A stretch of 29,822 bases of DNA from a virus. The notes beneath the pieces were generated by a model. The model worked only from the letters and a program-made list of their open reading frames with translations, was not told where the DNA came from and searched no databases. Numbering within the stretch: position 1 is the first letter of the stretch; each line of letters begins with the position of its first letter. The DNA is taken from IMG/VR virus record IMGVR_UViG_3300030101_005054, positions 1 through 29,822 of that record; one strand, written 5' to 3'. The position numbers were made by a program, and so were the translations under genes. Below, piece after piece: positions 1 to 29,822 of the stretch.

Positions 1-387
1 AGATTGAGCTTTATCTAACTCAGAGGAAACTCTAGCTTGATATTCTTTTAAATAACCGTCATCAACTTGGTTAACTTTTTTTAAAGCTTGATCTCTTTCG
101 TCCTTAATTTTTTGAGCAAAACTTAAAGCTTCTTTTTCTCTTCTTTCAGACTCTCTTAACTTATACGTAAGTTTATCTATTCTTTTCTTAACGTTTTGTG
201 AGTATTCTTCTTCTTCAGAACTCTCTTTTTTTTCTTCTTGCTCCTCTTCTTTTTTTTCTTCTTGAACATCATCCTCTATATTTTCTTCATTGTCTTTGAT
301 TTCAATATCCATTGATTCTCCAGATGTATCGAGAGGAACTAATTTATCTTCTTCTGTTTTAACTTGTGGTTGCATGTTATTCTCCAT
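1..387 (-). CDS. Probable capsid scaffolding/assembly protein (partial)
   Basis: Open from a minus-strand ATG at 387 to the window edge, so 129 N-terminal residues are seen and the C-terminus is missing. The first 65 residues are very acidic, with long Glu runs. The rest is a charged heptad-like coiled coil starting near the motif RIDKLTYKLRESERR. An acidic head followed by a coiled coil, placed after portal, lysis genes and co-chaperonin, fits the scaffold (capsid assembly) proteins that precede the major capsid gene in many marine phages. The motif resembles such proteins from memory only. Another acidic coiled-coil virion assembly protein is possible. The major capsid gene would be expected just beyond position 1. 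Confidence 0.55.
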   Translation of the reverse strand, partial: MENNMQPQVKTEEDKLVPLDTSGESMDIEIKDNEENIEDDVQEEKKEEEQEEKKESSEEEEYSQNVKKRIDKLTYKLRESERREKEALSFAQKIKDERDQALKKVNQVDDGYLKEYQARVSSELDKAQS

Positions 388-389
388 GT

Positions 390-797
390 TTAAAAAATGT
401 TTTTAGGTAAAATGTCTCTAGGATCATCCACCGTTGCGATTATTTCATCATCGTTAACAATTCTTAATTCTCCATCCTCTACCTTTATTCTAGAGCCTGC
501 GTATGTGGTAATTAAAACCCAATCACCCTCTTTACACCATGCTCCATCTGGGTATCTTTCTTTATCCTTGTAACAACTAGGTCCCATTTTTAAAACTTTA
601 GCAATGTTTGTTGTTACTTGTGACTGTTGAATTGTGTCATCTGTAAGGTACAAACCGCTTTTAGTTTTTTTATCTAATTTTAATGGAAATAATACCATTC
701 TCCAACCTGTTGGTGTAGGTACTTTTTCTAGTTCTTTTTTCTTTTTTTCTACAGCCTTGCCATCCCATATATGTTTTGGCATAATTATTTTATTCAT
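390..797 (-). CDS. groES: GroES-like co-chaperonin (cpn10)
   Basis: A 135-aa protein matching the chaperonin-10 fold: a short N-terminal extension, then the core PTGWRMVLFPLKLDKKTKSG at about residues 28-47. A mobile-loop-like stretch follows, then the C-terminal beta region with GAWCKEGDWV, YAGSRIKVEDGE and NDDEIIATVDDP. The family caps the host GroEL ring so that phage proteins, often the major capsid protein, can fold. A phage copy may change the chamber for the phage's own substrate. It sits directly upstream of the likely scaffold gene and overlaps the preceding gene by 8 bases, in line with a capsid assembly role. The N-terminal KKKK run and the length beyond the bacterial form of about 95 aa are usual for phage versions. 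Confidence 0.85.
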   Translation of the reverse strand: MNKIIMPKHIWDGKAVEKKKKELEKVPTPTGWRMVLFPLKLDKKTKSGLYLTDDTIQQSQVTTNIAKVLKMGPSCYKDKERYPDGAWCKEGDWVLITTYAGSRIKVEDGELRIVNDDEIIATVDDPRDILPKNIF

Positions 798-990
798 CTA
801 TATCGAGCTCCGTTTTCTTTAGCAGGTCCGTGAGTTCCTGTATTTCTTGTTTAAGTGCTGCGTTTTTACCTGTCAAATATTTGTAATCTGACCAATCTTT
901 ACACAACCCACTTGTTATAGACTCTTCTACTGCCTTTTGTCTATCAATTAATTGTTTTTTATATGCTGTAAAAAAATTTTCTAGCCGCAT
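790..990 (-). CDS. Small coiled-coil protein of unknown function
   Basis: 66 aa, charged and predicted helical. The second half (NAALKQEIQELTDLLKKTEL) is a clear heptad pattern; a middle W-S-D-Y-K-Y-L-T-G-K segment precedes it. Small proteins of this shape lie near GroES and lysis genes in marine phages as I remember them, without known function. It overlaps the endolysin gene upstream by 10 bases and the GroES gene downstream by 8, so it is translated within the same unit. Confidence 0.65.
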   Translation of the reverse strand: MRLENFFTAYKKQLIDRQKAVEESITSGLCKDWSDYKYLTGKNAALKQEIQELTDLLKKTELDIDE

Positions 991-1418
991 GACTTCATTT
1001 GATCTGCCATAGCTTTGGCTCTGTTGGGAGTTTGTTTAGCCCATTTTGAGTCTAGCATTTCAAAACTAGCACCCACATAATTTAATTCAGAGAGGCATTT
1101 CCACATGTTGCGGAACTTTGATACACCTGTCTTGCCTAGCTGAAATACCATTTCTATTAATAATTCCTTAGCTTTTTCATCAATATCCTTACAATTATGA
1201 TCTTCCATTAATTCTGTAGCTCCACGAATTGATTCTTGTAGATCTTTTTGAAGTATATCCATCAAAAATTTTTCTTCGTATTCAACATTGTCATCCCACC
1301 AATCCTCTACACAAAGATGTCCTACTCCTACAGTTCTTTTGCCCAACGTATCTAAGTAAACCTTATTTCTGTAACCTTCATGTTTTTTTACTGATTCTAA
1401 TAATCTATCCATGTTCAT
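981..1418 (-). CDS. Endolysin, T4-type lysozyme (GH24 muramidase)
   Basis: 145 aa, close to the 164 aa of T4 lysozyme. The N-terminus holds the GH24 active site: HEGYRNKVYLDTLGKRTVGVGH carries the Glu14, Asp23, Thr29 triad with the spacing of T4 Glu11, Asp20, Thr26. The C-terminal helical lobe is present, with MVFQLGKTGVSKFRNM and a W-A-K-Q-T-P-N-R-A motif typical of the family. It cuts the glycan strands of peptidoglycan at the end of infection. No signal peptide or signal anchor is seen, so it should depend on a holin; a holin-like gene lies about 500 bases upstream in the same transcript. Its start overlaps the stop of the 54-aa gene before it. Confidence 0.92.
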   Translation of the reverse strand: MNMDRLLESVKKHEGYRNKVYLDTLGKRTVGVGHLCVEDWWDDNVEYEEKFLMDILQKDLQESIRGATELMEDHNCKDIDEKAKELLIEMVFQLGKTGVSKFRNMWKCLSELNYVGASFEMLDSKWAKQTPNRAKAMADQMKSCG

Positions 1419-1579
1419 TTAATTTTTATCCTTCTTTTAATTGAACCACCTTTAGATTTTTTTTCTACGCCTTTAATGATGCCTTTGTTTTTTGATGCAT
1501 AGAAAACAGACTTTGCGTCTTTGCCATAAGTGTCTTTCATCGATTTCATTATCTTTCTACCTTTTTTATTTAATGGCAT
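1415..1579 (-). CDS. Small basic phage protein (54 aa)
   Basis: Starts at the ATG at 1579, which overlaps the stop of the gene before it (TAATG), and ends with a TGA overlapping the endolysin start region. The product begins MPLNKKGRKIMKSMKDTYGK and continues DAKSVFYASKNKGIIKGV; about a third is Lys or Arg. Near-identical short proteins with a G-K-x-x-x-S-V-F-Y-A-S-K-N-K-G motif recur in marine and other phages as I recall, always without known function. The tight couplings on both sides and the conserved motif argue that it is real. DNA binding or a virion role is a guess. Confidence 0.7.
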   Translation of the reverse strand: MPLNKKGRKIMKSMKDTYGKDAKSVFYASKNKGIIKGVEKKSKGGSIKRRIKIK

Positions 1580-1806
1580 TATTTTTTTACTTTTCCACCC
1601 CTTTTCATGCCTCTAGCCTTAAGAGCTTTAGTCGCCGCAGCAAGGCCACCTTTTTTAAAATTTGTTTTTGTATTAATAATTGAGCCCTCTCTAGAGCCCT
1701 TAACAACTCCACCTTTTTTTAAAAAACCCATTTTATTACGAACAGATTTTGGTAACTTAGGTAATCCTTTATTTTTCTTTGGTATAGGTTTTAAATTTTT
1801 CTTCAT
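1579..1806 (-). CDS. Lys-rich small protein with KGG repeats (75 aa)
   Basis: A strongly basic protein with no acidic run. The motif K-K-G-G occurs twice (FLKKGGVVKG and FKKGGLAAATK) and a related R-G-G-K-V-K-K ends it. Its start is set by a strong Shine-Dalgarno, AGGAGGCGAC directly before the ATG; this element overlaps the stop of the 37-aa gene upstream. The pattern G-G-L-A-A-A-T-K-A-L-K resembles short tail-end motifs of marine phage structural proteins. Function unknown: nucleic acid binding inside the head is conceivable, but nothing in the sequence proves it. Confidence 0.65.
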   Translation of the reverse strand: MKKNLKPIPKKNKGLPKLPKSVRNKMGFLKKGGVVKGSREGSIINTKTNFKKGGLAAATKALKARGMKRGGKVKK

Positions 1807-1814
1807 GTCGCCTC

Positions 1815-1928
1815 CTATTTTTTACCTATTACTTTTTGTAAACTTTTAGCTTGTTTAGCATGCAAATTGGAAGCTTTTTTCAAACCTTTAATAACTTTTT
1901 TAACTTTCTTTACTTTACCTTTTTTCAT
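1815..1928 (-). CDS. Lys-rich mini-protein (37 aa)
   Basis: Begins at the ATG at 1928, overlapping the TGA of the holin-like gene (ATGA). The product MKKGKVKKVKKVIKGLKKAS plus a 17-residue tail is almost half Lys and predicted to be an amphipathic helix. Its own stop overlaps the Shine-Dalgarno of the 75-aa basic gene, so the two are probably coupled. It is too short to assign; the gene-tight packing is the main support. Confidence 0.55.
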   Translation of the reverse strand: MKKGKVKKVKKVIKGLKKASNLHAKQAKSLQKVIGKK

Positions 1929-2314
1929 TTCTTTTTAAACATTCCTATTGCGCTAGATCCCGCCTTGATGCCGAAGCTCGCAGAAATCGCAATGTACAAC
2001 AAATTATGATAATACGACGGCAAATCTTGGAGTGCGAGGAAGCCTTTATGCACATGTTCTTGTAAAGGCGTGAATACTAAAACGGCTGGAAGTAGTAGAA
2101 CAATGAGTGCCACCTCATCTTTCCAGCTGCCTTTCATTTGGTCAACAGCACTTTGCTCCCAGGCTACTTTGCCAGCAATCTGATCTTCTTTTAGTTTCTG
2201 CGTTGCTTTGATAGTTGTTAATTTTAATTCTTGTTTTGCCTTTTTAGTTTCGACAAAACCCTTGACGCCATCAGCGACGACGCCAAGAAGTGGTTTTGCT
2301 AATAGTTGCCACAT
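1925..2314 (-). CDS. Holin-like membrane protein (GTA-type 3TM holin family)
   Basis: 129 aa. The N-terminus carries a short hydrophobic stretch (LLGVVADGVKGFV), then a charged helical linker, then two strong membrane segments: VALIVLLLPAVLVFTPL (about residues 68-84) and LLYIAISASFGIKAGSSAI (about 105-123). The arrangement K-D-E-x-x-x-I-V-L-L-x-P before the second segment and the final S-F-G-I-K-A-G-S-S-A-I match what I know of the holin of three transmembrane segments from gene transfer agents. It would make inner-membrane lesions that release the endolysin encoded 500 bases downstream. An alternative is a membrane protein of the virion. Confidence 0.7.
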   Translation of the reverse strand: MWQLLAKPLLGVVADGVKGFVETKKAKQELKLTTIKATQKLKEDQIAGKVAWEQSAVDQMKGSWKDEVALIVLLLPAVLVFTPLQEHVHKGFLALQDLPSYYHNLLYIAISASFGIKAGSSAIGMFKKK

Positions 2315-2319
2315 ATTCT

Positions 2320-2439
2320 TTAGATTGCTCCTATAATGATAATTACGATTGCTGCTACGATACCAGCTTTAATCCAATCTTTCATACTCCAATCAGACCA
2401 TTCTTTTAAATGATCCCATAGATCTGCTAAAAGTTTCAT
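2320..2439 (-). CDS. Single-pass membrane peptide (39 aa)
   Basis: The gene has a near-perfect Shine-Dalgarno: GGAGG six bases before the ATG at 2439. The product begins MKLLADLWDHLKEWSDWS, then MKDWIK, and ends with one hydrophobic segment rich in Ile and Ala (AGIVAAIVIIIIGAI). Trp-rich amphipathic helix plus one membrane segment is a common form of short phage membrane peptides beside holins; I recall very similar peptides from uncultured marine phages. It may assist or regulate lysis together with the holin-like protein just downstream. The function is an inference from position. Confidence 0.7.
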   Translation of the reverse strand: MKLLADLWDHLKEWSDWSMKDWIKAGIVAAIVIIIIGAI

Positions 2440-2467
2440 AGAAACCTCCTTTGTTAAAATAGTTTTA

Positions 2468-2653
2468 TTACTTTACGCCCTTGAATGCAACTTTTTTGAT
2501 TTGCGCATTACTTGTCTGCCCTTTTGGACCTCCACCTTTGTTTTGTTTAACAACAAAAGGTGAATAAACAACTGCGGCATCAGAAGAAACTTTCAAGTTT
2601 GGAAAAGGGTTTTTATGCTTAACCACTTCAACTTTTGTTTTTTTAAAGTTCAT
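2468..2653 (-). CDS. Small protein of unknown function (61 aa)
   Basis: A basic protein beginning MNFKKTKVEVVKHKNPFPNL, with a G-G-G-P-K-G-Q-T-S turn-rich stretch near residue 40 and a basic end. No membrane segment or known motif. It starts 7 bases after the stop of the gene before it, with AGGTAAAA ahead of the ATG. It lies between portal-side genes and the lysis genes, so a minor virion role is possible. Confidence 0.55.
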   Translation of the reverse strand: MNFKKTKVEVVKHKNPFPNLKVSSDAAVVYSPFVVKQNKGGGPKGQTSNAQIKKVAFKGVK

Positions 2654-2660
2654 TTTTACC

Positions 2661-2885
2661 TCAATGTATTGTTGGTTTGATATCGTTTAATTCTTGTAAA
2701 GCATGTTGTATAAATAGTAAAGCATCCTCTTCCGAGTAACCTTTACCATGAAACAAATCTTTAACTTTTACTATAAAAACTTCAGCCATTACTAAAGCTG
2801 CCGTTTTGCTTTTCACGTGAAGTTTGCAAAAATCATCTGCCTCCTTCAAGAAAATATCAAAAACATCTTGCATATCATCACTCAT
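2661..2885 (-). CDS. Small helical protein downstream of the portal (74 aa)
   Basis: An upstream in-frame ATG exists at 2894, but the ATG at 2885 is preferred: AAGGA sits at the right distance before it, and it lies one base after the portal stop (TAACATG). The product starts MSDDMQDVFDIFLKEADDF and is all-helical with a mix of acidic and hydrophobic residues, ending QHALQELNDI. No motif is recognised. Coupling to the portal suggests a head or connector role, without proof. Confidence 0.6.
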   Translation of the reverse strand: MSDDMQDVFDIFLKEADDFCKLHVKSKTAALVMAEVFIVKVKDLFHGKGYSEEDALLFIQHALQELNDIKPTIH

Positions 2886-2886
2886 G

Positions 2887-5259
2887 TTAACCATCCTTAA
2901 TAAAATTTGTTGATGGTTTTGATTTTTTCAAGTTCACATTAGCACGCAACTGTGCAATATCCTCTTGTGATTCAATTCTAGCATTATCTATTTTATCTTT
3001 TTGTTGTAATTTTTGAGCTTCAAAACCTAATTTTTGTTGGTCCATTTGCAGTCTTGCCTGGTCTCTCATAGCTTGTTGCTGCAGCTCTTGTTGTTTTAAT
3101 TGAATAACAGGGTCTGGTTTTCCTTCTCCAGAAAGTTGAGTTTGTAATTGTTTTACTTCTTGTAAAAATTGTGACTCAAGAACAGCAATCTGAGCTTCTT
3201 TTAATTTGTTAGCTTCATCACCATTCATAGGCATACCCATGGAATCTTCAGCACTCTTGATTTCTTTACCTACAGCTTCAATTGCTTTTAAACTTACATG
3301 TTGTAAAATGTGTTTGTTAAGATCTACAGCTATTTGTGGAATTAATTGAACAATTGGTGATAAACCAAAAACTATATGTGCTTGTATGTGGGCATCATGA
3401 TTTTGTCCTTCGTATGCTTCAATTTTATCAGAATCAATTAATTTTTGGTTTTCTTCAGCTGGACTCATAGGTTCTGGCTTGTCTAGTTTCATTATTTTAT
3501 CTATGTCACTTACACCAAGAGCTTGATACATTCTTTTGTATGCCTCTTTAACATTATGTAATTGAGGTGCGCTTGTAGCTAGTTGCAGCTGTGTTTGTGC
3601 TAATTGAATTCTTTGAGCCATAGAAAATATATTTGGATCCGCTACAGGTATAATATCTACTCTATCATCAAAATCAGATTGTTTAATACTTCTATCCGCT
3701 CCAACTACTTGATAAGGATATTCATCTGGAAGATATGTTTTTATAACATCGGCTAATAATCTAAATTCTTTTGTCATAGCATAGTACATTCTTTTATGAA
3801 TGCTACTCATGATTCGTGAACCACGTTCAAGTAGAGCAATAGTCGTTCCAACAGGCGCTCCTTGATTCGCATCGCCTACTTGCATGTCAGCTATTTGAGC
3901 AAATCTTTGTCCCGCTTGGACAACAAATCCAAGTAAAGCAAATAATGTTTGACTAGGTTCTTTGTAAGGCAACGGCATTAATCCATCACGGATGGCGCCA
4001 CCCGGAGCATCGACATCTCTAAATTCACCAGGTTGTAAAGGATTGTCGTCATCACGAATTCTAAGTCCTCTCGCTTTAAAACCAGCTGGTAAATTTGACA
4101 ACGTACCAGCATCAATTAGTTGACGAAGAGCTTGCGTTGCCGTTCTTGTTAAACCGCCGATTAAATGTATTAAACCAAATCCATAAAAACCAAGTCCAGG
4201 TAAAAACTTATAATGAACAAAATATTGTTTTTTCTTTTTTGCTGCATCATCTTCATCATAGTTTCTTCTTATTGACAAAATTTTTCTCGAGCCTTCATCT
4301 ATTGTAACAATGTAAGGAACTTTTATATTTTTTTGATCAGCATTAACAGTTGTCTCATATTCTTCTAAATCAAGATCTGCGTGTATTTCAAGAAGTGTAT
4401 AATCATAAGATTCACCAGTGGGTTGTACGCCATCAAGTTGATTTATTTTATCTTTAACATCGTTGGAACTGTATGTCGTATCCTCTGGTGAAGGGCTGTT
4501 CAAAGCTATATCCGAATAAAATCCAGATGCTTGCTTTTTTCGAATATCGTTTTCTGATTGTTTTACTACATGCGTAATCCTTTCGCATGAATCTAAATCA
4601 CTTGCTGTGTAAGGAACAACAAGATCTTCTGCTGGAATAAATTTTGATACCGCTCTTTCAAGCTGACCATCGTAATAAACTTTTTTAAATGTTGAACCAC
4701 TAAGAGGAAGATAAAAAAGCATTTGATCAAGCTCAGGTGTATACTCTTCCATCACTGTCGTGATTTGATAATTCATAAATTCTTTTACTCTTTGTGACTG
4801 CTCATAATTTTCTTGCGTTTCTTTTCCCATAATACGAGTACGAACAGGACCGTCCGATGGCATCATTTCTTTATATGCTGTCGCAGAAAATTGTGTGACT
4901 GCTTCCGCTAATAAAGGATGGTTAACGCTACTTGCTCCTTGAAATGGTTGTGATCTTTCTTCATACTTGAATCCTAGTAAATCTAATCCTCTTGTATAAG
5001 ATCTTGACCAATCATCACGAGAAGATTTATCATTTTCATAATCATCAATTAATTGTGAAGAAATTCTATTTAATTGATCTTCCTCCATTTTATCCGCAAG
5101 GTTTTCAAAAAAATCATCCTCCGTGGTCAACGGTTCGTCGGACACGGTAGTTTCTTCAGAAACAATTTCTATATCAATCGGTGTCTCATTTTCGATAGCA
5201 TCTTCCAATGCTTCGCCGACAACGGCATCAATCTTTTTGTCAATATTATTTTCTGCCAT
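2887..5259 (-). CDS. Portal protein (P22-type, 790 aa)
   Basis: A long portal, similar in size to P22 gp1 (725 aa). The acidic first 70 residues lead into the portal core: DDWSRSYTRGLDLLGFKYEE, then P-F-x-G-A-S-S-V-N-H-P-L-L-A-E-A, a signature of this family. Later come FKARGLRIRDDDNPLQPGEF, the clip and wing region with G-D-A-N-Q-G-A-P-V-G-T-T, and a Gln-rich coiled coil over about residues 690-770 that should form the barrel tube inside the head. Twelve copies form the ring at one vertex through which the terminase pumps DNA. It follows the large terminase by 38 bases, the usual packaging order. The N-terminal acidic extension is longer than in P22. Confidence 0.92.
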   Translation of the reverse strand: MAENNIDKKIDAVVGEALEDAIENETPIDIEIVSEETTVSDEPLTTEDDFFENLADKMEEDQLNRISSQLIDDYENDKSSRDDWSRSYTRGLDLLGFKYEERSQPFQGASSVNHPLLAEAVTQFSATAYKEMMPSDGPVRTRIMGKETQENYEQSQRVKEFMNYQITTVMEEYTPELDQMLFYLPLSGSTFKKVYYDGQLERAVSKFIPAEDLVVPYTASDLDSCERITHVVKQSENDIRKKQASGFYSDIALNSPSPEDTTYSSNDVKDKINQLDGVQPTGESYDYTLLEIHADLDLEEYETTVNADQKNIKVPYIVTIDEGSRKILSIRRNYDEDDAAKKKKQYFVHYKFLPGLGFYGFGLIHLIGGLTRTATQALRQLIDAGTLSNLPAGFKARGLRIRDDDNPLQPGEFRDVDAPGGAIRDGLMPLPYKEPSQTLFALLGFVVQAGQRFAQIADMQVGDANQGAPVGTTIALLERGSRIMSSIHKRMYYAMTKEFRLLADVIKTYLPDEYPYQVVGADRSIKQSDFDDRVDIIPVADPNIFSMAQRIQLAQTQLQLATSAPQLHNVKEAYKRMYQALGVSDIDKIMKLDKPEPMSPAEENQKLIDSDKIEAYEGQNHDAHIQAHIVFGLSPIVQLIPQIAVDLNKHILQHVSLKAIEAVGKEIKSAEDSMGMPMNGDEANKLKEAQIAVLESQFLQEVKQLQTQLSGEGKPDPVIQLKQQELQQQAMRDQARLQMDQQKLGFEAQKLQQKDKIDNARIESQEDIAQLRANVNLKKSKPSTNFIKDG

Positions 5260-5297
5260 AATTTTTTATATCCTATTCATCATAATTAATCTAGTCA

Positions 5298-6755
5298 TTA
5301 GTAATACTCGTAAACTTTGTGTGCTTTAGGTTCATCTTCATAATCATCACGCAAACTAACAAAATTACCTTGTCTGTATCTCATCATTGCTTGCGTCATG
5401 CTATCAACCAAATCATCGTTCTCACCATATGGAAAAGCTGCACATTCTTCAATCATTTCTTCAGTAAATTTTTTACCCTCTGGAGCCCAAACTTGACCCG
5501 ATTCAAAAATAGGGGCAACAGAATTGACTCTAGTAAATTTATCATTACCTTTTGATGGCGTAAAACTAACAACTGGAATTCCAACTTGTCTTAATTCTTG
5601 AATTAATGGCTGTCCACTTGCTTTTGCTTCTACAATAATTGTCTCTGGTTCCCAATATTTATACTGTTCAAGCGCAACTCTTTTAAGTTCTGGAAAATCC
5701 CAACGATCTTTAATACAATCTAACAAAATAATATTATCCTTAGAAAATTCAGTTCTAAAAACTCCCCATGTGCTAATGGCACTATAGTCTGCGCTTGTTT
5801 TTTTACTAAACGCAGTATCATAACTTTGTATTATGTGGCGCAGCTCTGGTACCTCTTCTCGTTTCCAAGTTTTCCACCACTCACGTTTAATTATTGCTCC
5901 TTCTTCTGATGTTGGTTTTTGTTGATATTGCGCTTCCCAAGACATAACAGGTAAGTTGGCTTGAATCTTTTCAAGCTCTTCTTTTTTCCAATACTCTGGC
6001 CATATCGGTTTACCACTTGGTAATATTGCTGGAAATTCTATAACTTCCCATTGATCAGCTTTCACTTCTGCTTGTTGACGAATTAATCTACCTGTTAAAT
6101 CTCTTTCTGACCATCTTGTCATAACTACAACTATTGCTCCGCCTGGTTGTAAACGCTGTCTTGGTCCAGAAACATACCAATCAAATGCATTATCAAAACT
6201 TGTATCCGTTATACTTTGTTCTGAATGAGGATCATCAATAATTAACAAGTCAGCACCACGTCCAGTTATTGCCCCTCCAATACCAGCACCAAAATATTCT
6301 CCACCGTAGTTGGTTTCCCATCTGCCAGATGCTTTCGAGTCTGCACGTAAATGAACGTCTTTAAAAATTTTACGATATTCCTCATCATTCATTAGGTTTC
6401 TCATTTTTCTACCAAATCTGTAAGACAGTTCTGCTGTATGTGTGGCTTGAATTATTTTCGTTTTAGGTTTTTGACCCATTAACCAGGCAGGAAACAGGTA
6501 AGATGCAAATTCTGATTTGGTATGTCTCGGTGGCATATTAACAATTAACCGCTTTAACTTTCCAGATGCAATTTCTTCAAACTTTTTTGCCATAATGTTG
6601 TGATGATATCCATCAATAAACTCTGGCCAGACTTTTTTGACAAAGTGCATAAATTTATTTGCAGCTTTTTCGTTGTCATCGTGCATACCGATGGCCAACA
6701 TTAGCCTTAATTGTTCATCTGAATACTTTTCGTAGATATTATTATTGGTAGCCAT
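5298..6755 (-). CDS. terL: Terminase large subunit (packaging ATPase-nuclease)
   Basis: 485 aa with both terminase domains complete. ATPase: a Walker A variant NMPPRHTKS at residues 73-81, Walker B LLIIDDP at 170-176, and the coupling motif VMTRW at 211-215. Nuclease (RNase H fold): Asp313 in SYDTAFSKK, Glu376 in IIVEAKASG, and Asp448/Asp451 in ENDDLVD. It cuts concatemeric DNA and drives it into the prohead through the portal encoded next. GGAG lies seven bases before the ATG. Unusually, the small terminase is not adjacent: a nuclease gene and a 300-base repeat-rich gap lie between them. Confidence 0.95.
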   Translation of the reverse strand: MATNNNIYEKYSDEQLRLMLAIGMHDDNEKAANKFMHFVKKVWPEFIDGYHHNIMAKKFEEIASGKLKRLIVNMPPRHTKSEFASYLFPAWLMGQKPKTKIIQATHTAELSYRFGRKMRNLMNDEEYRKIFKDVHLRADSKASGRWETNYGGEYFGAGIGGAITGRGADLLIIDDPHSEQSITDTSFDNAFDWYVSGPRQRLQPGGAIVVVMTRWSERDLTGRLIRQQAEVKADQWEVIEFPAILPSGKPIWPEYWKKEELEKIQANLPVMSWEAQYQQKPTSEEGAIIKREWWKTWKREEVPELRHIIQSYDTAFSKKTSADYSAISTWGVFRTEFSKDNIILLDCIKDRWDFPELKRVALEQYKYWEPETIIVEAKASGQPLIQELRQVGIPVVSFTPSKGNDKFTRVNSVAPIFESGQVWAPEGKKFTEEMIEECAAFPYGENDDLVDSMTQAMMRYRQGNFVSLRDDYEDEPKAHKVYEYY

Positions 6756-7057
6756 TGGGACTCCTAAACACTTTTACACAAAAAAAGGGGTATACCCTAG
6801 AAAAATCGATTCCATATGAAAAATTGATGGCTGAAAATATAAAACCTGCTTGCTAGCACTCGCCTAAAAAACCGCCTGGCATTTTCTAGGTATCATAATC
6901 GGCGAAAAACGGCCATTTTTTTAAATATTCGTAAGTACCTAGCCATTATTTATAAAAAACGGCTAATTTCTGGCCGTTGGTGGTTCGTCTTCCGTTTTAT
7001 CGGCGATAATAAGAATTATCGTAAGTGAAAATTGGCTGTTTTCCTAGGTTTTTTGGT
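6756..7057. other. Non-coding repeat-rich gap between nuclease and terL
   Basis: About 300 bases with no supportable gene on either strand. It holds short degenerate repeats: GCCGTTTTT-like, CGCCGATTA/CGCCGATAA, ACTTACGA and CCTAGAAAA/CCTAGGAAAA. There is a perfect 8-base palindrome TGCTAGCA at 6851-6858 and a hairpin, CGATAAT 7004-7010 with ATTATCG 7015-7021. The part next to terL carries its ribosome binding site. Location between the terminase genes makes a packaging recognition site or a control site plausible; decay of a duplicated gene end is another reading. Confidence 0.45.
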
Positions 7058-7125
7058 TCATGTTCCATGAGTCGCCAACAAATAACTAGATATAGTGTCC
7101 CAATTGTTGGCCGTTGGTGGTTCGT
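6971..7125. repeat. 18-base direct repeat pair
   Basis: TGGCCGTTGGTGGTTCGT occurs exactly at 6971-6988, in the gap, and at 7108-7125, inside the C-terminal coding part of the VRR-NUC gene, where it encodes EPPTA on the minus strand. The copy in the gap would encode the same residues if translated in that frame, so it may be a remnant of a duplicated gene end. Confidence 0.7.
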
Positions 7126-7456
7126 TTATGCCATTTATTGCCAAATTCTTCACTTTTCGCCCTTCATACAAATAAATATTATTTGTTCGAGGGTCGTTCG
7201 CAAGTTTTGAAACGTATACAATAATATAATTCACTTTGTTTTTTTCATTCCATAACTTTAAATTATAGGCGATTTGATGGGGCGTGAGGTTTATTTTATT
7301 ACCTTTCGCAATCTTAACTTCTATTAAAATAGTATTCATTTTTAACCCAATACATAATAAATCTGGGAAACCTTGAACAGTTGTGTTTTCTATACGATGA
7401 AAGTTATAAAAGTTAAGATTTTTCCTAATTAATTTTATAAAATTTTTCTCTAACAA
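7058..7456 (-). CDS. VRR-NUC / PD-(D/E)XK family nuclease
   Basis: 132 aa. The core is GFPDLLCIGLKMNTILIEVK (about residues 29-48), giving the Pro-Asp, then Glu-x-Lys catalytic set of the PD-(D/E)XK fold, followed by L-T-P-H-Q-I at the place where VRR-NUC proteins have T-x-x-Q. The family includes Holliday-junction resolvases and structure-specific nucleases, so it may trim branched DNA before packaging; its place between the two terminase genes fits that. The start is a TTG (residues ML); no ATG is available near the N-terminus. The last 25 residues carry one copy of an 18-base repeat shared with the adjacent gap. Confidence 0.75.
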   Translation of the reverse strand: MLEKNFIKLIRKNLNFYNFHRIENTTVQGFPDLLCIGLKMNTILIEVKIAKGNKINLTPHQIAYNLKLWNEKNKVNYIIVYVSKLANDPRTNNIYLYEGRKVKNLAINGINEPPTANNWDTISSYLLATHGT

Positions 7457-7498
7457 AATAGTAATACAGAAGCTTTAGAAGCAAAAAGTTTAGGGTTA

Positions 7499-8005
7499 CT
7501 AATTTTCGTTTTTAATTTCTTCATGTTCAATAATTTTTTCTTGGTTCACAATATCAATATTATTTTTTTTCAGTTCGTTTAATCTTTTAATTAGTTCATC
7601 TCTTGGCAAGTTTTCAATTGAATTTTCTAGTCGAATTGTTGGGTCATACAATCCCCCAACTTTTCCCCTTAATTGTTCGGCGTTTATTGATGCTGAATAA
7701 TGTTTATCTTCTTCGGCTTTTCTTCCAAGTTCTTCTAATCTGTTTAAGTGTTTATCCATATTAACAGAATATTTATTTTTCAATTCATTTTTCATGTCTT
7801 GAATTGCTTCAGCTACTAATGGATATTTATTTGGATCTTGCAATTCATAAGCCATTTTTTTGCTTACTGTTTCACTGTAACCGCTTTTTCTTGCTGATTC
7901 TGTCGCCGATTGTTTTCCCATTAAGGTATAATGACAAAATTCATAAACAAAACGTAATTGTTTCGGTGTAAGCTTTCTTGCTTTTCTTCCATCAACTATT
8001 TGCAT
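7499..8005 (-). CDS. terS: Terminase small subunit
   Basis: 168 aa from the ATG at 8005. A longer form from a TTG at 8041 would add a 12-residue hydrophobic stretch that looks untranslated. The N-terminal half has the DNA-binding helix-turn-helix typical of the family: LTPKQLRFVYEF, then SATESARKSGYSE, and A-Y-E-L-x-D-P-N-K-Y-P-L-V-A-E-A-I. The second half is a helical oligomerisation region ending in an acidic, Asn-rich tail. It should recognise the packaging site and load the large subunit. No strong Shine-Dalgarno is seen. The repeat-rich control region lies directly upstream. Confidence 0.82.
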   Translation of the reverse strand: MQIVDGRKARKLTPKQLRFVYEFCHYTLMGKQSATESARKSGYSETVSKKMAYELQDPNKYPLVAEAIQDMKNELKNKYSVNMDKHLNRLEELGRKAEEDKHYSASINAEQLRGKVGGLYDPTIRLENSIENLPRDELIKRLNELKKNNIDIVNQEKIIEHEEIKNEN

Positions 8006-8067
8006 TACTAAACAAATAATTAAAAAACTTTTATTTTTCAATAAAATTTAAATTTTATTACATTACT

Positions 8068-8223
8068 AGTGTAATAAATGACACTACTCAAAAAATAGTA
8101 GTGTATGCCAAAACTTGTTTATATTAAGCCATTTTTCAAGACTTGTTACACTTGTTACACTAGTTTTAATAATTTTTGGTTTATAAAAAATATTTTTGAA
8201 AATAAGTGTAATAAGTGTAATAA
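8068..8223. repeat. Cluster of TTRTTACACT elements with a hairpin
   Basis: The 10-mer AGTGTAATAA occurs at 8068-8077, 8205-8214 and 8214-8223. The opposite orientation, TTGTTACACT, occurs at 8144-8153 and 8153-8162. The last two pairs form perfect 9-base tandem repeats. Between them lies a perfect 8-base stem, ACACTACT 8081-8088 with AGTAGTGT 8097-8104. The cluster sits between the divergent small terminase and a nuclease gene. It may be an operator, a promoter control region or an iteron-type replication origin. Confidence 0.6.
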
Positions 8224-8231
8224 AATATCAT

Positions 8232-8552
8232 TTGGACGGAAAACACAAAAAAGGATTTGTTAACCATTTAAGGGCTATTCAGTGGCTAACTGAACAAGAT
8301 TATATTGTATTTAATAATTTATCAAGTTTAGGCGATTGCGATATTGTAGCAATGAACACGAACGGCGAAACGCTGAAAATTGATATTAAAACAGTAAGCA
8401 AAAGAAAGAATAAAAGTGTTATTTATAGATCGCCAACGAAAGAACAAAAAAAGAAAAATATTTGTCTTTTGATGGTCTATGATAATGGAAAATGCGAATT
8501 GATACAGCAGCCAAATAAAAGGGGTAGAAAACCCCTTTTAAAAGATAAATAA
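8232..8552 (+). CDS. PD-(D/E)XK nuclease-like protein
   Basis: 106 aa. The pattern KHKKGFVNHLRAIQWLTEQD, then GDCDIVAMN, then LKIDIKTVSKR matches small endonuclease-like proteins of the PD-(D/E)XK fold: Asp in the G-D-x-D-I strand and Asp-x-Lys in the next. The open frame reaches a TTG at 8196, but the extra residues (SVISVI) come from the tandem 9-base repeats, so the TTG at 8232 is the better start; neither has a good Shine-Dalgarno. Relatives include archaeal-type resolvases and homing-like nucleases. The 3' end carries a hairpin that can serve as a terminator. It is a lone plus-strand gene between minus-strand blocks. Confidence 0.65.
   Translation: MDGKHKKGFVNHLRAIQWLTEQDYIVFNNLSSLGDCDIVAMNTNGETLKIDIKTVSKRKNKSVIYRSPTKEQKKKNICLLMVYDNGKCELIQQPNKRGRKPLLKDK
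8517..8539 (+). terminator. Hairpin terminator inside a coding end
   Basis: AAAAGGGGT (8517-8525) pairs perfectly with ACCCCTTTT (8531-8539) around a 5-base loop. It lies within the last codons of the nuclease gene and 15 bases before the stop of the converging minus-strand gene. T-runs on both sides allow use in both directions. Confidence 0.6.
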
Positions 8553-8553
8553 A

Positions 8554-8961
8554 CTATTTTATTTCTTCAGTGTCTTCAATCATTACCCCTTGACCATCCT
8601 CAATTTTAAAATGTTTATAGGGGTCTTCATCATTCATCATATTTAAAGCCATTTGTTCGGCTTCTTCTGGGCTTTTAGCATCTAAAATTACACTATAAGC
8701 TTCATCAACGGACAACGTAACTTTATATTTTTTTGAAGGTTCTTTTTCATTCAACTTCTTTAAAGTTTTATTAAATGCTCTTACAAGATAATCAAGGGGC
8801 ATTTCTAATAGGTTTAAATGCCCTTTTTTACTCTCTGAATAATATTGTTCAAGCTCAAGGCCTTTTTCATTTATTTGTAAATCGCAAGGTGGTTTTTTTC
8901 TTGCTCTTAAACTTTCTAATTTTATTAATTCATCGATTGTAGTAAATTTAATATCATTCAT
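8554..8961 (-). CDS. Unknown protein, DpnD/PcfM-like C-terminal fold (tentative)
   Basis: 135 aa. The N-terminal 80 residues are helical and charged. The C-terminal 50 residues (YKVTLSVDEAYSVILDAKSP, then EEAEQMA and Y-x-x-F-K-I-E-D-G) form a strand-helix-strand pattern like the small DpnD/PcfM-type domain found in phage and plasmid proteins. The function of that domain is unknown. It is the last gene of the minus-strand cluster and is preceded by the shared 19-base leader. Confidence 0.6.
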   Translation of the reverse strand: MNDIKFTTIDELIKLESLRARKKPPCDLQINEKGLELEQYYSESKKGHLNLLEMPLDYLVRAFNKTLKKLNEKEPSKKYKVTLSVDEAYSVILDAKSPEEAEQMALNMMNDEDPYKHFKIEDGQGVMIEDTEEIK

Positions 8962-8979
8962 TTTCTTTCTTCCTTTCTT

Positions 8980-9189
8980 TTAAAGATATTCGTTAAACCT
9001 ATAATTATAAAATCCATTTTCAGAAACGAATTTTTTAAATATATATTTTTTTAATAACTCTTCATTTATCCTTTTTCGATAATATGCTTTAAACATAGTT
9101 AAAACCCTATTTTTTACATATTTAGGAAAAGGCGGATAAAAATTAGCGTTTAAATGAAGGTTAAGCGATAAAATTTTATTTTCTTCCAT
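8980..9189 (-). CDS. Unknown small basic protein (69 aa)
   Basis: Aromatic- and Lys-rich: a short N-terminal NLHLNANFYPPFPKYVKNRV, then a helix with A-Y-Y-R-K-R-I and a Phe/Tyr-rich end. No motif recognised, no membrane segment. Start fixed by the shared leader; the stop overlaps the leader of the next gene. Confidence 0.55.
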   Translation of the reverse strand: MEENKILSLNLHLNANFYPPFPKYVKNRVLTMFKAYYRKRINEELLKKYIFKKFVSENGFYNYRFNEYL

Positions 9190-9206
9190 TTTCTTTCTTC
9201 CTTTCT

Positions 9207-9395
9207 TTAAATTTCAATTTGTTCATGAATAAATTTAAAACCTAATTGTTTCAGTATATTTATCCTTTCTTTTGAAAAAGTTTTTTCGCCCCATAATTTG
9301 GCGACAAGTTCCGATTTTTCGCAACTTGGATAAATATAATTTTTTCCATAATGTTTATCAGTTTTAACGATTAATGTATTTTCTTGTTTATTCAT
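9207..9395 (-). CDS. Unknown small protein (62 aa)
   Basis: Begins MNKQENTLIVKTDKHYGKNY and continues with YPSCEKSELVAKLWGEKTFS and a helical end. It has one Cys and no metal-binding pattern. Its ATG overlaps the end of the gene before it by 8 bases and its leader is inside that gene's last codons. Unknown. Confidence 0.55.
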   Translation of the reverse strand: MNKQENTLIVKTDKHYGKNYIYPSCEKSELVAKLWGEKTFSKERINILKQLGFKFIHEQIEI

Positions 9396-9723
9396 TTTCT
9401 TTCTTCCTTTCTTCTAAACTTTCTAAAAAATCAATAATATCATTTATACAATCCCCTAAAGTCGTTTGTGAATTGTCATTATCTTTTGATTCTTCCGTTA
9501 ATTTTAAAAATTCTAACTTTGTTTTAATGTCTCTAGCATCGCATAAAACAGAATTTAGACCCTTAAATTCATTTTCTTCATTCCTTTCTATTTTTTCAAT
9601 TTGGTAACAACTATTGTCTTGAAAATTATCATTAATAAAATTGTTCGCACTTTCCCAAGTTTCAAAATAATCTTTAAGATAATAACTTGTCATTGTATCT
9701 TGATATAATATTTTATATTTCAT
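9388..9723 (-). CDS. Unknown protein (111 aa)
   Basis: The N-terminal part (YKILYQDTMTSYYLKDYFET, then W-E-S-A-N-N-F-I) has the pattern of a small alpha/beta domain; the rest is acidic and helical. Its last residues EERKKENE are encoded by the 19-base leader of the next gene, so that leader is translated here, unlike at other junctions. Confidence 0.55.
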   Translation of the reverse strand: MKYKILYQDTMTSYYLKDYFETWESANNFINDNFQDNSCYQIEKIERNEENEFKGLNSVLCDARDIKTKLEFLKLTEESKDNDNSQTTLGDCINDIIDFLESLEERKKENE

Positions 9724-9741
9724 TTTCTTTCTTCCTTTCTA

Positions 9742-10476
9742 TTAAGCAACTAAAGCTTCTGGATAAGACTCTAACACAAATCCACTATAATCTTTTTTTG
9801 CTTCCCCTTTCGCCTTTAATCCAACAATACAATTTTTAGGGTCTAAAAATCTTAAATCGGTTTCATCGCCGTTAATAACTTTAAAACCATCATAAAATTT
9901 TGGCAACGTATCACGGAACACGGCCGAAATATTTCCCCCCATTTTTAAAATATTAAATGCTTCTTTTCTATTATCCTCATTTAACGAATAAGTTATATGA
10001 TAATTAGAAGCATATCGCCCATTTACAAAATTAAAAGCCCTTTTGTAAATTTTCGTATAATCATAAAATTTTATTTTCGGAAACATTTCAAACAATTTAA
10101 AATTTTCAAAAGAAATATCCGAAGTTCCATTTAATCTTATACATGGCTTAAACTTTTCTTTTTTACATCTTATTTCAAATTTTTTAATTTCTTGAATAAG
10201 TTTATTTAAAAAAGTTTTTCTGTCTTGCATGAACCATCTTGTTTTATTAATTCGCCCTAACTGAACATTGGAAAATTTTCCCATCCCAGCCGAATATAAA
10301 CAAGATTTTGCACAACCAACGGACGCCATAGGGCAAACATTAAAACCACTTTGTTTATGTGAAGCAAGGTATAAAATAGCCGTTTTATATCCTTTCTTTT
10401 GTCCTTTCTTGGTTTTGCTATTGTTATCGTAATTTAATAAATTACCACTAGTTTTTTTATATTCAAAAGTTTTCAT
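9742..10476 (-). CDS. Gp88-like phage protein (mycobacteriophage L5 gp88 family)
   Basis: 244 aa. The N-terminal third carries the family pattern A-I-L-Y-L-A-S-H-x-x-S-G-F-N-V-C-P, then A-S-V-G-C-A-K-S-C-L-Y-S-A-G: cysteines 48, 55 and 59 form a likely metal or cluster site. It continues with K-T-R-W-F, D-R-x-x-F, L-N-G-T-S-D-I and F-Y-D-Y-T-K. A central Tyr/Asp-rich core and C-terminal V-F-R-D-T-L-P and V-G-L-K-A-K-G segments are also present. The family is spread over unrelated phages and its biochemical role is not known to me; the Cys triad and barrel-like spacing hint at a metalloenzyme. It is the only recognisable gene of this cluster, whose small unknowns look like early host-directed genes. 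Confidence 0.8.
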   Translation of the reverse strand: MKTFEYKKTSGNLLNYDNNSKTKKGQKKGYKTAILYLASHKQSGFNVCPMASVGCAKSCLYSAGMGKFSNVQLGRINKTRWFMQDRKTFLNKLIQEIKKFEIRCKKEKFKPCIRLNGTSDISFENFKLFEMFPKIKFYDYTKIYKRAFNFVNGRYASNYHITYSLNEDNRKEAFNILKMGGNISAVFRDTLPKFYDGFKVINGDETDLRFLDPKNCIVGLKAKGEAKKDYSGFVLESYPEALVA

Positions 10477-10500
10477 TTTCTTTCTTCCTTTCTTTTAAAA

Positions 10501-10989
10501 TTAAATTTCTGAAAATCCACTAATATGATCCTTTCTATTTATTTGAACATTTAAAATAAATTCTTTTCCATGTGTTCCATTTATTAATTGTTTATCATAA
10601 TCAAAAATATTAAAATATGTTTTCATATGCTCAATAAAATTTTCCCTTTCATCATGCGAAAAAAATATTTTTGTAACCCATTTTTTTTTATTTAATTCTT
10701 TTTCTTTTTCTTTTGTTGGTGGATTGTTTAAGTATTCTTCATCGCCTTCACAACCCCAATAATTTGAAGGGCTGAATTCATCAAAAGAAATTTGAAAAGG
10801 ATAGTTTCTTAAAAACGGCTTAAAGTCGTTTATTTGTTTTTGGCCAAATTGTTCATAATCAATAATACTTTCTTGAATTGTGAAAATTTCTTGATTAATT
10901 TTATTGATAGATTTTAAAATTTTTAATTCAATTTTATTGTAGTAAATATCTCTATCAATTCTGTTGTGTTCTTCTTCTGGTATAGTCAT
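10501..10989 (-). CDS. Unknown protein (162 aa)
   Basis: The first 60 residues form a charged helical region (IELKILKSINKINQEIFTIQ). The rest holds a Trp-Gly-Cys-Glu-Gly segment, a Pro-Pro-Thr-Lys-Glu stretch and a C-terminal strand-rich end. No known motif. Preceded by the exact leader copy at 10990-11008. Confidence 0.55.
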   Translation of the reverse strand: MTIPEEEHNRIDRDIYYNKIELKILKSINKINQEIFTIQESIIDYEQFGQKQINDFKPFLRNYPFQISFDEFSPSNYWGCEGDEEYLNNPPTKEKEKELNKKKWVTKIFFSHDERENFIEHMKTYFNIFDYDKQLINGTHGKEFILNVQINRKDHISGFSEI

Positions 10990-11006
10990 TTTCTTTCTTC
11001 CTTTCT

Positions 11007-11288
11007 TTACTTAATGAATAAATATTTTCCGTTTTTTTCATCAATAATTTTTTTTACTATAGGATATTTTTTTAACTCTTTATCACTACAAATAAAACAT
11101 AATGAAAGTTTAAATAAATCATTTGGATAAATTAATTGCTTTTTAATAAATGCAATTAAAGCTTTTTCGCTCTTCAATTTTGCTTTTGATAAAAAATTTA
11201 ATTGAAAATGCTCTTGTTGAAAATCTCTAAAACTTCCATAAGTCGCTATAATATCCAAACTAATATTGCTATAGGGTTTAATTTTCAT
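11007..11288 (-). CDS. Unknown protein (93 aa)
   Basis: Basic and helical, starting MKIKPYSNISLDIIATYGSF. The central F-L-S-K-A-K-L-K-S-E-K-A-L-I-A-F-I looks like an amphipathic helix and a C-F-I-C-S pair follows, without a second pair. Unknown. Preceded by the exact leader at 11289-11307. Confidence 0.55.
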   Translation of the reverse strand: MKIKPYSNISLDIIATYGSFRDFQQEHFQLNFLSKAKLKSEKALIAFIKKQLIYPNDLFKLSLCFICSDKELKKYPIVKKIIDEKNGKYLFIK

Positions 11289-11305
11289 TTTCTTTCTTCC
11301 TTTCT

Positions 11306-11416
11306 TTAAATAAATTTTAATAACAAGTTTGTTAATAAAAGGGCTGTAAAAGACAGCCCAAAAACGATTATAATAAATATAACAATATAAATTGTTTCTT
11401 TTTGTCTATTGTTCAT
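11306..11416 (-). CDS. Single-pass membrane peptide (36 aa)
   Basis: Begins MNNRQKETIYIVIFIIIVFG and is hydrophobic nearly to its end, a one-pass inner membrane peptide with a short polar N-terminus. Its ATG overlaps the last codons of the 54-aa gene upstream (GATGAACAATAG), which couples the two. No function can be given; small membrane peptides in early clusters often act on the host envelope. Confidence 0.55.
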   Translation of the reverse strand: MNNRQKETIYIVIFIIIVFGLSFTALLLTNLLLKFI

Positions 11417-11570
11417 CTTTTGCCCTTTCTAGTTTTGCTTGTTCATCGATGTAATTATAAACATCATCAATATTATAATCTTTAGTGGACAATATTTTAA
11501 GAAGCATATCGCCATTATAAATTAAATATTCTTTTTTATTTTTGGTAATTTCTAAACCTCTATAAATCAT
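11406..11570 (-). CDS. Unknown small protein (54 aa)
   Basis: Starts at 11570, one base after the stop of the gene before it (TAAAATG), with GAAGGGAAGAAATAAA as its ribosome binding region, a looser form of the shared leader. The product begins MIYRGLEITKNKKEYLIYNG with alternating strands and ends in a charged helix. No motif recognised. Confidence 0.6.
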   Translation of the reverse strand: MIYRGLEITKNKKEYLIYNGDMLLKILSTKDYNIDDVYNYIDEQAKLERAKDEQ

Positions 11571-11571
11571 T

Positions 11572-11757
11572 TTATTTCTTCCCTTCTATTTCAATTTTAT
11601 TTCTTATGTTTTCACACATGAAAATTATTTCACTATAATGACTAGATAACTCTGTATCTTTATCCTTTCTAGCGTCTTCTAGTAATTCTCTAGTTTCAAT
11701 AATTTTGTTTGATAGTTCATCATATAACCATTGATTTTCTTCTTTTGATAATTTCAT
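11572..11757 (-). CDS. Small coiled-coil protein, first gene of the cluster (61 aa)
   Basis: All-helical and charged: LSKEENQWLYDELSNKIIET followed by a second helix with R-N-K-I-E-I-E. AGAAAGGA lies before the ATG. Upstream on the same strand, TTGACC (about 11810-11815) and AT-rich TATAAT-like boxes mark the likely promoter of the whole minus-strand cluster, though the spacing is not canonical. Confidence 0.55.
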   Translation of the reverse strand: MKLSKEENQWLYDELSNKIIETRELLEDARKDKDTELSSHYSEIIFMCENIRNKIEIEGKK

Positions 11758-11987
11758 TTTTTTATCCTTTCTAATAAAATATAATATATTCTTATATTAT
11801 ATCATATAAAGGTCAAATACTTATTATATATACAACCCTACAATAAAACGCTTAATTTAAACAATTCCTTTGTTTTTTAAAATTTTTGGCTGTTTTTCAA
11901 TATTTTTCTAGTGTTCTTGTTTTGTTCTTCAAAATTTTTTAAAAATTTTAAATTTTAAAAAAATGGTTTCGTTAATCCAGGTTTTCG

Positions 11988-12020
11988 TTTCAATAGGTTA
12001 AAATCAGTTTCAAATTTTTT
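11988..12020 (+). repeat. 33-base direct repeat, copy 1
   Basis: Begins TTTCAATAGGTTAAAATCAG and ends TTTCAAATTTTTT. Identical to 12071-12103, with the copies 83 bases apart start to start. Candidate operator. Confidence 0.85.
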
Positions 12021-12070
12021 AACCTGATCTTTTTTGAAAAACAAATTGAAATCACTATTTGAAAATTCAC

Positions 12071-12103
12071 TTTCAATAGGTTAAAATCAGTTTCAAATTT
12101 TTT
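12071..12103 (+). repeat. 33-base direct repeat, copy 2
   Basis: Exact copy of 11988-12020, ending 12 bases before the methyltransferase ATG. Here the end continues into an inverted pair, TTTCAAA with TTTGAAA, that touches the ribosome binding site. A protein bound here could block both transcription and translation starts. Confidence 0.85.
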
Positions 12104-12115
12104 GAAAGAGAAAGA

Positions 12116-13294
12116 ATGAAGCTTAGACACTTAGACCTTTTTTCAGGCATCGGCGGATTTAGCTTAGGGCTCGAATCAACTGGTGGATTTGAAACAGTTG
12201 CTTTTTGTGATATTGAAAAATATTGTTTACAAGTTTTAGAAAAAAGATTTCCCGGCGTTCCCCGGTACACGGACATTAAGGAGTTGAATTATGACAAAAT
12301 TAAATCAGATGGACTTTTTCCCATCGACATCATCACAGGCGGATACCCTTGCCAACCTTTCTCCGTCGCAGGTAGAAAAAAAGGTGAAGAAGATCCAAGA
12401 CACCTCTGGCCAGAAATGTTTAGACTTGTCCAAGAACTCAGACCGTCTTGGGTTATTGGAGAGAACGTTAGTGGACACATTAAACTCGGTCTCGACACCG
12501 TACTCAAGAACCTGGAGAGTGAAGGTTACTCCGCAAGGACGTTTAGTATTTCAGCTTCGAGCGTCGGCGCAAACCACCAAAGAGAAAGAGTCTGGATTGT
12601 GGCTAACGCCAAGCAAGACAATTATCTCGAACAGGTCCGAAGAAGGAATGAAGAAGAGAGCAGAATTCAGAAAAAGTATAGGGAGGAACACAGTCAATCC
12701 AGGCAATTTAGCGGAACAAGTGAAGTATGGCAAAAAAGTAACGGACATGAAAATGTGGAGGACACCAGACAACATGGCAGGAGGATCGAACCTTCCGGGG
12801 ATCAAGAAGGCACTCAACGAGGGTCATTTGAAAAGACCAAGCGGTCATCAGCTGCAGATAAGACTTCAAGATCAGGTACAGGAGAAGAGACTTTGGCCGA
12901 CACCAAGAGCTTCGGCAGCGATGAACGAGAATTTGAAAACAATCGAGAAGAGAGTTATGAAAAAAGGATTTCTAGGAGCAAAATTAGAAGAAAAAGTAGC
13001 GATGTGGCCAACGCCGAATGCATCGGACAACAGAGACAGGGGGAACCTGTCAGACCCAGCAGTTCAACGAAGGATAGCGATGGGCAAACAAGTTGGTCTT
13101 ACGATGGCAGTCAAAGAGCAGAAGGGTGGTGGAACATTGAACCCGACGTGGGTAGAGTGGCTCATGGGATACCCAAGCGGGTGGACAGACTTAAGTGTCT
13201 CGGAAACAGTCTCGTCCCACAAATCCCCTACTACATCGGACTTAGCATCCTCCGAACTTACGACATGGCCAACACCAGCTGCGAGGAGCTTTAA
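12116..13294 (+). CDS. DNA (cytosine-5) methyltransferase (Dcm family)
   Basis: 392 aa with all key motifs in order: motif I DLFSGIGG (7-14), motif IV G-G-Y-P-C-Q (catalytic Cys79), motif VI ENV (116-118), motif VIII QRERVW (155-160), and motifs IX/X with RVDRLKCLGNSLVP (356-368). The target recognition region, about 165-335, is very polar and carries V-A-N-A (162), V-E-D-T (214), L-A-D-T (260) and V-A-N-A (297) repeats. It transfers a methyl group from S-adenosylmethionine to C5 of cytosine, most likely to protect phage DNA from host restriction. The last 1004 bases are also read in the +1 frame by the next gene. GC content is clearly higher than in the neighbours. The C-terminal DMANTSCEEL lies in a repeat of the other frame. 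Confidence 0.92.
   Translation: MKLRHLDLFSGIGGFSLGLESTGGFETVAFCDIEKYCLQVLEKRFPGVPRYTDIKELNYDKIKSDGLFPIDIITGGYPCQPFSVAGRKKGEEDPRHLWPEMFRLVQELRPSWVIGENVSGHIKLGLDTVLKNLESEGYSARTFSISASSVGANHQRERVWIVANAKQDNYLEQVRRRNEEESRIQKKYREEHSQSRQFSGTSEVWQKSNGHENVEDTRQHGRRIEPSGDQEGTQRGSFEKTKRSSAADKTSRSGTGEETLADTKSFGSDEREFENNREESYEKRISRSKIRRKSSDVANAECIGQQRQGEPVRPSSSTKDSDGQTSWSYDGSQRAEGWWNIEPDVGRVAHGIPKRVDRLKCLGNSLVPQIPYYIGLSILRTYDMANTSCEEL
12278..12283 (+). promoter_or_regulatory. Internal Shine-Dalgarno for the overlapping gene
   Basis: AAGGAG stands seven bases before the ATG at 12291, inside the methyltransferase coding sequence. This is an ideal ribosome binding site for the second reading frame. Confidence 0.75.
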
Positions 13295-13505
13295 ACTTCC
13301 AAGAAAACCAGAGACGATGGCTAAAACAAAAAGAAATCCATTAACTAATACTTTGGAAGATGCCGTTCAACATAGAGAAATGTTTCCAACACCATTGAGT
13401 AGAGATTATAAAGATCTTGCAGTGAAACCATCATGGAAAGAAAAGAAACAAAAAAATTTACCTGTTATTGTTGCTGAAAGAATGTGGGATAAAAATGATA
13501 AGTGA
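12291..13505 (+). CDS. W-x-T-P repeat protein overlapping the methyltransferase
   Basis: 404 aa read in the +1 frame of the methyltransferase from 12291 to 13294, then alone for 211 bases. It has an N-terminal region with TWRVKVTPQGRLVFQL (74-89) and six repeats headed by W-L-T-P (Trp104), W-R-T-P (156), W-P-T-P (202), W-P-T-P (239), W-P-T-P (326) and F-P-T-P (365). Each is followed after about 25-45 residues by an L-x-x-x-V close. NPTWVEWLMGYPSGWTDL lies at 284-301. I recall proteins with the same W-P-T-P-x-A-S-D repeats and the same N-P-x-W-V-E-W-L-M-G segment in many phages, usually beside cytosine methyltransferases and with unknown function. A perfect ribosome binding site and continued repeats beyond the overlap argue for translation. 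It may assist or modulate the methyltransferase; that is inference. Confidence 0.75.
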   Translation: MTKLNQMDFFPSTSSQADTLANLSPSQVEKKVKKIQDTSGQKCLDLSKNSDRLGLLERTLVDTLNSVSTPYSRTWRVKVTPQGRLVFQLRASAQTTKEKESGLWLTPSKTIISNRSEEGMKKRAEFRKSIGRNTVNPGNLAEQVKYGKKVTDMKMWRTPDNMAGGSNLPGIKKALNEGHLKRPSGHQLQIRLQDQVQEKRLWPTPRASAAMNENLKTIEKRVMKKGFLGAKLEEKVAMWPTPNASDNRDRGNLSDPAVQRRIAMGKQVGLTMAVKEQKGGGTLNPTWVEWLMGYPSGWTDLSVSETVSSHKSPTTSDLASSELTTWPTPAARSFKLPRKPETMAKTKRNPLTNTLEDAVQHREMFPTPLSRDYKDLAVKPSWKEKKQKNLPVIVAERMWDKNDK

Positions 13506-13590
13506 AATTTTATTAGGATTAATATTAGTTGTTTTAATTTTTATCGCTGTAATGATTTGGGCGATAGGAGAGAAGTTGTCTGAAAAATGA
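13495..13590 (+). CDS. Single-pass membrane peptide (31 aa)
   Basis: ATG at 13495 inside the end of the W-x-T-P gene and a stop overlapping the HNH start (ATGA). The product is MISEILLGLILVVLIFIAVM and then IWAIGEKLSEK: one membrane segment with a charged C-terminus. The chain of overlaps on both sides supports translation. It is odd to find a membrane peptide inside a methyltransferase and nuclease group; it could be a passenger of the HNH cassette. Confidence 0.5.
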   Translation: MISEILLGLILVVLIFIAVMIWAIGEKLSEK

Positions 13591-14132
13591 AGCAATGTAT
13601 AAAATGTAAAAAAGAATATCCAGAAGATCAATTTAGATTAGAAAGTTATGGGAGAAGAAATAAATGTCGTTTATGTAGAAACGAAGAAACAAGAATTTTA
13701 AGAAACAAAAGATATCAAAAATATCCTGAAAAACACGAGGCTTATAAACTTTATTGTAAACAAAAAAGAAAAGAGAGGCTATTGGTTAAAAAAGACTATG
13801 ACCGTGAAAGGTATTTAAAACATAGAGACATAAGGTTGAAACAACAGCGAGAAAAATATTGGAATGATCCAGCTGCACACAGAAAAAAAAGAATGATGAT
13901 GACTTACAAAATTTCAAGTGAAAAATATGATAAGCTTAACAATACTTATTTTTGTGAGTGCTGTGGTAGACATAAAGATGAATTTAAAAAAGGTTTAGCA
14001 ATTGATCATTGTCATGAGACTAACAAAGTTAGGGGAATGTTATGCTCTAATTGTAATTCTGGCATTGGTTTTTTTAAAGATAATCCAAACTTTATGATGA
14101 ATGCCGTTCATTATATTAATAAACATAAATGA
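13587..14132 (+). CDS. HNH nuclease, recombination endonuclease VII type
   Basis: 181 aa. The N-terminus has a zinc pair (C-x-x-C in QCIKCKKEYPEDQF, then C-R-L-C); a long basic helical middle follows. The C-terminal FCECCGRHKDEF, then AIDHCHETNKVRGMLCSNCN, is the His-Cys core of endonuclease VII proteins: C-x-x-C, D-H-C-H and C-x-x-C. The family includes T4 gp49-like resolvases and free-standing homing-type nucleases. The zinc pair plus basic arm is typical of the mobile, non-T4 group. It splits two genes that share W-x-T-P repeats and overlaps both neighbours by four bases, so an old cassette insertion is likely. Confidence 0.85.
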   Translation: MKQCIKCKKEYPEDQFRLESYGRRNKCRLCRNEETRILRNKRYQKYPEKHEAYKLYCKQKRKERLLVKKDYDRERYLKHRDIRLKQQREKYWNDPAAHRKKRMMMTYKISSEKYDKLNNTYFCECCGRHKDEFKKGLAIDHCHETNKVRGMLCSNCNSGIGFFKDNPNFMMNAVHYINKHK

Positions 14133-14560
14133 AGTTTTGGCGAACGCCAACTGCTATTGATTCATCTGAGAACGCAGAGAGATATGCAGCTAGAATTCTT
14201 ATGGGAAAAAAAATAAGGCAATCAAATCACAAAGTACAAGAAACATTATCAATCCAGGTATTTAAAGAAATATTAAAAGATAATCCAACAAGAGTGCAAG
14301 AACTTTTAAAGGATGAAATGATACACCGACCACGTCTCCCGGAACAAGAACCATTTGTAACCTACCTTCGATCACAAACAAATGCAAAACAATTAAGTGA
14401 AGTATCAGGTATCGATTACACCACCGTGGAACATTGGTTTAGGTACACAAAATATTTTTCATATCCAAGTAAAGAACATTGGAACATAATTAAAACGCAT
14501 TTTAAAGATCTTAAATACGATGAAGAATTAAATTATGAAGAAGTTAAAGAGTGGAAATAG
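14129..14560 (+). CDS. W-x-T-P repeat plus helix-turn-helix protein
   Basis: 143 aa. It opens with a seventh repeat of the upstream family (MKFWRTPTAIDSSENAERYA and an L-S-I-Q-V close). A charged linker follows, then RPRLPEQEPFVTYLRSQTNA, L-S-E-V-S-G-I-D and TTVEHWFRYTKYFSYPS, a helix-turn-helix-like domain. From memory this R-P-R-L-P-E-Q and E-H-W-F-R module occurs at the ends of phage proteins linked to DNA methylation. It may be the C-terminal part of the 12291-13505 protein, parted from it by the membrane peptide and nuclease. Its ATG overlaps the nuclease stop (ATGA), so it is still translated. A DNA-binding partner of the methyltransferase is a fair guess, not shown. Confidence 0.7.
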   Translation: MKFWRTPTAIDSSENAERYAARILMGKKIRQSNHKVQETLSIQVFKEILKDNPTRVQELLKDEMIHRPRLPEQEPFVTYLRSQTNAKQLSEVSGIDYTTVEHWFRYTKYFSYPSKEHWNIIKTHFKDLKYDEELNYEEVKEWK

Positions 14561-14578
14561 CCCAGAAAACAGCCATAT

Positions 14579-14606
14579 TTGACACATTAATAAATATAAT
14601 GTAGTA
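14579..14606 (+). promoter_or_regulatory. Promoter-like element
   Basis: TTGACA at 14579-14584 and TATAATGTAGTA at 14595-14606. The hexamers are only 10 bases apart, so it is not a standard sigma-70 layout. The second box recurs before two other gene groups. It lies 31 bases before the start of a small-gene run. Confidence 0.4.
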
Positions 14607-14636
14607 AAATATTATATTAAAGAAAGGAATTAAATA

Positions 14637-14765
14637 ATGACTGAAGAACAATTATTTTGGAACAGAGTTGGTTGGCTTCGTCACGCAATGATAACCGCTG
14701 AAAATTTTGAATTTAGAATAATGTGGTATTGGAAGCTAGAAGAGCTCATGAGGAAAACACCATGA
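14637..14765 (+). CDS. Small Trp-rich protein (42 aa)
   Basis: AAAGAAAGGA stands before the ATG. The product MTEEQLFWNRVGWLRHAMIT, then AENFEFRIMWYWKLEELMRK and TP, is an amphipathic helix with five Trp in all. The next gene starts inside its stop (ATGA). No function recognised. Confidence 0.6.
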   Translation: MTEEQLFWNRVGWLRHAMITAENFEFRIMWYWKLEELMRKTP

Positions 14766-14950
14766 ACCCTTTCAATGATTTTTACAATTGCACAAACTGT
14801 TGGAAAAAATATCATCACGATTTGATGGTATTAACAAGTAATGGAATAAATCATTACTGTATAAAATGTTTTAATTTAAAGGAGAATGAAAATGCAAAAA
14901 AAGACACACTACAATCAGATGATCACAGCAAAAACAAGAAAGTTGCTTGA
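14762..14950 (+). CDS. Small zinc-ribbon protein (62 aa)
   Basis: Starts at the ATG overlapping the stop of the 42-aa gene; an upstream GTG in the same frame would need an unlikely extension. It has Y-N-C-T-N-C-W and H-Y-C-I-K-C-F, two C-x-x-C pairs 21 residues apart, which form a classic zinc ribbon. A charged, disordered tail follows, and its last 59 bases are shared with the next gene in another frame. It is probably a small regulatory or nucleic-acid-binding protein. Confidence 0.65.
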   Translation: MNPFNDFYNCTNCWKKYHHDLMVLTSNGINHYCIKCFNLKENENAKKDTLQSDDHSKNKKVA

Positions 14951-15074
14951 AAAGCTTTGTAAAATATCAAAGTTATCCAAACCAATGCAGCTTGAAGTAA
15001 TCGTGGAACAAGAGCATGCTAAATCTACAAATCGCTCACCTAGTTTACTCTCTAACCATAGACAATTTGATTAA
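14892..15074 (+). CDS. Ribbon-helix-helix-like small protein (60 aa)
   Basis: GGAG seven bases ahead selects the ATG at 14892 over the one at 14886. The stretch ITAKTRKLLEKLCKISKLSK and then PMQLEVIVEQEH has the strand-helix-turn-helix look of a ribbon-helix-helix DNA-binding protein, common as phage repressors. It overlaps the zinc-ribbon gene by 59 bases and ends in a four-base overlap with a converging gene. It could regulate this locus; the fold is inferred by eye. Confidence 0.55.
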   Translation: MQKKTHYNQMITAKTRKLLEKLCKISKLSKPMQLEVIVEQEHAKSTNRSPSLLSNHRQFD

Positions 15075-15268
15075 TCAAAAAAGAATTTTGGATCATTGGA
15101 CAGGGGCTCTAATATTTTTTTTAGGGCTTCAATACCACTGTCTAAAATAAAGCTCCATTCGTCTTTGGTATATGATTTATTATAAGCATCATTCCAAAAT
15201 TGAACTGAAACACTTCCGCAGTTCTTACATTCCGTTACCTTTTTTATAGGGCTGTTGGGTAAATCCAT
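15071..15268 (-). CDS. Small protein with a C-x-x-C pair (65 aa)
   Basis: GGAGG four bases before the ATG at 15268 fixes the start; a TTG at 15289 is rejected. It begins MDLPNSPIKKVTECKNCGSV and has one C-x-x-C, then V-Q-F-W-N-D and a helical C-terminus. A half zinc ribbon could bind metal as a dimer. It faces the other genes of this stretch and is the only minus-strand gene between 12116 and 16118. Confidence 0.55.
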   Translation of the reverse strand: MDLPNSPIKKVTECKNCGSVSVQFWNDAYNKSYTKDEWSFILDSGIEALKKILEPLSNDPKFFFD

Positions 15269-15298
15269 AACGCCTCCTATTTTGGTCAATTATTATAA

Positions 15299-15310
15299 TA
15301 TAATGTGGTA
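15299..15310 (+). promoter_or_regulatory. TATAATGTGGTA element
   Basis: Same 12-base pattern as at 14595 and 25224 (TATAATRTRGTA). It lies 134 bases before the next plus-strand start and upstream of the minus-strand gene; no good -35 box is seen. Confidence 0.35.
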
Positions 15311-15444
15311 TTTTTGCAACATAATGTAACTTTTTTTAAAAAATTATTTGAAAACTGTTAAATTGTGCTCATTAATACCAATATAGATAATATAAAAGTT
15401 GTGTTTTTTTAAAAATGACTCAACTTATTAAAGAAAGGATAACT

Positions 15445-15663
15445 ATGACTGAACATAAAATATCGATTGAAAATGCTCTTGGTTTTGGAAAAAAGGCTGA
15501 GGACATTACACTTGATGACTTGCTTAATAGGTTAAGCGAGATCGAAACGCTTGATGAAACTGGACAATTACACAAGCCTTACGAACCAATGTCCAGAAAG
15601 ACAAAAATCGTTCAACTAATGGTGTTGATCGAAAACCTTAGCCATGATGCACCAAATGGCTAA
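15445..15663 (+). CDS. Unknown small protein (72 aa)
   Basis: AAAGAAAGGA, then nine bases, gives the ATG at 15445; an ATG at 15415 lies ahead of this Shine-Dalgarno and is not used. The protein is acidic and helical: ISIENALGFGKKAEDITLDD, then LLNRLSEIETLDE. The next gene overlaps its end. Function unknown. Confidence 0.6.
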   Translation: MTEHKISIENALGFGKKAEDITLDDLLNRLSEIETLDETGQLHKPYEPMSRKTKIVQLMVLIENLSHDAPNG

Positions 15664-15868
15664 ATTTAAACACTTTAATCCTCAATCGTCATTAAAAAGA
15701 AATGACACTACTAACAAGAGGATTAGAGAACTGTTAAGAAAAGGCACAGTAATTGGGACCGTACATAATGGTCCCGCAACTTTACAGTATGGAAAAATTA
15801 GGGACATTGAATTGGTAATCACTGTTTCAAATCCAGGTGGTGAAGTTTTAAAAGTAGAAGAGTTTTAA
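15644..15868 (+). CDS. Unknown small protein (74 aa)
   Basis: Starts within the end of the gene before it. The ATG at 15644 and the one at 15656, which overlaps the upstream stop, are both possible and neither has a Shine-Dalgarno. The core LRKGTVIGTVHNGPATLQYG then IRDIELVITV has the alternating strands of a small beta-barrel. No family recognised. Confidence 0.5.
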   Translation: MMHQMAKFKHFNPQSSLKRNDTTNKRIRELLRKGTVIGTVHNGPATLQYGKIRDIELVITVSNPGGEVLKVEEF

Positions 15869-15869
15869 T

Positions 15870-16117
15870 GGTTTCCCATAGAGCTAATGGGAAAGGATGG
15901 CTGAAAAAGTCTGGCACAGGACTAAGGCACACTCCTAGGGAAGCATGGACAAATGTCTGAGGTAACTAGGGTTGGTACTAAAGTAGCGTAAAGTCATGTA
16001 AAAAGTGATGTGTCGTGAAACAGTTGGGGGTAGGGTCACACTGAATCCCCCTCCACTTTTAAAGGTATGGGGCAGGAGGAAAGTGAATTAAGGGAAAATC
16101 TTGCCCCATATCTTTAA
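15870..16117 (+). ncRNA. Candidate structured RNA
   Basis: A 248-base gene-free stretch, distinctly richer in G and C than its surroundings. Perfect or near-perfect stems: TTTCCCAT 15872-15879 with ATGGGAAA 15887-15894; CCTAG 15934-15938 with CTAGG 15966-15970; GGGGGT 16026-16031 with ATCCCC 16045-16050 (one G-U). The largest pairs 16062-16074 with 16102-16114 over 13 bases (one G-U). No open frame of note crosses it. It does not show the signatures of tmRNA, tRNA, RNase P RNA or a group I intron. A terminator array or an origin are alternatives. The last stem also lies at the end of the minus-strand helicase unit and may stop it. Confidence 0.4.
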
Positions 16118-16118
16118 T

Positions 16119-16343
16119 TTAAGTATTTTTTCCGTTTGGGTCAAACATTTTCGTTTCAATGCAATGTAAATCATAAGAAAAAATTTGTATATTTTGAGCT
16201 CTAGCCCACTCCTCGACCCAAACAGATTTTAATTCCTTTTTAATTAGGCAATCATTTTCGCCGTATGTAAGCTCGGCCATATGCCTTACTGTCTCCAATT
16301 GTGGTGTGGAGAAAAAAATCACTAGTACCCAAATTTTTATCAT
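16119..16343 (-). CDS. Small protein with hydrophobic N-terminus (74 aa)
   Basis: Begins MIKIWVLVIFFSTPQLETVR: a short hydrophobic start like a signal or anchor, then a soluble part with two Cys (N-D-C-L-I and L-H-C-I-E). Its start overlaps the stop of the zinc-finger gene (ATGA). Its layout resembles that of the 65-aa gene two places upstream, so the two may be distant relatives of one exported type. Confidence 0.55.
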   Translation of the reverse strand: MIKIWVLVIFFSTPQLETVRHMAELTYGENDCLIKKELKSVWVEEWARAQNIQIFSYDLHCIETKMFDPNGKNT

Positions 16344-16555
16344 TTATAAATTTTATAGTTTTTAAATCCCTCTGGGTCAAGTGGCGGACCGTAGTAAAAG
16401 TTTGGGTTGTTGTCCCCATCGTCCCAATATTGGTGGTAGTGTTCATTTTCTCGTACTTTGCCTTTTGCGTCGCAGACTTCACATTTAATGGTTGCGATCT
16501 CGCATTCAAATCTGATTTTAACATATCCCTCTCCTTTACAATTAAAACATTTCAT
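16340..16555 (-). CDS. DnaJ-type zinc finger protein (71 aa)
   Basis: C-F-N-C-K-G-E-G at residues 3-10 and C-E-V-C-D-A-K-G at 25-32 make the C-x-x-C-x-G-x-G pairs of the DnaJ central domain. A Tyr/Asp/Pro-rich tail follows (NPNFYYGPPLDPEGFKNYKI). A competing 90-aa frame on the same strand at 16252-16524 has no motif and is rejected. Single DnaJ-like fingers are common in phages and could help protein folding or bind nucleic acid. Confidence 0.7.
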   Translation of the reverse strand: MKCFNCKGEGYVKIRFECEIATIKCEVCDAKGKVRENEHYHQYWDDGDNNPNFYYGPPLDPEGFKNYKIYK

Positions 16556-16749
16556 GCTTCATGACACTCAATAGAAAATCGATAATATTCATTTAATTGA
16601 TGCCAAGACCAATTATGTTTTAAAGCTATGCACTCTTCTTTCAAAATTGGTTGGTTTAATACTATTTGATTTCCAACATACTTCCATTCTTGTCCATCAA
16701 AACCCCAAATACTAATTACTAAAACAAATAATTTTGTTACACTAACCAT
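16552..16749 (-). CDS. Small, probably exported protein (65 aa)
   Basis: Starts with VTKLFVLVISIWGF, a hydrophobic N-terminal segment, then EWKYVGNQIVLNQPILKEEC and a Trp/Tyr-rich end with two Cys (E-E-C-I and I-E-C-H). The Cys pair and signal-like start suggest a periplasmic or membrane-anchored location. It overlaps the helicase end by 13 bases and the zinc-finger start by four. Confidence 0.55.
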   Translation of the reverse strand: MVSVTKLFVLVISIWGFDGQEWKYVGNQIVLNQPILKEECIALKHNWSWHQLNEYYRFSIECHEA

Positions 16750-18200
16750 TTCCTAACTTCTTCCGCTAAAACCTTTGTTGCAAGGTTTATTTTATTCCTT
16801 AAAGCCAAAATGATTTTTTCATCAACTGTGCCTTCAGAAATTAAATCAATATATGTTACCTTATCTTTTGTACCAATTCTATGATTTCTTGCTTCTGATT
16901 GCTCTCTAATTTCTAAATCATAATTATTAGAATAAAAAACGGACAAGCTTGCAGCTGTTAGTGTAATACCTCTTCCTCCAGTCATTGGTTGACCTATAAA
17001 ATACTTAGTTTCCGGGTCTTCTTGAAATCGTTGAATATATTCTTGCCTTACATTTTGAGGTGTATTACCATAATACGTAACCACGGATCCCGGTCCATAT
17101 TTCTTTATTAGTGTTTTTTCAATCTCTTGAATATCATGACGATAATTCGCCCAAATGATCACTTTTTCACCATGCTCTTCTAGAATAGCACATAGTTCTT
17201 TCAAACGGTTATTTGGTAACGACACCACCTTACCATCATCAGTAGCCATATGGCCACAAACTATTTGATGAAGTCTTATCATTTGAGCGAGCACTGACGT
17301 AGTCGTCAATGTTTTGCTATTGAGCTGCACCAACGCAAACTTTTTCATTTGCATATATGCATCCAATTGCTCCGTTGTTAATGCAACGGATCTTTTCATC
17401 CATACTTGATCTGGTAAATCAAGCGCATCCTTTTTAAGAACACGATAGGAAAACTTTTTTAATTTATAATTTAATTCTTCTAAATTTTTATAGCCGACCA
17501 CTTTATTAAAAGATCTACCACCAAATGATAGTCGTTGCATTTGACAATGACGAGCTCTAAATGTGTAAATAGAACTAAAGCCTAACAGCTCATGATTTAA
17601 AAAATTACATTGAGAATATAAATCTTCTGGTGAATTCGTAATAGGAGATCCAGTCATAATAACTCTATATCTAGCAAGCCTACCTAATTTAGTTATTGAT
17701 TTTGTTCTAATAGCTGTTGAATTTTTTATAATCGTACTTTCATCAACACACATTAAAGTTTGTCTTGTCATTAAAAAACGATCAGCAAATTTAACGCCAC
17801 GTTGCGTTGTAAACGCATCAACATTCATTATTAAAACATTTAAGTGAACTTTTGCTGGTTCGGTAATAAATAAACTTTGTAATTCCTCTTCATGTTTTTG
17901 TGTTTTTTTACCAGTCCAAACAACTACATTTCTTTGAACATGATCTGGCATGTGAGTTTCTATTTCTTTAACCCAGGTACCTTTAACACCATTAGGACAA
18001 ATTATAAGTAACCCATAAACAAATGAATTGTCATATAAGTATGAGGTTGAATCAATTAAAACTTTTGTTTTTCCACAGCCCATTTCCATTAACAATGCAA
18101 ATTCTCTTTCGCCCATTTTAAAATGATTTAGCATAGCTCCCATAGCAGCTAGCTGATGTGTATAGGGCTTTGTTTTAAAGCTATATTTAGTATAATTCAT
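16737..18200 (-). CDS. SNF2-type DEAD/DEAH-box helicase
   Basis: 487 aa with the SF2/SNF2 motifs: a Q-like start YTHQLAAM, Walker A M-G-C-G-K-T (40-45), motif II D-E-S-T (153-156), motif III M-T-G-S-P (182-186), K-V-I-I-W-A-N-Y for motif IV, a G-G-R-G-I-T-L-T motif V, and motif VI QSEARNHRIGTKDKV. D-E-S-T in place of D-E-A-H is usual in phage SNF2-like proteins. These ATPases move along double-stranded DNA and may help replication start, recombination or packaging preparation. First gene of a four-gene minus-strand unit that diverges from the replication genes; a 71-base gap at 18201-18271 holds both starts. Confidence 0.9.
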   Translation of the reverse strand: MNYTKYSFKTKPYTHQLAAMGAMLNHFKMGEREFALLMEMGCGKTKVLIDSTSYLYDNSFVYGLLIICPNGVKGTWVKEIETHMPDHVQRNVVVWTGKKTQKHEEELQSLFITEPAKVHLNVLIMNVDAFTTQRGVKFADRFLMTRQTLMCVDESTIIKNSTAIRTKSITKLGRLARYRVIMTGSPITNSPEDLYSQCNFLNHELLGFSSIYTFRARHCQMQRLSFGGRSFNKVVGYKNLEELNYKLKKFSYRVLKKDALDLPDQVWMKRSVALTTEQLDAYMQMKKFALVQLNSKTLTTTSVLAQMIRLHQIVCGHMATDDGKVVSLPNNRLKELCAILEEHGEKVIIWANYRHDIQEIEKTLIKKYGPGSVVTYYGNTPQNVRQEYIQRFQEDPETKYFIGQPMTGGRGITLTAASLSVFYSNNYDLEIREQSEARNHRIGTKDKVTYIDLISEGTVDEKIILALRNKINLATKVLAEEVRKWLV

Positions 18201-18271
18201 ACTTTCTAAAAATTAGTTTAACATTTTTATTGTATATTGAAAATAAAAATAATATATGCTGAGTAAGAAAG

Positions 18272-18622
18272 ATGAAAGACTTAGAAAAAAGTAAAGTATT
18301 TGTTGTACAAGAAGTATCTAAATTTAATATAATTTCTGCACAAGAATTTGGTAAATTAATTCCCTTATTTGAGGAAGGTAAACAAATTATGTTGTCGCCT
18401 GGACCTGCTGTGAGGAAAGCTAAACATATTTTAAAAGATTTTTCTGATGATGATTATTTACTTTTAATAGGCGACCCAGCAATGATTGGAGTTGTTTGTT
18501 CAGTTGCATCTTATAACAATCGTGGAAAATATAAAGTTCTTAAATATGACAGAAGAACTTATCAATATTTTCCAATACAGATAGACTTAAATGAAAGGAA
18601 TAATTATGACAGAGAAAGTTGA
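18272..18622 (+). CDS. Unknown protein at start of the replication unit (116 aa)
   Basis: An alternating strand and helix pattern: VFVVQEVSKFNIISAQEFGK, then a G-K-Q-I-M-L-S-P-G-P-A segment, then D-D-Y-L-L-L-I-G-D-P and K-Y-K-V-L-K-Y-D-R. I recall similar proteins in marine phage replication regions without function. The next gene starts in its last codons, showing tight coupling. The promoter should lie in the gap before it. Confidence 0.6.
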   Translation: MKDLEKSKVFVVQEVSKFNIISAQEFGKLIPLFEEGKQIMLSPGPAVRKAKHILKDFSDDDYLLLIGDPAMIGVVCSVASYNNRGKYKVLKYDRRTYQYFPIQIDLNERNNYDRES

Positions 18623-19166
18623 TTTTACAAATTATCTTGAAGAAAAACAAGATACTGTAGATATCGCTGAAGTAGAAGACATATCTGAAGTAGCTAATGC
18701 ATATTTAAAAGTTGAAAGCGAAATTTTAAATCTAGAGAATGATACAAAAAATAAAAAGAAAGAGCTGCAACAGATTAATGATAGAATTGTTGAGCTTATG
18801 GAAAAACGTGGCGTTAAAGAAATTAAACTTCTTAATGGCGATGCTGTAAGTTTTAAAGAATTTTATAGAGGATCAATTACAAAAGACAATGAAGCTGAAG
18901 CATTTAAATGGCTTGAGGATAATGGACATGGAGACTTAATAAAAAATATAGTCTCAATAAGGTTTGGAAAAGGTGAAAACGATACTGCTGAAAAACTAAT
19001 TAATAGTTTAGAGCAAGATGGTCTTTACCCAGACCAAAAACGCAAGGTCGAGCCTATGACCTTGAACGCCTTTATTGGCGATCAAATAACGAATGGCAAA
19101 CAAGTGCCTATGGAACTATTAAGTGTTTTCACAGGTAATAAAGTTAAAATTAAAAAAGGAAAATAA
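18606..19166 (+). CDS. Unknown coiled-coil protein near the ssDNA-binding-like gene
   Basis: 186 aa from the ATG at 18606 with AAAGGA before it; a longer form from 18591 is disfavoured. Residues 30-70 form a coiled coil (ESEILNLENDTKNKKKELQQ). The C-terminal half has FKWLEDNGHGDLIKNIVSIR, then F-G-K-G-E-N-D-T and K-V-E-P-M-T-L-N-A-F, a pattern I associate with proteins that lie beside ssDNA-binding-like genes in phages. It may be a partner in recombination or replication. Function not known. Confidence 0.6.
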   Translation: MTEKVDFTNYLEEKQDTVDIAEVEDISEVANAYLKVESEILNLENDTKNKKKELQQINDRIVELMEKRGVKEIKLLNGDAVSFKEFYRGSITKDNEAEAFKWLEDNGHGDLIKNIVSIRFGKGENDTAEKLINSLEQDGLYPDQKRKVEPMTLNAFIGDQITNGKQVPMELLSVFTGNKVKIKKGK

Positions 19167-19168
19167 CA

Positions 19169-19990
19169 ATGAACGAAGTTACGAAAAAAAAGAAAAGCGA
19201 AATATCGACAGACGTTATTGATTTTTCAAGTCAAGCAGGTGTTGGATTTGAAAATGTTGGTGCTCAAGAGATGGCAATACCGTTTTTAAAAATTGCTAGC
19301 TCTCAAACTCCAGAAGTTAAAAAAAGTAATGCTAAGTTTGTAGAAGGACTTGAGCAAGGCCATGTTTTTAATTCTGTTACGAAAGAATTCTATGGTGATA
19401 TTCTTGTTGTACCATGTGCTTTTAGACCTAGAGGTGTTGAATGGATGCCATTAGGGGAAGGAACTGGAGCTCCACTTAAAATTTATGATCCAAAAGACAT
19501 CCCTCCTCTTACACGAGGGGCGGACGGCGAAGATCATTATATGATTAATGGTGCATTGAGCCCATCATATATAGTTTTGACAGCTGAATATTTTGTGCTG
19601 CGATTAAATGATGATGGAACATTTGAAAGATGTCAAATCATTATGCAAAAAACACAATATAAAAAGTCAAGATATTGGAACACCATGATGATGAATCAAA
19701 AAGTAAAAAATGCGGGAGGGCAAATGGTGACTTTACCAATGTTTGCTAATGTATATAAAATGGCCACTGTACAAGAGCAGAATAAAAAAAATGATTGGTG
19801 GGGTTGGAATATTACTTTAGAAAAATCAGTAAACGATTTGAAAAATCCAAAATATATTTTTGATGAAGCAAAAATATTTCATGATCTTGTTTCAAGCGGT
19901 CAAATAGATCCTGCGCCAGAAGCTCGTGATGATGGAGAATCAAGCCAAAGCAATGAATCTATGTCTGCTTCACAGCAAGTTCTTGGCTAA
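19169..19990 (+). CDS. Probable ssDNA-binding-like replication protein (273 aa)
   Basis: Starts two bases after the gene before it with AAAGGAAA as ribosome binding site. The segment MAIPFLKIASSQTPEVKKSN, then GLEQGHVFNSVTKEFYG and an Arg-Gly-Val-Glu-Trp block, is typical of a phage family often listed with replication and SSB-like proteins. The middle is strand-rich with Trp/Tyr clusters (K-S-R-Y-W-N-T, D-W-W-G-W-N), suited to stacking on bases. The C-terminal tail is acidic and Ser-rich, as in SSBs that recruit partners. A rho-independent terminator follows. The assignment rests on these traits and position, not on a clear motif. Confidence 0.6.
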   Translation: MNEVTKKKKSEISTDVIDFSSQAGVGFENVGAQEMAIPFLKIASSQTPEVKKSNAKFVEGLEQGHVFNSVTKEFYGDILVVPCAFRPRGVEWMPLGEGTGAPLKIYDPKDIPPLTRGADGEDHYMINGALSPSYIVLTAEYFVLRLNDDGTFERCQIIMQKTQYKKSRYWNTMMMNQKVKNAGGQMVTLPMFANVYKMATVQEQNKKNDWWGWNITLEKSVNDLKNPKYIFDEAKIFHDLVSSGQIDPAPEARDDGESSQSNESMSASQQVLG

Positions 19991-20003
19991 AAAACCTAAA
20001 CTT

Positions 20004-20028
20004 AAAGGGGCTTAAAGCCCCTTTTTTT
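20004..20028 (+). terminator. Rho-independent terminator
   Basis: GGGGCTT (20007-20013) and AAGCCCC (20015-20021), flanked by AAA and TTT, followed by seven T. It ends the unit of 18272-19990 just before the primase gene. Confidence 0.85.
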
Positions 20029-20040
20029 AATTGTGATGAT

Positions 20041-21645
20041 ATGAAAGCAGAAAAATTCAAAAACATTTTTAGTGGTTTAGATAGAGCTTACGGAGAATAT
20101 CGTTACACAAAAATAGAAGAAGACGGAAAAAGAGGCGGAAATATGTTTACAAAGCATGAATCGCCTACATTAAAGCATTTTGAAAATCATTTAAATGGCA
20201 TTGAACCAGCTCTTGGAATCATTCCAATTACTGATGAGGCTACATCAGTTTGGGGATGTATTGATATAGATACCTATCCGTTAGACCATAAAAGTATTTT
20301 AAAAAAAATTAGAAGTTTTAAGTTACCTTTAGTAATGTGTGCCTCTAAAAGTTTTGGAGCACATATATTTTTATTTTCAAAAAAACCACAAGCTTCTTCT
20401 TTATTTAGACAAAAATTAATGGAGATAAGATCTTATCTTGGATATTCAAAAGCTGAAGTGTTTCCAAAACAAGAAAGATTAGCAAATGACAAAGATACAG
20501 GTTCATGGTTAAACCTACCTTATTTTGGCGACTCACGGTGGGCGTTTCTTGACAATGGTGAGGGCGCCACATTAGAAGAATTTTTAGATCTTTATGATAA
20601 ATATGTTGTTGATGATGTAACTAAAGTAAAAATAGAAATTAAAAAAGAGGTTTTTCCAGATGGGCCTCCATGCTTGCAAATATTATCAACTCAAGGTTTT
20701 CCCAAAGGCACAAGAAATCAAGGTGTTTTTAATGTTGGAATTTACTATAGAAAAGCTGATCCAGATAATTGGGAACAGCTGCTTGAAAAATATAATATAG
20801 AGTATTGTGATCCACCTTTAAATACTAATGCTATGGCTACTTTAATTAAACAAGTAGCAACAGATAAAGATGGTAAGGCAAAATATTCTTATAGATGCTC
20901 TGAAGAGCCGATAGCATCTTTTTGTAGAAAAGGAGTTTGTAAAACTAGAAAATTTGGTAAACACCAAAATGGGCAAGATCATCCTAATTATAGTGATCTG
21001 TCAGTATTAGGTAAAGATCCAGCAACTTGGTTTTTAAATGTTGATGCTCAAAGAGTTGAACTAGATGATTTAGATTTATTGTATAGCCATAGATTGTTAA
21101 GAAAAGAAATAGGTAGGCAGCTTAGAGTTTTTGTACCAAAAATGAAAGAACAAGATTGGGAAGAGGTTTTACCAGTTTTATTTGACAATATTAAAATTGA
21201 CGAAGGACCAGAGGAGATGTCAAAAGTTGGAGAGTTCTTAGATTATTTAAAAGAATTTTGTCTCAATAGAGGAGAATCATTTTCAATTGATGAATTAGAA
21301 ATGGAAAAAACATTCACTGATTTAGATAATAAAATGGAGTTTAAAATTAATGGCAAAACATCAGAAAAAAACCCAACTTATTTAAGGCTTGTAGATCTTT
21401 CAAGATGGTTGGAAACAAGTAAAAACTTTAAAGTTAAAAGAGTATGGATAGTACAAAGATTAAAAGATTTGGGTGGTATAAACACTACTGTTTATGTAAG
21501 AAAAACTCAGTGTAGAGTTTGGATAGTGCCTGCATTTGAAAGATCACAAGAAGAAATACCAGTGCCTAAAGAATTAAAACAAAAAACTATTACTAAAACT
21601 GATGAAATATTAGGATCTAAAGATGATGAGGAGATACCGTTTTGA
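20041..21645 (+). CDS. Archaeo-eukaryotic-type primase (TOTE/AEP-like)
   Basis: 534 aa. Catalytic domain: W-G-C-I-D-I-D (Asp75, Asp77) for metal binding, S-K-S-F-G-A-H-I-F (102-110) for the nucleotide-binding S-x-S-x-G-x-H motif, then AEVFPKQ (139-145) and GSWLNLPYFG. The centre has three Cys (Y-R-C-S, S-F-C-R, G-V-C-K) likely to hold zinc or an iron-sulfur cluster. The C-terminal domain looks helical and winged-helix-like. It should make primers for the family A polymerase. It replaces the DnaG or T7 gp4 enzymes that many phages use. The start follows a terminator without a strong Shine-Dalgarno; the end overlaps the helicase start. Confidence 0.82.
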   Translation: MKAEKFKNIFSGLDRAYGEYRYTKIEEDGKRGGNMFTKHESPTLKHFENHLNGIEPALGIIPITDEATSVWGCIDIDTYPLDHKSILKKIRSFKLPLVMCASKSFGAHIFLFSKKPQASSLFRQKLMEIRSYLGYSKAEVFPKQERLANDKDTGSWLNLPYFGDSRWAFLDNGEGATLEEFLDLYDKYVVDDVTKVKIEIKKEVFPDGPPCLQILSTQGFPKGTRNQGVFNVGIYYRKADPDNWEQLLEKYNIEYCDPPLNTNAMATLIKQVATDKDGKAKYSYRCSEEPIASFCRKGVCKTRKFGKHQNGQDHPNYSDLSVLGKDPATWFLNVDAQRVELDDLDLLYSHRLLRKEIGRQLRVFVPKMKEQDWEEVLPVLFDNIKIDEGPEEMSKVGEFLDYLKEFCLNRGESFSIDELEMEKTFTDLDNKMEFKINGKTSEKNPTYLRLVDLSRWLETSKNFKVKRVWIVQRLKDLGGINTTVYVRKTQCRVWIVPAFERSQEEIPVPKELKQKTITKTDEILGSKDDEEIPF

Positions 21646-23171
21646 TTAACATTATTTTAGGACCACCGGGAACTGGTAAAACTACAAAATTATTAAACAT
21701 TTGCCAGGAGAAAAAAGAACAAGGTATACCTTGGGAAAAAATTGGATTCTTTTCTTTTTCTAAAAAAGCTGCTTATGAAGCTAGAGATAGAGCAGGAGAA
21801 AAATTTCAAGCAAGCAAAGATGATCTTGTGCATTTTAGGACATTACACAGTTTTGCTCTTCGACATTTACCTATAGATGAAAATAATTTGATGAAAACTA
21901 AACATTGGAAACTTTTATCATCTATAATAGGTTTTGATCTTGTTTTGGATAATTCTGTTGAATCAATTTATTCTAACACCAACCACCCCTACATAAATTT
22001 AATTAATCTTTCTAGATTAAAAAATATATCATTAAGGGAAGCGTGGAATACATCAAGTCAAACAATAAATTGGAGCAAACTTGATTATCTTAATAGGTGT
22101 ATTAATGAATTTAAAAAAGAAAATGAATTATTTGATTTTACAGACATGATTGTTGATTATACAAAAGACAGCTACGCAACAAATTTTGATGTTTTATTTA
22201 TTGACGAAGCTCAAGATATGCCACCTATTCAATATGATATGGTAGAAAAATTAATTAGTAATAGTAAAGAAACTTTTATCGCTGGTGATGATGATCAAGC
22301 TATTTTTAGATGGTCTGGTGCTGATGTAGACAGGTTTATTAGTTTAAAAGGTAATGTAACGGTTTTAGATAAATCTTACAGATGTCCTAAAAGAGTTCAT
22401 CGATTAGCTAATTTTATAATTACTAAAGTAAAAAATAGAAGAAATAAACAATGGAGCCCTAAAGATGAGGATGGAAAAGTATATAGACATGCAAGTTTAA
22501 GACACATCGATTTTTCTAAAGGTAATTGGCTTGTATTAGGAAGAACAAAAAAAATAAGAAAAGACATAATTGAAAATTTTTTTCTAGAACAAGGATATTG
22601 GTTTGGACAAGGCGATAAAAGACCAGTTGCTCAATCTGTTATTGATGCAATAAATTCATGGAAAAGACTTAAATCTGGACAGCAAATAAATTTAAAATCT
22701 ACTAAAAATTTATACTCTAAAATTAAATCTCAAACTAAAGATAATTTAATGGGTATAAAAAGAGGATTTAAGCAATTAAAAAACACAAATGACGATGACA
22801 TGTTTACTTTGTTAGATTTACAAAAAAATCATGGATTAATATCAGACGGCGATTGGTATGATGTTTTAAATAATGTAGATGGTAGAGATCTCACATATAT
22901 TAGACGACTTGAACAAATAGGTGAAAAAGTTGATGGCGACCCAAGAATTAAAGTTTCAACAATACATATGGCTAAAGGGGGCGAATGTGATAATGTTGTT
23001 GTTCTAACAGATCTTGGTCAATTAGTTTATAAGTCTTATTTAAAAAATCCAGATGATGAACATAGAGTTTTTTATGTTGCTGTTACTAGAGCAAAACATA
23101 ATTTACACATAATTGAACCACAAAAGAAGCTAGGTTACAGAATTTATGGAAACGAAATTAGCGAAAATTAA
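21642..23171 (+). CDS. UvrD/PcrA-type superfamily 1 helicase
   Basis: 509 aa. Motifs in order: Walker A GPPGTGKT (7-14), Ia F-S-K-K-A-A, II D-E-A-Q-D (188-192), III G-D-D-D-Q-A-I-F-R-W, IV S-Y-R-C-P, V V-S-T-I-H-M-A-K-G-G-E, VI V-A-V-T-R-A-K. It lacks the large inserts of bacterial UvrD and so is on the small side. It should unwind DNA 3' to 5' ahead of replication or in repair. The start is TTG at 21642, overlapping the primase stop (TTGA), so the two are coupled; no ATG is nearby. Confidence 0.92.
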   Translation: MINIILGPPGTGKTTKLLNICQEKKEQGIPWEKIGFFSFSKKAAYEARDRAGEKFQASKDDLVHFRTLHSFALRHLPIDENNLMKTKHWKLLSSIIGFDLVLDNSVESIYSNTNHPYINLINLSRLKNISLREAWNTSSQTINWSKLDYLNRCINEFKKENELFDFTDMIVDYTKDSYATNFDVLFIDEAQDMPPIQYDMVEKLISNSKETFIAGDDDQAIFRWSGADVDRFISLKGNVTVLDKSYRCPKRVHRLANFIITKVKNRRNKQWSPKDEDGKVYRHASLRHIDFSKGNWLVLGRTKKIRKDIIENFFLEQGYWFGQGDKRPVAQSVIDAINSWKRLKSGQQINLKSTKNLYSKIKSQTKDNLMGIKRGFKQLKNTNDDDMFTLLDLQKNHGLISDGDWYDVLNNVDGRDLTYIRRLEQIGEKVDGDPRIKVSTIHMAKGGECDNVVVLTDLGQLVYKSYLKNPDDEHRVFYVAVTRAKHNLHIIEPQKKLGYRIYGNEISEN

Positions 23172-23316
23172 AAGCATAGAAAAAGAAATGGAGGATTTTC
23201 ACAAAGAAAACAATAAAAAAATAGAAAAACTTTTAGTTGAAGAGTGGGGTTTTGATTTAAAATGGGTTAAAAAAGCTAATAAACAGTGTGAAAGGAACAG
23301 AAAACGTGGAAAATAA
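23146..23316 (+). CDS. Small Lys-rich helical protein (56 aa)
   Basis: ATG at 23146 inside the helicase end, stop inside the polymerase start region. METKLAKIKSIEKEMEDFHK is a coiled coil, then EEWGFDLKWVKKANK and a basic R-N-R-K-R-G-K tail. The ATG at 23188 is an alternative start. A linker gene between helicase and polymerase could be a processivity or loading aid; that is a guess from position. Confidence 0.5.
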   Translation: METKLAKIKSIEKEMEDFHKENNKKIEKLLVEEWGFDLKWVKKANKQCERNRKRGK

Positions 23317-25177
23317 TTTAGGATTAATGAAATTTACACAGTCAGAGTGGGTGCCACCACACGAATTACCAGATCTTTCTGATAAAAAAGTAATAGCTTT
23401 TGATTTAGAAACTTATGATCCTCAACTTAAATACTCTGGTCCAGGTTGGCCTACAAAAAATGGTCATGTAATTGGTATAGCAGTAGCTGTTGATGGGTGG
23501 AAAGGTTATTTTCCTATAAGACATGAGAATGGTTTTAATTGGGATAGAAAAAGAGTTTTAAATTGGTTTAAAAAATTAATGCAATTAGAAACTACTAAAG
23601 TAATGCATAATGCTTTGTATGATTTAGGATGGCTTTACGCTGAGGGAATTGATGTAAAAGGTAGAATTATAGACACCATGATTTTAGCTCCAATAATTAA
23701 TGAAAACAAATTTTCATATTCTTTAGCAGCTGTAGGTAAAGATATGCTTAATGAATATAAAGATGAAACATTATTAAAATCAGCTGCAGCTGAGTTTGGG
23801 GTAGATCCAAAAAATGAAATGTACAAACTACCAGCTATTTATGTTGGACCTTATGCTGAACAAGATGCTGATCTTACATTAAGGTTATTTAATCATATGA
23901 AAACAATAATTGAAAAAGAAAGTTTAAGTTCTGTTGCAAAACTTGAAATGGATTTATTGCCAGTCATTTTTGAGATGATTAAAAAAGGGGTAAGGGTAGA
24001 TATTGAAAGGGCAAATCTTTTTAAAAAAACTTTTAAGAATACAGAAAAAAAGATTCTTGATGAAATATTAATTGATTCTGGTATCGCTGTCGATATTTGG
24101 GCTGCAGCAAGTGTAGCAAAAGTCTTTGATAAATTAAAAATTAAGTACCCAAGAACAGAAAAAACAAACGCACCTAGTTTTACAAAAGATTTTTTAATAA
24201 ATCATAAACATCCAATTGCTAAAAAAATTCAATCAGCAAGAGAATATAATAAAGTTCAGTCTACTTTTTTAGATACAATATTAAAACATGGTAAAACAGG
24301 TAGAATACATGCAAGCATACATCAAATGCGTGATGGAGAATCTGGAACTGTTTCTGGAAGATTAAGTTATAGTAATCCTAATCTACAACAATTACCTGCA
24401 CGAAATCCAGAAATAAAAAAACAAATTAGAGGATTATTTTTACCTGAAGAAAATGAAACGTGGGGTAGTTTTGATTATTCGCAACAAGAACCACGAATAG
24501 CGTCTCATTACGCACATAAACTTGGATGTGAGGGATCGCAAAAAATTGTCGATGAATATAATAAAAATCCAGATGCAGATTTTCACAACATAGTTGCAGA
24601 CATAGCTAACATAGAGAGAACTCAAGCTAAAACTATAAACTTAGGTTTGTTCTACGGCATGGGTGTAAATAAATTATCTAATGAGCTGCAAGTTGAAAAA
24701 GAAATAGCTAAAGAAATATTAAAAGAATATAATAAAAAAGTACCATTTATCAAAGACTTAGCTTCACAAGTTTCTAATTATGCAAATCAAGAGGGTTATG
24801 TAAAAACTTTGAAAGGCAGAAATTGTCGTTTTGAATTATGGGAGCCCACTACTTTTGGAGTTTTTAAAGCATTACCAAAAGACCAGGCAAAATTAAAATA
24901 TGGAAAACATCATCATTTAAAAAGAGCTGGAACTTACAAAGCGTTAAATAGATTAATTCAAGGTTCAGCTGCGGATCAAACAAAACAAGCAATGATAAAT
25001 TTATTTAAAGAAGGCATGACTCCTTTAATACAAATTCATGATGAACTAACTTTAAGTTTTGATGGCAGTGATGAAACAAAAAATAAAATTATTTCTGTTA
25101 TGGAAAACGCAATAGAATTATCTGTTCCAAGTAAAGTTGATTGTGATTTAGGAAAATCTTGGGGAGAGGCAACCTAG
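23306..25177 (+). CDS. polA: DNA polymerase, family A with 3'-5' exonuclease
   Basis: 623 aa from a GTG at 23306, chosen because AAAGGA lies nine bases before it; GTG 23288 and ATG 23327 are alternatives. The proofreading domain is complete: D-L-E-T (Asp33, Glu35), N102 and D106 in MHNALYDLGWL, and Y-x-x-x-D in GPYAEQDADLTL. Polymerase motif A: SFDYSQQEPRIASH (Asp390). Motif B: RTQAKTINLGLFYGMG, with Leu446 in place of E. coli Phe762. Motif C: QIHDELTLSF (Asp579, Glu580). There is no 5'-3' exonuclease domain, as in other phage enzymes. It is the replicative enzyme working with the primase and helicase encoded before it. Confidence 0.95.
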   Translation: MENNLGLMKFTQSEWVPPHELPDLSDKKVIAFDLETYDPQLKYSGPGWPTKNGHVIGIAVAVDGWKGYFPIRHENGFNWDRKRVLNWFKKLMQLETTKVMHNALYDLGWLYAEGIDVKGRIIDTMILAPIINENKFSYSLAAVGKDMLNEYKDETLLKSAAAEFGVDPKNEMYKLPAIYVGPYAEQDADLTLRLFNHMKTIIEKESLSSVAKLEMDLLPVIFEMIKKGVRVDIERANLFKKTFKNTEKKILDEILIDSGIAVDIWAAASVAKVFDKLKIKYPRTEKTNAPSFTKDFLINHKHPIAKKIQSAREYNKVQSTFLDTILKHGKTGRIHASIHQMRDGESGTVSGRLSYSNPNLQQLPARNPEIKKQIRGLFLPEENETWGSFDYSQQEPRIASHYAHKLGCEGSQKIVDEYNKNPDADFHNIVADIANIERTQAKTINLGLFYGMGVNKLSNELQVEKEIAKEILKEYNKKVPFIKDLASQVSNYANQEGYVKTLKGRNCRFELWEPTTFGVFKALPKDQAKLKYGKHHHLKRAGTYKALNRLIQGSAADQTKQAMINLFKEGMTPLIQIHDELTLSFDGSDETKNKIISVMENAIELSVPSKVDCDLGKSWGEAT

Positions 25178-25203
25178 GTTTTCTGCGATAAAAACGAAAT
25201 CGC

Positions 25204-25235
25204 TTGACTATAATATTATATAATATAATATGGTA
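25204..25235 (+). promoter_or_regulatory. Promoter-like element
   Basis: TTGACT at 25204-25209 and TATAATATGGTA at 25224-25235, 14 bases apart, 29 bases before the next gene. Same second box as at 14595 and 15299. Confidence 0.4.
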
Positions 25236-25264
25236 TCATAATTAATTTTAAAGAAAGGAAAAAA

Positions 25265-25648
25265 ATGAAGTATAAATTTCATGATGGAGGCAGAACCAAT
25301 ACTGCTTTTAAAAAGAAAACTAATTTAGGAGATTGTGTTCCTAGAGCTTTGACCTTAGCCACAAACATAGATTACACATCGGTTTGGCAAGAGCTTTGTG
25401 AAATTGCAAAATTTACAGGAAGATATCCTAATGAAAAAGAAACTTATGAAACGTTTTTATTTAAATATAATTTTGTTAAACACAAAACACCAAGAGATAA
25501 AAATAAAAAATTAATTTCAATTATGAGATGGAATTTTAAAGGTGAGGCAGTTGTTTCAACATCATCACATTTAGTTTTTGTAAGAAAAGGAATTGTGTAT
25601 GATACTTGGGATTGCAGAACTAGTAAAATTTATAGTTATTATGCTTAA
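25265..25648 (+). CDS. Papain-like cysteine-protease-fold small protein
   Basis: 127 aa. G-D-C-V-P-R-A-L at 22-29 places Cys24 at the start of a helix, as in papain-like enzymes. S-S-H-L-V-F-V gives His102 at the start of a strand and V-Y-D-T-W-D gives Asp113, completing a Cys-His-Asp order. I recall similar phage proteins with D-C-V-P-R-A and H-L-V-x-V motifs of unknown role. It could be a peptidase or deamidating effector against the host, or a fold without activity. It has its own promoter-like box and AAAGAAAGGA leader, and stands as a short unit with the 55-aa gene. Confidence 0.6.
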   Translation: MKYKFHDGGRTNTAFKKKTNLGDCVPRALTLATNIDYTSVWQELCEIAKFTGRYPNEKETYETFLFKYNFVKHKTPRDKNKKLISIMRWNFKGEAVVSTSSHLVFVRKGIVYDTWDCRTSKIYSYYA

Positions 25649-25663
25649 AAGAAAGGAATAATA

Positions 25664-25831
25664 ATGAATTTAGAAGCAAGAATTATAGCAGCTTATGTTG
25701 TTGCAAAAAAGAAAGTGATGAGAGATCCAAAAAATTTAAAAGAAATAAAAGATCGAGAATATGCTTATCGTTTAGAAACTATTTTAAGAAAAAGATATAA
25801 TAGGCCTTGGTATGAGTTTAGTGATAGATAA
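25664..25831 (+). CDS. Small basic protein (55 aa)
   Basis: AAAAGAAAGGA precedes the ATG. MNLEARIIAAYVVAKKKVMR then DPKNLKEIKDREYAYRL and a basic, aromatic end: a helical, Arg/Lys-rich protein. Its stop is three bases from the stop of the converging membrane protein gene. The overlapping plus-strand frame 25812-26030 is a shadow of that gene. Function unknown. Confidence 0.55.
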   Translation: MNLEARIIAAYVVAKKKVMRDPKNLKEIKDREYAYRLETILRKRYNRPWYEFSDR

Positions 25832-25833
25832 AA

Positions 25834-26040
25834 TTAATTACTCAAAGCTTGTTCTAAAAGTATTTCAAGTCGTATTACTCGTTCTTTTATCTCTGGTATG
25901 TCTTGCATTATTGCCTTTTCTAATAATAGTTGCTTTGTTTCTAGAGCCTCTAATTTCTGGGAAACCATACCGTAGGATATACCTGCGGACACAAGTATTA
26001 TGCCAAACCAAACAGCATTCCGAAGATTAATCTCAATCAT
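25834..26040 (-). CDS. Membrane-anchored coiled-coil protein (68 aa)
   Basis: One N-terminal membrane segment (AVWFGIILVSAGISYGMV, 9-26), then a heptad coiled coil, QKLEALETKQLLLEKAIMQD and IKERVIRLEILLEQAL. This type N-in anchor with a coiled coil is seen in inner-membrane spanin-like and other small phage membrane proteins. Its ATG overlaps the stop of the virion protein gene (ATGA). A lysis or DNA-ejection accessory role is possible; no outer-membrane partner is seen. Confidence 0.6.
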   Translation of the reverse strand: MIEINLRNAVWFGIILVSAGISYGMVSQKLEALETKQLLLEKAIMQDIPEIKERVIRLEILLEQALSN

Positions 26041-27239
26041 ATTAATTTCTCAAACATTAAGCTTGCTCCAGCATTATCACCAAAGTCGCCTCTTAATTTT
26101 AAATTACCACCAAACATAGGTTTATTGTATTCTAATGATCTATTTTGTAAATTAATATCTAAACCTTGATCATCTGTCATGGCGTTGTAAACATTTCCAA
26201 TTGTATTTACAGCTCTATTATTTTGTAAATCTTCTAAAGTTGGCATAAAATTTAAACCCAAAGCTAAATCAGTTTCACTTGGTAAAGCGTTTATTATTCC
26301 AGATTGATTGTTGGATTCTTCATTAGCAGGAACTACATCACGTAGTAGATTTTGTGCTTTTAATATATCTCCAGACGCTAATTGATTAGTATCTCTTAAT
26401 TTTGCAAATGTTTCTGCAAAATTAGGTGGTAGAGCTGACGAATTTGCTATGCCTTTGTTAATCATATTTCTAAAATTATTAAGCAATCTTCCGCTCTCAA
26501 TGTTGTAAACATCCAAATTATTTGTATTAATTCTTTGTTTTGTTTTGTTTTTTTTATCTTTTATTTCCTCAATATTTGTTGAGTCAGTTTCAACCATGTC
26601 CATAATAGGATCTCTAAAATTTGAATCAATAAATCTATTAGGATCATAAGTCTCACCAGATACAAAATTAGGCTGTTCTTCTGTGCCTATATTAAAAAAA
26701 TCTAAAGTAGTATCAACTACTTTATCTTTTACGTTACCTAAACCAGATAAAATATTTCCAATCATAGTTTTTTCTGCTATTTTTTCTGGTAATTCTGTTG
26801 CTAGTAAATTTAAATTACCCATGAATCCAAATTTTTTCTTGTAAGCAGCTCTATTTTCTGGTGAAGCTTTAATAAACTGATCCATTTTACTTTGATATTG
26901 ATTTGGTGCTGATGACAAATAAAAATTAGCTATACTTTTTTCTGCCTCATTTAAAGAATTATATCCCTCGTTTAACATTTTGTCTCTAATGTCGTTAAAC
27001 TTACCTGTTCTTTTACCAAAATTTCTATCTGGATCTATCGTGTCAGTTCTAAATCCCTCTGAACCTTTACTATTAACAATTTGATTTAGTTGTTGTTCTG
27101 CATTAGATTGATTTCGCTCCTGCACTATCTGTTGATAAGCTTTTGTATTTTCTAAACCAACTCTTCTTGAAGGAGTATTAATTATTTGTTGAGAATATTG
27201 TCTACCAAAATCCCCACCGTGACCCGGAGCGTGAGGCAT
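26037..27239 (-). CDS. Probable virion-associated protein (400 aa)
   Basis: A polar, Asn/Gln-rich protein: MPHAPGHGGDFGRQYSQQII, a helical middle, and a C-terminal strand-rich end (GGNLKLRGDFGDNAGASLMF). No enzyme motif. It starts within one base of the stop of the large internal virion protein gene and follows it in the transcript, so a role in the internal core or the tail is likely. The C-terminal pattern recalls small end domains of phage virion proteins in my memory. It could also be a tail-fibre-related protein. Confidence 0.5.
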   Translation of the reverse strand: MPHAPGHGGDFGRQYSQQIINTPSRRVGLENTKAYQQIVQERNQSNAEQQLNQIVNSKGSEGFRTDTIDPDRNFGKRTGKFNDIRDKMLNEGYNSLNEAEKSIANFYLSSAPNQYQSKMDQFIKASPENRAAYKKKFGFMGNLNLLATELPEKIAEKTMIGNILSGLGNVKDKVVDTTLDFFNIGTEEQPNFVSGETYDPNRFIDSNFRDPIMDMVETDSTNIEEIKDKKNKTKQRINTNNLDVYNIESGRLLNNFRNMINKGIANSSALPPNFAETFAKLRDTNQLASGDILKAQNLLRDVVPANEESNNQSGIINALPSETDLALGLNFMPTLEDLQNNRAVNTIGNVYNAMTDDQGLDINLQNRSLEYNKPMFGGNLKLRGDFGDNAGASLMFEKLI

Positions 27240-27240
27240 C

Positions 27241-29822
27241 TTACACCACCATTTGTTTAGGTTTCTTTCTGTTCATTAAACTTGCAATTCCACCGTGTGC
27301 GGCGAACAACGGCAAGCCCACAGATTCTAACCTTTGTTGAGTTTGCGGATTCATGCCAGATCCAACTGGTCCAGGCGTTGTTCCAGTTGAAGGTAAAGCG
27401 GTTATAGGAGTGCTTGTAATATCAGCCATAATAGATGAATCTGGTTCTGGCACTGAAATTTCTGGTAAGGTTGTGGTGTCGTCTAAATTTATATTTATTA
27501 AACTTTCTGGTTCATCGTCAACTGTTATTGACTCAGAATCTTCTTTTATATCGTTTTGAAAATTTTCTAATTTTTTAATATCTGGATCGGTATAATTTTC
27601 GTTTGGTTCATCATTTTTATCCAAATCTTTCAACCATGGAAAAGTTTCATCTAAATTATCCAAATCAACAAATGCATCTTGATTCTTAACTACTTGTTCT
27701 GCTTGACCAATATCAAAAAAACCAGCAGTAACACCATCGTTTATTAATCTTGTAATAGATCTAATATATAAATTAGAACCAGATTTAGACATTTGCATAT
27801 TCATTAAGTTATTAACAAATTTTCTATTTGAAAACATTTTAGCGACCGCAGCTGGACCACCTAATATAGCTAACGGAACTACCGAAGCTCCAATAGCACC
27901 AGCCCCAACATCTCCTCCAGAGAAAGCAAAACCTATTGTTCCTCCAGTTAAACCACCAAGAGCAGCAAACTGACCAGAAAATAAAGCTAAACCCCCTTGT
28001 TGACGACCAATACCTCTTGATTGTGCTAAACTTAAAGATCTTAGATAACCTTTTAGATTGTTTAAGGCATTTTTTCCTACCGTATCACCAAACATTTCAT
28101 CTAATACTTTTGCTTGTTTACCTTTATAACCTTTTAATATTCCTAAAACTTGTTTGGCATTAATCATGTCTGTCGTTGCATCAATATTTGGGCGAATAAT
28201 ATCAAAAATAAATTGACCCCTAATTTTACTTTTAATTTGATCTGCAGCTTCTCTGGTGATTATTTGAGTTACTTGACCATCAGCGCCTTTAACTCCTTTA
28301 ACTCCTTGTTCTAATAAATTAAAAAAACTTTTAACTCTTTTAGGATTACCACTATCAAATAAATTTTTATAAATAAATTTACTGACATCAACCCCTTCTT
28401 TAGATAATTGACCAGTGTCGTCAGCCAATAAACCTGTAATAAATTTATGATTAAATGTATTTTTACCGTTTTTATATAAATCATTAGCATTTTCGTAAAG
28501 CTGCTTTATTAATTTTATTTCGCCTGGTGCGTACTGACCAGATCTTTCTAAAAGTTTTATAGATTTAGCCATTTGTTGGGTAACTGTGTTTTGTAAAGCA
28601 CCAGCAATAGCTCTTGATTGAGCGTCTGCTGTAGTCCCACCTAATTGATAAGCTCCAGTTTTTCCAAGTAAATAACTTCTTATATTTTTTGCAGTATTAA
28701 AATCAACTTTATCAGGTAAATCATTAATGTAGCCCATGATATTTTTAATTGGTCCCTCGTTTGGAACAACATTAGTTCCATATTGAAGGTTCATTTGTCT
28801 TTTAAGAACTTTTTTTAATTTAGAGATATCAATAATTTTTGCTCTACCACCAACTGTTTTTGCTACTTGTTTTTGAACTGCGCCGTAAGCTCCGTCTATG
28901 GCTGTTTTGTAAATATCTCTGCCTCCTAAAATAAATACTTTTAAAGCATCATCTATATTTTCTTTGGATGCGTTTTTAATAAATTCAGTAATAAATTTTG
29001 ACTCTGCATCAACTAAGGATTTATTAGCATTAGCAAAATAAGTTTTATTTAAATGTTTAATTAATTGATTTTGTACAGCTTGTTGACCTTCTTCCCCAGC
29101 TTTTATAATTCTTCCTCCGCCTAAAAAAGATACCTCAGCAAAATTTTCTAACATATCAATTGTTTTTGACGATGATAATCTAGCAGGAGTTAGAACTGAT
29201 CCTCCCTCCATTGCTATTTTTAAGGCTGCTTGCGCTCCCTCCTCTAAATTTTCACCGTTTCTTCCTCTAAATAATTTCATTATTCTTTGTCCAAATATTC
29301 TTGAAAAAAGTTGATAAACTCCTTCTCCTGCCATTTCTCTTGCTCCGTAACCTAAAGCTTCAATATAATTGTCTGCAAACGGTGCTGAGCCACCAGTTCC
29401 ACCGACAAAAGCAGCTAACATTTTTGCAATACGTGGATATTGTGTTGCTAGGGCAGATATTCTAGCTGGCAAACTAGCTTGACCTATAATCGGAACTAAA
29501 GATGGTGCAATAATACCACCAGCTATCGCTCCTATTTCTTTTTGTATTTCTTTATCACTCAGTAAGGCAATAGCCCTTTCTTGAGCTGCAAAGGCTTTTG
29601 CAAAATCCACATCGTTGAATTTACTGCCTTTTGCTGCTTGAACAGGATCTGGCGAAACAAAAATACTAAAAACTTTTTTAAACTCATCGAATTCTTGTTT
29701 TGAAATGGGCTCCATAGGAGCAGGAAAATTTCCTTCTTCTCTAGCTTCATTTACTGTGTTTTGAACATTTTCTGGCAACAAACCAAATCTTTCTAAATTT
29801 AAAATTTGTTGAGTTTGTTTCG
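27241..29822 (-). CDS. Large internal virion protein (partial, start beyond the window)
   Basis: The frame is open to the right edge (the 13 residues before the TTG at 29781 read QTQQILNLERFG), so the true start lies outside. At least 859 residues: helical with Gly/Ala-rich, membrane-active stretches (EIGAIAGGIIAPSLVPIIGQ; GAGAIGASVVPLAILGGPAA) as in proteins ejected with phage DNA to make a channel in the cell wall. A Ser/Asp/Glu/Pro-rich linker follows, and the end has P-Q-T-Q-Q-R-L-E-S-V-G, H-G-G-I-A-S-L and R-K-K-P-K-Q-M-V. That closing motif recurs in marine phage internal proteins I remember. Likely ejectosome-type virion protein; no lytic transglycosylase motif is seen in this part. 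Confidence 0.65.
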   Translation of the reverse strand, partial: KQTQQILNLERFGLLPENVQNTVNEAREEGNFPAPMEPISKQEFDEFKKVFSIFVSPDPVQAAKGSKFNDVDFAKAFAAQERAIALLSDKEIQKEIGAIAGGIIAPSLVPIIGQASLPARISALATQYPRIAKMLAAFVGGTGGSAPFADNYIEALGYGAREMAGEGVYQLFSRIFGQRIMKLFRGRNGENLEEGAQAALKIAMEGGSVLTPARLSSSKTIDMLENFAEVSFLGGGRIIKAGEEGQQAVQNQLIKHLNKTYFANANKSLVDAESKFITEFIKNASKENIDDALKVFILGGRDIYKTAIDGAYGAVQKQVAKTVGGRAKIIDISKLKKVLKRQMNLQYGTNVVPNEGPIKNIMGYINDLPDKVDFNTAKNIRSYLLGKTGAYQLGGTTADAQSRAIAGALQNTVTQQMAKSIKLLERSGQYAPGEIKLIKQLYENANDLYKNGKNTFNHKFITGLLADDTGQLSKEGVDVSKFIYKNLFDSGNPKRVKSFFNLLEQGVKGVKGADGQVTQIITREAADQIKSKIRGQFIFDIIRPNIDATTDMINAKQVLGILKGYKGKQAKVLDEMFGDTVGKNALNNLKGYLRSLSLAQSRGIGRQQGGLALFSGQFAALGGLTGGTIGFAFSGGDVGAGAIGASVVPLAILGGPAAVAKMFSNRKFVNNLMNMQMSKSGSNLYIRSITRLINDGVTAGFFDIGQAEQVVKNQDAFVDLDNLDETFPWLKDLDKNDEPNENYTDPDIKKLENFQNDIKEDSESITVDDEPESLININLDDTTTLPEISVPEPDSSIMADITSTPITALPSTGTTPGPVGSGMNPQTQQRLESVGLPLFAAHGGIASLMNRKKPKQMVV

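Follow-up and report, generated by a model that had tools for sequence, protein, structure and literature searches.

The sequence analysed here, referred to throughout as the window, is the whole of the 29.8 kb (29,822 nt) IMG/VR viral record IMGVR_UViG_3300030101_005054. Since a terminase, portal, AEP-type primase, helicases and DNA polymerase A are all encoded in it, the window was assigned to a tailed phage, which appears to be marine given the cyanophage and published distribution of manA RNA. A first-pass annotation had drawn attention to a gene-free, GC-rich stretch of 248 bases in this AT-rich genome. At these positions (15870-16117) the GC fraction is indeed 0.452, compared with 0.320 window-wide, a value equalled or exceeded by 3.4% of 248-base windows in a scan of the window. 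No ORF of at least 40 aa lies between a 74-aa ORF (stop at 15866-15868) and a minus-strand gene ending at 16119, and the flanks are as described, with small plus-strand genes before the stretch and the end of a minus-strand unit after it. A search for tRNA and tmRNA found none. Another clear GC peak in the window corresponds to methylase genes at 12.1-13.5 kb, where a plus-strand frame at 12116-13294 encodes a C5 cytosine methylase (PF00145, E 3e-46) and an overlapping plus-strand frame at 12291-13505 matches phrog_1008 (E 2e-36). Both frames match phage methyltransferase families, and about 1 kb within 12116-13505, with a GC content of 45-49%, is apparently coding in two frames.

The region from 15865 to 16130 has a minimum free energy (MFE) of -78.4 kcal/mol (z -2.47), with none of 200 dinucleotide shuffles as good, and in the scan of the window no 248-base stretch was more stable than the 15870-16117 region. 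A conserved small reading frame, which the annotation had named as one of the observations that would speak against an RNA, was not found: 15870-16060 holds no stop-free frame longer than 41 codons, and all frames are interrupted in each of 39 homologues. An Rfam search, also proposed in the annotation, identified no family in the window at curated gathering cut-offs. In E-value mode, manA RNA (RF01745) aligned end to end with 15874-16059 at 24.2 bits (E 4e-4), with the invariant letters CUGAA.AA, UAAGG and GGGUA..AAUCC in place; the gathering cut-off for this family is 55.2 bits, which the window RNA does not reach. The annotation had described the element as a candidate new class and could match it to no named one, because its best match, manA, scores so far under the cut-off; it is instead a divergent relative of manA RF01745, below the gathering score. 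The hammerhead and group I intron were considered by their core sequences, which were unmatched. A strict canonical manA pattern gave no matches, blastn of the RNA against isolated phages gave nothing useful in the isolate-phage collection, and a pattern scan of genome contigs gave mostly chance matches, the best of which scored 15.5 bits (E 0.11) with a model of canonical manA (R1, below).

Relatives were obtained by scanning viral contigs with the pattern ATGGNCAAATGNCTGAGG, derived from the window RNA, which matched at least 120 contigs; the whole RNA is present in about 110 of the matches listed. This pattern put no pairing demand on its two free positions, yet a standard pair joins them in 109 of the 111 listed members, and all four Watson-Crick types occur. 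From 39 class members, with the window left out, an alignment (A3) was made, in which the consensus comprises 22 pairs, 15 of them with changes on both sides, and 97% of cells are paired. None of 500 shuffles covaried as well, and slid controls gave 31-51%. The covariance model derived from A3, R2, found the held-out window at 95.5 bits (E 4e-16) in a match spanning 159 bases (15897-16055), a score to be read with the caveat that the class members had been gathered by an 18-letter pattern also present in the window. The next R2 matches in 0.84 Mb were to manA-like RNAs in L110 (40.3 bits at the top) and L068 (35 bits), all others, canonical manA among them, scoring at most 19 bits. The structure still holds when the window and 97 others are included, in an alignment that was fitted to the model. 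The window was assigned to the class by the match to R2, trained without it, together with the AUGGNCAAAUGN'CUGAGG hairpin. On these sequence matches the class is widespread in viral contigs, with at least 100 overlooked relatives that mostly fall below the Rfam cut-off. L068 itself, a T4-like phage contig found with a pattern made from the invariant blocks, carries at 7937-8380 two tandem manA-like RNAs and then a terminator-like inverted repeat with a long loop; a probable gp32 ssDNA-binding gene lies downstream.

Taken together, homology, covariation and the absence of an open frame bear out the annotation of a phage structured RNA, which occupies 15870-16059 on the plus strand and is predicted to consist of a 5′ hairpin, a closing helix and three arms. 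The 8-base stem noted near the start was exact: P1, an 8-bp 5′ hairpin in the MFE fold (15872-15879 with 15887-15894), has equivalent hairpins in homologues. The sequence AATGGTTTCCCAT in the 5′ part of the RNA is common to the window and L360. P2, the closing helix, is weak in the window, with 3 bp (GGA at 15895-15897 with UCC at 16052-16054); it lies outside the R2 model, and its class mean is 4.9 bp versus 2.0 with 3′ strands swapped between sequences. At least two further stems had been proposed between the outermost ones, and these are backed by covariation in the homologues. The P3 arm, CUGAAAAA..UAAGG (15900-15928), has outer pairs between 15900-15902 and 15926-15928 and an inner stem of 15908-15912 with 15919-15923. 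Like the P6 arm, GGGGGUA..GAAUCCCCC (16026-16051, pairing 16026-16030 with 16047-16051), it is drawn from the Rfam manA alignment, covariation and R2. The P4 arm (15930-15975), present in the MFE fold and in R2 with some window pairs mismatched, surrounds a conserved hairpin (15947-15950 with 15955-15958, AAAU loop), and its signature, AUGGACAAAUGUCUGAGG (15945-15962), is the site of the covariation in 109 of 111 listed members. P5 (15977-16024) is a variable region outside the covariance model and is predicted in the single-sequence MFE fold only. The invariant blocks of the class are CUGAA.AA/UAAGG, AUGGNCAAAUGN'CUGAGG and GGGU..AAUCCC.

The 248 bases had been treated as a single unit; they comprise two elements, the RNA and a separate long hairpin at 16060-16117 that adjoins the minus-strand stop at 16119. 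The stem noted at the end is present, but it is longer than the 13 bases given for it (19 bp with a 21-base loop in the MFE fold) and is kept in a close relative that lacks the RNA. This relative, L003, whose helicase is 97% identical in protein to that of the window, matches the window up to 15328 and resumes from 16062 with nothing between, its sequence running directly into the end hairpin; the hairpin therefore exists without the RNA. It may serve as a shared terminator of the convergent units, although a simple terminator scan did not call it and a clean T run is absent. A 16-codon ORF, MGQEESELRENLAPYL (16068-16118), starts in the 5′ arm of the hairpin and stops just past the 3′ arm, and was not tied to the RNA because it is also open in L003.

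The sequence missing from L003 is a cassette of ~740 bp (15325-16062, plus strand) with two small ORFs and the RNA, and its empty site there indicates that the RNA arrived together with the two genes. These plus-strand ORFs, of 82 aa (15415-15663) and 74 aa (15644-15868), have no assigned function, and the second has relatives in L062-L065, which are without the RNA. The RNA was absent from the other phage relatives examined, with a best R2 score of 13.8 bits in L002-L065. A search of the relatives' records with RF01745 also gave no match, but this is weak and the absence rests on R2, because the same search misses the window's own RNA.

Genomic context across the family was surveyed with simple ORF, promoter and terminator rules. 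A sigma70-type promoter matching at least 10 of 12 positions lies within 60 nt upstream of 91% of 99 canonical manA loci, versus 1.4% for shuffled sequence, so that canonical manA probably forms the very start of its transcript. For the window RNA no promoter of its own was recognisable, the best candidate matching 8 of 12. Terminator-like sites follow 30 of 87 canonical RNAs (4 when shuffled) and 14 of 64 class members (3 when shuffled). Genes lie on the strand of the class RNAs about equally often upstream (55/67) and downstream (65/74), and since this agreement is alike on the two sides, gene order alone is no proof of cis-regulation. Twelve divergent class members have, directly after the RNA, a ribosome-binding site, an ORF of 8-10 codons and a terminator-like hairpin overlapping its stop, a predicted layout that is attenuator-like, of the leader-peptide type. 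These members are L353 (10024-10130), L390, L403, L351, L393, L359, L396, L347, L327, L349, L392 and L374; their mini-ORFs have a strong Shine-Dalgarno sequence, encode MLIIVLDPW, MFIVLDPW, MIVIVIDDW and similar peptides, and end in a TGG-TAG that sits in the 5′ arm of the hairpin. Some members have a strong promoter for the next gene after the RNA, or no near gene, which, like the strand counts, speaks against a simple leader role. In L339 and L414 a T run closes the RNA, and directly behind it comes a TTGACA..TATAGT promoter serving the next gene, which encodes a P-loop ATPase (GDSGSGKT). In L347, L353, L374, L390, L327 and L393 a conserved TCTCGATATAGTAAGTA-like motif, possibly a phage RNA polymerase promoter, was seen after a T-rich stretch some 50 nt before the RNA. 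Downstream of canonical manA, a recurrent element, GACCTAAGATGCAACTC...GAGTCGGGCAGATGGTCTTTT, was observed in L128, L140, L195, L212, L213, L223 and L226; in L223 it matched no Rfam family at gathering score.

In the literature manA is regarded as a likely cis-regulatory RNA of 5′ UTRs that could be a riboswitch, and no ligand is named there (PMC2864571; PMC9964418). The usual role of a 5′ leader cannot simply apply in the window, because there is no downstream gene on the strand of the RNA. We propose that the structured noncoding RNA encoded at 15870-16059, which belongs to a divergent manA-like class, is probably regulatory and is 3′-terminal or stand-alone here. Members of the family would act as a regulatory domain, recognising a ligand or protein; in most phages this domain would be placed at a transcript's 5′ end, or close to it, and would control termination or translation downstream. 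In the window it may be the 3′-terminal part of the two-gene cassette transcript or arise from an unrecognised promoter; the transcript would end at the 16060-16117 hairpin and could act on its own mRNA or in trans. Points against this explanation are that a model of canonical cyanophage manA (R1, below) by itself misses the window, that the Rfam score is below the cut-off, that P2 has just 3 bp and that the best promoter matches 8 of 12 positions.

The main rival is that an ordinary manA-like leader or riboswitch is left here without the gene it regulated, either through loss of that gene or because the cassette entered this phage without it, and is functionless. The frequency of ORFs of at least 40 aa starting no more than 60 nt from the RNA (55/87 canonical and 28/64 class loci) argues for a leader, as do the 12 members with attenuator-like mini-ORFs and terminators, and the lack of a plus-strand gene after the window RNA and its absence from the phage's relatives are consistent with stranding. 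However, the window RNA retains all invariant blocks and a high model score and has therefore not yet decayed, and its nearest homologue, in viral contig L409, is likewise without a near downstream gene, having no ORF until +278. The two RNAs are 80% identical over 128 nt and share a G-C outer P3 pair; L409 differs in having a clean intrinsic terminator 52 nt past the RNA and P1 and P2 sequences of its own. A functionless leader was considered somewhat unlikely. It is also conceivable, if unlikely, that manA-like RNAs are not primarily 5′-UTR riboswitches but discrete RNAs of phages, many of them equipped with a promoter and terminator of their own, that would travel between phages in small cassettes and exert their effects in trans, on functions of the host or the phage, in which case the window and L409 would be gene-free examples.

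That the class is independent and merely convergent on manA-like motifs was judged quite improbable. R1, for which 25 cores of canonical cyanophage manA were combined with the Rfam structure (two-sided change at 28 of 49 pairs), gives no match to the window RNA; R2 scores canonical manA only 17-19 bits, and the P4 arrangement differs. Against convergence, intermediates of the L236 type are recognised by all three models: Rfam manA gives L236 80.2 bits, above the cut-off, and L236, L242 and L244, first picked out by a further pattern, are found by R1 at 42-45 bits and by R2 at 46-50. The window's 20-mer, ATGGACAAATGTCTGAGGTA, recurs unchanged in L236 and L242 and with two letters altered in L244. 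This subclass has all the invariant blocks, and their order and sequence agree, although its P4 is longer than that of the window and its outer P3 pair is A-U rather than G-C. The class was joined to manA on account of these intermediates. Among other class members tested with Rfam manA, six scored 24-43 bits, below the cut-off, and four had no match at E 0.5. Chance folding of a GC-rich remnant or small coding region, for which the single-sequence z of just -2.47 might be cited, is refuted by the covariation unless the alignment is wrong, and with no open frame in any homologue and the held-out model match it has a negligible probability.

Since 2010 manA has stood as a riboswitch candidate without explanation, reported chiefly from cyanophages and marine metagenomes. 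Far more sequence variation with which to define the manA core and its partner is provided by a large divergent class, most of which escapes standard annotation, and the new contexts, namely attenuator-like mini-ORFs, gene-free copies and the empty cassette site, open its mode of action to testing.

As described by Weinberg 2010 (PMC2864571) and updated in Rfam 14.3 (PMC7779021), manA RNA RF01745 is, like the window RNA, phage-borne, and the two share, in the same order, a 5′ hairpin (P1) and a CUGAA.AA/UAAGG arm with outer pairs, followed by a P4 arm, a P5 arm and a 3′ arm, GGGUA..AAUCC (16026-16051 in the window); the closing helix of manA, well supported in the homologues, would correspond in the window to the 3 bp of P2. 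They differ in P4, which in canonical manA has two hairpins and in the window is shorter, with a single GGNC-AAAU-GNCU hairpin; for this reason, and because it scores below the Rfam cut-off, the window RNA is named manA-like rather than a formal member. They differ also in setting, manA being commonly found in potential 5′ UTRs (PMC2864571), whereas the gene next to the window RNA lies on the opposite strand.
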